Origin: Bacteroidales bacterium
GTDB taxonomy: Bacteria > Bacteroidota > Bacteroidia > Bacteroidales > UBA932
DNA: 50,226 nucleotides
Direction of reading: 5' to 3'
NCBI GenBank assembly: GCA_017616655.1
Contig: JAFZXU010000065.1
Location: 1-50,226, forward strand
This document shows positions 1 through 50,226 of the stretch, piece by piece. The number at the start of each line of letters is the position of its first letter. Position 1 is the stretch's first letter. The notes beneath the pieces are model-generated. The model saw only the letters and a list, made by a program, of their open reading frames with translations. It was not told the origin of the DNA and ran no database searches. Made by a program: the position numbers and the translations under genes.

Positions 1-572
1 GAGGCGTACGCCTCGAGGCAGCCGTTGCGGCCACAGCCGCAGCGGCGGCCGCCCCGCACCGCGATCACGTGCCCCAGCTCTCCGGCATAACCGTCGTGGC
101 CGTAAACCAGATTGCCGCCTATGACGATTCCGCTGCCGACTCCGGTTCCGAGGGTAATCTCTATGAAATCCTTCATTCCGCGGGCTGCGCCGTAGGTCAT
201 CTCGCCGATGGCGGCGGCGTTTGCGTCGTTGGTGATTACGGTGGGAAGGGAAAGACGGTGGGTGACTCCCTCTCCGAGGAAGACCGTCTTGTCCTTCGCC
301 CATGGCAGGTTGGGGGCGAATTCTATCGTTCCGGTGTAATAGTTTCCGTTGGGGGCGCCGATGCCGATGCCCTTTATCTCTTCAAGGCCGACTACGGATG
401 CCAGTTCAGATACTTTTCCACAGAGTTCGTCGAGGAAGAGGCCGGCGTCATCCGGGCCGTAGCCCTTCATATCCAGCACGTCGCGCGCTATGATTTCGGC
501 ATCCTCGCTGACGACGCCGATCTTGGAGCTCTGGCCTCCGATATCGATTCCTACAGTAAATCTCTTATCCAT
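1..572 (-). CDS. ROK family sugar kinase (partial, C-terminus outside window)
   Basis: The reverse strand reads from an ATG at 572 into a ROK kinase N-terminal half of about 190 residues; the gene runs off the left edge. The start gives MDKRFTVGIDIGGQSSKIG, the ATP-phosphate loop of the family. It is followed by the ITNDANAAAIGEMTYGAA region with the catalytic Asp, the GTGVGSGIVI loop, and the CGCGRNGC zinc site close to the edge. ROK enzymes phosphorylate glucose, fructose, N-acetylglucosamine or related sugars in the cytosol, and the sequence does not settle the substrate. It starts 3 bp after the stop of the upstream symporter gene, so the two are almost certainly co-transcribed as an uptake and phosphorylation pair. 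A ROK transcriptional repressor is unlikely because no N-terminal helix-turn-helix precedes the kinase domain. Confidence 0.9.
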   Translation of the reverse strand, partial: MDKRFTVGIDIGGQSSKIGVVSEDAEIIARDVLDMKGYGPDDAGLFLDELCGKVSELASVVGLEEIKGIGIGAPNGNYYTGTIEFAPNLPWAKDKTVFLGEGVTHRLSLPTVITNDANAAAIGEMTYGAARGMKDFIEITLGTGVGSGIVIGGNLVYGHDGYAGELGHVIAVRGGRRCGCGRNGCLEAYA

Positions 573-575
573 ATC

Positions 576-1871
576 CTACTCGACGACGATATCCTTATTG
601 ACATTCTTCGAACCCCAGAGGGCGTAGAAGAGGATGTATGCGGCACAGAAGAGCACCACCACGTAGCTTGTCATATAGCTGCCGGTCCAGTCTGCGACGA
701 GGCCCTGGAGACCTACCATTATGGCGAATCCGAACACCATCGTCATAAAGGCGCCGGATGCGATTGCGGTGTACTTGCCGAGGCCTTCGGTAGCCAGATT
801 GAAGATTGCGCCCCACATCACGGAGGTGCAGAGTCCGACGAGGATGAACGCGAATATGCCGACGGGAACCTTTGCCCAGATGACTTTCAGGTTGGCCCAG
901 TCGATACCCGGGACATTGGCCTGCCAGCTCTGGGGAGCCAGCATTCCGAAGAGTACCAGCGCGATGGTGGCGATGGAGACGGTGGTAATCATCGCCTTGG
1001 AGGAGACCTTTCCGCCGATGGCGCTGCCGACCAGACGGCCGACGAGCATCATCAGCCAATAGACGGCCACGATAAGGCCTGCGATTGTGCCGCTCATTCC
1101 GATACCCGGAGTAGCGGCCGAAGGCTCGGCCGTAAGATACTGGAGAACATAGGTAGGCGTTCCCACCTCGATGCCGCCGTAGAGGAAGATGGCCAGGATG
1201 CCGAGCTTGAAGTGGCGGAACGAGAAGGCGCTGTATTTGTCCTTGACGTCGGACTTGACCTCGACGGGCTGCTGGGGCTCGTCTATCCTGGTGAACAGGA
1301 TGACGATGAATCCTATCACGAAGATAGCCAGTGCGATCATCAGGGCGGGGGTGGCGTCGGAAATCTTCGCCTGCGTGGCGTCGCCGATGAGGGCTCCCAT
1401 AAGGATATAGACCGCCACAGCAGCCGCAGAATTGAAGACGCCGCCGGTCTGGATCAGCTGGTTGCCCTTGTTGCCGCCGCCGCCCAGAAGGTTGAGCATA
1501 GGATTAACGACGGTGTTGAGCATACACATGCAGAAGCCTGCGATGAAGGCGCCGACAAGATAGACGCCGAAACCGGTCCTGCCGCTCAGCCATTGCACGA
1601 GGATACCGACGATTCCCACCGCCAGGGCAACCAGTGCCGTTTTCTTATAACCTATTCTCCTGATGAGCATTCCCGAAGGGATACCCATTACCAGATAGGC
1701 GATGAAATTGCCGTAGTTGCCGATCTGCGAGAGGAAATTGCTTGCGCCGAACTGGTTCTTCACGATGACTGCCATAGGCGAGCAGAGATTGGTCACGAAG
1801 GCGATCATCGCAAACAGGGCGATCATCACGATAATCGGGATGATGTAATTCTGTTTCTTTTTGTTTTCCAT
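576..1871 (-). CDS. MFS sugar:H+ symporter, FucP/GluP-like
   Basis: This 431-residue inner-membrane protein has about 12 hydrophobic segments. It resembles the FHS branch of the major facilitator superfamily (fucose, glucose or galactose/H+ symporters). Visible family features are the polar loop after TM2-TM3 (GIPSGMLIRRIGYKK) and the LNTVVNPMLNLLGG stretch followed by a glycine/asparagine loop and GGVFNSAAA. Length matches the family. The substrate is inferred only: the next gene, 3 bp downstream, is a ROK sugar kinase, so a hexose or amino sugar is likely. Rhamnose would be possible given the rhamnose operon about 42 kb away, but nothing links them directly. No TAnnTTTG promoter is obvious upstream of its start. 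Confidence 0.88.
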   Translation of the reverse strand: MENKKKQNYIIPIIVMIALFAMIAFVTNLCSPMAVIVKNQFGASNFLSQIGNYGNFIAYLVMGIPSGMLIRRIGYKKTALVALAVGIVGILVQWLSGRTGFGVYLVGAFIAGFCMCMLNTVVNPMLNLLGGGGNKGNQLIQTGGVFNSAAAVAVYILMGALIGDATQAKISDATPALMIALAIFVIGFIVILFTRIDEPQQPVEVKSDVKDKYSAFSFRHFKLGILAIFLYGGIEVGTPTYVLQYLTAEPSAATPGIGMSGTIAGLIVAVYWLMMLVGRLVGSAIGGKVSSKAMITTVSIATIALVLFGMLAPQSWQANVPGIDWANLKVIWAKVPVGIFAFILVGLCTSVMWGAIFNLATEGLGKYTAIASGAFMTMVFGFAIMVGLQGLVADWTGSYMTSYVVVLFCAAYILFYALWGSKNVNKDIVVE

Positions 1872-1887
1872 AATCTTATATATGCTA

Positions 1888-1903
1888 TGGCACTATTGGT
1901 GCA
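1888..1903 (+). promoter_or_regulatory. possible sigma-54 -24/-12 element, degenerate
   Basis: The sequence TGGCACTATTGGTGCA keeps the invariant GG and GC dinucleotides 12 nt apart, as in sigma-54 promoters, but has two mismatches to TGGCACG-N4-TTGCW. The start predicted from it lies about 70 nt before the DUF4831 gene. It is also an inverted repeat (GCAC-tattg-GTGC, 1890-1902), so an operator is an equally good reading. Confidence 0.25.
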
Positions 1904-1956
1904 TTTTATGAAGTATAAAGGTAAGAATAAAAAGCGAAAAATCCAATTAAGTTTGC

Positions 1957-1964
1957 TATATTTG
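1957..1964 (+). promoter_or_regulatory. Bacteroidota -7 box (TATATTTG)
   Basis: A perfect TAnnTTTG element lies 21 nt upstream of the DUF4831 start at 1986. No good TTTG -33 element is seen at the usual 19 to 20 bp spacing, so the promoter may be weak or activator-dependent. Confidence 0.5.
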
Positions 1965-1985
1965 TTTTTTGTAACGGAATCGCGT

Positions 1986-2978
1986 ATGAAAAGATACATT
2001 CTGATCGCCGCTCTCGCGGCAGCCCTTCCCGTGGTTTATTCCCTGCCACGCACCACCCTCGCCCTCAAGGTGACTGCCGAAAAGGAGACCTTCCTGGCCG
2101 GGCCCTATGCCCAGTATGCACGCAAATACCTCGGCACCGAAGCCCGCACTCAGGACGCCGTGACCTATTCCGTCAGGAGCATCGACATGGTGCCCTACAT
2201 CGAAGCCGACCCCGCTGAGAATTATACCGTAGAAATCTCCGCAAAAGAGGCTGCTTCCTCCGGATTCATGCAGATGTGTTCGCAGGGCGTCATCGCAATT
2301 TCGGACAGCTACACCGGCAAGGCCGAGGCGTGGCGCTTCCCCTCCATAGCATCCAACGACCGCTTCAACGGAACAGACGTGAGCGGCAACCTCACCACCA
2401 GCACCACCACCCTTTACAAGAACGTCAAGACCGATGACGGCTTCCGCAGGGTCGCCGTACAGCAGAGCGAAGTGGTTGAGAAATCCCTCGAAAAGAAGGC
2501 TGCAGAGGCCGCCCAGACCATTTTCAACCTGCGCAAGAGCCGCGTCCAGATAATCACCGGCGACACCGACGCCACCTTCAGCGGCGAAGCCCTCAAGGCC
2601 GCCATCGACGAAATAACCCGCCTCGAGGAGGAGTACCTCACCCTCTTCTACGGAGTCACCGAGACATCCCTCCAGACGATGAACTTCGACGTCATCCCCG
2701 ATGCCGCAAACGCAAAGCAGATGTATGTCGCATTCCGTATCTCCGACGAGGAGGGGCTCCTGCCCGCGAACGATCCTGCCGGCAGGCCAATCGTGATACA
2801 GATTGAAAAGGAAGCGGGAGCAGCCCCGGCAGACAATGACAGGAAGGCGGCGAAGAAACAGGTCTTCTACCGGATTCCCTCCACGGCCACAGTCAGGATT
2901 CTCGACGGCGAAAAAATGCTGTTGCAGAGCAGGATTCCCATTTATCAGCTTGGCACAACGGCCACGATAACCCTTTGA
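1986..2978 (+). CDS. DUF4831 family exported protein
   Basis: This 330-residue protein has an N-terminal signal peptide (MKRYILIAALAAALPVVYSL) and no further membrane segments. The body resembles DUF4831, a family I know only from Bacteroidetes: the TTLALKVTAEKETFLAGPYAQYARKYLG opening, a long central region with repeated FNLRKSR- and GE-rich segments, and a C-terminal beta-rich part. Its function is not known; periplasmic location is inferred from the signal peptide. The reading frame stays open far upstream (to 69) antisense to the symporter and kinase, so the ATG at 1986 is chosen because it begins the signal peptide and follows a promoter-like box. It is probably monocistronic or read through into pepD 37 bp downstream. 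Confidence 0.8.
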   Translation: MKRYILIAALAAALPVVYSLPRTTLALKVTAEKETFLAGPYAQYARKYLGTEARTQDAVTYSVRSIDMVPYIEADPAENYTVEISAKEAASSGFMQMCSQGVIAISDSYTGKAEAWRFPSIASNDRFNGTDVSGNLTTSTTTLYKNVKTDDGFRRVAVQQSEVVEKSLEKKAAEAAQTIFNLRKSRVQIITGDTDATFSGEALKAAIDEITRLEEEYLTLFYGVTETSLQTMNFDVIPDAANAKQMYVAFRISDEEGLLPANDPAGRPIVIQIEKEAGAAPADNDRKAAKKQVFYRIPSTATVRILDGEKMLLQSRIPIYQLGTTATITL

Positions 2979-3015
2979 AACAAATATATTTAAACGATTA
3001 TAACCATTTAAACCA

Positions 3016-4479
3016 ATGACAATTCACGACCTCAACCCCAAGAGAGTATGGAAGAACTTCCATGCCCTCACACAGATTCCCCGTCCCTCCAAGCACGAAG
3101 AGAAGGTAGCTGCTTACCTGGTCAAATTCGGCAAGGACCTCGGACTCGAGAGCTTCCAGGATGAAATCGGCAACGTCATCATCCGCAAGCCCGCCACCAA
3201 GGGTATGGAGAAGTGCAAGGGCATCATTCTCCAGGCCCATATGGACATGGTTCCGCAGAAGAACAACGACAAGGTTCACGACTTCACCAAGGATCCCATC
3301 GAGACCCGCGTGGTAAAGAAGGATGACGGCCTCTGGCTCTATGCGAACGGCACCACTCTCGGCGCCGACGACGGACTCGGAGTTGCCGCCGCAATGGCCG
3401 TCCTCGAGGCCAAGGATCTCGTACACGGCCCTATCGAGGCTCTCTTCACCACCGACGAGGAGACCGGAATGACCGGTGCGAACGCCCTCAAGCCGGGCGT
3501 CCTCAAAGGCGAAATCCTCATCAACCTCGACTCCGAGACCGAGGGCGAGCTCTACGTGGGCTGCGCCGGCGGACTCGACTGCAACGCAACCTTCAACTAC
3601 AAGGAAGAGGATATGCCCAAGGGCTACAAGGCATTCGCAGTGAATGTCAAGGGACTGCGCGGCGGACACTCCGGAATGGAGATCAACGAGGGGCGCGGCA
3701 ACGCCAACAAGATCCTGGCCCGCACCATCATCCCCATGCTCCGCGACATGGACTGCAAGCTTTGCAGCATCGAAGGCGGCAACATGCGCAACGCCATCCC
3801 GCGCGAAGCGGTGGCAGTCGTAGCAGTACCCAAGGATGCCGTTGAAGACGTGCAGAAGGTGGTCGAGGAGACCGCTGCAACCGTCCTCAAGGAGTACAGG
3901 AACATCGATCCCGGCGTCACCGTCACCATCGAACCCGCAAAGGCGAAGAAGGTTATGGCCGGCCGCGTAGGTCTCAAGCTCGTCAAGGCGCTCCTCGCCT
4001 GCCCCAACGGCGTGGACCGCATGAGCCTCGAGATGGACAACCTCGTGGAAAGTTCCAACAACCTCGCCATCGTCAAGTCCGAGAAGGGCAGGATCCAGGT
4101 ACACAGCCTGATGCGCGCAGCTACCGACTCCATCAAGTATGCGCAGTCCGAAGGCTTCCGCGCAGCGTTCGAACTTGCGGGAGCAAAGGTCAACTTCACC
4201 GGCGGATACTCCGGCTGGGCTCCCAACATGTCTTCCCCCATCCTCAAGACCATGGTCAATAAGTACGAGGAACTTTACAAAGTCAAGCCCGCAGTGATGG
4301 CAATCCACGCCGGCCTCGAGTGCGGTATCATGGGTGCGATCTATCCCAAGTGGGATATGATCTCCTGCGGCCCGACCCTCAAGTCGCCCCACTCCCCCGA
4401 CGAGCGCTGCTTCATCCCTTCCGTAGAGAAGTGGTGGAACTTCATAGTCGCCGTACTCGCCGACGCTCCGAAGAAATAA
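3016..4479 (+). CDS. pepD: aminoacyl-histidine dipeptidase (Xaa-His dipeptidase)
   Basis: This 487-residue cytosolic M20C metallopeptidase hydrolyses dipeptides such as carnosine-like Xaa-His. Family motifs are all present: HMDMVP (His75, Asp77) for the first zinc, LGADDG (Asp118-Asp119) bridging two zincs, and TDEETG (Glu148/149) with the catalytic Glu. The lid domain opens at about residue 200 with the RGGHSGMEI segment. The late AIHAGLECG and SPHSPDER stretches supply the remaining ligand and substrate contacts. Length fits the E. coli enzyme (485). The ATG at 3016 gives the family-typical start ('DLNPKRVWKNF'). It is separated by only 33 bp from the following small peptide gene, which has no recognisable promoter of its own, so read-through is likely. 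Confidence 0.95.
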   Translation: MTIHDLNPKRVWKNFHALTQIPRPSKHEEKVAAYLVKFGKDLGLESFQDEIGNVIIRKPATKGMEKCKGIILQAHMDMVPQKNNDKVHDFTKDPIETRVVKKDDGLWLYANGTTLGADDGLGVAAAMAVLEAKDLVHGPIEALFTTDEETGMTGANALKPGVLKGEILINLDSETEGELYVGCAGGLDCNATFNYKEEDMPKGYKAFAVNVKGLRGGHSGMEINEGRGNANKILARTIIPMLRDMDCKLCSIEGGNMRNAIPREAVAVVAVPKDAVEDVQKVVEETAATVLKEYRNIDPGVTVTIEPAKAKKVMAGRVGLKLVKALLACPNGVDRMSLEMDNLVESSNNLAIVKSEKGRIQVHSLMRAATDSIKYAQSEGFRAAFELAGAKVNFTGGYSGWAPNMSSPILKTMVNKYEELYKVKPAVMAIHAGLECGIMGAIYPKWDMISCGPTLKSPHSPDERCFIPSVEKWWNFIVAVLADAPKK

Positions 4480-4512
4480 TTGACACACTATTATAAATTA
4501 TAATTAACGCCC

Positions 4513-4680
4513 ATGAAGCATCATTACATCAATCCGCAGACCGAGGTCATGCGCTTGTCCGGCGAAGGATTCATTTGCGACAGCAATTCCGGAACCGAGG
4601 ATTTCGGCAAAGGCACGGGTATCGGCAACGATATCTTCGACAGCATGAAGCCGTCCGATTTGTTTAACTTCAATTTCTAG
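4513..4680 (+). CDS. 55-residue peptide of module copy 1, unknown function
   Basis: This small ORF starts MKHHYINPQTEVMRLSGEGF and ends NDIFDSMKPSDLFNFNF. It has no signal peptide or membrane segment, one cysteine (ICDSNSG) and a Gly/Asp-rich middle. The layout K-x-x-Y-x-x-P-x-x-E-V followed by a short acidic or Cys-containing tail resembles a common class of unnamed Bacteroidales small proteins found beside surface lipoproteins. It is certainly coding: the paralogue at 6853 has the same length with most differences in the first 20 residues, and the last 35 residues are almost invariant. It ends 15 nt before the lipoprotein ATG, and a strong Shine-Dalgarno lies in that gap. A role as assembly partner, regulator or precursor peptide is conceivable but not shown. 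Confidence 0.8.
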   Translation: MKHHYINPQTEVMRLSGEGFICDSNSGTEDFGKGTGIGNDIFDSMKPSDLFNFNF

Positions 4681-4681
4681 C

Positions 4682-4688
4682 AAGGAGG
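4682..4688 (+). promoter_or_regulatory. strong Shine-Dalgarno (AAGGAGG) before lipoprotein copy 1
   Basis: AAGGAGG lies 7 nt before the ATG at 4696. Such sites are rare in Bacteroidota and are absent before most genes here. The same site and spacing recur in copy 2 at 7022. Confidence 0.8.
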
Positions 4689-4695
4689 CCACATT

Positions 4696-6729
4696 ATGAA
4701 AAGATTTTTAGCACTTTCGATGGTGGCAGCACTTGCTCTCACCGCATGCAGTCCCAAAGAGAACTTTGCGACTGAATCAAAGCCCGTTGACAACGCGGAC
4801 GGCGTCCGCGCATTCATCGCATCCGAAACCCGCACCTACCTGGTCGAGGATGCCGACATCTATCACGTCTACTGGAAGGCAGGTGACAAGATCCGCTGCA
4901 CCGACGACGGATTGAACACCGCCGTAATCTATGAAACCGCTGAGGACGGCGTCAAGTCCGCATGGTTCACCCACTCTCCCCAGGACACCACTTTCCTCTG
5001 CCCCGACAGCACCAGGTTCTGGGCTTACTACCCTTCCACCCTGCGCGGAAAGAGGCTTCCCGCCGTTCAGCAGTACTGCCCCAACGGCATCGCCGCTGCG
5101 CCTATGCGCGGATACTATGAGCGCGACATTCTGGATGATTTCAAGCCTGCGTTCACTTTCAAGCAGCTCTGCGGCGCCATCAAGCTGAACCTGACCACCA
5201 CACAGGCTGACGTCAAGGTGGCAAGCATCGTCGTCCGTGCCGACTGGGGACTCAGCGGCGCATATGACGTCACGCTCGAGGAACCGGGCGCAGCTATGAC
5301 GAGTGAAACATCCTCCGTCACCCTCGAGTGCCCCAACGTTCCTATCGGAGCAGATGCCGTTCCGTTCTTCATCAGCATACCTCCGAGGACCTACTATTCG
5401 TTCTCGATAAACGTTGTCACCTCCGACGGACGCACGCAGACCCGCAGCCTCAAGGCCGGCGAGAGCCTCACCATCAACCGCGCCGAGATCAGGGAGGTCA
5501 ACCTCAACTTCGACAACCTGCAGAAGCCCGCTTCCGGCGAGACTGCAACCTTCATGAAGGGCCCCGATATGAACGCCGCAATCAAGGCCGTAGTCAACCC
5601 TGACGTCTCCAACTGGACCGACGATGACAGCACCGTCGTGAAGATGGTCTTCCTGACCGAATCCGACCTGTTCTCGGCAGTCAACATCGCAGATGCCGAA
5701 TCCGAGTCTCCGATTTATGTCCTCTATGACGAGGCTACCGCTACCGTGACGGTCACGACTCCGGCAAAGAAGTTCATCATGAACCAGAACTGCAACTATT
5801 TCTTCCACCGCTTCAAGGCGCTGACAGATATTCAGGGAATCGAGGAATTCGACACCTCTAATATGGAGCTGATGGCATACTTCTGGGGATTCTCGCCTCT
5901 GAAGACCATCACGGTGCCCAAGTGGGACTACAGCAAGGTCGTCAACACCCGCTATATGTTCGACCAGGTGGCAGCCGAGAAGATTGACCTGTCAAACATG
6001 GACTTCTCCGCAGACACCACGCTTGCTTACTTCTTCTATTTCGCTGAGAATCTGCAGGAAATCGTATGGCCTGACGAGCTGAATGTCGAGAATGTCGAAT
6101 CCACTCACTCGATGTTCCGCGGAACCAATTTCAGCGTAGTCGACCTTACGATGTTCAAGGATACCGACAACCTGCTTCGCATGCAGTATATGTTCGACAG
6201 CTGCCCGAACCTGACCAAGGTCAAGACGAACATGACACTTGACAACGGTAGGGTGAGGTATATGTTCAGATATGCCTGCGAGAACTCCGGGACCCTCGAC
6301 CTGACCGAATTCGGAGACACCTCCCAGATGCTCGATATGAGCTATATGTTCTACCGCTGCTGGGCATCGACCATCGACCTTTCCACGTTCGACACAATGG
6401 CTATTCCTCAGGCGTCGGGCATGACATATATGTTCTATCAGGTCAAGAACCTTGCAACCCTCAAACTCGGTGATAATTTCATCAAGGCATGGGGCGGCAC
6501 CGGCCAGCCTACCAACTTCTGCGGCGGAACAAGCGACTCTACCTCCGGACAGATGACCTCGTCGGTTCCCGGCAGACTTGAGATCTGGTGCACCCAGGAT
6601 ACCGCAGACTGGCTTGCCAAGACCCTTTGGAGAAAGCTCCACTACGGTTCTTACGGCCAGGTTATCGACATCGTATTCAAGGACAGCAAGACCGGAAATG
6701 AACTCTCTGTCGAATGGGCAGCTGAGTAG
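4696..6729 (+). CDS. BspA-like leucine-rich repeat surface lipoprotein, copy 1
   Basis: This 677-residue lipoprotein has signal peptide and lipobox (LTAC, Cys18). Residues about 25 to 275 look like a fimbrillin-type beta domain: YWKAGDKIRC, FWAYYPSTLRG, FKQLCGAIKLNLTTT and SIVVRADWGLSGAY are the characteristic blocks. A hinge (NLQKPASGETATF) leads to residues about 395 to 595, with five or more BspA-type (DUF285) repeats marked by YMF and by IDLS/VDLT/LDLTEF phrases. These repeats usually form extracellular solenoids that bind host or matrix proteins. It is likely exported to the outer membrane and surface exposed; the ligand is unknown. The start is fixed by the lipobox and by the Shine-Dalgarno 7 nt upstream. 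It sits directly behind a 55-residue peptide gene and is followed by an intrinsic terminator at 6761. Confidence 0.88.
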   Translation: MKRFLALSMVAALALTACSPKENFATESKPVDNADGVRAFIASETRTYLVEDADIYHVYWKAGDKIRCTDDGLNTAVIYETAEDGVKSAWFTHSPQDTTFLCPDSTRFWAYYPSTLRGKRLPAVQQYCPNGIAAAPMRGYYERDILDDFKPAFTFKQLCGAIKLNLTTTQADVKVASIVVRADWGLSGAYDVTLEEPGAAMTSETSSVTLECPNVPIGADAVPFFISIPPRTYYSFSINVVTSDGRTQTRSLKAGESLTINRAEIREVNLNFDNLQKPASGETATFMKGPDMNAAIKAVVNPDVSNWTDDDSTVVKMVFLTESDLFSAVNIADAESESPIYVLYDEATATVTVTTPAKKFIMNQNCNYFFHRFKALTDIQGIEEFDTSNMELMAYFWGFSPLKTITVPKWDYSKVVNTRYMFDQVAAEKIDLSNMDFSADTTLAYFFYFAENLQEIVWPDELNVENVESTHSMFRGTNFSVVDLTMFKDTDNLLRMQYMFDSCPNLTKVKTNMTLDNGRVRYMFRYACENSGTLDLTEFGDTSQMLDMSYMFYRCWASTIDLSTFDTMAIPQASGMTYMFYQVKNLATLKLGDNFIKAWGGTGQPTNFCGGTSDSTSGQMTSSVPGRLEIWCTQDTADWLAKTLWRKLHYGSYGQVIDIVFKDSKTGNELSVEWAAE

Positions 6730-6760
6730 TTTTCCGGCAACGAAAACCTGAATTGACTGA

Positions 6761-6791
6761 GACCGGCCCCGAAAAGAGGCCGGTCTTTTTT
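6761..6791 (+). terminator. intrinsic terminator after module copy 1
   Basis: A perfect 8-bp stem (GACCGGCC / GGCCGGTC) with a 9-nt loop is followed by six T. It separates the two module copies transcriptionally. Confidence 0.92.
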
Positions 6792-6792
6792 A

Positions 6793-6824
6793 TTTGCAAG
6801 GCTCTCCTCTTTTCATTACTTTTG
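6793..6824 (+). promoter_or_regulatory. Bacteroidota promoter for module copy 2
   Basis: TTTG (6793-6796), 20 bp, TACTTTTG (6817-6824) matches the -33/-7 consensus. It lies directly behind the terminator and gives a leader of about 25 nt to the peptide start at 6853. Copy 1 has no matching promoter directly upstream. Confidence 0.8.
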
Positions 6825-6852
6825 TGCCATAACCTATTTCAACTATCACATT

Positions 6853-7020
6853 ATGAAGCATTTCTACGAGAACCCGCAGGCAGAAGTAACCCTTCTGGCC
6901 GGTGAAGGCTTCATCTGCGACAGCAATTCCGGAACCGAAGACTTCGGAAAAGGCACGGGTGTCGGCAACGACATCTTCGACAGCATGAAGCCGTCCGATT
7001 TGTTTAACTTCAAATTCTAG
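6853..7020 (+). CDS. 55-residue peptide of module copy 2, unknown function
   Basis: This paralogue of the peptide at 4513 starts MKHFYENPQAEVTLLAGEGF and ends MKPSDLFNFKF. The C-terminal two thirds (GEGFICDSNSGTEDFGKGTG onward) differ from copy 1 by only about two residues, whereas the N-terminal 20 have changed more. That pattern shows selection on the protein, chiefly on its tail. There is no signal peptide, so it is predicted to stay in the cytosol unless it is exported with a partner. It has its own promoter at 6793-6824. The lipoprotein gene follows after 15 nt with a strong Shine-Dalgarno, so the two form one transcript. Function is unknown. Confidence 0.8.
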   Translation: MKHFYENPQAEVTLLAGEGFICDSNSGTEDFGKGTGVGNDIFDSMKPSDLFNFKF

Positions 7021-7021
7021 C

Positions 7022-7028
7022 AAGGAGG
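7022..7028 (+). promoter_or_regulatory. strong Shine-Dalgarno (AAGGAGG) before lipoprotein copy 2
   Basis: AAGGAGG lies 7 nt before the ATG at 7036, conserved in sequence and spacing with copy 1. Confidence 0.8.
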
Positions 7029-7035
7029 TCACATT

Positions 7036-9066
7036 ATGAAAAAAGTATTAGCACTTTCGATGGTGGCAGCCCTTGCTCTCACCTCATGCAGTCCCAAAGA
7101 GGAATTTGCAGGCAATAACGCCAAACAAGCTGAAGACGGATTCTTCGCTACCATCTCATCCGAAACCCGTACCTATCTTGAAGAGGACGGCGACATTTTC
7201 CACGTATACTGGAAATCAGGCGACAAGATCCGTTGCACTGACGACGGACTGAACACCGAAGTTATTTACGAGACATTCGACAATGGCGTCAAGTCCGCAT
7301 GGTTCACCCATTCTCCCCTCGACACCACTTTCCTCTGCCCGGACAGCACCAGGTTCTGGGCTTACTATCCTTCGACACTGCGCGGAAAGAGGCTTCCTGC
7401 CATCCAGCAGTATGCTCCCAACAGCCTGGCCGCCGCTCCTATGCGAGGATACTACGAGCGTGACATACTGGACGATTTCAAGCCCGCATTCAAGTTCACC
7501 CAGCTCTGCGGCGCCATCAAACTGAACCTGACCACCACCCAGAGCGACGTCAAGGTCAGGAGCATCGTGGTCAAAGCCGACTGGGGCCTCAGCGGCGCAT
7601 ACAACGTCTCCAACGAGGAGCCTGCCGCTGTCATGACCAGCGAATCGTCTCCCGCTACCCTCAACTGCCCGGACGTACCCATCGGAGCTGAATCAGTCCC
7701 GTTCTTCATCAGCATCCCGGCCAACACCTATTACTCGTTCGCCATCACCGTGGTCGCTTCCGACGGCCGCACCCAGACCCGCAACCTGAAGGCAGGCGAA
7801 ACTCTTGTCATCTCACGCGCAGTCGTTACGCCCATCGACCTCAACTTCGACAACCTGCAGAAGCCCTCGTCCGGTGAGACCGCAACATTCATGAAGGGTT
7901 CCGACATGAACTACACCATCAAGGGCGTCATCAATCCCGACGTCGCCAACTGGACCGATGATGACAGCACCGTGACCCGTATGGTATTCCTTACCGAAAA
8001 CGACCAGTTCTCGGCTGTCAATATCGCCGATGCGGAATCCGAGTCTCCGATCTACGTCCTCTACGACGAGGCTACCACTACCGTGACGATCACGACCCCG
8101 GCAAAGAAGTTCATCCTGAACAAGAATTCGATCTACTTCTTCCACCGTTTCAAGGCGCTGAGCCAGATTGAGGGAATTGAAGGATTCGATACCAGCCAGT
8201 GCGAGAGCATGTCATACTTCTGGGGCTTCTCCCCTCTGAAGACCATCACGATGCCCAAGTGGGATTACAGCAACCTGCTCAATACGAGGTATATGTTCGA
8301 CGGCGTCGCAGCCGAAACCATCGACCTCACGAACATGGACTTCTCACAGGACACCTCCATGGCTTATATGTTCTACCAGGCCGAGAATCTGCAGCAAATC
8401 ATCTGGCCGACCGATCTCAACGTGGAGAACGTGGCGTCCATGACCAGAATGTTCCGCAACACCAACTTCACGGAGATCGACCTCACGATGTTCGTGGATA
8501 CCGACAACCTGCAGGTGATGAACTATATGTTCGCGGACTGCCCCAACCTCCGCAAGGTCAAGACCAAGATGAATTTCGACAACGTCACCTCCGCAACCTA
8601 CATGTTCTACCATTCGGGTGAGAATGCAGGAACCCTTGACCTGACCGAGTTCGGAGACGTTTCCAACGTTACCGCATTCAATAGCTGGTTCCGCGGCTTC
8701 CTCGGCTCGACTCTGGACATTTCGACCTGGGATACCTCCAACAGCACGAACTTCAGCTACACCTTCTACAAGATGCCGAATCTGAGAAACCTCTATCTAG
8801 GTCCCGATTTCGGAAAGACAGGCAGCCCCAGCAACACCGCAATGTGGTGCGGAACCGCCGATCAGCCTTCTAGTTCGTCATACGGCGACAAGACCTCGAT
8901 CAATACCGGTGTACTCAACATCTACACCAGTTCCGACCAGATGGAGTGGCTCGTCGGCATCCTCACGCTGAAACGTCTGCGCAGCGGATATTACGATGAG
9001 TCTCCCGTAGACGTCCACTTCTTCGACAGTAGGACAGGTATTGAAATGTATCCTGCTTGGGAATAA
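7036..9066 (+). CDS. BspA-like leucine-rich repeat surface lipoprotein, copy 2
   Basis: This 676-residue paralogue of the protein at 4696 has the same signal peptide and lipobox (LTSC, Cys18), fimbrillin-like N-terminal domain and BspA-type repeat domain. The N-terminal domain is strongly conserved between copies, while the repeats from about residue 420 differ in loop sequence and in the spacing of the YMF landmarks. The last 100 residues (SYTFYKMPNLRNLYLGPDF to the end) are clearly diverged. A conserved anchor with a changing binding face would fit two surface receptors or adhesins of different specificity. It is the last gene before the ribosomal rpsF operon, 82 bp away, and no terminator with a T-run was found in that gap, only a hairpin inside the rpsF leader. 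Confidence 0.88.
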   Translation: MKKVLALSMVAALALTSCSPKEEFAGNNAKQAEDGFFATISSETRTYLEEDGDIFHVYWKSGDKIRCTDDGLNTEVIYETFDNGVKSAWFTHSPLDTTFLCPDSTRFWAYYPSTLRGKRLPAIQQYAPNSLAAAPMRGYYERDILDDFKPAFKFTQLCGAIKLNLTTTQSDVKVRSIVVKADWGLSGAYNVSNEEPAAVMTSESSPATLNCPDVPIGAESVPFFISIPANTYYSFAITVVASDGRTQTRNLKAGETLVISRAVVTPIDLNFDNLQKPSSGETATFMKGSDMNYTIKGVINPDVANWTDDDSTVTRMVFLTENDQFSAVNIADAESESPIYVLYDEATTTVTITTPAKKFILNKNSIYFFHRFKALSQIEGIEGFDTSQCESMSYFWGFSPLKTITMPKWDYSNLLNTRYMFDGVAAETIDLTNMDFSQDTSMAYMFYQAENLQQIIWPTDLNVENVASMTRMFRNTNFTEIDLTMFVDTDNLQVMNYMFADCPNLRKVKTKMNFDNVTSATYMFYHSGENAGTLDLTEFGDVSNVTAFNSWFRGFLGSTLDISTWDTSNSTNFSYTFYKMPNLRNLYLGPDFGKTGSPSNTAMWCGTADQPSSSSYGDKTSINTGVLNIYTSSDQMEWLVGILTLKRLRSGYYDESPVDVHFFDSRTGIEMYPAWE

Positions 9067-9070
9067 TGTT

Positions 9071-9099
9071 TTTGTTTTCAAAAAAATAAACTATCTTTG
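9071..9099 (+). promoter_or_regulatory. promoter of the rpsF-rpsR-rplI operon
   Basis: TTTG (9071-9074), 17 bp, TATCTTTG (9092-9099) is a near-ideal Bacteroidota promoter. Transcription should begin around 9103, right at the base of the hairpin at 9101-9127. Confidence 0.82.
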
Positions 9100-9100
9100 C

Positions 9101-9127
9101 AGCCCCTTCGGAAAATCCGGAGGGGCT
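9101..9127 (+). promoter_or_regulatory. 5'-terminal hairpin of the rpsF mRNA leader
   Basis: A 12-bp stem (AGCCCCTTCGGA / TCCGGAGGGGCT, one G-U pair) closed by AAA sits at the predicted 5' end of the mRNA, 20 nt before the rpsF start. It has no T-run, so it is not a standard terminator. It may stabilise the mRNA or serve in feedback control by a ribosomal protein; that is inference. Confidence 0.55.
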
Positions 9128-9147
9128 TAATTATCAATCTAATCACT

Positions 9148-9519
9148 ATGTTAAAGCAGTACGAAACCGTTTTCATTGCAACTCCCGTTTTGTCTGATGC
9201 CCAGATGAAGGAAGCGGTAGAAAAGTACACGAAGCTCATCACCGACAACGGCGGCGAGATCGTGAACGTAGAGGATTGGGGACTTAAAAAGTTGGCATAC
9301 CCTATCCAGAAAAAGACCACAGGCTTCTATCACCTGATCGAGTTCAAGGCAAATCCGGAATTCATTGCAAAGTATGAAATCCAGTTCAAGCGTGATGAGC
9401 GCATCATCCGCTTCCAGACCGTGTCTATGGACAAACACGCAGTAGCTTACGCTGAGCGCCGTCGCGCCAGGATGAATGAACCTAAGGCAGCCCCCGCAGA
9501 GGCTCCCGTTAACGAATAG
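9148..9519 (+). CDS. rpsF: 30S ribosomal protein bS6
   Basis: This 123-residue protein binds bS18 and 16S rRNA in the platform of the small subunit. The start [17 protein letters not shown] and the [18 protein letters not shown] and [14 protein letters not shown] blocks are the conserved bS6 fold. A short Ala/Pro-rich tail (residues about 110 to 123) follows. An upstream in-frame TTG-initiated extension is discarded because the conserved N-terminus begins at the ATG at 9148 and the promoter and hairpin lie in that extension. It is the first gene of an rpsF-rpsR-rplI operon in the order universal in bacteria, and has no Shine-Dalgarno, unlike the two genes behind it. Confidence 0.97.
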
Positions 9520-9523
9520 GAGA
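9518..9523 (+). promoter_or_regulatory. Shine-Dalgarno (AGGAGA) before rpsR
   Basis: AGGAGA overlaps the rpsF stop codon and lies 8 nt before the rpsR ATG at 9532. Its presence is unusual for Bacteroidota and shared with rplI. Confidence 0.7.
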
Positions 9524-9531
9524 GATTTACT

Positions 9532-9798
9532 ATGGTACAAAGAGATGACATTCGCTTTCTGAATCCTCCTACAGTAGAGGTCAAGAAGAAGAAATACTGC
9601 CGTTTCAAGAAGGCAGGCATCAAATACGTGGATTACAAGGACGCTGAGTTCCTCAAGAAGTTCCTCAACGAGCAGGGCAAGATACTTCCCCGCCGCATCA
9701 CCGGTACTTCCCTGAAGTTCCAGCGCAAGGTGGCTCAGGCTATCAAGCGTGCACGCCACATTGCACTTCTCCCTTACGTAACCGATTTGCTCAAATAA
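9532..9798 (+). CDS. rpsR: 30S ribosomal protein bS18
   Basis: This 88-residue small-subunit protein partners with bS6. The signature [20 protein letters not shown], then [21 protein letters not shown] and the basic [14 protein letters not shown] end, is fully conserved. In Bacteroidota ribosomes bS18, with bS6 and bS21, is reported to help hold the 16S anti-Shine-Dalgarno tail, which explains weak Shine-Dalgarno use in the phylum. Against that background, the AGGAGA 8 nt before its own start is noteworthy. It lies 12 nt behind rpsF and 11 nt before rplI. Confidence 0.97.
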
Positions 9799-9803
9799 GG
9801 AGG
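9797..9803 (+). promoter_or_regulatory. Shine-Dalgarno (AAGGAGG) before rplI
   Basis: AAGGAGG overlaps the rpsR stop codon and stands 6 nt before the rplI ATG at 9810. It is as strong as the sites before the two BspA-like lipoproteins. Confidence 0.8.
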
Positions 9804-9809
9804 ACTATT

Positions 9810-10262
9810 ATGGAAATCATTCTCAAACAGGACGTCAAGAACCTCGGTTATAAGGACGACATCGTAACCGTCAAGGACGGCTACGGAGCAAACTACCTGA
9901 TTCCGCAGGGTTTCGCCATAATGGCAACTCCCACCGCAAAGAAGATCCACGCTGAAAACATGCGCCAGAGGGCACAGAAAGAGGCCAAGATCCGCACCGA
10001 TGCGGAAGCTCTTGCAGCTAAGCTGGAAGGCTCTACCGTAAAGGTCGAGGCTAAGGTCAGCTCCAACGGCAAGGTGTTCGGTTCAGTCAGCAACATCCAG
10101 GTTGCAGAGGCTCTCGCAGCCCAGGGCATCGATGTTGACCGCCGCAACATCACCGTCGCCGGCGACACCATCAAGGAAGTCGGCACCTTCGACGCAGAGG
10201 TCAAGTGCTACCGCGACATCAAGGCCAACATCAAGGTCGAGGTCGTGGGAGTCGAGGAATAA
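9810..10262 (+). CDS. rplI: 50S ribosomal protein bL9
   Basis: This 150-residue large-subunit protein binds 23S rRNA near L1 and extends from the ribosome. The N-terminal domain carries MEIILKQDVKNLGYKDDIVTVKDGYGANYLIPQGFA, the classic bL9 signature. A long helix links it to a C-terminal domain containing GKVFGSVSNIQVAEAL. Length is normal. It is the last gene of the rpsF operon and is followed 20 bp later by a strong intrinsic terminator. A Shine-Dalgarno (AAGGAGG) precedes it. Confidence 0.97.
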   Translation: MEIILKQDVKNLGYKDDIVTVKDGYGANYLIPQGFAIMATPTAKKIHAENMRQRAQKEAKIRTDAEALAAKLEGSTVKVEAKVSSNGKVFGSVSNIQVAEALAAQGIDVDRRNITVAGDTIKEVGTFDAEVKCYRDIKANIKVEVVGVEE

Positions 10263-10282
10263 TCCAGCCTTCTATGAAACCG

Positions 10283-10316
10283 ACGGCCGGGGCTTTCGCT
10301 CCGGCCGTTTTTTTTA
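10283..10316 (+). terminator. intrinsic terminator of the rpsF operon
   Basis: A perfect 8-bp stem (ACGGCCGG / CCGGCCGT), extended by further partial pairing in the loop, runs directly into a tract of T. Confidence 0.93.
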
Positions 10317-10347
10317 TTGGAAATGGCGCTGCAATTTGGTAAATTTG
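10317..10347 (+). promoter_or_regulatory. promoter of dut-murF
   Basis: TTGG (10317-10320), 19 bp, TAAATTTG (10340-10347) fits the Bacteroidota consensus and lies 23 nt upstream of the dut start. Confidence 0.75.
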
Positions 10348-10370
10348 CAGGATAGAAAAACCACCAACCG

Positions 10371-10802
10371 ATGCAGGTAAAAATCGTCAACAAGTCGGCA
10401 TTTCCGCTGCCGCAGTATGCCACGGCCCTCTCGGCCGGGATGGACCTCAAGGCCAATATCGAAGAGCCGGTGACGCTCGGAATCCTTGAACGCGCAATGA
10501 TTCCCACAGGACTTTTCATAGAGCTTCCGGAGGGATTCGAGGCCCAGATAAGGCCCCGCAGCGGCCTTGCGGCAAAGCACGGGCTCTCCGTGCTCAACAG
10601 TCCGGGAACCATCGACGCCGACTATCGGGGCGAGATAAAGGTCATACTTGTAAACCTCTCCAACGAGCCATTCACCGTAAATCCCGGAGAGCGTATCGCC
10701 CAGATGGTGGTGGCACGCCACGAGAAGGTTGAGTGGCAGAAGGTGGATGAGCTTGAGGAGACCCAGCGCGGTGCTGGCGGATTCGGATCAACCGGAAAAT
10801 AG
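10371..10802 (+). CDS. dut: dUTP diphosphatase
   Basis: This 143-residue trimeric dUTPase converts dUTP to dUMP and pyrophosphate in the cytosol. It keeps uracil out of DNA and feeds thymidylate synthesis. All five family motifs are visible in order: [34 protein letters not shown] with the catalytic Asp, GERIAQMVV, and the C-terminal Gly-rich [10 protein letters not shown] arm that closes over the substrate. Length is typical. The ATG at 10371 follows a good promoter. murF starts 12 bp downstream, so the two are probably one transcript. Confidence 0.97.
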
Positions 10803-10814
10803 AGCAAACGATAT

Positions 10815-12125
10815 ATGATCGAGATTGAAGAGCTTTACAAGCTTTACAAGAAATGCCAGGGTGTCACCACGGACAGCCGCAACATTACCGAAGGGGCGAT
10901 GTTCTTCGCCCTCAAAGGTGAGAAATTCGACGGAAACGATTTCGCTATGAAGGCCCTCGAGGCCGGAGCGAGATATGCCATAGTCGACAGGCCATCCCTC
11001 GACGGAGCAAACATCAAGGGCCGCCGTTACTGCATCGTGGTGGAGAATGTGCTCGAAACTCTGCAGAAGCTGGCAGCTTACCACCGCGAGCAGTCCGACA
11101 TCCCCGTGGTGGGCATCACCGGCACCAACGGAAAGACCACTACCAAGGAACTGGTCAATGCAGTTCTCTCCGCCAAATACAACACAGTCGCTACCGGCGG
11201 CAATCTCAACAATCATATCGGAGTGCCCCTCTCCCTCCTGAGAATCAACGACAAGACAGAGATGGCGGTCATAGAGATGGGCGCCAGCGCTCCAGGCGAG
11301 ATAGCCGCTCTCGTCAAGATTGCCAAGCCCACCTGCGGAATCGTCACCAATGTCGGCCGCGCCCACCTGCTGGGATTCGGCAGCTTCGACGGAGTGAAGA
11401 AGACCAAGGGCGAGCTCTACGACTTCCTCCGCCAGAAGGGCGGTACCGTATTCTATAATGCCGACAATCCCATACTCTGCGAGATGGTCTCTTCGCGCAA
11501 CGGACTGGTAGCCAGAAAGTACGGCGTTGCCACGGAGGGAGCGTCCATCCTTCCCGCCACCCTTGAAGAGCCCTTCCTGCGGCTCCAGCTGCCAGGCGGC
11601 GGCCCTGTGGTCAACACCCGCCTTATCGGCGCCTATAACGCCGACAACGTGATGGCGGCACTCTGCATCGCCCGCCATTTCGAGGTTCCCGAGAAGGCTG
11701 CGATCGAGGCCATCGAGGCTTACCAGCCTTCCAACGACCGTTCGCAGATGGTACAGACCGAACGCAATACCCTCATCGTGGACACCTATAACGCCAACCC
11801 TACCAGCATGAACGCCGCCCTCGACAACTTCGCGGCATCTGTTTTTGAGAACAAGACCCTGATTCTCGGCGATATGCTCGAACTGGGAGAGGTCTCCCTG
11901 ACGGAGCATGTGGATGTGCTTGACAAGGCGCGCAGGTTTGCCGACAGCATTATCCTCGTGGGTGAAGAATTTTCCAAAGCCGCCCGCGGAGTAGATTCCG
12001 TCTCCTGCTTCCATGATGTGGATGCCCTCTCAAACTACCTTGAGCAGCATCCGCTTTCGGGCCGCACAATCCTCATCAAAGGATCGCACGGCATCCATCT
12101 CGAAAAACTGGTGAAGTCGCTTTAA
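10815..12125 (+). CDS. murF: UDP-N-acetylmuramoyl-tripeptide--D-alanyl-D-alanine ligase
   Basis: This 436-residue cytosolic Mur ligase adds D-Ala-D-Ala to the UDP-MurNAc tripeptide, the last cytosolic step of peptidoglycan precursor synthesis. Three Mur domains are visible: an N-terminal UDP-binding domain (TTDSRNI, GAMFFALKGEKFDG), a central ATPase with P-loop GITGTNGKTTTK (residues about 100 to 111) and EMGAS, and a C-terminal domain (SNDRSQMVQ, DTYNANPTSM, LGDMLELG). Length fits. It follows dut by 12 bp. Its last 4 bases overlap the end of the convergent flippase gene. Confidence 0.96.
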   Translation: MIEIEELYKLYKKCQGVTTDSRNITEGAMFFALKGEKFDGNDFAMKALEAGARYAIVDRPSLDGANIKGRRYCIVVENVLETLQKLAAYHREQSDIPVVGITGTNGKTTTKELVNAVLSAKYNTVATGGNLNNHIGVPLSLLRINDKTEMAVIEMGASAPGEIAALVKIAKPTCGIVTNVGRAHLLGFGSFDGVKKTKGELYDFLRQKGGTVFYNADNPILCEMVSSRNGLVARKYGVATEGASILPATLEEPFLRLQLPGGGPVVNTRLIGAYNADNVMAALCIARHFEVPEKAAIEAIEAYQPSNDRSQMVQTERNTLIVDTYNANPTSMNAALDNFAASVFENKTLILGDMLELGEVSLTEHVDVLDKARRFADSIILVGEEFSKAARGVDSVSCFHDVDALSNYLEQHPLSGRTILIKGSHGIHLEKLVKSL

Positions 12126-13600
12126 GCCTTGGCGACACGACGGCGTCCGAGCAGAATAATTCCCGCTACGACAGCAAGATAAGCCACAATCAGAAGAGTG
12201 TGGAGTGCGAGCTTGGGCCACATACCCATCTCGGGGAGCAGCATCGATACTCCCCAGATTCCCAGACCGAAGATTATCAGCAGAGCCACGGTGCCCCACT
12301 TATAGGGTATCCTGTAGTATTTATTGCCCAGCAAGGTGCTGATTATCAGCATGGCTGAATAACTTGCAAGGTGGCCCCAGGCGGCCGCGTGGTATGAATA
12401 TATCGGCATGAAGAAGGCATTCACCAGGATTGTCACGACCAGGCCCGCAAGGGTGACCCAGATGGCGTAGCCCGTCTTGCCGGAGAGTTTGTACCACATA
12501 TTCACATTGAAGAGCATTCCCAGCACCAGGTAGGCCATCAGCATCACCGGAGCGATGGAGAGGCCCGGGCGGAAGTCCTTGCCCAGCAGCAGTCCTATCT
12601 CGTCGATATAGAGCATCACGAAGAGGAATGCGAACATGCAGAAGGCCACGAAGTAGTTCATCACCTTGGCATACAGCTCCTTGCTCCCCTTCTCCTTCTG
12701 CCGCTGGAAGAAGAACGGCTCGGCCGCATAGCGGAACATCTGGATGAAGAGGGACATTATCACCGCAATCTTGACTCCCGCCTGATAGACGCCCAGGTCG
12801 GCGCGCCACATGGCGGGGTCTGCGTTGAGGAAGCGCATCAGCACCCGGTCGAGGAAGTCGTTGAGTACGCCCGGAAGGCCGGCAATCATAAGGGGCAGGG
12901 AGTAGAGCAGCAGTTCGCGTCCCAGTTTGCCGTCAAGCCTGAAGTGGAGTTTCAGGATATCGGGAAGCAGCAGGACCACGCAGAGCAGGCAGCTCAGGAA
13001 GATGGCGAATATGGCGTAGGAGAAGTCCGGGGTAGCGCTTACGAAATTGAGCAGCCAGTGGTTCGGATTGGCAGCGAAGCGCTTGGGCATAGCCAGATAG
13101 AGCACCAGGTTGGCCCCCACCTCGGTGAAGATCTTCAAGGTCTTGATAATGGCGAACTTGAGGGCCTTGTGCTCATACCGCAGCCGGGCGAAGATGATGG
13201 CGGTGGTGTTGTCCATCAGAAGGATGGCCGCCACGTAAATTATTATCTTACGGAATCCCTCGTATCCCAGCGCGGCGGAGAGGGGGCCGGAGAAGGCCGT
13301 CACCGCGGCAAGGAATATAAGGCAGGTGCCCAGCACCAGGAAGAAGGCGTTGGAGAAGACCTTCTCCTTGTCCACCCCCTCCTTGCTCGCAAAGCGGAAG
13401 CAGCCCGTCTCCAGTCCGAGGGTGAGCACCACCTGCAGTATGGCGATATAGGCCATGAACTCGGTGACTACACCGTAATCCGACTGCGTCAGGACTCGGG
13501 TGTAGAGCGGCACCAGCATGAAATTGACGATCCTCGCCAATATCGTGCTCATTCCGTAAATCGCGGTCTCGCCCGCCAGCTGCTTCAGAGGATTTGCCAT
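12122..13600 (-). CDS. polysaccharide flippase-like membrane protein (MATE/MOP, Wzx-type)
   Basis: This protein of about 492 residues has 12 to 14 hydrophobic segments and the N-terminal LAGETAIYGMSTILARIVNFMLVPLYTRVLTQSDYGV pattern of the MOP flippase family (Wzx/RfbX). Family members move lipid-linked oligosaccharides across the inner membrane for surface glycan synthesis. Charged residues in TM loops (DFLDRVLMRFL, RYAAEPFFF) are typical. A longer frame begins at 13633, but the ATG at 13600 is chosen because the family N-terminus starts there and a TATATTTG box sits just upstream. It lies alone between murF and a toxin-antitoxin pair, without the usual glycan cluster, so a capsule-specific role cannot be claimed. 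Confidence 0.85.
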   Translation of the reverse strand: MANPLKQLAGETAIYGMSTILARIVNFMLVPLYTRVLTQSDYGVVTEFMAYIAILQVVLTLGLETGCFRFASKEGVDKEKVFSNAFFLVLGTCLIFLAAVTAFSGPLSAALGYEGFRKIIIYVAAILLMDNTTAIIFARLRYEHKALKFAIIKTLKIFTEVGANLVLYLAMPKRFAANPNHWLLNFVSATPDFSYAIFAIFLSCLLCVVLLLPDILKLHFRLDGKLGRELLLYSLPLMIAGLPGVLNDFLDRVLMRFLNADPAMWRADLGVYQAGVKIAVIMSLFIQMFRYAAEPFFFQRQKEKGSKELYAKVMNYFVAFCMFAFLFVMLYIDEIGLLLGKDFRPGLSIAPVMLMAYLVLGMLFNVNMWYKLSGKTGYAIWVTLAGLVVTILVNAFFMPIYSYHAAAWGHLASYSAMLIISTLLGNKYYRIPYKWGTVALLIIFGLGIWGVSMLLPEMGMWPKLALHTLLIVAYLAVVAGIILLGRRRVAKA

Positions 13601-13618
13601 TGGTTCAGTAATTCCATG

Positions 13619-13626
13619 CAAATATA
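13619..13626 (-). promoter_or_regulatory. -7 box (TATATTTG) for the flippase gene
   Basis: A perfect TAnnTTTG element on the minus strand ends 18 nt before the ATG at 13600. The -33 region would fall inside the 3' end of the toxin gene and is not well matched. Confidence 0.5.
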
Positions 13627-13633
13627 CAAACAA

Positions 13634-14071
13634 TTATACCGCAGTTTCCAACAAAAAGGATTCAGGCGTCATTATCTCCGGCATTTTGAATGACGGAAGC
13701 AGTCCCCGGCCAATCTTGAAATGCTTTACATTATTGGTAATCAAGACATCACAGTCGTTGTGCGAAGCGCAGACAAGTTGAAGGATATCCTCGAAATCAG
13801 GGCCATCCATCATTATTGCATCTGTTAAATCAGATTCCGTCAGAGGAAGTATCTCAGAAAGACATGTGATTTGTTTCAGCGTAGGAGTCAGAGCTCCTGG
13901 CGGCAGATACTTCCTTGCTATATATGCTATATTGGCAAGGGAAAGTGCACTTTGACATGTGACAATCTTATTATCCTCACTCATCTGCAGAATGCGTGAA
14001 GAAAAAAGATGGCCTTCCCTCTGAAACAGAATATCGAGGATGATATTTGTATCAAGAAATACCCTTTTCAT
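13634..14071 (-). CDS. PIN-domain ribonuclease, VapC-like toxin
   Basis: This 145-residue protein carries a complete PIN domain: FLDTNIILD (Asp7), the central acidic PDFEDILQ (Asp92, Glu94, Asp95), and DVLITNNVKHF (Asp108) near the end. These acidic residues bind Mg2+/Mn2+ in single-strand RNases; VapC toxins typically cut tRNA or rRNA. It overlaps the upstream antitoxin gene by 4 bp, the usual translational coupling in such pairs. The target RNA is not predictable from sequence. The catalytic set is intact, so it is presumably active unless held by the antitoxin. Confidence 0.88.
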   Translation of the reverse strand: MKRVFLDTNIILDILFQREGHLFSSRILQMSEDNKIVTCQSALSLANIAYIARKYLPPGALTPTLKQITCLSEILPLTESDLTDAIMMDGPDFEDILQLVCASHNDCDVLITNNVKHFKIGRGLLPSFKMPEIMTPESFLLETAV

Positions 14072-14331
14072 TTCGACAGGATATATTTTGCCTTTTCGTC
14101 ATCTATCATTATGCCGTCGGGCAACTTGAAGGCCCCAATCAAGCCAAGTACACGTTCGCTTGTCACTCCCTCCACTTTCTTATCTCCGGAAGGGGCAAGC
14201 GCTTCTGCTTCAAGAAGAGACTCAATATACCTTTTCAAAGACATACCCTTTCCAGCGGCCTTTATTGAAAGCCGCTTCATCACAGGCGCCTTGATATCAA
14301 TTAGTTTTCTGGTAACGGCAACAGTATTCAT
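14068..14331 (-). CDS. ribbon-helix-helix-like antitoxin, VapB-like partner
   Basis: This 87-residue protein starts MNTVAVTRKLIDIKAPVMKRLSIKAAGKGMSLKRYIESLL, a short strand followed by two helices as in ribbon-helix-helix DNA-binding antitoxins. The remaining 45 residues are probably the toxin-binding tail. A longer frame exists to 14376, but its extra residues are translated from the promoter, so the ATG at 14331 is preferred. It precedes the PIN toxin with a 4-bp overlap. Such antitoxins bind their own promoter; the AT-rich inverted repeat directly upstream is a natural operator candidate. The fold assignment is from pattern only. Confidence 0.78.
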   Translation of the reverse strand: MNTVAVTRKLIDIKAPVMKRLSIKAAGKGMSLKRYIESLLEAEALAPSGDKKVEGVTSERVLGLIGAFKLPDGIMIDDEKAKYILSK

Positions 14332-14376
14332 ATATATACTTTTTGCAAAGATATATATACGAAGCGATAAAAACAA
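14331..14376 (-). promoter_or_regulatory. toxin-antitoxin promoter with AT-rich inverted repeat
   Basis: On the minus strand a TATCTTTG -7 box (14346-14353) has a TTG 20 bp upstream (14374-14376). The box is flanked by complementary ATATATA tracts (14331-14338 and 14351-14358), a plausible operator for autorepression. Confidence 0.55.
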
Positions 14377-14395
14377 GCGGAAGAAACGGCAGGGC

Positions 14396-15430
14396 CTAGA
14401 AATACCTCTCTATCTTGTCGTAGGTAAGGGTTTTGCGGCTGCGGAAGAAGTCCCAGACGATGCTGCGGTCGTAGAGGCCGATGTTGTTGCTCTCCTCCTC
14501 GAAGGGAGATGGATCCATATCGCGGCGCAACCGGGCATAATCGCGGTGAGCGCGGAAAACCGCGGCGCAGCATTTCCAGCGGCCGGTGACTAAATAGACC
14601 GCCGCCGAAGCCAGATCGAGACATTTGCGCAGGAAGATGCGGGAGCGGCGGATCGAGTCCGGAAGATTCTTATAGAGCATCAGGAGATTGTTGCGGTAGT
14701 TCAGATAGAGTTTGCGGGGAGAATCGTTGGGCAGCGTGCCGCCTCCCACGTGATAAACCTCCGACTGAGGGATGCACCATACCTGATACCCGAGCAGTTT
14801 TGCCCTCCAGCAGAGATCGATCTCCTCCATATGGGCGAAGAAAGCCTCGTCGAGACCGCCCAGATGGTGATAGAGCGACGCGCGGATCATCATGCAGGCG
14901 CCAGTGGCCCAGAAAACCTCGACCGGTTCATTGTACTGCCCGTTGTCGCGCTCGATATTCGAGAGGATGCGGCCGCGGCAGAAGGGATAGCCGTAGCGGT
15001 CGATGAATCCGCCGGCTGCACCCGCATACTCGAAACAGCCGTGGTCGGCGGCGGAGAGCATCTTGGGCTGGCAGATTCCGGCCTCGGGGGTATCCTCGAG
15101 GAACTCGAACATAGGCTCCAGCCATCCGTCCGGCACCTCCACATCGGAATTCAGAAGCACGTAATAATCGGCTTCAACCTCCTTCAGGGCACGGTTGTAG
15201 CCCCCCGTGAAACCGTAATTGCGGTCGAACTCCACCGTCATCAGGTCGGGATATTCCTTCTCCAGCCACTCTATCGAGCCGTCGGTGGAGCCGTTGTCGG
15301 CCACTACCACGAAGGCGCTGTCGCCGCTGTCGCCCCCGCCGAAAGCAGCCGTAGTGCGTACGACCGAAGGGAGATACTTGCGAAGCATCTTCAGGCCGTT
15401 CCAGTTGAGTATGACTACAGCTACATCCAT
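14396..15430 (-). CDS. family 2 glycosyltransferase
   Basis: This 344-residue GT2 enzyme of the rhamnosyltransferase-like branch starts with VAVVILNWNGLKMLRKYLPSV. It has the nucleotide-sugar motif DNGSTDGS (45-52), the NYGFTGGYNRAL segment, and the metal-binding LNSDVEVP (93-100, SD in place of DXD). FFAHMEEIDLCWRAKLLGY is the catalytic ED-rich block. A C-terminal amphipathic stretch (about 265 to 310) may associate with the membrane. It would transfer a sugar to a cell-surface glycan; donor and acceptor are unknown. It lies 13 bp behind queH but has its own TAACTTTG box overlapping the queH stop, only 8 nt before the ATG. Confidence 0.88.
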   Translation of the reverse strand: MDVAVVILNWNGLKMLRKYLPSVVRTTAAFGGGDSGDSAFVVVADNGSTDGSIEWLEKEYPDLMTVEFDRNYGFTGGYNRALKEVEADYYVLLNSDVEVPDGWLEPMFEFLEDTPEAGICQPKMLSAADHGCFEYAGAAGGFIDRYGYPFCRGRILSNIERDNGQYNEPVEVFWATGACMMIRASLYHHLGGLDEAFFAHMEEIDLCWRAKLLGYQVWCIPQSEVYHVGGGTLPNDSPRKLYLNYRNNLLMLYKNLPDSIRRSRIFLRKCLDLASAAVYLVTGRWKCCAAVFRAHRDYARLRRDMDPSPFEEESNNIGLYDRSIVWDFFRSRKTLTYDKIERYF

Positions 15431-15438
15431 AATCAGGA

Positions 15439-15446
15439 CAAAGTTA
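15439..15446 (-). promoter_or_regulatory. -7 box (TAACTTTG) for the glycosyltransferase gene
   Basis: A perfect TAnnTTTG on the minus strand overlaps the queH stop codon. It ends 8 nt before the start codon, implying an almost leaderless mRNA. Confidence 0.45.
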
Positions 15447-15998
15447 ATGATTTTCAGAGAACTCGCAGCCGCAATACGACTGATTGTAAAAATTCTGTTC
15501 CCGGATAATCTCAGCGCGGCGGGGCTGGAGTCCGCCCTTGCGCCAGTTGCGGCCCCACCATTTCACCTCCGTGCCGCTTTCGCGCGAGACCTCGCCGCAC
15601 GCCCAACTGCCCGCCTCGTCCACCTGCGCCAGGTCCTTCCAGCGGGAAGAAGCCAGCGTGGTGGTAAGGGTACAGATGCCGCGGGATGCCGCATACCGCG
15701 CGGCGCGAAGCAGGCGGAAACGGAAACACTCAAGGCAGCGGGCGCCCCTTTCCGGCTCATCCTCAAGCCCTTTCACCGATGCTAGCCAGGCGGCGTGGTC
15801 GTACTCGTCATCCACAACCTCGAAGCCGAACTTGGCAGCATAGCGGACCACCTCGGCCCGGCGCTTCTCATACTCTTCGAACGGGACGATATTGGAATTG
15901 CTGAAGAAAACGACAGGCTCTATGCCGTTCGCGGCCATCCATTCGATGATGGCGCCGCTGCAGGGGGCGCAGCAGCAGTGCAGAAGAACCCTGTCCAT
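15444..15998 (-). CDS. queH: epoxyqueuosine reductase QueH
   Basis: This 184-residue enzyme performs the last step of queuosine synthesis, reducing epoxyqueuosine in tRNA to queuosine. It is the non-homologous alternative to QueG. Diagnostic cysteines are present: LHCCCAPCS (Cys8-10, Cys13), CLECFRFRL (Cys88, Cys91) and SYCGCEFS (Cys176, Cys178), which hold a 4Fe-4S cluster and an additional metal site. The SNSNIVPFEEYEKR and KGGLQPRR blocks are also conserved. Its ATG overlaps the stop of the hemerythrin-LuxR regulator gene (TAATG), so it is translationally coupled to that gene. The pairing of an iron-sulfur enzyme with an iron-related cluster may be meaningful or chance. Confidence 0.93.
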   Translation of the reverse strand: MDRVLLHCCCAPCSGAIIEWMAANGIEPVVFFSNSNIVPFEEYEKRRAEVVRYAAKFGFEVVDDEYDHAAWLASVKGLEDEPERGARCLECFRFRLLRAARYAASRGICTLTTTLASSRWKDLAQVDEAGSWACGEVSRESGTEVKWWGRNWRKGGLQPRRAEIIREQNFYNQSYCGCEFSENH

Positions 15999-16939
15999 TA
16001 CTCTATGGTATTGATATCCACCAGGTTGTTGAGAATCGCATAGACCGTCAGGCCGGGCACGGTCTTGATTCCGGTCTTGCGGGTAATGTTCTTCCGGTGG
16101 GTAATCACGGTGTTTATGGAGATGTTGTGACGGTCGGCTATCTCCTTGTTGATCAGCCCCTGCGCCACGCTCACCAGAATCTCCTTCTCACGTTCGGAAA
16201 GCTCTCCTCCCCTCTCCTCAGTATCGTGGGATGCCTTGGTCTTGAGGTCCACCGAAGCGCGGGGATTCTCGATGAGGCGCACCATCGGCACGAGAACGTC
16301 GTCCTCAACCTTGGTGTGGCGGGCGAGATCGTCGTGGAGAGTATAGATAAACCTCAGCAGGTCGAAGCGCAGCGCGCTGTCGCAACCCTGCGGCAAGGAA
16401 TTCATTATCAGGTTTTTGAGGTCGGAGAGTTTCTCCTCAATATTGGAGTGGTTCTCTTCGAACTGGTCAATCGAGAAGCGGCTGTCCCGCTGCCCTATCA
16501 TAAGCGACTGGACATACGGAATCACCCACTCCTCCTCGAACTTGAAATGTTTCACCAACTCGGCTTTGTAGTCGTCGAAGAATCGGCGGAATATCTTCTT
16601 CTGGGGCTCCGTGCAGGGGGCTACAAGAGCGGCGATATTCTCGCTCAGATAGACCAGCGCGTCCTTCAGATAGTAGTCGTGGGAGCGGTGGAGGTAAAAG
16701 AGGATGTCGCTCAGGCGGGCGTTGCGCAGCATCTTTGAGACCGGGTGCCCCTCATCGGAGGAATAGACGCTGCAGAGCAGCAGGAAGGTATCGGTGTCGA
16801 GGGAATGGCGCTGGCACATCTCCTCCACCGTATGCTCTCCGAAACTCGAGTCGATTCCCATACGGGACACGACGGCCAGCAGGCGGAAGTTGGATTCCAC
16901 CAGGTCGGCCATCTTCATCTTTCCGTTGATTATCTCCAT
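15998..16939 (-). CDS. hemerythrin-LuxR fusion regulator
   Basis: This 313-residue protein has three parts. Residues 8 to 62 resemble the N-terminal ScdA/RIC domain (DUF542), but its CC motif is replaced by SSFGE. Residues about 75 to 225 form a hemerythrin-like four-helix domain with candidate di-iron ligands His84/His87, His131, Glu135, His164, His202, His208 and Glu212. Residues 247 to 305 are a LuxR/GerE helix-turn-helix (LSEREKEILVSVAQGLINKEIA, SINTVITHRKNITRKTG). The design suggests a transcription factor that senses oxygen, nitric oxide or iron state through a di-iron site. It lies between feoAB and queH and is coupled to queH. The start is uncertain: Met8 or Met10 would give a leader more normal in length than the ATG at 16939. 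Confidence 0.85.
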   Translation of the reverse strand: MEIINGKMKMADLVESNFRLLAVVSRMGIDSSFGEHTVEEMCQRHSLDTDTFLLLCSVYSSDEGHPVSKMLRNARLSDILFYLHRSHDYYLKDALVYLSENIAALVAPCTEPQKKIFRRFFDDYKAELVKHFKFEEEWVIPYVQSLMIGQRDSRFSIDQFEENHSNIEEKLSDLKNLIMNSLPQGCDSALRFDLLRFIYTLHDDLARHTKVEDDVLVPMVRLIENPRASVDLKTKASHDTEERGGELSEREKEILVSVAQGLINKEIADRHNISINTVITHRKNITRKTGIKTVPGLTVYAILNNLVDINTIE

Positions 16940-16949
16940 ATTGCGGCTT

Positions 16950-16957
16950 CAAAGATA
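16950..16957 (-). promoter_or_regulatory. -7 box (TATCTTTG) for the hemerythrin-LuxR gene
   Basis: A perfect TAnnTTTG on the minus strand ends 10 nt before the ATG at 16939. The nearest TTG upstream is only about 12 bp away, so the -33 element is poor. Confidence 0.45.
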
Positions 16958-16980
16958 GCGAAAAAAGCGCAAATCCCTAA

Positions 16981-17133
16981 TCAGTCGCGCTTTCCGCACT
17001 TATCCTTGAGCGCGCACCCCTCACACCAGATGCAGGAACTCCCCCTCTTTTTGCGGGTGCTGTTGATGGAAAGTTCCGCTGCGACGATGGCCGCCGCCAG
17101 CAGTATCAGCACTATGAGGGTCGGAACATTCAT
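16981..17133 (-). CDS. FeoB-associated Cys-rich membrane peptide
   Basis: This 50-residue ORF translates as one N-terminal transmembrane helix (NVPTLIVLILLAAAIVAAEL), a basic segment (STRKKRG) and a Cys cluster, SCIWCEGCALKDKCGKR, giving C-x2-C-x2-C-x5-C. This matches the small FeoB-associated Cys-rich membrane proteins encoded behind feoB in many Bacteroidota and Firmicutes. It starts 5 bp behind the feoB stop and is presumably part of the ferrous-iron uptake operon. The four cysteines could bind iron in the cytosol near the FeoB exit; their biochemical role is not established. Confidence 0.88.
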   Translation of the reverse strand: MNVPTLIVLILLAAAIVAAELSINSTRKKRGSSCIWCEGCALKDKCGKRD

Positions 17134-17137
17134 ATTA

Positions 17138-19501
17138 TTAGAAACATAGCAGGGCCACCCGATACGCCATCAGAGCCACTATCCACGCCACCGCGCACTG
17201 GAAGACGACCATCGCCAGAGCCCACTTCCATCCGAGTTCGCGTTTCACCGCCGCAATCGCAGCCACGCAGGGAGTGTAAAGGAGGCAGAAGGCGAGCATC
17301 GGGATTGCGGTAAGCACCGTCATCGAAGCGGTCACGTTCAGCACCTCCAAGGTTGCCACCACGCTCTCCTTTGCCATAAATCCGGTCACCAAAGCGGTCA
17401 CTATGCGCCAGTCGCCAAGGCCCAGAGGCTGGAACAGCGGAGAGAGCAGGCCTGCAATTGCGGCAAGCATACTCTCCTGAGGCTCAACAAGATTGAAGCC
17501 GAAGTCGAAGCTCTGGAGAATCCAGATAACCACCGCCGCAATCATTATGACGGTGAAGGCCCTCTGCAGGAAGTCCTTGGTCTTGTCCCACAGCAGATGG
17601 CCCACGTTCCTGGCGCCAGGCATACGGTAATTCGGCAGCTCCATAACGAAGGGAGCGATGCCTCCCTCCTTGCGGAGCAGTTTCACTGCCACGGCTATCG
17701 CCACGCCGATAAGTATCGCCGAGAGATAGAGAATCACCAGCACCATCCCTCCGTGTCCCGGGAAAAAGGCGCTGGAAAAGAAGGCGTAGATGGGAATCTT
17801 CGCCGAACAGCTCATATATGGAGTGAGCAGGATGGTCATTTTGCGGTCGCGGGAGGAAGGCAGGGTGCGGGTCGCCATCACGGCGGGAACAGTGCATCCA
17901 AGACCTATCAGCAGCGGCACTATGCTTCGGCCCGTAAGGCCGATCCTTCGCAGGATCTTGTCCGTCACGAAGGCCACGCGCGCCATATATCCGCTGTCTT
18001 CCAGCATCGAAAGGAAGAAAAAGAGGATAATTATAATAGGTACGAAGCTGGCCACGGTGCCGACGCCTCCGAAGATGCCGTCCACCACGAGGGAGCGTAT
18101 GGCGTCATTCACGCCCCAGCGCTCCATTCCGCCGTCTGCAAGGCCTCCGAGCCACTGAATGCCCCTATCGAGCCAGTCCTGCAGCGGGGCGCCCAGCACG
18201 TCTATGCTGAGCCAGATTATCAGGCTCATCACCGCTGCGAAAATGGGAATCGCCGTCCACTTGCCGGTAAGCACCTCGTCTATCTTCGTGCTGCGGATGT
18301 ACTCTTTTGAGAGAGCCGGTTTCACCACCGTATGCCTGCACAGCCTGCCGATGAAGGCGAAACGCATATCGGCTATTGCGGCGCGGCGGTCGAGCCCCCT
18401 CTCACGCTCCATCGCAAGGATAATCTCCTCAACAGCCTGACGCTTGTCGGTGGCAAGCGAGAGCGCATTTTCAATGAGAGGATCTCCCTCCGTCAACTTT
18501 GTGGCGGCGAAGCGCACGGGAATGCCGGCATTTGCCGCTTCCTCCCCGATCAATGGCATTATGGCGTGGAGGCAGCGGTGGACCGCCCCTCCGTGATCGT
18601 TCTCGTCGCAGAAATCCTGAAGGGCCGGTGCCTCCTGATACCTTGCCACGTGCACCGCGTGCTCCACGAGTTCGTCCACGCCCTCTCCCCTGATTGCCGA
18701 AATCGGGACGACCGGAAGGCCGAGAACGCGTTCCATCTCGTTGACGCGGATGGAGCCGCCGTTGCCGCGCAGTTCGTCCATCATATTGAGGCAGAGTACC
18801 ATAGGCACTCCAAGCTCCATCAGCTGGACAGTGAGATAAAGATTGCGTTCTATATTGCCTGCATCCACTATGTTGATTATGCAGTTGGGCTTCTGGCGGA
18901 TGATGAACTCACGGGAGACAATTTCCTCGGCGGTGTAGGGCGAAAGGGAATAGATGCCCGGCAGGTCGGTGACCAGGGTATTGCCGCGCCCCTTTATGAC
19001 TCCGTCCTTACGGTCGACGGTGACGCCCGGGAAGTTGCCCACATGCTGGTTGGCGCCGGTCAGGGCATTGAACAGGGTGGTCTTTCCGCAATTCTGCTGC
19101 CCCGCGAGAGCGAATGTCAGCGTCGCATCCTTCGGAAGGGCGTGGCCGTCGTCCTCGTGATTATGGTAAATTCCCTCCTCTCCGAATCCCGGGTGGGGAT
19201 TGTGGTCGTGAAGCGAAAGGTTGTAGCCGAAATTGACATATTCATCTGACTCTGTGACGCTTGAGGGAGCCTCCGCTTCAACCATTTCCACCTCGACCAG
19301 AGCGGCCTCGGAATGGCGCAGGGAGAGGGAATAGCCTCTTATCAGGATCTCGAGCGGGTCGCCCAGCGGCGCACGCTTCTCCAGCCTCACCACTATCCCG
19401 GCGACAATGCCCATATCGAGCAGATGGCCGCGCAGGGCGCCCTCTCCGCCAACGGAAAGCACCTTCGCCGAATCTCCTGTCTTCAAATCAGCAATCGTCA
19501 T
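17138..19501 (-). CDS. feoB: ferrous iron transporter, FeoA-FeoB fusion
   Basis: This 787-residue inner-membrane protein imports Fe2+. Residues 1 to 75 are an SH3-like FeoA domain (LKTGDSAKVLSVGG, HLLDMGIVAG). A linker with clustered His and acidic residues (about 94 to 120: SLHDHNPHPG, IYHNHEDDGH) leads to the FeoB GTPase. That carries G1 GQQNCGKT (134-141), G3 DLPG (179-182), G4 NMMD (239-242), and the NFPGVTVDRKDG switch. About 8 to 10 membrane helices follow with the two Gate motifs (SILEDSGYMARVAF-like and GLGCTVPAVMATRTL). The last membrane segment ends at the C-terminus, so there is no soluble tail. Fusion of FeoA to FeoB is common in Bacteroidota. The Cys-rich peptide gene follows by 5 bp, then the hemerythrin-LuxR regulator. 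Confidence 0.96.
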   Translation of the reverse strand: MTIADLKTGDSAKVLSVGGEGALRGHLLDMGIVAGIVVRLEKRAPLGDPLEILIRGYSLSLRHSEAALVEVEMVEAEAPSSVTESDEYVNFGYNLSLHDHNPHPGFGEEGIYHNHEDDGHALPKDATLTFALAGQQNCGKTTLFNALTGANQHVGNFPGVTVDRKDGVIKGRGNTLVTDLPGIYSLSPYTAEEIVSREFIIRQKPNCIINIVDAGNIERNLYLTVQLMELGVPMVLCLNMMDELRGNGGSIRVNEMERVLGLPVVPISAIRGEGVDELVEHAVHVARYQEAPALQDFCDENDHGGAVHRCLHAIMPLIGEEAANAGIPVRFAATKLTEGDPLIENALSLATDKRQAVEEIILAMERERGLDRRAAIADMRFAFIGRLCRHTVVKPALSKEYIRSTKIDEVLTGKWTAIPIFAAVMSLIIWLSIDVLGAPLQDWLDRGIQWLGGLADGGMERWGVNDAIRSLVVDGIFGGVGTVASFVPIIIILFFFLSMLEDSGYMARVAFVTDKILRRIGLTGRSIVPLLIGLGCTVPAVMATRTLPSSRDRKMTILLTPYMSCSAKIPIYAFFSSAFFPGHGGMVLVILYLSAILIGVAIAVAVKLLRKEGGIAPFVMELPNYRMPGARNVGHLLWDKTKDFLQRAFTVIMIAAVVIWILQSFDFGFNLVEPQESMLAAIAGLLSPLFQPLGLGDWRIVTALVTGFMAKESVVATLEVLNVTASMTVLTAIPMLAFCLLYTPCVAAIAAVKRELGWKWALAMVVFQCAVAWIVALMAYRVALLCF

Positions 19502-19524
19502 TATCTTCTTCTATTTTCCTGCTG

Positions 19525-19555
19525 CAAAGGTATCCACACCGCCGATTGAAGGCAA
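19525..19555 (-). promoter_or_regulatory. promoter of feoAB
   Basis: On the minus strand TTGC (19552-19555), 19 bp, TACCTTTG (19525-19532) matches the consensus and gives a leader of about 20 nt. Confidence 0.75.
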
Positions 19556-19572
19556 TACCCATTTATAGGTAT

Positions 19573-19600
19573 TTTGATTGCAGATTATTATCTATCTTTG
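19573..19600 (+). promoter_or_regulatory. promoter of the BASS transporter gene
   Basis: TTTG (19573-19576), 16 bp, TATCTTTG (19593-19600). The spacing is a little short. It diverges from the feoAB promoter, and transcription would begin inside the palindrome at 19606-19623. Confidence 0.65.
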
Positions 19601-19605
19601 CACCG

Positions 19606-19623
19606 TTTATAAACGTTTATAAA
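19606..19623 (+). promoter_or_regulatory. perfect 18-bp palindrome, candidate operator
   Basis: TTTATAAACGTTTATAAA is its own reverse complement and fills the space between the -7 box and the start codon, whose A is its last base. With a central CG it resembles LacI-family operators. A 21-bp relative (CCGTTT at its left edge included) lies upstream of ssb at 42795. Confidence 0.6.
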
Positions 19624-20603
19624 TGATTAAGGAACAACTCGCCTCCCTCGACGGAGTAACTCTCAACCTCGGCAGCGGCACGGGACTCATCCTGAGCATA
19701 GTGCTGGCCCTGGTGATGTTCGGCATAGCGCTGGGCATCAAACTCGAAACCCTCAAAAAAGTATTCACAGAACCCAAATCGATCATTACCGGCATCCTGC
19801 TGCAGTGGGTGGGACTTCCGCTGATAACCTTCCTGCTGATCATATGCCTCAACCGCTGGCTCACCCCGATGGTGGCCCTCGGCATGCTGCTGGTGGCAAG
19901 CTGCCCAGGCGGAAACATCTCCAACTTCATGAGCTCCTTCGCCAAGGGCAACACGGAGCTCTCGGTAAGCATGACCGCCGTAGCGACAGTGGCCGCCCCG
20001 GTCGTCACCCCCTTCAATTTCTGGCTCTGGGGCAACCTCTACCTTAAATATGCGAGCCTCTACGGCACAATGACCATACCCCAGCTGGTGATTCCCTTCT
20101 GGCATATCTTCACCACCGTATTCATCATCCTCGGCATTCCCATCGTGCTCGGAATGCTCTGCGCGCACTATTTCCCGAAGTTCTCGGAGAGCATCAAGAA
20201 GCCCTTCTCGATCTTCTCGATAGTTGTCTTCCTGGCGATGGTGCTCGGAATGTTCATCCCCAACTGGCAGCTCTTCATCAAGTATATCGCAGTCATCTTC
20301 GTGCTTGTGCTGATCCATAACGCATGCGCCTTCGGCACCGGCTGGACAGGCGCTACGCTGATGAAGCTCCCCAGGATCGACCGCCGCTCCATCACCATAG
20401 AAGTCGGCATCCAAAACTCCGGACTCGGCCTGACGATGCTGCTGAACCCCGCCATCTTCAAGCCCGAACTCTGGAGCAATCCCGAGACCGGCATAATGTA
20501 CGGCGGAATGCTCTTCGTCACCGCGTGGTGGGGCATCTGGCACATCATATCCGGCCTCACCCTGGCCTCGATTTTCAGAACTCAAAAAAATCCAGCAATA
20601 TGA
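19623..20603 (+). CDS. bile acid:sodium symporter (BASS) family transporter
   Basis: This 326-residue inner-membrane protein has about 9 to 10 hydrophobic segments. It has the BASS fold signatures: MFGIALGIKLE early, QWVGLPLITFLL, and VASCPGGNISNFMSSFAKGNTELSVSMTAVAT in the core where Na+ binds. EVGIQNSGLGLTML is the second discontinuous helix. Family members carry bile acids, pantoate, keto acids or other organic anions with Na+; the substrate cannot be read from the sequence. Despite the name, a bile-acid role should not be assumed. The start codon is the last base pair of an 18-bp palindrome, so expression is probably repressor-controlled. The stop overlaps the next start by 4 bp (ATGA). 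Confidence 0.9.
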   Translation: MIKEQLASLDGVTLNLGSGTGLILSIVLALVMFGIALGIKLETLKKVFTEPKSIITGILLQWVGLPLITFLLIICLNRWLTPMVALGMLLVASCPGGNISNFMSSFAKGNTELSVSMTAVATVAAPVVTPFNFWLWGNLYLKYASLYGTMTIPQLVIPFWHIFTTVFIILGIPIVLGMLCAHYFPKFSESIKKPFSIFSIVVFLAMVLGMFIPNWQLFIKYIAVIFVLVLIHNACAFGTGWTGATLMKLPRIDRRSITIEVGIQNSGLGLTMLLNPAIFKPELWSNPETGIMYGGMLFVTAWWGIWHIISGLTLASIFRTQKNPAI

Positions 20604-21298
20604 AACGTATCCTTTTAATCATCTCCGCCATCCTCCTGACCGTCAGCCTCGCAAGCTGCAAGGGAGGCAGCAAGGCGCCCGAAGGCGAACCCACCGAACC
20701 TCAGGAGGCCTTAACCTTCCCCGAGAGTACTGAAAACAGCGAAGCCGTCGAGGCCGAACCACAGGAAGCGGAGAATTCAGCAGAAATGAAAAAAGAGAGC
20801 AAATTCATCATCTCCACCACCATGGGAGACATGACCGTGAAGCTTTACGACGAGACTCCGCTTCACAAGGCCAACTTCGAGAAACTCGCCAACAACCGCT
20901 TTTATGACGGTATTCTCTTCCACCGCATCATCAACGGATTCATGATCCAGACGGGCGACCCCCTCACGAAGGATGCCACCCAGAGCGACAGATGGGGCAA
21001 CGGAGGTCCCGGTTACACCATCCCCGCCGAGATCGTTCCCGGCCTTACCCACAAGAAGGGAGCGCTTGCTGCAGCACGCCGCGGCGACAAGGTCAATCCG
21101 GCCAAGGAATCCTCCGGTTCGCAGTTCTATATCGTACAGGACGAAAACGGGTGCAAGCATCTCGATGGCGAATATACCGTCTTCGGTGAGGTCATAAGCG
21201 GTTTCGATGTGATCGACAAGATCGCATCCACCTCTACTGATATGCGGGACAGACCGCTCAAGGAGGTAAAAATTATTTCTGTCCGAGCAGTAAAATAA
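20600..21298 (+). CDS. cyclophilin-type peptidyl-prolyl isomerase lipoprotein
   Basis: This 232-residue lipoprotein (signal peptide, lipobox LASC, Cys20) has a Glu/Pro/Ala-rich linker to about residue 60 and a full cyclophilin domain. Catalytic and binding blocks are FHRIINGFMIQTGDP, GPGYTIPAEI, GALAAARRGDKVNPAKESSGSQFYI, LDGEYTVFGEV. It would assist proline isomerisation of exported proteins at a membrane face in the periplasm. It overlaps the BASS transporter by 4 bp and so is co-expressed with it; no functional link is known. The frame is open farther upstream, but the lipobox fixes the start at 20600. Confidence 0.93.
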   Translation: MKRILLIISAILLTVSLASCKGGSKAPEGEPTEPQEALTFPESTENSEAVEAEPQEAENSAEMKKESKFIISTTMGDMTVKLYDETPLHKANFEKLANNRFYDGILFHRIINGFMIQTGDPLTKDATQSDRWGNGGPGYTIPAEIVPGLTHKKGALAAARRGDKVNPAKESSGSQFYIVQDENGCKHLDGEYTVFGEVISGFDVIDKIASTSTDMRDRPLKEVKIISVRAVK

Positions 21299-21302
21299 AT
21301 TG

Positions 21303-21318
21303 TGGCACGCCCTTTGCT
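21303..21318 (+). promoter_or_regulatory. consensus-perfect sigma-54 promoter
   Basis: TGGCACGCCCTTTGCT matches TGGCACG-N4-TTGCW at every defined position, with GG and GC 12 nt apart. It lies 4 nt behind the stop of the cyclophilin gene. The predicted start is near 21329. The window also encodes sigma-54 (34445-35857). Confidence 0.8.
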
Positions 21319-21328
21319 TAATCTAAGT

Positions 21329-21404
21329 CGAAAGCATTTCAGTTAAGTGGTTTTTTCATAGGTTAAGTTAAGGTTGAATCAAGCGCTCCCCGGAGCGCTT
21401 TTTT
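21329..21404 (+). ncRNA. candidate sigma-54-dependent small RNA, about 76 nt
   Basis: The interval from the predicted sigma-54 start to the intrinsic terminator holds no ORF of meaningful length. It contains two TTAAGT copies (21343-21348 and 21363-21368) and a T-run (21351-21356) in an otherwise weakly structured 5' part, then a GC-rich terminator hairpin. That is the layout of a short trans-acting RNA. Alternatively it is an attenuated leader of the lipoprotein gene at 21492. No match to a known RNA family is claimed. Confidence 0.4.
21381..21404 (+). terminator. intrinsic terminator
   Basis: AAGCGCTC / GAGCGCTT forms a perfect 8-bp stem with a 4-nt loop, followed by T-rich sequence. It ends both read-through from the cyclophilin gene and any transcript from the sigma-54 promoter. 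Confidence 0.9.
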
Positions 21405-21450
21405 CATTATCATCAATTTAACTATTTATTTATATATAAAGAATGAATAC

Positions 21451-21468
21451 GCAAATTGTTATATTTGC
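21451..21468 (+). promoter_or_regulatory. -7 box inside an inverted repeat
   Basis: TATATTTG (21460-21467) is overlapped by GCAAAT-N6-ATTTGC (21451-21468). It lies 24 nt before the lipoprotein start at 21492. No clear -33 element is seen, and the repeat could bind a regulator. Confidence 0.4.
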
Positions 21469-21491
21469 GCTATAAAGAAATCCCATTATTT

Positions 21492-22187
21492 ATGAATAAC
21501 CATCATCTTACTCTACTTATTACGATAGTATTATTTGCCAGCTGCACAAAATCACAGAATGGTTCACCTGACATCTATGATTTGGAGTTATCATCTCAGA
21601 GTATTTTTTCACAAAATGTATCAGCGTTGCAACTCATTAGTAACTCTATTCTTAATAGCGAGCCGTTTTCTTTTGAAGCAAATGAAGTTTCGTCATTATC
21701 TGATGCTATTGATGTTATTATTCAGAAATCATATCCTCTTGCTTTTTCATATCCATCAACAACAGTTACAAGGACTATAGGAACAGATCCCGTATTTTCT
21801 TTAATTCCCAATTATTATATGGAGGACTTAAGAAGTACTATTTTATTTGATATCAATAGATTCCATCAAGTTAAAGCAGGGTATTTACAAAGCGATGTTT
21901 TTTATGCTCTAAGCCCGACGGAGCAAGCAGATATCACTAATTACCTTAATACTGTTGAGTTCTGCCGAAACACTATTATCGAAACAGCTTTTGCCTTTCC
22001 AGATAATGCTATAACAAAAGTCTCTGGAGCAGAAATGAGAGCATGGAGCGAAATGGCAAAAAACATGGACGAAGAATCTCAAAGTATGATGATGGATGCG
22101 TTCTTCTATACTGTAGCTGGAGTAGCAGGAGGAACGACAGGTCTGATTATTGGCGCAATCGGTTTAATTGTGTCTTGGATCCGTTAA
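21492..22187 (+). CDS. hypothetical lipoprotein with C-terminal membrane segment
   Basis: This 231-residue protein is not recognised. The signal peptide and lipobox (LFASC, Cys18) predict a lipoprotein. The middle (20 to 200) is mainly helical and Ser-rich with no motif I can name. The last 28 residues are a hydrophobic segment rich in small residues (VAGVAGGTTGLIIGAIGLIV), a glycine-zipper-like helix, ending WIR. A lipid anchor at one end and a membrane-inserting helix at the other is unusual and recalls membrane-active peptides. Base composition is clearly AT-richer than the flanking genes, so recent acquisition is possible. A 50-residue membrane protein gene follows by 21 bp. The ATG at 21492 is chosen for the signal peptide. 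Confidence 0.7.
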   Translation: MNNHHLTLLITIVLFASCTKSQNGSPDIYDLELSSQSIFSQNVSALQLISNSILNSEPFSFEANEVSSLSDAIDVIIQKSYPLAFSYPSTTVTRTIGTDPVFSLIPNYYMEDLRSTILFDINRFHQVKAGYLQSDVFYALSPTEQADITNYLNTVEFCRNTIIETAFAFPDNAITKVSGAEMRAWSEMAKNMDEESQSMMMDAFFYTVAGVAGGTTGLIIGAIGLIVSWIR

Positions 22188-22208
22188 TTTCATCGTGATT
22201 TTTTAACA

Positions 22209-22361
22209 ATGATGAAAATCCTTTATTTCATTACACTATCTTGTTCTTTTTTAATCCTAATCCTTTATTTTATATTAGGATTTAAATGGTTATTTGCCTT
22301 AGCACTATTATTTGTCGTTTTGTCTGCGACAATCAGGAGACGGCTCAAATCTTCTAATTGA
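22209..22361 (+). CDS. 50-residue hydrophobic membrane protein, unknown
   Basis: This short ORF starts MMKILYFITLSCSFLILILY and continues through a second hydrophobic stretch (FKWLFALALLFVVLSATI) to a basic tail RRRLKSSN. It therefore looks like two membrane helices with a positively charged cytosolic end. It lies 21 bp behind the lipoprotein at 21492 and shares its AT-rich composition. An immunity or partner protein is one possible role, on position alone. It could instead be a decayed fragment, but it has a proper start and stop and a typical positive-inside tail. A second ATG immediately follows the first. Confidence 0.5.
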   Translation: MMKILYFITLSCSFLILILYFILGFKWLFALALLFVVLSATIRRRLKSSN

Positions 22362-22369
22362 TTATTTCC

Positions 22370-22384
22370 TGACACAAGGTGTCA
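22370..22384 (+). other. TGACAC-aag-GTGTCA inverted repeat
   Basis: A perfect 6-bp inverted repeat with a 3-nt spacer lies between the small membrane gene and the rpsP promoter, followed by A-rich rather than T-rich sequence. It may be a weak hairpin or an operator. Confidence 0.3.
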
Positions 22385-22397
22385 TTAAACGAAAAAA

Positions 22398-22429
22398 TTT
22401 GTCTCATTTCATTTTTATTCCTACTTTTG
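22398..22429 (+). promoter_or_regulatory. promoter of rpsP-rimM
   Basis: TTTG (22398-22401), 20 bp, TACTTTTG (22422-22429) matches the consensus. It leaves a leader of about 58 nt to rpsP. Confidence 0.75.
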
Positions 22430-22491
22430 CGGACCTTTTCTCGAGAAGATAAGGAAGTTAACCCGTTTATTAACTTTAAATTACATCAAGA

Positions 22492-23073
22492 ATGGCTGTA
22501 AAAATCCGCCTTTCACGCCACGGCAAGAAAGGTTATTCTTTCTTCCACATCGTGGTAACCGACGCGCGTTCGCCGCGTGACGGCCGCCTGATCGAACAGA
22601 TCGGCATCTACAATCCGAACACCAATCCCGCTACCATCGTCCTCGACGGCGAAAAGGCTCTCAAGTGGCTCAATGACGGCGCCCAGCCGACCACTACCGC
22701 CCGCCGCATCCTCTCCTACGAAGGTGTCCTTCTCAGGAAGCACCTCCAGGGTGGCATCGCTAAGGGTGCCCTCACCCAGGAAGAGGCTGACAAGAAGTGG
22801 AACGCATGGAAAGCAGAGAAAGATGCAAAGGTCGCTTCCAAGAAGCAGAACATCTCCAACGCAAGCGCAGAGGCTCACAAGGCCGCTGTAAGCGCTGAGG
22901 CCAAGGTCAACAACGAACGCGCAGAGGCTATCGCCAAGAAGCGCGCCGAGGCCGAGGCTGCAGCACGCGCTGCCGCTGAAGAGGCTGCTGCAGCTGCAAA
23001 GGCTGCAGAAGAGGCTGCCGCTGCCGAGGCAACGGAAGAGGCTCCCGCAGAGGAAGCACAACCCGAAGCATAA
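22492..23073 (+). CDS. rpsP: 30S ribosomal protein bS16 with long Ala/Glu-rich tail
   Basis: This 193-residue protein has bS16 in its first 85 or so residues: [42 protein letters not shown], and the [12 protein letters not shown] block. The remaining 100 residues are a charged, Ala-rich helical tail ending in alternating Ala/Glu with [12 protein letters not shown]. Long bS16 tails are usual in Bacteroidales, while other bacteria stop near 80 to 90. The tail is low complexity and may be partly disordered or coiled coil. rimM follows by 4 nt, the standard rpsP-rimM pairing that couples bS16 with 30S maturation. Confidence 0.96.
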
Positions 23074-23077
23074 CATC

Positions 23078-23545
23078 GTGCCGAAGGTCCTGAAATCCTA
23101 CGGAACAGCCGGCGCGGTCATCATCGGCCGCGACGGCGAAGTTCTGGAGGAGTTGGGAAAGAAAGAACCGGTATTCATCGATTTCGATGGACTGCCGGTT
23201 CCTTATTTTATTGAATCCATCGAACGCAAGGGAGGCCGGTTCCTTGTTAAGTTCGAAGATATCGACTCCCTCCAGGCGGCGGAGGAGATTATCGGAAGCG
23301 ATATCAAGTTCTCCCCCGACGGGGAGGAGGACGAAGAGGATGACGGCATCACCGGCCGCATCATCCGCAACGCCGCCAACGGGGATATCGTCGGCCCCGT
23401 ACTCGAATTCATCGACTATTCCGGCAACACCTGCATCCTCGTGGAGCACGAGGGACGCGAAGTCCTGCTCCCCCTCCACGAAGACCTTATAAAAAAGGTC
23501 AGGAAGAACGAAATCTACCTGACCATTCCCGAAGGTTTGCTGTAA
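23078..23545 (+). CDS. rimM: 16S rRNA processing protein RimM
   Basis: This 155-residue factor helps mature the head of the 30S subunit and binds uS19. The N-terminal beta barrel (VLKSYGTAGAVII, GKKEPVFIDFDGLPVPYFIE) and the PRC-barrel C-terminal half (GRIIRNAANGDIVGPVLEFIDYSGNTCILV, LLPLHEDLIKK) are both present. The start is a GTG only 4 nt behind rpsP, and the N-terminus is short compared with family members, which often begin some residues earlier. No alternative ATG gives a better start. Translation is probably coupled to rpsP. An acidic insert (DGEEDEEDDG) lies between the domains. Confidence 0.9.
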   Translation: MPKVLKSYGTAGAVIIGRDGEVLEELGKKEPVFIDFDGLPVPYFIESIERKGGRFLVKFEDIDSLQAAEEIIGSDIKFSPDGEEDEEDDGITGRIIRNAANGDIVGPVLEFIDYSGNTCILVEHEGREVLLPLHEDLIKKVRKNEIYLTIPEGLL

Positions 23546-23624
23546 TTCTCAGCTATTATTAATGAGTTTTATTTGCAAAAGACAGCAAATCACTTTTTTA
23601 ACTACCAATACGCTCAAATCATTT

Positions 23625-25151
23625 ATGAAGAAATCTTTTCTATACATTCTCGTGTCGTGTATTATTGCCTCTATGAGCGGATGCCTTCAAGAATCTGCAA
23701 TTGTAGAAACCACTACCGACTCTTTGTCAGCGCAGCAAGCAAAAGAAGTATACGAAGCCCGCATATCAGAAGGAACAACCAAAACGTCTTCAGTCTGTGA
23801 AAGAGCTAATATGTTTTACCGTGAGTCGTATATCCCAGACTGGAATCGGGCACTGTCAACCCGGACAGACTATGTAGAGTCAGTTGATGTTCCATTAGCC
23901 GAAAAGTGTGATTATTATGTTATGAGTAATGATGGACAAGGATTTTACCTTACATGTTGCCATCATTCCATCACTGTAGTCAGATCTGTGGAATCGAAAA
24001 CGACAGGTGTATATCATCACTTCTTCATTCCTTTCAGAGACTCCCGCGACCTTTACCGGGAATCATTCAAGGGCGAGTTATACCGCGGATTCCACAACAA
24101 CGGATACCGTGACGGTTTTTCCGGTCTTGAAATCTATGCCAATACTCAGGGCAAGGTGATCAAAATCCTGCGCTACTACAATGGCACGCTTTACGATAAG
24201 TTCTTCGACGGTAATGGAAAGAAAGAGTCCGATATGATTCGGCATTCTTTAAAGTATTACATCTCAAAGGCTTACGGCATTCGGAAGGATCTCCGCACAA
24301 GGGACGGATCTCAATACCATTGTCCGCAGTGTGGTCATGAGTTGAATGAATACAATGGATATTACTACTGCACTGAATGTGGTTGGAATGAAATGGATTT
24401 TTGGGAACAAGACCTTGATGAATGCTATATCTATGGTGATGGAGGCGGTTCAGGTATTGGTAACGAGGGTGGCAGTCCTGACCCCAATTATCCGAATTCT
24501 CCGGACCCTGATCCAAATACTGGTAGTGGAGGATCAAATAATGGATCAGGAAACGGAAACAACAATACTGAACAGGGAGAGATACCTACTAGCTTTTCTT
24601 TTGACTCGAACGCGGTGTTATATATTATCCCATCTTTGCAAGTTATACTCCAAGATTGTGCTGGCCAAACTATCATTAATGCACTAAGCCAAGAGAATAT
24701 ATCATTTGTATGGAATTCTTCTCTTATGCCTAAAATAGCCGTTATAGTATCTTCTAATCTCTCATCTATTTCCATTTCAAGGGTTGAATACAATGTTTAT
24801 GGGACTATTAATATTGGTGCGCTATTTGAAGAATTATATCATTGTTTACAGGTAATTAGCGATGATTATAATACAGATTGGAAACTTAATGTAGAAATTG
24901 AAGCTAAACTTGCATCGTATATTTATGCTAAACATACCGGAAAAGTCTCAAATTTAACTATACCTAACGGTGCTTCCTGTGAATGGTGGAACAATGTCTT
25001 TGAGCCTTATCTCATAGATCCTTCCGAGAGCAATTATGCTAGAATGGCGGATTCTGTACGGGCGTCACATCCAATGTATGCAAGTATGCTGGACAATCCA
25101 GAGCATCATACAATGAATTATCTATCAACAATTTTTGATTGTTACGAATAA
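23625..25151 (+). CDS. lipoprotein with zinc ribbon and peptidase-like tail, unknown
   Basis: This 508-residue protein has a signal peptide and lipobox (SMSGC, Cys20). Residues about 60 to 225 form a Tyr/Phe-rich domain (FFIPFRDSRDLYRESFKGELYRGF). At about 234 to 253 lies a zinc ribbon, CPQCGHEL...CTEC, surprising in an exported protein. A low-complexity Gly/Asn/Pro/Asp linker (about 275 to 330) leads to a C-terminal domain with FEELYHCLQ (EELYH at 402-406) and NVEIEAKL (Glu424, Glu426). These resemble the HExxH-plus-Glu layout of zinc peptidases, but the first His is Glu, so catalysis is doubtful. AT-rich 3' half. It is coupled (TAATG) to the next gene. The ATG at 23625 is chosen by the signal peptide. 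Confidence 0.72.
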   Translation: MKKSFLYILVSCIIASMSGCLQESAIVETTTDSLSAQQAKEVYEARISEGTTKTSSVCERANMFYRESYIPDWNRALSTRTDYVESVDVPLAEKCDYYVMSNDGQGFYLTCCHHSITVVRSVESKTTGVYHHFFIPFRDSRDLYRESFKGELYRGFHNNGYRDGFSGLEIYANTQGKVIKILRYYNGTLYDKFFDGNGKKESDMIRHSLKYYISKAYGIRKDLRTRDGSQYHCPQCGHELNEYNGYYYCTECGWNEMDFWEQDLDECYIYGDGGGSGIGNEGGSPDPNYPNSPDPDPNTGSGGSNNGSGNGNNNTEQGEIPTSFSFDSNAVLYIIPSLQVILQDCAGQTIINALSQENISFVWNSSLMPKIAVIVSSNLSSISISRVEYNVYGTINIGALFEELYHCLQVISDDYNTDWKLNVEIEAKLASYIYAKHTGKVSNLTIPNGASCEWWNNVFEPYLIDPSESNYARMADSVRASHPMYASMLDNPEHHTMNYLSTIFDCYE

Positions 25152-25861
25152 TGATTTTGAGTTATATTGTAATATGGTTTCTGTCTCAGTCTTTTTTTCA
25201 GACTGATTCCTTACCGAAAAAGGTGGTTATTGAAGGGGAGACGTATGATATTGCAATGCATCAAAGGAGTCGCCATTTACCTGGTGGACATTGGAAGGAT
25301 GGTCTTGTTTATTATGAAGGGCTCCATTTCCAAAACCAAAACGATACTTTATTTGGGAGGCCGGCCCCTGTGCCTGAATACGAAAAAGAGCCTGATAATG
25401 TAATTGCAGAGCGCTGGACTACCGAAGACGTCCTTTTTATGGTAAATCCATTGGAAGAGATGGAAACAGTTGTCAGGTCATCTGTCAACGATACTGTTCT
25501 GAACAATCTTTCAAGAGAGAATGCAATAATTGAAATAACTGTGCTGGTTGACAGCACAGGCCGTTCTATCGAGTGCAAACAGTTTCTTGAAATGGATCAT
25601 TTCGAGTGGAGCGATTCCTTTTTGTCCCTGCTCGTTGCTGTCGAGAGGTATGTAAAGAATGAGTTATTGTTCGAAGACAACGGCATGCTGCATATGGCAG
25701 ACCTCCCTTATGGACATACTCGGATAAGGATTTATTTCCGATCAGATACAATCGAAATAAAGCCTTTCTATTATATTTTTAGTCCAGAAGTCTATATCAA
25801 CCTTCGTTACTGGAAAAGGCTGAGACATGTCAAGGCTCCTGCCTACTGCCCTGTCAGCTGA
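25151..25861 (+). CDS. hypothetical exported or anchored protein coupled to the zinc-ribbon lipoprotein
   Basis: This 236-residue protein starts with an uncleaved anchor or signal sequence (MILSYIVIWFLSQSFF). The central part is acidic and Tyr/Phe-rich. Residues about 125 to 175 (NAIIEITVLVDSTGRSIECKQF and following) resemble the beta-alpha-beta core of TonB C-terminal-like domains, a weak match. I do not recognise the protein. The start ATG overlaps the stop of the preceding lipoprotein gene (TAATG), and the composition is similarly AT-rich, so they form one accessory unit. A partner, chaperone or immunity role is plausible from position only. Its last 8 bases overlap the convergent phosphohexomutase gene. 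Confidence 0.65.
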   Translation: MILSYIVIWFLSQSFFQTDSLPKKVVIEGETYDIAMHQRSRHLPGGHWKDGLVYYEGLHFQNQNDTLFGRPAPVPEYEKEPDNVIAERWTTEDVLFMVNPLEEMETVVRSSVNDTVLNNLSRENAIIEITVLVDSTGRSIECKQFLEMDHFEWSDSFLSLLVAVERYVKNELLFEDNGMLHMADLPYGHTRIRIYFRSDTIEIKPFYYIFSPEVYINLRYWKRLRHVKAPAYCPVS

Positions 25862-27200
25862 AAGATTCGATTATCTCCCTGGCCTTGGCGACCTTTTCGT
25901 CGAGGAGGGCCTTGCTGGTGGCTTCGCAGATAAAGCGGAGGTAGGGCTCGGTGTTGGAAGGGCGGATGTTGAACCACCACTCCCTGAACTCCACGCGGTA
26001 GCCGTCGAAATCCATCGTGGCGGTGGGCTTCTCCTGCGAAATGAACCAGTCGCGTACGGCATCCATTGCCTCTTTCTTGCGTTCGAGGCGGAAGTTGATC
26101 TCGCCTGAATTCTCATAGCGGCGGATCTTGGAAATGGCCTCGGATAACTTGACGCCTTTACGCTTAAGAGCCGCTAAAATGTTGAGTACCAGTATGGAAG
26201 CCAGGATTCCGCTGTCGGAATAGAAGAAATCCTTGAAGTAGTAGTGGCCGGCCAGTTCGCCTCCGTAGATGCCGTCGAGTTCCCTCAAGCGCGGAGCCGC
26301 AAAGGCGCGTCCCACCTTCCAGGTGGCGATTTCGCCTCCCATCGGGGCGATATACTCGGCCACCGCCTTGGAGGAGCGGATGTCCTGCAGGACTATGCCC
26401 TTCTCTCCCCTCTCTTCGAGGAAATAGTGGCCCAGCAGGGCGATTATCAGGTCGGGAGAGACGAACTCGCCCTTCTCGTCCACGAACATCACTCGGTCGG
26501 CGTCTCCGTCATAGACAACTCCCACGTCGCATCCCTTTTCGCGCACCAGTTCCACCAGCATCTCGCGGTTCTCCGCCAGAAGCGGATTGGCCTCATGGTT
26601 GGGGAAGGTGCCGTCGAGTTCCTCGCAGATATACTCCGGCTGGCTGCCGAAAATATTGCGGGCGAAGATGGAGGCCATTCCGTTGGAGAGGTCCATTCCT
26701 ATCTTGAGATTGGAGATATCCTCCTTGTAGCTGAGCTGGAACTCCACATACTCCTTGCGGATGTCCATCTCGTGAACGGTGCCGCGCTTTGCTGCCACAG
26801 GCATCGGCCTGCCCTCTTCCATCCACTGTTTCAGTGTTCCCAGACCCGTGTCGAGCGCCACCGGAAGGGCGTTCCCGCGGGAGACCTTCATTCCGTTGTG
26901 CTCCCTGGGATTGTGGGATGCCGTAATCTGGACCGAGACCTTGAAGCCGTACTTCGCAGTTGCGTAATAAACCATCGGGGTGGTGCTCAGGCCGAGGTCA
27001 TATACATCAGCGCCGGCATCGGTGATGCCCTTCAGCAGATATTCGTGCATCTCCGGCGAGGAGACGCGCATGTCGCGCCCCACCAGCACCTTGTCGGTGC
27101 AGAGAAGTTCCGGCAGGAAATAGCCCGCCTTGTAGGCGAAATCCTTGTCGAGATCCACGTTGTATTCACCGCGGATGTCGTATGCGTGAAATGCTCCCAT
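25854..27200 (-). CDS. phosphomannomutase/phosphoglucomutase
   Basis: This 448-residue alpha-D-phosphohexomutase starts MGAFHAYDIRGEYNVDLDKD. It has the catalytic serine loop QITASHNPREHNGMK, the metal loop DGDADRVMF, the sugar-binding GGELAGHYYFKDFFYSDSG loop (glucose/mannose type), and the phosphate loop RPSNTEPYLRF. It interconverts mannose or glucose 1- and 6-phosphates, feeding GDP-mannose and surface glycan synthesis. GGELAGHYYFKD suggests PMM/PGM rather than phosphoglucosamine mutase (GlmM). A much longer frame reaches 27632 antisense-free into def, but the family N-terminus fixes the start at 27200, 2 bp behind def. It is the last gene of ruvX-def-pmm. Confidence 0.93.
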   Translation of the reverse strand: MGAFHAYDIRGEYNVDLDKDFAYKAGYFLPELLCTDKVLVGRDMRVSSPEMHEYLLKGITDAGADVYDLGLSTTPMVYYATAKYGFKVSVQITASHNPREHNGMKVSRGNALPVALDTGLGTLKQWMEEGRPMPVAAKRGTVHEMDIRKEYVEFQLSYKEDISNLKIGMDLSNGMASIFARNIFGSQPEYICEELDGTFPNHEANPLLAENREMLVELVREKGCDVGVVYDGDADRVMFVDEKGEFVSPDLIIALLGHYFLEERGEKGIVLQDIRSSKAVAEYIAPMGGEIATWKVGRAFAAPRLRELDGIYGGELAGHYYFKDFFYSDSGILASILVLNILAALKRKGVKLSEAISKIRRYENSGEINFRLERKKEAMDAVRDWFISQEKPTATMDFDGYRVEFREWWFNIRPSNTEPYLRFICEATSKALLDEKVAKAREIIESFS

Positions 27201-27202
27201 AA

Positions 27203-27763
27203 TTATTTTTTGTCTGTCTTTACCCTGTATGAAGTGTTTGTCTTGCCCTTGGATATATTGAGCAGCTTGCCAGAAAGCAGCTTGCGGCGGATGGGGGTCG
27301 CCCTGTCGGTGAAGACCACTCCGTTGAGATGGTCCATCTCGTGCTGTATCATACGCGCCGCGAAGCCGGTGAACTCCTCCTCCTTCTCCTCGAAGTCGGG
27401 GCCTGTGTAGCGCACCTTGATGCTCTCGGGGCGCACGATGTCGGCATCCACGTTGGGAATGCTGAGACACCCCTCGGAGTATTCGCAGGTGGCCTCGCTC
27501 TCGAAGGTGAAAACGGGATTGATCATCTCGCGGTGGAAGCCCTTCAACTCGGGGAAGCGGTCCGCAAGGTCGTTGCCGTCCACCACCAGGATGCGCTTGG
27601 AAATGCCGATTTGAGGCGCCGCAAGGCCGCACCCGTCAGCATGGTGCATGGTCTCAATCATATCGGCGATAAGCTTGGAAAGTTCCTCCCTGTCGGAGAG
27701 GTCCGCCTCCTGAGCCACTGCGCGGAGCACCTGCGAGCCGTATAAATAAATAGGATATATCAT
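27203..27763 (-). CDS. def: peptide deformylase
   Basis: This 186-residue metalloenzyme removes the N-formyl group from nascent proteins. The three motifs are intact: GCGLAAPQIG (motif 1), EGCLSIP (motif 2 with the metal-binding Cys) and QHEMDHLNG (HExxH, motif 3). The start MIYPIYLYGSQVLR is typical of Bacteroidales deformylases. A basic tail after about 170 is lineage-usual. It overlaps ruvX by 4 bp (ATGA) and is followed after 2 bp by the phosphohexomutase, forming a ruvX-def-pmm operon. Confidence 0.96.
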   Translation of the reverse strand: MIYPIYLYGSQVLRAVAQEADLSDREELSKLIADMIETMHHADGCGLAAPQIGISKRILVVDGNDLADRFPELKGFHREMINPVFTFESEATCEYSEGCLSIPNVDADIVRPESIKVRYTGPDFEEKEEEFTGFAARMIQHEMDHLNGVVFTDRATPIRRKLLSGKLLNISKGKTNTSYRVKTDKK

Positions 27764-28185
27764 TTTCTGTCGTTTTGTTGTCTGTCCAGATATGTCTGCA
27801 GGATGATGGCGGCGCTGATTTTGTCCACCGAGTTCTTGTCGCGGCGGTCGCTCTTCTTCATCCCCCCCTCGATCATGGCCCTGTGGGCCAGCACGGAGGT
27901 GAAGCGCTCGTCCTCGAGGGTCACCGGGATGTCGGGGAAGCGCTTCCTGAGAAGGTTCAGGAAGGCATCCACATCCTTCGCCGCCTCGGAGGGGGCGCCG
28001 TCGAGGTTGACCGGGTAGCCCACCACGAAGCGCCCGATGGTCTGCGACTTGGAATAATTTTGAAGATATTCTATTATCTTTGCACCAGGTACGGTATCCA
28101 GTGCGGATGCAAAGATTCCAAGGGGGTCGCTCGCTGCAATCCCCGTTCTCTTGCGTCCGTAATCAATACCGATCACCCTTTCCAT
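27760..28185 (-). CDS. ruvX: Holliday junction resolvase-like protein RuvX/YqgF
   Basis: This 141-residue RNase H-fold protein has a MERVIGIDYGRKRTGIAASDPLG start (catalytic Asp8), FVVGYPVNLDGAPS, VTLEDERFTSVLA (acidic residues) and the late DKISAAIILQTYLD. Family members act in 16S/pre-rRNA processing or junction resolution. Length is typical. It has a TAACTTTG box just 8 nt before the ATG and starts the ruvX-def-pmm operon, divergent from the LytM-like gene 24 bp away. Confidence 0.93.
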   Translation of the reverse strand: MERVIGIDYGRKRTGIAASDPLGIFASALDTVPGAKIIEYLQNYSKSQTIGRFVVGYPVNLDGAPSEAAKDVDAFLNLLRKRFPDIPVTLEDERFTSVLAHRAMIEGGMKKSDRRDKNSVDKISAAIILQTYLDRQQNDRK

Positions 28186-28192
28186 ATCATTG

Positions 28193-28200
28193 CAAAGTTA
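28193..28200 (-). promoter_or_regulatory. -7 box (TAACTTTG) for ruvX-def-pmm
   Basis: A perfect TAnnTTTG on the minus strand ends 7 nt before the ruvX ATG, implying a very short or absent leader. No clear -33. Confidence 0.45.
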
Positions 28201-28209
28201 GCTATTTTT

Positions 28210-29001
28210 ATGGCATTACGATTAAATTGGGATAAAGAAAGGCACCCCGACAGCAAAACCGTAGCGATACTCGCCGCATCGGTGCTCGGCATAATGGCAC
28301 TGACCTATATCCTTATAGCATTTACCGGCCTCAAGCGCACGATTCCCGGATATCCCTCCCGCGAAACGCGTCTTGCGACGATTGAGAACGTCAACAAGGT
28401 GGACTCTCTGAGCAAGGTGATAGACATGTGGGCCTTCCAGGTCGGCAACATCCAGAGGATTGTCAACGGCCAGGAGCCGCTTCCGCCCGATTCCACCGGA
28501 AAGGCGCCCGCAGCACGCGAATATGACGAGGCCACCCGCGCCGCATTCGCAGCCAACGACTCCATTCTCCGCGAAGAGATCCTCCGTCAGGAGGCCTTCA
28601 ACGTCTCGATAGGCAAGAGCACGATCTCGCAGATAGAGGGAATGCACTTCTTCACCCCCATCAAGGGAGTTATTGCCGCTCCATTCGACGAAAAGACCGG
28701 CCATCCCTTCCTCGACATAGCGTCCGAGACCGAAAAGATAGTCTATGCCGTTTATGACGGCACCGTGATCAACTCCTACTGGAGCGACCTGGCGGAGAAT
28801 GTCATCATGATCCAGCACCGGAACAATCTCGTTTCGGTTTACAAGCATACTGCGAAACTGCTCAAGAATACGGGCGACAAGGTCACTGCGGGAACGCCGA
28901 TCGCGGTGGTCAGCGACGTGGCCACCAACGGTGCGCATCTCTACCTGGAGTTCTGGCACGAAGGCAAGGCAATCGACCCTGCCGATTACATAAAATTCTG
29001 A
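28210..29001 (+). CDS. LytM/M23-type peptidase-like protein, probably degenerate
   Basis: This 263-residue membrane-anchored protein has one TM helix (residues about 20 to 42), a helical linker to about 145, and a LytM domain. In the domain the first zinc pair is seen (GHPFLDI, His and Asp) and the VYKHTAKLLKNTGDKV strand. The terminal HxH motif reads HLYLEFW, so one canonical zinc-binding His is Tyr. Active M23 endopeptidases cut peptidoglycan cross-bridges; loss of this residue suggests a non-catalytic activator, as with EnvC-like proteins, although similar HLY/HLYFE variants may exist in the lineage. Upstream frame reaches 27775, but the ATG at 28210 starts the N-terminal cytosolic part. 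dxr begins 4 bp downstream. Confidence 0.85.
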   Translation: MALRLNWDKERHPDSKTVAILAASVLGIMALTYILIAFTGLKRTIPGYPSRETRLATIENVNKVDSLSKVIDMWAFQVGNIQRIVNGQEPLPPDSTGKAPAAREYDEATRAAFAANDSILREEILRQEAFNVSIGKSTISQIEGMHFFTPIKGVIAAPFDEKTGHPFLDIASETEKIVYAVYDGTVINSYWSDLAENVIMIQHRNNLVSVYKHTAKLLKNTGDKVTAGTPIAVVSDVATNGAHLYLEFWHEGKAIDPADYIKF

Positions 29002-29005
29002 TACT

Positions 29006-30178
29006 GTGGAAGAAAGGAAAAGGCACATCGCGATTCTCGGCTCTACAGGCTCGATAGGCACCCAGGCCCTGGACGCAGTGGCACAGCATCGCGATCTCTT
29101 TGAAATCGAACTTCTGACGGCCAACAACAACGCTTCCCTCCTGATAGAACAGGCCATCCGTTTCAAGCCGAACAACGTGGTAATCTGCAACCCCGACAAG
29201 TACGCCGAGGTGGCGGAGGCTCTCAAACCTCACTATATCAAGGTGTTTGCAGGAATGGAATCGGTCTGCGACCTGATGTCGTGCGAGTCGCTCGACATGG
29301 TGCTCGCCGCAATGGTGGGCTTCAGCGGTCTCAAGCCGGTAGTCGCCGCACTCAAGGCAGGAAAGGCCGTGGCCCTTGCAAACAAGGAGACCCTCGTAGC
29401 CGCAGGAGCGCTCGTGATGCCTCTCGCACAGGAGTACGGAGCGCCCGTGATTCCGGTGGATTCAGAGCATTCCGCCATCTTCCAGTGCCTGCAGGGCGAG
29501 TATTCGCGGCCCGTCAAGCTGATCCTGACCGGATCCGGCGGTCCGTTTCTCAACACACCCTCAGCAGAAATGGATTCCATCACGGCGGCTGCAGCGCTTA
29601 AGCACCCCAGGTGGAATATGGGCGCCAAAGTGACCGTGGATTCCTCCACCCTGATGAACAAGGGGCTGGAGTTCATCGAGGCGCGCTGGCTCTTCGATAT
29701 GGCCCCGGAAAACATAGAGGTGGTCATCCATCCCGAATCGATAATCCACTCGATGGTACGCTTCGAAGACGGATGCGTCATGGCGCAGCTGAGCAACCCC
29801 GATATGAGGCTGCCTATCCAGTACGCCCTCACCTACCCTCTCCGCCGGAGCCTCGACTGCAAGCCTCTCGACTTTGCTGAACTGGGTTCACTTCACTTCC
29901 AAAAACCCGACCTGGAGAGGTTCCCCTGCCTGGGCATAGCACAGAGTCTGCTCGCGAAGGGAGGAAACGCCTGCTGCGCTATGAATGCGGCTAACGAGGC
30001 GGCAGTGGCCGCTTTCCTGCAGGGAAAAATCCGCTTCACCGACATTCCCAATATCATTTCAGACACCGTTGAAAAGTGTCAATTCATCGAAAAACCCGAT
30101 TTCGAAGCGATTTACTGCACGAATTTTGAAGCATTCAGAATCGCCGAAGAGATCATAGGCAACAAATACGCTAGATAA
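29006..30178 (+). CDS. dxr: 1-deoxy-D-xylulose 5-phosphate reductoisomerase
   Basis: This 390-residue enzyme converts DXP to MEP with NADPH, the committed step of the MEP isoprenoid pathway. The GSTGSIGTQALD NADPH loop (12 to 23), ANKETLVAAG, the metal and substrate block VDSEHSAIFQCL, SGGPF, and the HPRWNMGAKVTVDSSTLMNKGLE loop are all present. The start is a GTG 4 bp behind the LytM-like gene. The stop overlaps the rseP start (TAATG). The dxr-rseP order is the usual arrangement in many bacteria. Confidence 0.97.
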   Translation: MEERKRHIAILGSTGSIGTQALDAVAQHRDLFEIELLTANNNASLLIEQAIRFKPNNVVICNPDKYAEVAEALKPHYIKVFAGMESVCDLMSCESLDMVLAAMVGFSGLKPVVAALKAGKAVALANKETLVAAGALVMPLAQEYGAPVIPVDSEHSAIFQCLQGEYSRPVKLILTGSGGPFLNTPSAEMDSITAAAALKHPRWNMGAKVTVDSSTLMNKGLEFIEARWLFDMAPENIEVVIHPESIIHSMVRFEDGCVMAQLSNPDMRLPIQYALTYPLRRSLDCKPLDFAELGSLHFQKPDLERFPCLGIAQSLLAKGGNACCAMNAANEAAVAAFLQGKIRFTDIPNIISDTVEKCQFIEKPDFEAIYCTNFEAFRIAEEIIGNKYAR

Positions 30179-31563
30179 TGTCAACCGTCCTGATAAAAGT
30201 CGTCCAGGTCATCCTGGCGCTCTCCTTCCTGATTCTGGTCCACGAGTTAGGCCATTTCACCTTCGCCAAACTCTTCAAGACCAGGGTCAACAAATTCTAC
30301 CTCTTCTTCAACCCGAAGTTCTCGATTGTCAAGTGCAAGAAGATCGACGGCAAACTGAAGTTCAAGTTCTTCTCAAAGAACGGGGACGAATGGGACCAGT
30401 ACCCCTCCACCGAATACGGAATGGGCTGGCTGCCGCTGGGAGGCTACTGCGCCATAGCGGGAATGATCGACGAGACCACAGGCAAGGACGACCTTCCCGA
30501 GGTACCCCAGCCGTGGGAGTTCCGCACAAAGCCGGCATGGCAGCGTTTCTTCATAATGTTCGGAGGCGTGCTCTTCAACTTCATCCTCGCCATCATACTC
30601 TACGCCTGCATCCTGGGCACATGGGGCGAGCAGTATCTCAAGACGGAAGATGCCGTTTACGGCGTGGCTGTCAACGACTTGTCTTACGAGATGGGTTTCC
30701 GCGACGGGGACAGGATACTGAGCATCGACGGAGTTCCCACCGACAACTTCGCCACCCTTCAGGTGGATATGGTGCGCAGCAAGGCTCGGGAGGCGGTGGT
30801 CCTGCGTGATGGCGACACCCTCAGGATCGCCATCGACCCGGTCTATCTGCCCGCAATGCTCAACACCCCGGGCATGTTCGATCTTGCCTTCCCCTTCGTG
30901 GTTGCCGAGGTGCCGGAGAACTCCATCAACAAAGACTCCGACCTGCAGGCGGGGGATGCCGTGAAAGCCATCGACGGTGAGCCGATGTTCATCGTCCAGC
31001 AGATCAGGCGCGAGTTGCAGCGGCATAAGGGCGGAGAGGTGACGGCGACCCTCGAACGCAGCGGCGCCATGGTGGAATCAGCCCTCCAGGTGGACACCGC
31101 CGGATTGGTGGGAGTTGCCCTCGATGCCGATCCGGAGAAATATTTCAACGTCACGAAACGCACCTACAACGCTCTCAGCGCCATACCTGCCGGAGCCGCC
31201 AAGACCTGGAAGACCATCTCCAACTACGTCAAGGAGCTCGGGCTGATATTCTCCCCCAAGACCAAGGCCTACAAGTCGGTGGGCAGTTTCATAGCCATCG
31301 GCAAGATTTTCCCCGCCGCATGGGACTGGTACAAGTTCTGGAGCCTCGCGGCCCTCTTCTCAATAATGCTCGGAGTCCTCAACATACTGCCGATTCCCGC
31401 CCTTGACGGCGGCCATATCCTCTTCCTCCTGGTAGAGATGATAACAGGCAGGAAACCGGGCGACAAGTTCCTCGAAGTGGCCGAGACCATCGGAATGATC
31501 CTCCTGATAGCACTGATGGTACTGGCCTTCGGCAACGACATACGCGGATTATTCATTCATTAA
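30178..31563 (+). CDS. rseP: RIP metalloprotease RseP
   Basis: This 461-residue site-2 protease of the inner membrane has zinc motif HELGH (22 to 26) in TM1 and LDGGH (409 to 413) in the third core helix. Two PDZ-like regions lie between (GVAVNDLSYEMGFRDGDRILSIDG and SDLQAGDAVKAIDGE). Length is in the family range. Such proteases cut transmembrane anti-sigma factors or signal peptide remnants after a first cleavage. The partner anti-sigma factor is not in the window. It overlaps dxr by one base (TAATG) and is followed by the DUF4837 lipoprotein 13 bp later. Confidence 0.96.
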   Translation: MSTVLIKVVQVILALSFLILVHELGHFTFAKLFKTRVNKFYLFFNPKFSIVKCKKIDGKLKFKFFSKNGDEWDQYPSTEYGMGWLPLGGYCAIAGMIDETTGKDDLPEVPQPWEFRTKPAWQRFFIMFGGVLFNFILAIILYACILGTWGEQYLKTEDAVYGVAVNDLSYEMGFRDGDRILSIDGVPTDNFATLQVDMVRSKAREAVVLRDGDTLRIAIDPVYLPAMLNTPGMFDLAFPFVVAEVPENSINKDSDLQAGDAVKAIDGEPMFIVQQIRRELQRHKGGEVTATLERSGAMVESALQVDTAGLVGVALDADPEKYFNVTKRTYNALSAIPAGAAKTWKTISNYVKELGLIFSPKTKAYKSVGSFIAIGKIFPAAWDWYKFWSLAALFSIMLGVLNILPIPALDGGHILFLLVEMITGRKPGDKFLEVAETIGMILLIALMVLAFGNDIRGLFIH

Positions 31564-31576
31564 CAACATACCGGCT

Positions 31577-32560
31577 ATGAGAAAAATAGCATTCCTTATC
31601 GCAACAGCCATACTCCTTCCCCTTCTTGCGGGATGCGAAGAGAACAAGGGCGGCGCCCTTCCCGCAATCTCCGGAAAGGCGGGCGAGATTATCGTGGTGG
31701 CCAACAAGGCTCAATGGGAAGCCGAGGTCGGCAACCGCATCCGCGGCGTCCTTGCTGCCGAATATGATTACCTGCCCCAGAAAGAGCCCCTCTTCAACCT
31801 GGCCAACGTTCCCGAGGCAAGCGTCAACAAACTCATCAAGGTTCACCGCAACCTCTTCTACCTCAACGTGGGAGAGGGCAAGACGACCGGCATGCAGGTG
31901 CGTAACGACGTTTATGCCAGCCCCCAGACCGTAGTGGTTGTGACGGCGCCCGACGACAATACCGCAGCCGAGTTCATCAAAGCCAACGGCGAGAGCATCG
32001 TGGAGGCCTTCGAGAAGGCCGAGCGCGACCGTCTCATCTCCAATGCAAAACTCTACGAGGAAGTTAAGCTCAGGGAGCTGGTTTCCAACAAGTTCGGCGG
32101 CTCGCCCATCTTCCCCAACGGCTATACGCTCAAGAAGCAGACCCCCGATTTCGTGTGGATTTCATACGAGACCTCCTACACCATCCAGGGCATCCTCATC
32201 TACAGCTATCCCTACGAGAACGACTCGCAGCTGACTATGGAGAAGCTCATACAGAAGCGCAACGAGGTGGTCAAGGAGAATGTCCCCGCAACGAGCGAGG
32301 GCAGCTACATGATCACCAACCCCACCATCGTTCCCGGCTTCAGGGAAGTTGAATACAACGGCATCAAGAAGGCCGAAGTCCGCAGCCTCTGGGATACCTA
32401 CGGCGACTTCATGGGCGGCCCCTTCGTCTCGCAGGCATTCAGGAGCAAGGACGGCAACAGCATCATCGTGACCGAGGGTTTCGTCTATGCTCCGAAGTAC
32501 AACAAACGCAATTATCTGCGTCAGGTGGAGTCAATCCTCTGCTCCTTTGAATGGAAGTAA
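31577..32560 (+). CDS. DUF4837 family lipoprotein
   Basis: This 327-residue lipoprotein (lipobox LLAGC, Cys20) has the DUF4837 layout: GEIIVVANKAQWEAEVGNRIR early, PLFNLANVPEASVNKLIKVHRN, GMQVRNDVYASPQTVVVVTAP, and a C-terminal half with YTIQGILIYSYPYENDSQLT and REVEYNGIKKAEVRSLWD. The family is restricted to Bacteroidetes and its function is unknown. It would sit in the periplasm or outer membrane. It follows rseP by 13 bp in the LytM-dxr-rseP-DUF4837 row, so a cell-envelope role is a fair guess. Confidence 0.88.
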   Translation: MRKIAFLIATAILLPLLAGCEENKGGALPAISGKAGEIIVVANKAQWEAEVGNRIRGVLAAEYDYLPQKEPLFNLANVPEASVNKLIKVHRNLFYLNVGEGKTTGMQVRNDVYASPQTVVVVTAPDDNTAAEFIKANGESIVEAFEKAERDRLISNAKLYEEVKLRELVSNKFGGSPIFPNGYTLKKQTPDFVWISYETSYTIQGILIYSYPYENDSQLTMEKLIQKRNEVVKENVPATSEGSYMITNPTIVPGFREVEYNGIKKAEVRSLWDTYGDFMGGPFVSQAFRSKDGNSIIVTEGFVYAPKYNKRNYLRQVESILCSFEWK

Positions 32561-32582
32561 TTCAGAGAAAAAGCCCAAAAAA

Positions 32583-32613
32583 TTTGTATTCGAGTTTTTT
32601 TTTCATACCTTTG
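32583..32613 (+). promoter_or_regulatory. promoter of tRNA-Glu and rpsT
   Basis: TTTG (32583-32586), 19 bp, TACCTTTG (32606-32613) is a textbook Bacteroidota promoter. It lies about 24 nt before the tRNA. Confidence 0.82.
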
Positions 32614-32640
32614 CACTCCCTTACAGAAAAAGGGCCTTTT

Positions 32641-32712
32641 GGTGGGTTCGTATAACGGTTAGTACTCGAGATTTTCATTCTCGCAATAGGAGTTCGATTC
32701 TCCTACCCACTA
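32641..32712 (+). tRNA. tRNA-Glu (anticodon UUC)
   Basis: A 72-nt cloverleaf: acceptor GGTGGGT pairs with ACCCACT (one G-U pair), D arm GTA/TAC, anticodon stem CGAGA/TCTCG with loop TTTTCAT (anticodon TTC), T arm AGGAG-TTCGATT-CTCCT, and discriminator A. The 3' CCA is not encoded. It is followed 21 bp later by rpsT and probably shares its transcript. Confidence 0.95.
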
Positions 32713-32733
32713 CGAAATATAAAAGAATAAATA

Positions 32734-32985
32734 ATGGCAAACCACGCATCAGCAGACAAGCGCAACCGCCAGAGCGAGAAGCGCAGAGAGCATAACAGGT
32801 ATTATGCTAAGACAACCCGCAACGCCATCAGGGCGCTGCGTAACACTACCGACAAAGCAGCAGCCGAGGCTTCAATGCCCAAGGTGTTCGCAATGATTGA
32901 CAAACTTGCAAAAAGCAACATTATTCACAAAAATAAGGCTTCGAACCTCAAAAGCGGAATCGCAGTCTACGTCAACAAACTTTAA
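32734..32985 (+). CDS. rpsT: 30S ribosomal protein bS20
   Basis: This 83-residue helical-bundle protein binds the body of the 30S subunit. The start [35 protein letters not shown] and the late [28 protein letters not shown] are the family's hallmarks. It lies 21 bp behind tRNA-Glu, within the same transcription unit, and is followed by an intrinsic terminator at 33017. No Shine-Dalgarno is seen. Confidence 0.97.
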
Positions 32986-33016
32986 GCTGACACCATTTTT
33001 GTCATAATAGTTCAGG

Positions 33017-33048
33017 AAACTTCCCCTATATTGCGGGAAGTTTTTTTA
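33017..33048 (+). terminator. intrinsic terminator after rpsT
   Basis: AAACTTCCC / GGGAAGTTT forms a perfect 9-bp stem with a 9-nt loop, followed by a T tract. It ends about 15 bp before the radC start. Confidence 0.93.
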
Positions 33049-33063
33049 TACCCTTTTGACATT

Positions 33064-33801
33064 ATGGCAAAGAACATCAAAGAGTGGCGGGAGGAAGAGA
33101 GGCCGAGAGAAAAGATGCTCGCCAAAGGGTGTGAATCCCTTACCTGCTCGGAACTGATTGCAATCCTGATACGCAGCGGCAGCCTCAGCCGGAGCGCAGT
33201 GGAACTTGGAGGAGATATCCTGGATATGGCCGGCGGACGGCTGGAGGCCCTTTCGAGGCTTACCTGTGAACAGCTTCTGAAGATCGACGGAGTCGGGAGC
33301 GCCAAGGCGCTCTCCGTTATGGCCGCCATGGAACTGGGGCGGCGGATGGCCTGCGAGACTCCGGAGCCGCTTCCGCTGATCAGCGACGCGCACACGATAG
33401 CCTCCATCATGATACCGCAGCTCTACGGACTCAGGCACGAGGAGTGCTGGGTGCTCTATCTCAACTCGGGAGGCCGTCTCACAGGGCGCGAAAGGACGAG
33501 CCTGGGCAGCTCCAGCGCCACCATCTTCGACATAAAGGCGATAGTCCGCAAAGCGGTGGACCGCTCCGCTGCCGGAATCGTCATAGTCCACAACCATCCC
33601 TCCGGAAGCCCGCTTCCCAGCCGCTGCGACATAGATGAAACGGCGGCCCTGCGCGATGCCGCCGCCCTGCTCGACATCAAACTTCTCGACCACGTCATCG
33701 TCTCCGGCAACTACTATTACAGCTTCAGTGAAGGAAAAAATTGTTATCTTCGCAACAACAACCTAAATAACGGCAAAAATGAAAGTAATCAACCTCGGTG
33801 A
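33064..33801 (+). CDS. radC: RadC family protein (JAB/MPN metalloprotease fold)
   Basis: This 245-residue protein has an N-terminal helix-hairpin-helix region (LLKIDGVGSAKALSVMAAMELGRR) and a C-terminal JAMM domain with VIVHNHPSGSPLPS and the downstream Asp (CDIDETAALRDAA). The canonical zinc set His-x-His...Asp is intact. RadC is widely annotated as a DNA repair protein, but its biochemical role is unproven. The C-terminal 30 residues (SFSEGKNCYLRNNNLNNGKN) form an Asn-rich extension past the usual end. Those codons overlap the promoter and the first 23 bp of upp, so the extension may simply be permitted read-through. Confidence 0.9.
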   Translation: MAKNIKEWREEERPREKMLAKGCESLTCSELIAILIRSGSLSRSAVELGGDILDMAGGRLEALSRLTCEQLLKIDGVGSAKALSVMAAMELGRRMACETPEPLPLISDAHTIASIMIPQLYGLRHEECWVLYLNSGGRLTGRERTSLGSSSATIFDIKAIVRKAVDRSAAGIVIVHNHPSGSPLPSRCDIDETAALRDAAALLDIKLLDHVIVSGNYYYSFSEGKNCYLRNNNLNNGKNESNQPR

Positions 33802-34432
33802 AACCAATTCGGTGATGAACCGCTTCGTAGCGGAGCTCCGTGACAAGACCGTTCAGAAGGACAGTATGCGCTTCAGGCGCAATCTCGAGCGGCTCGGAGA
33901 GATTTTCGCTTATGAGATCAGCAAGAAGTTAAAGTATGAAACCACCGAAGTGGAGACTCCCCTCGGAATCGCCGAGTGCAGCATCTGCAAGCAGCCGATT
34001 GTCCTGAGTACCATCCTGAGGGCCGGACTCCCGCTCCATCAGGGGCTGCTCAACTATTTCGACAAGGCTGAGAATTCTTTCATCGCCGCATACCGCAAAT
34101 ACGGCAAGGACAACAAGTTCAAGATCGAGCTGGAGTATGCTTCTTCCGTCTCCACCGACGGCAAGATCCTCATCATCGCCGACCCTATGCTGGCAACCGG
34201 TTCCTCGCTGGTGCTGGCGTACCAGAAGCTCGTAGAGAACGGCGAGCCGATTCACACCCACATCGTCTGCAGCATCGCATCGACCGACGGAATCGACTAT
34301 CTTTCGAAGCATCTCCCCCACAAGTCCGTAACCCTCTGGGTCGCGGCTGTCGACGAGGTGCTGACCAACAAGTCGTACATCGTGCCGGGCCTCGGGGATG
34401 CCGGAGACCTCGCTTATGGAGTAAAACTCTGA
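33779..34432 (+). CDS. upp: uracil phosphoribosyltransferase
   Basis: This 217-residue enzyme makes UMP from uracil and PRPP in pyrimidine salvage. The PRPP loop ILIIADPMLATGSS and the uracil-binding end YIVPGLGDAGDLAYG are intact. STILRAGLPLHQGLL is the second phosphate region. The N-terminus (NLGETNSVMNRFVAELRDK) is of the Bacteroidales type. The ATG at 33779 lies 23 bp inside the radC reading frame in a different frame. A TATCTTCG near-consensus -7 box (33745-33752) suggests its own promoter inside radC. Confidence 0.95.
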   Translation: MKVINLGETNSVMNRFVAELRDKTVQKDSMRFRRNLERLGEIFAYEISKKLKYETTEVETPLGIAECSICKQPIVLSTILRAGLPLHQGLLNYFDKAENSFIAAYRKYGKDNKFKIELEYASSVSTDGKILIIADPMLATGSSLVLAYQKLVENGEPIHTHIVCSIASTDGIDYLSKHLPHKSVTLWVAAVDEVLTNKSYIVPGLGDAGDLAYGVKL

Positions 34433-34452
34433 CAATCAGCCAGATCAGAGTT
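34425..34452 (+). terminator. bidirectional hairpin between convergent upp and rpoN
   Basis: AACTCTGA / TCAGAGTT forms an 8-bp stem, with a 12-nt loop, that includes both stop codons. It is followed by T-rich sequence on either strand (TTCTTT and TTTTAC), so it may end transcription in both directions. Weaker than the other terminators here. Confidence 0.5.
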
Positions 34453-35857
34453 CTTTCCTGAGCCTTGCTATCGGAATCGAGAGTTGTTCGCGATACTTCG
34501 CGACCGTACGGCGGGCCACGTTATAGCCCTTCTCCTTGAGGACGCTCACCAGTTCCTCGTCGGTGAGGGGCTTTCTCTTGTCCTCCTCCTCGATGCTGGT
34601 GGTGAGGATCTTCTTGATCTCGCGGGTGGAGACCTCCTCCCCTTCGCTGTTGATGAGCCCCTCCGAGAAGAAGTATTTCAGCGGGAAGATGCCGAAGTGG
34701 GTCTGGATGTATTTGCTGTTGACCACCCTTGAGACGGTGGAGATGTCGAACCCCGTCTTTTCGGCTATATTCTTGAGAACCATGGGCTTGAGCTTGGTCT
34801 CGTCGCCATCGAGGAAGTAGTCGTGCTGGAATTCGAGTATGGCCTCCATAGTGCGCTGGAGGGTATTCTGGCGCTGCTTGATGGCCTCGATGAACCACCT
34901 TGCTGAGTCGAGTTTCTGCTTGACGAACGATACGGCCTCCTTCTCGCTTCTGGTCTTCGGGCCGCCCTTGTCATTGAGCATGTCGGCATAGTGCTTGTTG
35001 ATGCGCAGTTCCGGAATCGAATACTTGGGAAGGGAGAGCACCAGCTCCCCGTCCTTTATCTCGAGCAGGAAATCGGGAACGATCTGCTGCGCTTGCTCGG
35101 AGTAGGAATCGTCAATCTGGCCGCCCGGCATAGGATTCAGATGGCGTATCTCGGCGATGGCGGCCTTCAGCTGTTCCTCGTCGATCCCCAGGCGGTTGAT
35201 TATCTTGTTGTAATGCTTCTTGGTAAACTCGTCGAAGCAATCCTCCAGGATGGCCCTGGCATTGTTCACCGGCTCGCTTTCGGAAAGGACGTCCAGCTGC
35301 AGCAGCAGGCACTCGCGAAGGTCCCTGGCCCCTACTCCCGCGGGTTCGAAGCCCTGGATAATCTCGAGTATCTCCTCAAGTTCGTCTTCGGTGGTCTCGA
35401 TTCCCGTCTTGAAACTGATGTCGTCGACGAGCGACTCCATATCGCGCCGCAGGTAGCCGTCGTTGCCTATCATTCCTATCATAAAGAGGGCAATCTGGTG
35501 CCTGCGCGCGTCGAGGCGGCAGAAACCAAGCTGGTTCTCAAGGCTCTGATGGAAACTCTCCTTTACCTGGAAGGTATTGTACTGGGGCTTCAGGTCCTTC
35601 CCCTGGTTGTTGATATAGAGCTTGTATGAAGGGGTATCGTCGTTGGTATATTCGTTGAGCGATACTTTCTTGGGGGCTCCGTCTTCATTCTCGGTATCAT
35701 CCACCACCTCGTCCAGCACCGGGTTCTCCTCTATCTCCTTCTGGATACGCTGCTCCAGTTCCAGGCGGGGAAGCTCTATCAGCTTGATGGTCTGGATCTG
35801 CAGCGGCGAGAGGCGCTGAACCTGCTTGAGCTGAAGACTCTGGCCCTGCTTTACCAT
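34445..35857 (-). CDS. rpoN: RNA polymerase sigma-54 factor
   Basis: This 470-residue sigma factor has the Gln-rich activator-interacting region I (QSLQLKQVQRLSPLQIQTIKLIELP), an acidic region II (NPVLDEVVDDTENEDG), the core-binding domain, and the C-terminal DNA-binding domain ending with the RpoN box (ARRTVAKYREQL) that reads -24. It directs polymerase to TGGCACG-N4-TTGCW promoters and needs an AAA+ activator, none of which is encoded here. The frame extends to 35908, but the ATG at 35857 begins the family N-terminus. It overlaps the upstream SPOR gene by 7 bp. Confidence 0.96.
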   Translation of the reverse strand: MVKQGQSLQLKQVQRLSPLQIQTIKLIELPRLELEQRIQKEIEENPVLDEVVDDTENEDGAPKKVSLNEYTNDDTPSYKLYINNQGKDLKPQYNTFQVKESFHQSLENQLGFCRLDARRHQIALFMIGMIGNDGYLRRDMESLVDDISFKTGIETTEDELEEILEIIQGFEPAGVGARDLRECLLLQLDVLSESEPVNNARAILEDCFDEFTKKHYNKIINRLGIDEEQLKAAIAEIRHLNPMPGGQIDDSYSEQAQQIVPDFLLEIKDGELVLSLPKYSIPELRINKHYADMLNDKGGPKTRSEKEAVSFVKQKLDSARWFIEAIKQRQNTLQRTMEAILEFQHDYFLDGDETKLKPMVLKNIAEKTGFDISTVSRVVNSKYIQTHFGIFPLKYFFSEGLINSEGEEVSTREIKKILTTSIEEEDKRKPLTDEELVSVLKEKGYNVARRTVAKYREQLSIPIARLRKEL

Positions 35858-36372
35858 AACGAAGGATAGTTGATGTGCTCCTTGACGAGGAATGCCGAAG
35901 GGAACCACCCCTTGAGGCGCTCCGCAAAGAGCTGGGCCTCGTCACGGGAGCGGAAGTCGCCTACCGTGACCTTGAAATAGGGGGAGACGTATGACCTGTA
36001 AATGGATATTCCGGGATATGCGGCAGCGAATGCTCCTGCAACCGACTCGGAACGCTGACGGGCATTCTGGCTGTTGTCGAAGAAAATCCTCACCCTGTAA
36101 CCGGTGATCTTGCGGCTGGAATTGCCGGCGACATGCCTTGCAAATGCAGCCTTGACCGCCTGCGACTGCTCGATATTGACCGTTCCGGAAGTCAGGGTCG
36201 ACTTTGAGAGCACATCGAAGATATTCTTGCCCGAATAACTTATGTCCTCGCTGGGGAGAGGCTCATAAACGGGAAGGGAATCGGTGGCTGATGCCGTCTG
36301 GGTCGTATTCTGGGCCAGAAGGGCTGCGGACGAAAGAAGAGCCGCGAAGAGTATGGTCAGGGTCTTTTTCAT
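35851..36372 (-). CDS. SPOR-domain exported protein
   Basis: This 173-residue protein has a signal peptide (MKKTLTILFAALLSSAALLAQ), a short linker, and a SPOR fold at about 90 to 165 (KITGYRVRIFFDNSQNARQRSESVAGAFAAAYPG, YFKVTVGDFRSRDEAQLFAERLKGWFP). SPOR domains bind denuded peptidoglycan at sites of division or remodelling, so a periplasmic wall-associated role is expected. No transmembrane anchor or lipobox is seen. It overlaps the upstream lipoprotein gene by 4 bp (ATGA) and rpoN by 7 bp, making a tight three-gene operon with the sigma factor at the end. Confidence 0.88.
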   Translation of the reverse strand: MKKTLTILFAALLSSAALLAQNTTQTASATDSLPVYEPLPSEDISYSGKNIFDVLSKSTLTSGTVNIEQSQAVKAAFARHVAGNSSRKITGYRVRIFFDNSQNARQRSESVAGAFAAAYPGISIYRSYVSPYFKVTVGDFRSRDEAQLFAERLKGWFPSAFLVKEHINYPSLW

Positions 36373-36854
36373 TTCTTGAGCTTGCCGAGTAATTTGGAAA
36401 GAGGATACTGTTTCTCGTGGATGCGCTTCGAAATGGCGCCGGATTTCACGAGGGCGTCGATGTCGGCCTTCATAGTCTCGGGATCGAGGTTGCCCGAAAC
36501 CATCACCAGCATCGGATTGAACAGGGTGGCGTCAAGCCTCAGGGGGACGAGGGTGTCGCTGTAAGGGAGAATCACCGCAGGCTCAAGCGCAGTGGCGTTT
36601 GCGAAACGCGAACCGTCTTCCTTGTATAGGACCGCGTCAAGCGACTCCAGCACGAACCGCGACTTGGTGGGGTTGGCCACGCCTATGTTGAGAAGGACCT
36701 CAGCCGTAACGCTGGCCTTGGCGTAGTTGAAATTGGTTACCGAGGCGATGTCGTACGACTTGAGCTGCAGCTGCTTGTAATCGTTCACCGAGCAGCCGGC
36801 GAGGGTCATCAGGGCGATGGCCGCAAGTATCAAAATCTTTTTCAAATTCCGCAT
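36369..36854 (-). CDS. small lipoprotein, LEA/WHy-like beta sandwich
   Basis: This 161-residue lipoprotein has lipobox TLAGC (Cys21). The mature part (NFNYAKASVTAEVLLNIGVANPTKSRFVLESLDAVLYKEDGSRFA, then YSDTLVPLRLDATLFNPMLVMVSG) resembles LEA14-type WHy domains in having strand pairs around an ANPT turn. Such domains are common in Bacteroidales envelope lipoproteins and their function is unknown. It is the first gene of the operon with the SPOR protein and rpoN. The longer frame is rejected because the lipobox points to the ATG at 36854 and the -7 box lies upstream of it. Confidence 0.75.
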   Translation of the reverse strand: MRNLKKILILAAIALMTLAGCSVNDYKQLQLKSYDIASVTNFNYAKASVTAEVLLNIGVANPTKSRFVLESLDAVLYKEDGSRFANATALEPAVILPYSDTLVPLRLDATLFNPMLVMVSGNLDPETMKADIDALVKSGAISKRIHEKQYPLSKLLGKLKK

Positions 36855-36860
36855 TGTTAT

Positions 36861-36887
36861 GCAAAGATATAAAAAAGTTATCTTTGC
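36861..36887. promoter_or_regulatory. overlapping divergent -7 boxes in mirror symmetry
   Basis: TATCTTTG occurs on the minus strand at 36862-36869, for the lipoprotein-SPOR-rpoN operon, and on the plus strand at 36879-36886, for miaB. Together they form an inverted repeat GCAAAGATA-N9-TATCTTTGC. Each promoter's -33 region would lie beyond the other's -7 box, so the two should compete. Confidence 0.6.
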
Positions 36888-36906
36888 ACTGCATAATAAA
36901 CGAGGT

Positions 36907-38238
36907 ATGGGTATGAAGGTCTTCATCGAAACTTACGGCTGCCAGATGAACGTCAACGACAGCGAGGTGGTGCTCTCCATCCTGCAGGATGCCGGGTACA
37001 CGCGCTGTATGGATATCTCCGAAGCCGACCTTATCCTGGTCAACACCTGCTCGGTGAGGGACAATGCCGAGCAGCGGGTGCTGGGCCGTCTCGACGTCTT
37101 CCGCCTTGAGAAGAAAAAGAGGCCGGTGCTCGTCGGGGTACTGGGCTGCATGGCGGAGAGGCTCAAGGAGAAACTGCTTGAGAACGAGGCGGTCGATATA
37201 GTAGCAGGCCCCGATTCATACCGCGAGCTCCCCCGCCTTGTCTCGGCTGCAAGGCTCGAATCCAAGCAGATAGACACCCTCCTCTCACACGAGGAGACTT
37301 ATGGCGACATCGCCCCGGTGAGGATGGACAGCAACGGCGTCTCGGCCTTCATCTCCATAATGAGGGGATGCAACAACGTCTGCTCCTACTGCATAGTCCC
37401 CTTCGTGCGCGGTGCGGAGCGCAGCCGCGACCCGGAAAGCATCCTGCGCGAAGCCAAAAGCCTGATAGAGAACGGCTACAAGGAGATCAACCTTCTCGGA
37501 CAGAACGTGGATTCATACCGCTGGAAGAACCCGGAGAACCATGCCGACAGAGTGGATTTCGCAAGGCTGCTCGAGATGGTGGCGCTGCTCGACCCGACGG
37601 TACGCGTGCGCTTCGCCACCTCCCACCCCAAGGATATGTCCGACGGAGTGCTATACACGATGGCGATGTATGACAACATCTGCAAGCACATCCACCTCCC
37701 GGTTCAGTCGGGAAGCGACGTGATGCTCAAGAAAATGAACCGCAAATATACCCGCGAGAGCTACCTGGAGCGCATTTCGAAGATTCGCGAGATTCTTCCG
37801 GAGTGCTCCATAACCACCGACGTCATTGCCGGATTCTGCGGCGAGACCGAGGAGGACCACAGGCAGACCATCTCTCTCTTCAACGAGGTCAATTTCGATA
37901 GCGCCTTCATGTTCCAGTATTCCGAGCGTCCCGGCACGAAGGCGGCCCGTCAGTTTGCGGACGACGTGCCTCTCGAGGTCAAGACCGAAAGGCTGGAGGA
38001 GATCATCACCCTTCAGAACGAAATCTCCCTCGACAGGAATATTCTCTGCGTCGGAAACGTTTACGAAGTGCTCATAGAGGGGCCTTCGAAGCGCTCCCCG
38101 CTCGACCTGATGGGGCGCACCTCCGGCAACAAGACCTGCATCTTCCCCGCACGCGGACACAAAGCAGGAGAGTACGTCAACGTGCGCATACTCTCCTGTT
38201 CATCTGCCACCCTCAAGGGTGAAATTGTCGAAGACTAG
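36907..38238 (+). CDS. miaB: tRNA-2-methylthio-N6-dimethylallyladenosine synthase
   Basis: This 443-residue radical SAM methylthiotransferase modifies A37 of tRNAs reading UNN codons. The N-terminal UPF0004 domain starts [17 protein letters not shown] and has three cluster cysteines (YGC, NTCSVR, LGCMAE). The radical SAM motif CNNVCSYC binds the second 4Fe-4S. A TRAM domain ends the protein ([14 protein letters not shown]). Length fits. Start may be the ATG at 36907 or 36913. It converges with cysS, overlapping by 4 bp, and is divergent from the lipoprotein-SPOR-rpoN operon, with a shared promoter zone. Confidence 0.97.
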
Positions 38239-39716
38239 TCGGCGAGGGTCCACTCGCAGCCGCCGTCCTTCGTATCCTTTATCTGGATTCCGATCGCCTT
38301 GAGTTCGTCCCTAATCTTGTCGCTCACGGCCCAGTTCTTTTCGGCCTTGGCGGTGCGGCGGAAATCTATCACCATATCCATCAACCCTTCGATTACCTTG
38401 GCCGAAGCGGAGTCGGACTGCTCCTCGACGAGGCCGAGCACACCTCCGACTATATCGGCGAAAAGCGACTTGAGAACGGACGCGTCCTCTTCGTTCAGTT
38501 TTACGCTTCCGTCCTTGGCGCTGTTGACCATCTTGACCGCTTCGAAAAGCGCCGAGAGGGCGTTGGGAGTATTGAGGTCATCCAGCAGGGCGTCGTAAAC
38601 CTGCTCCTTTACGGCCTTCACCTGAGGTGCTGCCGGAGCTCCGGCCGTGACGGGGATGCCCTTCACATCCTTTGCCGCCTGCATCATCCTGCGGAGCCCC
38701 TTTTCCGCCGCCTGGAGCGCTTCGTTGCTGAAATCCAGGGTGCTGCGGTAGTGTGCCTGCAGTATGAAGAAGCGGACCGTCATAGGCGAATATGCCTGCT
38801 CCAGGAGGGGGTGCGAACCGCTGAAGAGTTCGTCGAGGGTGATGAAATTGCCCAGCGACTTGCCCATCTTCTGGCCGTTGATGGTGATCATATTGTTGTG
38901 CATCCAGTAATGGACGCCGCCGGTGCCGCGGGAAGCGACATTCTGCGCCAGCTCGCACTCATGGTGGGGGAACATAAGGTCCATTCCGCCGCCGTGGATG
39001 TCGAACTCCTCTCCGAGGTACTTCTCTCCCATCGCGGAGCACTCGAGATGCCAGCCGGGGAAGCCTTCGCTCCAGGGTGATGGCCAGTGCATTATGTGCT
39101 CCGGGGAGGCCTTCTTCCAGAGGGCGAAGTCCATCGGGGAGTGCTTGTCGTCCTGCCCGTCGAGGTTGCGGGTTCCCTCCTTGGTATCCTCCAGGTTGCG
39201 GCCTGAAAGCACTCCGTAGTGATGCTTTTCGTTGTACTTCTGCACGTCGAAATAGACCGAACCGTTGCTGATGTAGGCGAATCCGGCATCGAGTATCTTC
39301 TGCACGAGGGCGATCTGCTCGATGATGTGGCCGGAGGCGTGAGGCTCGATGGAGGGCGGCAGCACGTTGAGTTTCTTCATGGCCTCGTGGTAGCGCAGGG
39401 TATAGGTCTGCACCACTTCCATAGGCTCGAGGCTCTCCAGGCGGGCCTTCTTCGCTATCTTGTCCTCCCCTTCGTCGGCATCGTTCTCCAAATGGCCCAC
39501 GTCGGTGATGTTGCGCACGTAGCGCACCTTGTAGCCGATATGCTTGAGCAGCCTGAAAAGGACGTCGTAGGTGACTCCGGGGCGCGCATGGCCCAGATGG
39601 GCGTCGCCATAGACGGTAGGGCCGCAGACATACATCCCCACCATGCCCGGATGGATGGGTTTGAAGAGTTCCTTGGTCCGTGAAAGGGTATTGTATATGT
39701 AGAAGTTGGGTATCAT
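38235..39716 (-). CDS. cysS: cysteinyl-tRNA synthetase
   Basis: This 493-residue class I synthetase charges tRNA-Cys. The zinc-binding Cys31 ([19 protein letters not shown]) leads into the HIGH box (HLGH, 40 to 43), and the KMSKS loop reads KMGKS. Further zinc ligands are in the WHLECSAM and HHECELAQ segments. The C-terminal anticodon-binding helices and the short end domain ([14 protein letters not shown]) are present. The frame reaches 39740, but the ATG at 39716 gives the family start [12 protein letters not shown]. It lies 20 bp behind a small lipoprotein gene and is likely co-transcribed with it and dcp. Confidence 0.97.
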
Positions 39717-39736
39717 CGCAAATCGTTTTAGATGTG

Positions 39737-40207
39737 TCAAAGGTTCGAACGGAGGAAGCGCATAATCGTATATTCAGGCTCGTCATAGTGCCTGTGAAGT
39801 ATGTCGAGGGTATCTCCGCTCTGCGTCAGGGTAAAAGTATAAGGTTCTCCGGAATGGCCGGCCGGGATGAGGCTCGAAGGCTCGTCGGGAATCAGGATCA
39901 CTTCGAACGACGTTCCGTTCTTGGGGATGACCTCGGTTTTCCAGAATCCATACTCCGGCGAACCGACTGCCTCGGACTGGAACACCATGGCTCCGGTATA
40001 TCCGAAACGGAGATAGGAAGTGACGGTAGTCTTGTCGGTAAAGCCGATCAGGGTTCCGTTCGTATCGAAGACTGAGACTGACTCCTCGAGCCAGGGATCC
40101 TTGCAGAGGGTATTGTTCTCGTCGAGGAAATCCAGCTTGCAGGAGACCGAAAGAAAGGCTACGGCCGCAATAATGGTGATTCTCAATAACGCTTTCATAT
40201 TCTTCAT
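39737..40207 (-). CDS. hypothetical small lipoprotein
   Basis: This 156-residue lipoprotein has a signal peptide and lipobox (LSVSC, Cys23). Mature part opens with KLDFLDENN and is beta-rich ([57 protein letters not shown]). I do not recognise the family. It starts 1 bp behind dcp and is followed by cysS, so it is inside an operon, but that gives no clue to its role. Met1 and Met4 are both possible starts. Confidence 0.7.
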
Positions 40208-40208
40208 C

Positions 40209-42314
40209 CTATTTCATTCCCATCTTGACCAGGAGTGCATCCGGCTCGGGATCGCGCCCCATAAAGTCACGGAAGAGGACGTCGGCATCAACCGTACCGC
40301 CCTTGGAGAGCAGCTTGTCGCGGAATTCGCCGGCCACCTCGCGGTTGAAGATGCCGCGCTCCTTGAAGAGCGAGAAGGCGTCGGCCTCGAGCACCTCGGC
40401 CCACTTATATGAATAGTATCCTGCCGAATAGCCCCCCGAGAAGATATGGTTGAACGCGGGTGAGAAGACTGCGCTGTCGACCGAAGGCATCATCGGGGTG
40501 CGGTTCACGATCTCCTGTTCGAAGGCGATTACGTCGAGATTTTCGGGAATGCTCTTGAGGGAGTGCCACTCCATATCCACCGTGCCGTAGTTGAGCTGGC
40601 GGATGCAGGCATATCCGGCAAGGAAGTTCCTGGCCTCCACGATCCTGTCGATGTACTCCTGCGGGATGGCTTCGCCGGTCTTGTAATGCTTCGCGAAGGT
40701 CTTGAGATACTCGGGTTCATAGGCCCAGTTCTCCATGATCTGGGAAGGCAGCTCCACGAAGTCGCGGTCCACGTTCGTACCGGTGAGGGAGTGATAGGTG
40801 CCCTCGGCCAGCATTCCGTGGAGGGCGTGGCCGAACTCGTGCAGGATGGTGGTAAGCTCGTCGAAGGTAATCAGCGAAGGCTCGTCTGCCGTAGGCTTGG
40901 TGAAGTTGGTCACCACGGAGACGAAGGGCCTCTCCTCCACCCCGTCCCTGACCGACATTCCGCGGAATTCAGTCATCCAGGCGCCTCCGCGCTTGCTTTC
41001 GCGGGGGAAGTAATCCATATAGAGGAGGGCCATGAAGCGGCCGTTCTCATCCTTGACCTCGAAAACCTTCACGTCGGGATGATAGACGGGGATGTCCTTA
41101 CGCTCGGTGAATGTGAGGCCGTAGAGGGTGTTGGCAAGGCCGAATACAGCGGCCTGGACGCTGTCGAGCCTGAAATAGGGCTTGAGCAGCTCGTCGTTGA
41201 GAGAATACATCTCGTCGCGGTACTTTTCCGACCAGTATGAGAAATCCCAGGGCATCAGTTCCCCCTCGAAGCCGTTGACGTTGGCATACTTGCGGATCTC
41301 ATCCACATCGCGGATTGCGAAGGGATAGGCCTTTTCGCGCAGGTTGGCGAGGAAGTCGTCCACCGTCCTGCGGCTCCTGGCCATGGTCTCCACGAGGGAA
41401 TAATCGGCATAGGTCTCGTAGCCCAGGAGGTTGGCGATCTTCAACCTGAGATTCAGTATCTCCTTGATTGTTGGGATGTTGTCAAATTCACCGCCTACCG
41501 ACTTGGTATTGTAGGCGCGCCAGAGTTTTTCGCGCAGGGCGCGGTTGGAACTGTACTTCATGAATGGACTGTAGCTCGGCTGGTCGAGAGTGAAAGTCCA
41601 TCCCTCCTGCCCGCGGCTCTTCGCCTCGGCTGCCGCCATATCCTTCACGAAATCGGGCAGACCTTCAAGATCGGCATCGTCGGTGAGATTCATGACGAAC
41701 GCGTTGGATGCGGAGAGCACGTTGCGGCCGAACTTCAGGGTGGCGAGGGAGAGAGCCTCGCTCAACTTGGAATACTCATCCTTCTGTTCGTCGGAGAGGT
41801 TGGCTCCGTTGCGCTCGAAACTGCGGTAGGTCTCATCCAGCAGCTTGCGCTGCTCAGGAGTGAGATCCATCCCTTCGCGCTGTTCGTATACGGTCTTCAC
41901 GCGTTTGAAAAGGTCGGGATTGAGCAGGATGGAAACGCTGTATTCGGTAAGCATCGGGGAGACATCCTCCGCCGTCTGCTGCATCTCGGGGCTTGTACAG
42001 CACTCATTCAGATTGAAAAATATGTTGCTGATGCTCTCAAGACGGCCTCCGGCCCTTTCCAGAGCCTCGATGGTGTTGGCGAAGGTGGGCTCATCGGGAT
42101 TCTCCGCGATGGCCTTTATCTCCTCCTTACCCTCTGCGATGGCAGCCTCGAAGGCCGGTTTGTAATGCCCGGTCTTGATCTTGTCGAATGCCGGAGCGCC
42201 GTAAGGGGCCTCCGAAGAAACAAGAAGCGGATTCTTCATAGTGCATGATGTGATTAAAGCGACAGCAATGAGCGTCGCACCCATAAGATTCTTCATCTTC
42301 AGTAGTCGTTTCAT
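40209..42314 (-). CDS. dcp: peptidyl-dipeptidase Dcp-like M3 peptidase (lipoprotein)
   Basis: This 701-residue M3 zinc peptidase has the active-site HEFGHALHG with HExxH and the downstream Glu ligand in the DFVELPSQIMENW region. The N-terminal helical lobe (FDKIKTGHYKPAFEAAIAEGKEEI) and the MPWDFSYW segment are typical. Dcp releases C-terminal dipeptides. Unlike the cytosolic E. coli enzyme, this one has a signal peptide and lipobox (LITSC, Cys24), so it works in the periplasm or at the outer membrane in peptide scavenging. The start could be the ATG at 42314 or that at 42296; a TATCTTCG box lies very close upstream of the former. A small lipoprotein gene follows by 1 bp. Confidence 0.93.
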   Translation of the reverse strand: MKRLLKMKNLMGATLIAVALITSCTMKNPLLVSSEAPYGAPAFDKIKTGHYKPAFEAAIAEGKEEIKAIAENPDEPTFANTIEALERAGGRLESISNIFFNLNECCTSPEMQQTAEDVSPMLTEYSVSILLNPDLFKRVKTVYEQREGMDLTPEQRKLLDETYRSFERNGANLSDEQKDEYSKLSEALSLATLKFGRNVLSASNAFVMNLTDDADLEGLPDFVKDMAAAEAKSRGQEGWTFTLDQPSYSPFMKYSSNRALREKLWRAYNTKSVGGEFDNIPTIKEILNLRLKIANLLGYETYADYSLVETMARSRRTVDDFLANLREKAYPFAIRDVDEIRKYANVNGFEGELMPWDFSYWSEKYRDEMYSLNDELLKPYFRLDSVQAAVFGLANTLYGLTFTERKDIPVYHPDVKVFEVKDENGRFMALLYMDYFPRESKRGGAWMTEFRGMSVRDGVEERPFVSVVTNFTKPTADEPSLITFDELTTILHEFGHALHGMLAEGTYHSLTGTNVDRDFVELPSQIMENWAYEPEYLKTFAKHYKTGEAIPQEYIDRIVEARNFLAGYACIRQLNYGTVDMEWHSLKSIPENLDVIAFEQEIVNRTPMMPSVDSAVFSPAFNHIFSGGYSAGYYSYKWAEVLEADAFSLFKERGIFNREVAGEFRDKLLSKGGTVDADVLFRDFMGRDPEPDALLVKMGMK

Positions 42315-42349
42315 ATCTTGCGAAGATATAAAAAAAACCGATTGCATAT

Positions 42350-42697
42350 CTACTCGGAGAGAATCCTCACCCCGCGACGCCCCTCTATCCTGTAGGGAAT
42401 GTCGTAACAGAAATAGACCGGACGCCCCAGGAATCTGCGGGAACAGGCGGTACAGTACTTCTCGGAAAACATCTTTTCCGCCATCTCAGAGCGCTCCAGA
42501 CGGGTCTTGCCGCTCCTGCGGCACTCCGCGAGGATGGCGTGGTTGCGGTTGAGCAGGGAGTTGATCCTGTATGAATAAGCCTTCGACTGGCGCGAAGCTG
42601 AATTGTGATAACTGTTGCGGCAGGAGTCGCTGCAGAAACGCTTGTCGCTTCTCCCGGAAAAGACCTCGCCGCACTCAAGACAATAGCGTTGTTCCAT
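42350..42697 (-). CDS. zinc-ribbon protein, unknown
   Basis: This 115-residue cytosolic protein starts MEQRYCLECGEVFSGRSDKRFCSDSC, a treble-clef or zinc-ribbon-like site (C-x2-C...C-x3-C). After a Ser/Tyr/Arg-rich helical region (RQSKAYSYRINSLLNRNHAILAECR), a second pair, KYCTACSRRFLGRPVYFCYD, occurs near the end. Similar short proteins are common in Bacteroidales, and I know of no assigned function. Nucleic-acid or ribosome binding is plausible from the Cys pairs and basic charge. The frame reaches 42733, but the ATG at 42697 starts the Cys domain and follows a TATATTCG box. Confidence 0.7.
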   Translation of the reverse strand: MEQRYCLECGEVFSGRSDKRFCSDSCRNSYHNSASRQSKAYSYRINSLLNRNHAILAECRRSGKTRLERSEMAEKMFSEKYCTACSRRFLGRPVYFCYDIPYRIEGRRGVRILSE

Positions 42698-42794
42698 ATT
42701 GCGAATATAATACGCAGGGGCCGCTATTGGCATTACAAAAACAACGGCTGTGCATTATTGTAGGTAAAGTACGAAAAACCGATTATCGCCCATT

Positions 42795-42818
42795 CCGTTT
42801 GCAAACGTTTATAAACGG
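42795..42818 (+). promoter_or_regulatory. tandem CGTTTnnAAACG palindromes upstream of ssb
   Basis: Two overlapping palindromic units, CGTTTGCAAACG and CGTTTATAAACG, share the central CG and fill 24 bp. The left 21 bp differ from the element at 19603-19623 at only two positions. It lies about 30 bp before the -33 element of the ssb promoter. Confidence 0.55.
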
Positions 42819-42846
42819 ATATAGTCGCCTATAAATGTTTAGAGTA

Positions 42847-42877
42847 TTGCTGTCGACCCCATGTCGCCTTTACTTTG
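42847..42877 (+). promoter_or_regulatory. promoter of ssb
   Basis: TTGC (42847-42850), 19 bp, TTACTTTG (42870-42877): -7 box with one mismatch to TAnnTTTG and ideal spacing, about 24 nt before the start codon. Confidence 0.65.
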
Positions 42878-42901
42878 CAGACACATAAAAAAACAACTAT
42901 T

Positions 42902-43261
42902 ATGGATAATTTATCATTGAACCGGGTAGAGCTGCGAGGAAGGATCGGGCAGGACCCGAGAATCGCCAAAGTGGGCGATTCGACAGTCGCAAGGTTTTCA
43001 GTTGCGACAAGTGAGATTTACAAGGACAGGAACGGAGACCTGAAGGAGGAGACCACCTGGCACAACGTATCGGCCTGGAACGGCCGTAACATCGCCGACT
43101 TTTCCGGGCTCAGGAAAGGAGTCCCCGTATCGGTGGTGGGGCGGATACGCAATGTCCGTTACACCTCCACCGAGGGAGAGGAGCGGCAGTACAGCGAAAT
43201 CCAGGCATCCCGGCTCGCGATAGTGGATGCCGCCGAAGCCGCCCCGGCAGCCGTCTCCTGA
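42902..43261 (+). CDS. ssb: short single-stranded DNA-binding protein lacking an acidic tip
   Basis: This 119-residue protein is an OB-fold SSB: SLNRVELRGRIGQDPRI, VARFSVATSE, TTWHNVSAWNGRNIAD, KGVPVSVVGRIRNVRY and the EIQASRLAIVD end. It stops after a short Ala-rich segment (AAEAAPAAVS) with no Gly/Pro linker and no acidic D-D-D-[IL]-P-F tip, through which normal SSBs recruit repair and replication partners. It is probably an accessory SSB, with the housekeeping one elsewhere; that is inference. The upstream region carries a promoter and a palindromic element also found at the BASS promoter. A GC-rich hairpin follows. Confidence 0.9.
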   Translation: MDNLSLNRVELRGRIGQDPRIAKVGDSTVARFSVATSEIYKDRNGDLKEETTWHNVSAWNGRNIADFSGLRKGVPVSVVGRIRNVRYTSTEGEERQYSEIQASRLAIVDAAEAAPAAVS

Positions 43262-43264
43262 TCC

Positions 43265-43284
43265 GCCCCCCCGAAAAGGGGGGC
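43265..43284 (+). terminator. GC-rich hairpin after ssb, terminator without T-run
   Basis: G-C7 and G6-C pair around a GAAAA loop. There is no T tract downstream, so it is an imperfect intrinsic terminator or a mRNA-stabilising hairpin. Confidence 0.4.
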
Positions 43285-43291
43285 TGACCTG

Positions 43292-43322
43292 TTGCGGCTG
43301 TGGCTGCAAATGCTTAACTTTG
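43292..43322 (+). promoter_or_regulatory. promoter of the rhamnose operon
   Basis: TTGC (43293-43296 or one base earlier), about 19 bp, TAACTTTG (43315-43322), 27 nt before the first gene of the operon. Confidence 0.7.
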
Positions 43323-43348
43323 TAGGACATCATCAAAACAACGTTCCT

Positions 43349-44119
43349 ATGAAAAAGAGCATTGCAATAATTATGGCTTTAATGGTAGTTCTGACAGGAT
43401 GCCAGGTGACTAAGAATACAGCCATCACGCCTGGGAGCGGAAAGGTCTGGGTCGTGGCCCACAGGGGTTACCACCCTTCCGCAGAATATCCCGAAAACTC
43501 GATCGCCTCACTCAAATATGCCCAGAAACTTGGGGTCTACGGTTCGGAATTCGATGTCTGGTGTACTGCAGACGGGGGTCTCTACGTCAACCATGACAGG
43601 ACCTTCAAGGGTGTGACCATTGCCAAATCCACCTCCGACGTGGTCGGGAACATCACCCTTTCCAATGGGGAGAAAATGCCCACCCTTCGGGCCTATCTGG
43701 AGCAGGGCAGGAAGGTCCCTTCCGTCAAGATGATCCTGGAGATCAAGAATGATGAAGCCACCGACGGAAGCGTGGCGCTCGTGAAGGAACTCAGGATGGA
43801 GAAACAGGTGGAGTGGATCTCCTTCTCGTACGAAGCCTGCAAGAGGGTTCACGAACTGCTCCCTAAGGCGATTGTGCAGTACCTAAACGGCGACAAATCG
43901 CCTTCGGAAGTGCTGGCTGACGGCATTACGGCAATAGACTACTCCTCGAAGGCGCTGAAAGCCCATCCGGAATGGATCCTCGAGGCGCACAAGAACGGTA
44001 TGTTCGTCAACGTCTGGACGGTGAACTCCGATTTCGACTACTGGATTGGCCAAAGAGTGGATGTCATCACCACAAACGAATCCGAAGCATTGTTGAATCT
44101 GCTGAAAGAAAAACGCTGA
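43349..44119 (+). CDS. glycerophosphodiester phosphodiesterase family lipoprotein
   Basis: This 256-residue lipoprotein (lipobox VLTGC, Cys18) has a full GDPD active site: AHRG (His38, Arg39), PENS (Glu49), GSEFDV (Glu67, Asp69), TADGGLYVNHD (His82). Such enzymes hydrolyse glycerophosphodiesters to glycerol 3-phosphate plus alcohol. Being lipid-anchored and exported, it would act on external or periplasmic substrates. It is the first gene of the transcript that continues 1 bp later with the GH78 rhamnosidase, so it belongs to the rhamnose operon. The frame is open upstream, but the lipobox fixes the start. Its role in rhamnose use is unexplained. Confidence 0.9.
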   Translation: MKKSIAIIMALMVVLTGCQVTKNTAITPGSGKVWVVAHRGYHPSAEYPENSIASLKYAQKLGVYGSEFDVWCTADGGLYVNHDRTFKGVTIAKSTSDVVGNITLSNGEKMPTLRAYLEQGRKVPSVKMILEIKNDEATDGSVALVKELRMEKQVEWISFSYEACKRVHELLPKAIVQYLNGDKSPSEVLADGITAIDYSSKALKAHPEWILEAHKNGMFVNVWTVNSDFDYWIGQRVDVITTNESEALLNLLKEKR

Positions 44120-44120
44120 T

Positions 44121-46682
44121 ATGAAGCTCGCCTGTTTCCTCCTGTCTGTATTGGCGGCGGCCGGTTCTGGCATATACCGGGCCGAGCCATTGCCGGACGC
44201 TGTCTGGGATGAATCCGTATGGATTTCCGTCGTCGACGCTCCCGTAGTCAAAGGCAAGGTCCAGTCCAACAGCAACTATCTTGCAGCCGACGGCGCAAGC
44301 TGGTTCCTCTCCGAAATGAAGAACCCCGGAAAGGTGGTCAGCGCCAGATGGATGGCCACCGGCCTGGGGGTATTCGAGCTGTATGTAAACGGAAAGCCTG
44401 TCGGCGAGGAGATTCTCAAGCCGGGTTTCACCCACGTCTATAAGACCAGGCTCTCCTTCACCTACGACATAACCCCTCTTTTCAGGAAGGGTAACGGAGC
44501 TGTAAATACACTCTCGGCCCAGGTCACCCCTGGATGGTGGGCAGACAAGATCTCAACCCCCGGTGGCCACGAGGGAATGCTGGGGCACAAATGCGCCTTC
44601 AGGGCCGTCCTGGAGCTGACTATGGCAGACGGAAGCAAGCGCTGTTACGGCACGAACCTTACCGACTGGAAGGCGGGAATCGCAGGCCCGGTGACCCACG
44701 CGGCAATATATGACGGCGAGACTTACGACGCCCGCATCAAGCCCGGCTACCTCACTCCGCAGAAGCTATCGGTACCTGAGCTCAACGAAGAGTTCAAGGG
44801 TGTAATCATCCCATCCAAAGGCGCCGAGGTATTCCTGAGGCCCGACATCGCCCTCAAGCCGGTGGAGGCCTATGTATGGAAGGATATAGAAGGGGCAGGA
44901 GAAAAGGCTTACGGAAAGGTTGTGAAACTCCGCCGGTACAGCGACGGCGAGACGATGATCATCAAGGAGGGAGAGACACTCGTCGTGGATTTCGGCCAGA
45001 ATACTGCCGCAGTGCCCTCTTTCGTTTTCAAGGCGGCAGAAGGCACCACGCTCACCTGCCTGCCGGGAGAGTTGCTGAACGACGGCAACGGAGCACACAG
45101 CCGCGGTATGGACGGTCCGGAAGGGAGCGTCCACAGGCTCAATCTCCGCACCCCGGACGGGGCTTTCACGCTGAAATACACCTTCGGCGGGAATAATAGA
45201 TATGTGGAATACGAACCGCACTGCACCTTCTTCGGATACCGCTATGTCTCCATTACGGCAACCGGAGAGGTAAAGATCCGCAGCATCCGCTCCGTTCCCG
45301 TCTCCTCCCTCACGGCAGAACTGGAGACGGGCACTCTCAAGACCGGCAACGATCTGATAAACAAGCTGATATCCAATACCCTGTGGGGCCAGAGGTCAAA
45401 TTATCTCTCAGTCCCTACTGACTGTCCGCAGCGTAACGAGCGCCTCGGCTGGACCGCAGACACCCAGGTCTTCACCGAGACCGGAACCTTCTTCGCCAAC
45501 ACGGACGCCTTTTTCCACAAATGGATGAAGGATATGAGGGATTCGCAGTCCGAAACCGGTGGATTTCCCGGAGTGGCGCCCCTCGGCCAGTATGGCGGCA
45601 ACATGATGCGGCTGGGATGGGCCGATGCGGGAGTAATAGTCCCCTGGACCCTCTGGAAGCAGTTCGGAGATGTCTCGATCATCAATGAGAACTGGGATGC
45701 GATGGTCCGTTATATGGATCATGTCAATGCCAACAGGTACGACCACACAGCGCTCTCAAAAGAGAACGGCAATTACCAGTGGGCCGACTGGCTCAGCTAC
45801 GAGCCGCTCGAGAGCTGCAGCGGGAGGGGGTTCACAAAGGATGAGAAGGGCAAGAGGGTTCCGCTGCCCGAGGCCATCGAGTACTGGAACTATCTGGGCG
45901 CCAGCTATTGGGCCATAGATGCAGGGATGATGCGCGACATGGCGCGCGCTGCAGGAAAGGACGAGTCCGCTTACGTAATGATGGAGGCTGCGGCAAAGGC
46001 ATACCTGCGCTGGCGGTTCCTCAACGGCGACGGCACCTTCAAGAGCGAAATCCTCAACACCATGCAGACCCCTGCCCTCTTCGCTCTCAGGAACAATCTG
46101 GTGGAAGGGGCGGCGAAAGAGAATATGGTAAAGCGGCTCAGGGAGAACTTCGCAGGGCACGACGGCTGTCTCCAGACCGGATTCCTGGGCACCTCGATAC
46201 TGATGCAGACCCTCACCGACAACGGAATGGCCGATGTGGCCTACGACCTCCTTTTCCAGAGAAAGAACCCCAGCTGGCTCTACTCCGTGGACAACGGTGC
46301 AACCACTATCTGGGAGCGCTGGAACAGCTATACCCTCGAAAGCGGAATGGGCCCCAAGGGAATGAACAGCTTCAACCATTACGCCTACGGGTGCGTATGC
46401 GCCTGGATCTGGGAGACCGCGGCCGGCATCGCCACCGACACTGCCGGTCCCGGCTTCAGGCATATCATAATGAAACCCATCCCAGACAGGCGCCTCGGCA
46501 CCATGGATGCCGTTTACAATTCCGCCGCAGGCCCCATCAGCAGTTCGTGGAGGTATGAAGGCGACCTTTGGACCTGGACATTCCAGATTCCCGAGGGCGC
46601 AACAGCCGCCGTCACCCTGCCCGGCTCCGGTGAAACCAGGGAATATGAAGCAGGAACCTATACCTTAAGCAAAAAACTCTGA
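44121..46682 (+). CDS. alpha-L-rhamnosidase, GH78
   Basis: This 853-residue exported enzyme has a signal peptide (MKLACFLLSVLAAAGSG) and removes terminal alpha-L-rhamnose from plant pectins, flavonoid glycosides or bacterial glycans. The N-terminal two beta-sandwich domains carry ARWMATGLGVFELYVNGK and LKPGFTHVYKTR. The catalytic (alpha/alpha)6 barrel begins about residue 410. Its signature SVPTDCPQRNERLGWTADTQVF supplies the general acid region, with WADAGVIVPWTLW and the NYQWADW loop. The C-terminal beta domain is present (AAGPISSSWRYEG). It follows the GDPD by 1 bp and precedes rhaA by 3 bp. Secretion means it acts in the periplasm or at the cell surface. Confidence 0.95.
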   Translation: MKLACFLLSVLAAAGSGIYRAEPLPDAVWDESVWISVVDAPVVKGKVQSNSNYLAADGASWFLSEMKNPGKVVSARWMATGLGVFELYVNGKPVGEEILKPGFTHVYKTRLSFTYDITPLFRKGNGAVNTLSAQVTPGWWADKISTPGGHEGMLGHKCAFRAVLELTMADGSKRCYGTNLTDWKAGIAGPVTHAAIYDGETYDARIKPGYLTPQKLSVPELNEEFKGVIIPSKGAEVFLRPDIALKPVEAYVWKDIEGAGEKAYGKVVKLRRYSDGETMIIKEGETLVVDFGQNTAAVPSFVFKAAEGTTLTCLPGELLNDGNGAHSRGMDGPEGSVHRLNLRTPDGAFTLKYTFGGNNRYVEYEPHCTFFGYRYVSITATGEVKIRSIRSVPVSSLTAELETGTLKTGNDLINKLISNTLWGQRSNYLSVPTDCPQRNERLGWTADTQVFTETGTFFANTDAFFHKWMKDMRDSQSETGGFPGVAPLGQYGGNMMRLGWADAGVIVPWTLWKQFGDVSIINENWDAMVRYMDHVNANRYDHTALSKENGNYQWADWLSYEPLESCSGRGFTKDEKGKRVPLPEAIEYWNYLGASYWAIDAGMMRDMARAAGKDESAYVMMEAAAKAYLRWRFLNGDGTFKSEILNTMQTPALFALRNNLVEGAAKENMVKRLRENFAGHDGCLQTGFLGTSILMQTLTDNGMADVAYDLLFQRKNPSWLYSVDNGATTIWERWNSYTLESGMGPKGMNSFNHYAYGCVCAWIWETAAGIATDTAGPGFRHIIMKPIPDRRLGTMDAVYNSAAGPISSSWRYEGDLWTWTFQIPEGATAAVTLPGSGETREYEAGTYTLSKKL

Positions 46683-46685
46683 CCT

Positions 46686-47936
46686 ATGAAAGAATCCAGG
46701 ATAATTGAAGCCTACGGTATTGCCAGGGAGCGCTATGCCAATCTCGGCGTGGACACCGACAAGGCTATCGAACAGCTTGAGAAACAGCAGATTTCGCTCC
46801 ATTGCTGGCAGACCGACGACGTTGCAGGTTTCGAACGCAACGCCGCCCTCTCGGGAGGGATCCAGACCACGGGAAACTACCCGGGCCGTGCACGCAATAT
46901 AGATGAGGTGCGCAGGGATCTCGAATTCGTCAAGACACTGCTGGCCGGAAACCACAGGGTGAACCTGCACGAGATTTACGGCGACTTCCAGGGCAGGTTC
47001 GTGGACCGCGACCAGGTCGGCCCCGAGCACTTCCTGAGCTGGATTCAGTGGGCTCGCGAAAACGGGTTCAAGCTGGATTTCAACTCCACCTCCTTCTCTC
47101 ACCCCAAGAGCGGAGACCTCTCGCTGAGCAACCCCGACCCGGCAATACGCGCATTCTGGATTGAACATACCAAGCGCTGCCGCCGCATTGCGGATGCGAT
47201 GGGCAAGGCGCAGGGCGACCCCTGCATAATGAATATCTGGGTGCACGACGGTTCCAAGGATCTGACCGTAAACCGCAGGAAGTACCGCGAGCTGCTTGCC
47301 GCATCCCTGGATGAAATCCTTGCCGAGAAGCTTCCCGACATGAAATCCTGCGTCGAGGCCAAACTGTTCGGAATCGGCCTGGAGAGTTATACCGTGGGCT
47401 CCATGGACTTCTACGAAGGTTATTGCGCAACCCGCAAAGTCATCTACACTCTCGACACCGGCCACTATGAACCGACTGAAAACGTGGCCGACAAGGTTGC
47501 CTCGCTGCTTCTCTTCGTGCCGGAGTTGATGCTTCACGTAAGCCGCCCGGTGCGCTGGGATTCCGACCACGTGACCATCATGAACGACCAGACACAGGAG
47601 CTCTTCAAGGAGATCGTGAGGGCTGACGGACTTGACCGCGCACATGTCGGCCTGGACTACTTCGACGCCTCCATCAACCGCATAGGAGCGTATATTACGG
47701 GTACCCGGGCCACCCAGAAATGCATACTTTCGGCGCTCCTCGAGCCGCTCGCAAAGCTTCGCGAATATGAAGCCGCCGGCGAGGGATTCCAGCGCCTGGC
47801 ACTCCTGGAAGAGGCAAAGACCCTCCCCTTCGGCGCCGTTTTCGACTACTTCAACCTGAAGAACGGAGTCCCTGTGGGAGAGGAGTACATCGCCGCTGTC
47901 GAGCGCTACGAGAAAGAGGTGACTTCCAAACGATAA
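46686..47936 (+). CDS. rhaA: L-rhamnose isomerase
   Basis: This 416-residue cytosolic enzyme converts L-rhamnose to L-rhamnulose. The start ARERYANLGVDTDKAIEQL and the ISLHCWQTDDVAGFE block define the family. Metal ligands lie in the NLHEIYGDF, LDFNSTSFSHPK, and IMNIWVHDG segments, and late in YTLDTGHYEPTE and HVSRPVRWDSDHV. Length is typical (E. coli 419). It sits 3 bp behind the rhamnosidase and 15 bp before rhaB. Confidence 0.97.
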   Translation: MKESRIIEAYGIARERYANLGVDTDKAIEQLEKQQISLHCWQTDDVAGFERNAALSGGIQTTGNYPGRARNIDEVRRDLEFVKTLLAGNHRVNLHEIYGDFQGRFVDRDQVGPEHFLSWIQWARENGFKLDFNSTSFSHPKSGDLSLSNPDPAIRAFWIEHTKRCRRIADAMGKAQGDPCIMNIWVHDGSKDLTVNRRKYRELLAASLDEILAEKLPDMKSCVEAKLFGIGLESYTVGSMDFYEGYCATRKVIYTLDTGHYEPTENVADKVASLLLFVPELMLHVSRPVRWDSDHVTIMNDQTQELFKEIVRADGLDRAHVGLDYFDASINRIGAYITGTRATQKCILSALLEPLAKLREYEAAGEGFQRLALLEEAKTLPFGAVFDYFNLKNGVPVGEEYIAAVERYEKEVTSKR

Positions 47937-47951
47937 TCCCCAGTTCGCACA

Positions 47952-49379
47952 ATGGAAGGAAGGCACACTTTTCTGGCTTTCGACTGCGGAGCTACCAGTT
48001 GCCGCGCCGTGCTTGCCACCTTCGGCCAGAGCGGCTTTTCCACGGAGGAGATTTACCGCTTCCCCAACGGCATAATCGAGTCTGGCGGCAGGTTTTATTG
48101 GGATATCGGCTCCATCTACCGAGGCTTTGTCACCTGCCTTAAAGAACTGGGAACCAAGGGCATAAAGCCTGATTCGATAGGCATCGACACCTGGGGAGTG
48201 GACTTCGGCTTCGTGGCCCCGGACGGCTCGATTATCGGAAATCCCCGCGCCTACAGGGACCCTTATACCGAGGGAATCCCGGAGGAGGTGTTCCGCATTT
48301 TACCGAGGGACGAGCTCTACAGGGCCACCGGCATCCAGATTCTCAACTTCAATTCGGTTTTCCAGCTCTACGCGCAGCAGAAAGAGGGGTTTGAGCCGCT
48401 GAAGGAGGCGCAATGCATCCTTTTCATCCCCGACCTTTTCTCCTATATGCTCACCGGCAGGATGGTGTGCGAATATACCGACGCCTCAACCTCGGGAATG
48501 ATGGACCAGCAGAACCGCACCTTCAACAAGGCGCTTCTGGATCGGATCGGGGTGAGGAGCGACATACTTCTGCCCATCATCCCTCCCGGAACGCCCGTGG
48601 GCACCCTGAAGCCATCCCTGGCGGCGGAGACAGGGCTCGGAGAGGTGCCTGTGATAGCGGTTGCCGGCCACGACACAGCCTCCGCCATCGCAGCGGTACC
48701 GGCTGAGAACGAGCAGTTTGCATATCTCTCCAGCGGCACATGGAGCCTTATGGGAATCGAGGTGACTTCGCCCATTATAAGCGAAGAATCCTCGAGGCTC
48801 AACTTTACCAACGAAGGGGGAATCGAAGGGACTACCCGCTTCCTCAAGAACATCACCGGGATGTGGCTTCTGGAGCAGTGCCGCAAGGAATGGAAAGAGG
48901 CAGGCAGGGATTATTCCTATACGGAACTGATGGAAATGTCCCGCTGCGCTGCATCATTCCCGGGGCGCATCGACCCCGACGACCCCGCCTTTGCAAATCC
49001 CCCCGAAATGGTGAAAGCCATCTGCGGGAGGCTCCGCGAGAGGCATCCCGGAAATGCCGCCCCGTCAGATGCTGAGATTGTAAGCTGCATCTACCACAGC
49101 CTCACTGAGAGCTACAAAAGGGTGCTGGGGCAGTTGGGCAACTTTGCCCCCTTCCCCATCACGCAGCTCCACATCATCGGCGGAGGCAGTGCAAACGCAC
49201 TGCTGAATCAGTGGACTGCGAACACGCTTGGCATACCCGTAGTCGCAGGTCCCACGGAAGCCACCGCAATAGGAAACATAATGGTCCAGGCGAAGGCTGC
49301 AGGACTAGTAGCTGACCGCTGGGAGATGAGGCGCATGATAGCGCAGACAGTCGATTTAAAAACTTTCAACCCTGAATAA
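47952..49379 (+). CDS. rhaB: rhamnulokinase
   Basis: This 475-residue FGGY kinase phosphorylates L-rhamnulose to rhamnulose 1-phosphate. The N-terminal phosphate loop FDCGATSCRAVLA, the GIDTWGVDFGFV block with catalytic Asp, DASTSGMMD, SSGTWSLMG and the C-terminal GGGSANALLNQWTAN ATP-binding segment are all intact. Length is near 480 to 490 for the family. It lies 15 bp behind rhaA and 1 bp before rhaD. Confidence 0.96.
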   Translation: MEGRHTFLAFDCGATSCRAVLATFGQSGFSTEEIYRFPNGIIESGGRFYWDIGSIYRGFVTCLKELGTKGIKPDSIGIDTWGVDFGFVAPDGSIIGNPRAYRDPYTEGIPEEVFRILPRDELYRATGIQILNFNSVFQLYAQQKEGFEPLKEAQCILFIPDLFSYMLTGRMVCEYTDASTSGMMDQQNRTFNKALLDRIGVRSDILLPIIPPGTPVGTLKPSLAAETGLGEVPVIAVAGHDTASAIAAVPAENEQFAYLSSGTWSLMGIEVTSPIISEESSRLNFTNEGGIEGTTRFLKNITGMWLLEQCRKEWKEAGRDYSYTELMEMSRCAASFPGRIDPDDPAFANPPEMVKAICGRLRERHPGNAAPSDAEIVSCIYHSLTESYKRVLGQLGNFAPFPITQLHIIGGGSANALLNQWTANTLGIPVVAGPTEATAIGNIMVQAKAAGLVADRWEMRRMIAQTVDLKTFNPE

Positions 49380-49380
49380 T

Positions 49381-50184
49381 ATGAGCATCTTGTCAGGCAG
49401 GGAGGCCCTCAGGGCCGATATCTACAGCGCCGCAGAGGTTGCCGGCTACCTTTGGCAAAAGGGATGGGCCGAGCGCAACGGTGGCAACATAGTGCTGAAT
49501 ATCACGGAATTGGCAGACGAACGGATGAGGGCGATGCCAGCACTCTCCGAGCCGATAAGCATCGGACTTGAACTCCCGCTGCTCAAGGGTTGCTGGTTCT
49601 ACTGCAAGGGGACCCAGAAACGGATGCGGGACCTTGCGCGTGACCCGATGGCGGGCGGCTCCGTCATACGGATCCTGCCCGACTGCAGGCACTATGAGAT
49701 TGTGGCCGACTATCCTGTGATGCCGACATCGGAGCTCCCCTCCCACCTGGCTGTACACAACTATCTGATTGCGAAGGGATCCGTATGCCGGGCCTCCCTG
49801 CACACCCATCCGACAGAGCTGGTAGCCCTCACCCACTCCGGAAAGTGGCTGGACGAGAAGGCCGCGACAAAGATGCTGTGGTCCATGATACCCGAGACCA
49901 GGGCCTTCTGCCCGCACGGAGTCGGAATGGTACCCTATATGCTGCCCTCCTCCACCGCTCTTGCCGAGGCGACCATCGCAGCCCTGGAGAGGGGTTTTGA
50001 CGTGGTGATGTGGGAGAAGCACGGGGTGTTTGCGGTCGATACCGATATTATGAGCGCATTCGACCAGGTGGACGTACTCAACAAGGCGGCACAGATATAC
50101 ATCGCCGCCCGCGGGATGGGTTTCGAGCCGGAGGGGCTGAGCGAAGAGCAGATGGAGGAGATGAAGGTGGAGTTTAAGTTGTAA
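49381..50184 (+). CDS. rhaD: rhamnulose-1-phosphate aldolase
   Basis: This 267-residue class II aldolase splits rhamnulose 1-phosphate into dihydroxyacetone phosphate and L-lactaldehyde. Zinc ligands are in HTHPTE (His141, His143) and in the late EKHGVF His; the catalytic Glu118 stands in TSELPSH, at the position known for the E. coli enzyme. N-terminal GWAERNGGNI is the phosphate-binding segment. It closes the GDPD-GH78-rhaA-rhaB-rhaD operon and is followed by an intrinsic terminator. No lactaldehyde dehydrogenase or rhamnose permease is present in the window. Confidence 0.96.
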   Translation: MSILSGREALRADIYSAAEVAGYLWQKGWAERNGGNIVLNITELADERMRAMPALSEPISIGLELPLLKGCWFYCKGTQKRMRDLARDPMAGGSVIRILPDCRHYEIVADYPVMPTSELPSHLAVHNYLIAKGSVCRASLHTHPTELVALTHSGKWLDEKAATKMLWSMIPETRAFCPHGVGMVPYMLPSSTALAEATIAALERGFDVVMWEKHGVFAVDTDIMSAFDQVDVLNKAAQIYIAARGMGFEPEGLSEEQMEEMKVEFKL

Positions 50185-50185
50185 A

Positions 50186-50216
50186 AAAGGCCGCCAGACG
50201 ATGTCTGACGGCCTTT
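50186..50216 (+). terminator. intrinsic terminator of the rhamnose operon
   Basis: A 14-bp stem (AAAGGCCGCCAGAC / GTCTGACGGCCTTT) with one C-A mismatch and a tight loop, preceded by an A-run and followed by T. It starts 2 bp after rhaD. Confidence 0.85.
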
Positions 50217-50226
50217 CGCTTGTGGA

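Follow-up and report, generated by a model that had tools for sequence, protein, structure and literature searches.

GlmY and GlmZ of the Enterobacteria, two paralogues, are small RNAs transcribed from σ54 promoters. In Bacteroides thetaiotaomicron the FopS group, as set out in the sections of PMC11697453 consulted, comprises 14 sRNAs whose 5′ seed is unpaired and which inhibit translation of SusC-like receptors, with the RRM protein RbpB as antagonist; the same sections give the FopS promoters as housekeeping type and one Bacteroides FopS as derived from a 3′ UTR. GibS shares the FopS seed and uses a promoter motif at −10/−30 (PMC7366714, sections consulted). Among open-licence papers we found no σ54-driven sRNA in Bacteroidales, a search that does not establish absence from print, and in the consulted part of PMC12316311 the main text contains 0 occurrences of "sRNA" or "small RNA."

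Here we analyzed a window, the whole 50,226-nt stretch of DNA, on contig C36 of a draft genome of 2.09 Mb in 73 contigs, in which a first-pass annotation had proposed a σ54-dependent small RNA. That proposal is supported comparatively, with promoter, spacing, core, and covarying terminator conserved together, and we consider it fairly probable, from sequence comparison, that the locus (Table 1) is a gene for a trans-acting antisense sRNA, a relative of Bacteroides FopS, that would be transcribed by RNA polymerase with σ54. The link to FopS, a second copy in the same genome, and promoter-class switching within one RNA family are new here.

Table 1. Features of the sRNA locus and its surroundings (window positions)
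Feature	Position	Strand	Basis
σ54 (−24/−12) promoter, TGGCACG-N4-TTGCT	21303..21318	+	Exact motif match
Predicted small RNA, about 74-76 nt	21329..21404	+	+1 from the −12 C; 3′ end from the terminator; RNA-only model R2
Conserved core, GTTTTTTCATAGGTTAAGT	21350..21368	+	Little or no variation among 43 aligned genus copies
Second conserved block, TAAGGTTG in the window, commonly TTAGGTTA in relatives	21369..21376	+	Alignments
Intrinsic terminator: 8-bp stem (21381-21400), 4-nt loop, T-run	21381..21404	+	Predicted fold, covariation
Cyclophilin-type lipoprotein gene	20600..21298	+	Translation, named by eye; homologue precedes 21/49 genus copies
Small lipoprotein gene, unrelated accessory neighbor	21492..22187	+	No Pfam match; no homologue in other loci compared
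rpoN, σ54 factor	34445..35908	−	PF04552 (E 1e-53), PF04963 (E 4e-55), RpoN box

The promoter begins 4 nt past the stop codon of the cyclophilin gene. As the first-pass annotation had stated, the −24/−12 element is perfect: TGGCACGCCCTTTGCT is the sole exact TGGCACN5TTGCW in the window, and the GG-N10-GC pattern expected of σ54 promoters is exact and conserved. Its predicted start, 21329, was likewise obtained by counting from the −12 C at 21317. With up to one mismatch allowed, the window holds 2 motif matches against 1.3 expected (two or more occur in 39 of 100 shuffles), and genome-wide there are 90 matches against 109 for the reversed pattern, that is, no enrichment. Because the genome-wide counts do not rise above this reversed control, the −24/−12 match taken alone is weak evidence; it is conservation, as judged from aligned copies, that raises the predicted promoter above chance.

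Exact σ54 motifs number 6 in the 2.09 Mb of the genome, and two of these precede the two RNAs. The second RNA copy was found as a match of R2, a sequence model of the RNA part only, at C28:17475-17520, directly behind a uvrD-type helicase gene, and a search with the promoter only places an exact motif before it, at C28:17447-17461. Among the other four exact motifs, two fall inside ORFs (L002, L007); one (L004, C31:143014-143028, minus strand) is upstream of what reads, by eye, like groES-groEL; and one (L006, C50:109679-109693, minus strand) lies some 50 nt upstream of a gene encoding a small secreted protein (MKKFIASVLVISIAMMGTLSYNAAAKG...). A σ54-dependent GroES is mentioned for B. thetaiotaomicron in the consulted part of PMC12316311.

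Within the genus the element is widespread. With a 131-nt DNA query, 36 of the 40 genus genomes, the window's own among them, give a match at E ≤ 0.0025 and the other four a weak one; 15 of the 40 show a pair of matches in opposite orientation, roughly 5.2 kb from each other, as in L062, where one copy stands behind a cyclophilin gene and the other behind rimM. The closest relative, G019, matches the query at 92% identity. We assembled 49 distinct genus copies, which span loci of 33 of the 40 genomes, seven genomes being without a locus; 43 carry an exact TGGCAC-N5-TTGC, 5 have one mismatch, and 1 is cut by a contig end, so that the motif is present in all 48 copies with enough upstream sequence. 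When 43 copies are aligned, the consensus is CGAATAGTTTTTTCATAGGTTAAGTTTTAGGTTAA; within it TTTTTCATAGGTTA and a later AGGTT are invariant or nearly so, and the terminator sequence varies. The alignment across relatives that the first-pass annotation had proposed as a check thus came out in its favor: promoter, start spacing, core, and terminator are kept together as neighboring genes change, and the stem covaries. It had also named poor −24/−12 conservation in relatives that keep rpoN as evidence against a σ54 promoter; this is not seen in the genus (48 of 48 copies keep the motif), although some other genera of the family carry a housekeeping box despite having rpoN.

The predicted terminator stem begins 62 nt past the promoter. 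The 8-bp stem and T-run described in the first-pass annotation are present, and it was correct that no ORF of usable size lies between promoter and terminator. Its two TTAAGT repeats also exist (21343-21348 and 21363-21368), but the conserved unit is the core, about 21350-21368, and not the repeat. Terminator-like sites as such occur in the region at chance level (2 found against 1.9 expected), and the fold stability of the window RNA is not unusual (z −1.16). We examined covariation with a structure derived from the same 43-copy alignment on which it was scored. In this alignment 86.6% of cells are paired compared with 72.3% in shuffles, 52 cells are changed on both sides of the stem compared with 18.7, and the covariation score is 0.50 compared with 0.24, with 0 of 500 shuffles as high in each case. 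Two of the five measures, changed pairs and pair types, are not above the shuffles (213/500 and 359/500), and some slid structures equal the observed value for these two. Collectively, the alignment indicates that the terminator helix is maintained by compensatory change. In the predicted fold the core is largely unpaired, with four core U residues of the window copy in a weak 5′ hairpin. The 5′ part of the window RNA (about 21329-21349) is much shorter in most aligned relatives, and its greater length is common to the window copy and its nearest relative, G019.

The genes on either side of the element bear on two other explanations. The lipoprotein gene at 21492 lies on the same strand, 87 nt past the T-run, and this position would suit a terminator-controlled 5′ leader, or attenuator, in which σ54 drives that gene, the alternative offered by the first-pass annotation. 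We consider such a leader very improbable. The element occurs in loci of 33 genus genomes and the lipoprotein in the loci of the window genome only, with no homologue in the other loci compared, including 9 kb around the G019 copy; a second RNA copy exists elsewhere in the same genome; and the seven folds computed have no shared alternative to the terminator. The lipoprotein gene is itself an orphan, A+T-rich by eye, between the sRNA and a gene that reads like rpsP. On the upstream side, the neighbor of the 49 genus copies is a cyclophilin gene in 21, rimM in 15, and neither, or a contig end, in 13, and thus in 36 of 49 copies one of these two genes is directly upstream on the same strand. This arrangement would be expected of an RNA processed from the 3′ end of the cyclophilin (or rimM) transcript, terminator included, with the −24/−12 element unused, and there is precedent in the 3′-UTR-derived Bacteroides FopS (PMC11697453, sections consulted). 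A 3′-UTR origin is nevertheless unlikely in our judgment; it leaves unexplained the near-fixed distance from TGGCAC/TTGC to the RNA and the exchange of this element for TAnnTTTG in other genera. The cyclophilin-type gene may share the RNA's terminator, and such sharing by an upstream gene is compatible with an independently transcribed, σ54-dependent sRNA.

To follow the RNA apart from its promoter, R2 contains no promoter sequence. It was built from 54 diverse copies, in which TTTTTCATAG is invariant; all 54 came from searches that used the promoter, and very dissimilar copies may escape it. R2 recovers the window copy in its own genome (C36:21346, E 2.1e-7) and matches 102 of 119 family genomes and 23 of 25 genera, with 1-5 matches per family genome having any, among the matches listed, and 2 in the window genome. 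From 100 regions fetched by place and 49 additional loci we obtained 166 rows, which after removal of 3 R2 matches without a recognizable core and 5 duplicate rows left 158 distinct family copies among the matches listed. Within 62 nt upstream of the core, the σ54 motif is exact in 77 of these listed copies, has one mismatch in 40 and two in 11, and is missing in 30; 117 of the 158 are therefore within one mismatch, compared with 34 (0 exact) of 31,600 composition-shuffled upstream sequences. The core lies 28 to 51 nt, mostly 31-36 nt, from the promoter block, and the spacing from the −12 C to a conserved GAA at the predicted start fits σ54 geometry.

Of the 30 listed copies without a σ54 motif, 23 carry a housekeeping TAnnTTTG box in the same interval. 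Divided by class, the 158 listed copies comprise 109 with the σ54 motif only, 23 with TAnnTTTG only, 8 with both, 7 with neither, and 11 with two-mismatch motifs, so that the two promoter elements are nearly mutually exclusive. At least one copy with a σ54 motif is found in 16 of the 19 genera tabulated. In the window's genus all 32 tabulated copies have the motif, two of them with TAnnTTTG as well. The housekeeping type prevails in g191 (6 of 6 copies) and g200 (13 of 19 with TAnnTTTG and no σ54 motif), and some genomes, G047 and G165 among them, combine a σ54-type copy with a housekeeping-type copy. These comparisons indicate that the promoter class is switched inside one sRNA family. Promoter type shows no correspondence with loss of rpoN, which is present in 5 of 6 g191 and 7 of 8 g200 genomes, genera with housekeeping-type copies. 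Co-occurrence of the RNA and rpoN is uninformative, as rpoN is found in 278 of 295 order genomes and 37 of 40 chosen family genomes.

The window itself encodes σ54, and the rpoN product contains ARRTVAKYRE, which we take to be the RpoN box. PF00158 has 6 matches in the genome, three of them strong (E below 1e-68); both elements expected with a σ54 promoter, rpoN and AAA+ activators, are thus present. Two receiver-AAA activators on other contigs of the genome (L262:1066-2250 on C66 and L263:1093-2238 on C47) stop directly behind the AAA lid; in neither does Pfam identify a DNA-binding domain, and they read GAFTSA/GSFTSA. The usual motif of σ54 activators is GAFTGA. The third strong activator has GSFTGA and a Fis-type HTH. 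A k-mer and dyad search upstream of the copies revealed no convincing shared activator site, and the k-mers that surfaced may mirror shared upstream coding sequence; activators lacking a DNA-binding domain would fit this lack of a visible enhancer. In G165 (L200, L301), a 99%-complete genome, one copy is preceded by a σ54 motif and no rpoN was found, though all 6 sister genomes tested have rpoN and two strong activators are retained in G165; the absence of rpoN is likely an assembly gap and otherwise would make the motif a relic.

The missing enhancer site is also what would be expected if TGGCAC-N5-TTGC were the site of another regulator and the housekeeping σ transcribed a FopS-like sRNA. 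We regard this explanation as distinctly unlikely, given that 109 of the 117 listed motif-bearing copies have no TAnnTTTG in the same 62 nt, that the distance from the −12 C to GAA suits σ54, and that rpoN with its box and activators are encoded in the genome. Transcription of the RNA by the σ54 form of RNA polymerase remains our preferred reading.

The core is complementary to AACCUAUGAAAAAA, which reads as a start codon and then codons common in signal peptides; judging from its sequence, the core is probably an antisense seed for start codons (complement AACCTATGAAAAAA). The second block would pair with AACC upstream of start codons, and AACC is present within 25 nt upstream of the start in 12 of 22 receptor genes, 10 of 63 signal-like genes, and 31 of 239 other genes. 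We computed duplexes over −25 to +21 around the start, taken as the first ATG, with mRNA structure ignored, in a sample of the RNA's own genome that combined stretches totaling 400 kb with the window and with the loci of 24 receptors defined by the Plug domain, not all of which are SusC. For the window RNA, in a test from which L407 and L416, receptor loci with poor starts, and receptor-gene copies in the background set were excluded, the mean duplex energy is −18.1 kcal/mol for the starts of 22 TonB-receptor genes, −15.6 for those of 63 signal-like genes, and −14.1 for those of 239 others. The receptors differ from the others at p = 3e-5 and from the signal-like set at p = 0.012, values uncorrected for the several RNAs tried, and the reversed RNA gives p = 0.96 and 0.49, respectively. 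For the window RNA, predicted pairing is thus stronger at the starts of TonB-dependent receptor genes than at those of other genes. The 17-nt core alone does not distinguish TonB receptors from other signal-like starts (p 0.2), and for the second own copy, in a test that includes the omitted loci and gene copies, the preference for receptor starts does not reach significance (p = 0.066). The genes that come within one mismatch of the core complement in their start region include one of exbB type.

The reverse complement of the core reads CTTAACCTATGAAAAAA, and in principle the opposite strand could be the functional one, with a micro-protein beginning ATGAAAAAA as its product. The reading frame is not maintained (6 codons in the window copy, 5 in the genome's second copy), the core-promoter distance varies by copy, and the σ54 motif is oriented oppositely; we hold a reverse-strand micro-protein to be extremely unlikely. 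For the antisense sRNA, the proposed sequence of events is that an activator would open the σ54 promoter in response to a signal, that the RNA would pair around the start codons of mRNAs encoding TonB-dependent (SusC-like) receptors and further secreted proteins, and that the paired RNA would block ribosome entry. An RRM protein, of which the genome encodes one (RRM_1), may modulate the pairing as RbpB does in B. thetaiotaomicron.

The element extends beyond the family. A scan of named genomes for promoter plus core returned at least 122 matches in at least 118 stretches; among the matches listed, 90 pass the core filter and 32 fail, of which at least two (L096, L134) resemble the element. Records labeled Bacteroidales, Bacteroidia, or a member group account for 89 of the 90 passing among the matches listed, the lone exception, L133, being labeled Ignavibacteriae and itself a doubtful match. 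The groups represented among the matches listed include Candidatus Cryptobacteroides, Candidatus Coprenecus, an Alistipes-labeled MAG, Bacteroidales bacterium CF, Saccharicrinis aurantiacus, and other Marinilabiliaceae. At E ≤ 0.01, R2 has matches in 163 of the 295 order genomes, some of them probably weak or due to chance. Thirty order loci were returned, 28 with a recognizable core; the σ54 motif is within one mismatch in 5 of the 28 (L200, L201, L205, L209, and the window copy, L217), and the remaining 23 consist of 12 with TAnnTTTG in the 75 nt upstream and 11 with neither. Tandem arrangements also occur: L171:6371-6643 holds a pair of RNAs with a σ54 promoter on each member, and two RNA matches adjoin at L231:1501-1767 and at L110:7421-7589.

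At the Rfam gathering cut-offs the window yields tRNA only. Below them, the FopS family, RF04319, matches the window copy over its full length at 26.2 bits (gathering cut-off 56), as well as 3 of 4 genus loci, 10 of 19 mainly order-wide loci, and 3 of 8 named loci, one of the latter being the same place as a genus locus. The best locus scores 35.4 bits, every locus scanned is below the cut-off, and no RF04319 match is listed for the second own copy (L365). As the Rfam threshold is not reached, we name the RNA FopS-like. Common descent with FopS is likely on sequence grounds because of the shared pattern UUUUUCAU(A/G)G...AGGUUAA followed by a terminator. A phage search with a 201-nt stretch gave 7 records, the best at E 0.2, which is chance level.

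If correct, this reading would link σ54, about whose role in Bacteroidales little is known, with the post-transcriptional regulation of nutrient receptors. It would also provide a clean example of an sRNA family in which the RNA is retained and the class of promoter is exchanged, and would place FopS-type RNAs in families of the order other than Bacteroidaceae. A named strain, Saccharicrinis aurantiacus HQYD1, carries the element and its σ54 promoter (loci L110, L194), which makes the reading testable. A broader proposal, for which we see the case as evenly balanced, is that the σ input of a conserved receptor-silencing RNA has been exchanged repeatedly and that σ54, partly via activators without DNA-binding domains, would act as a cell-wide brake on the uptake of glycans and nutrients across a large group of gut Bacteroidales. 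Under such an exchange the housekeeping σ would serve in Bacteroides and some genera and σ54 in most tabulated genera, with Marinilabiliaceae using σ54 separately or by ancestry, an assignment that we would put at even chances.

Compared with the known systems, GlmY and GlmZ are longer than the window RNA and have different targets and a different fold. BTnc231 (RF04180) has a 5′ part that weakly matches the core, but it is 154 nt long and scores 20-28 bits, far under its cut-off of 80.4. Like GibS, as presented in the consulted sections of PMC7366714, the window RNA has an R1-type seed at its 5′ end, predicted start-codon pairing, and a putative non-housekeeping promoter; unlike it, GibS is 145 nt long with a second seed and internal hairpins, and its PM2 promoter motif is at −10/−30 rather than −24/−12. 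The differences from FopS, reported so far within Bacteroidaceae and a phage, lie in the bit scores (26-35 against the cut-off of 56), in copy number (2 in the window genome and 1-5 per matching family genome among the matches listed, compared with 12-15 per genome), and in the promoter. FopS uses a σABfr promoter, whereas an exact σ54 motif precedes both own copies, with no TAnnTTTG listed before the window copy; the FopS-type housekeeping promoter does occur in g191, g200, and single copies elsewhere. In other respects the resemblance to FopS is close: a short RNA with a single-stranded 5′ end carrying the shared pattern, an unpaired 5′ seed followed by an intrinsic terminator, to which the window copy adds its weak 5′ hairpin, predicted pairing around the start codons of TonB-dependent receptors, and an RRM_1 protein encoded in the genome.
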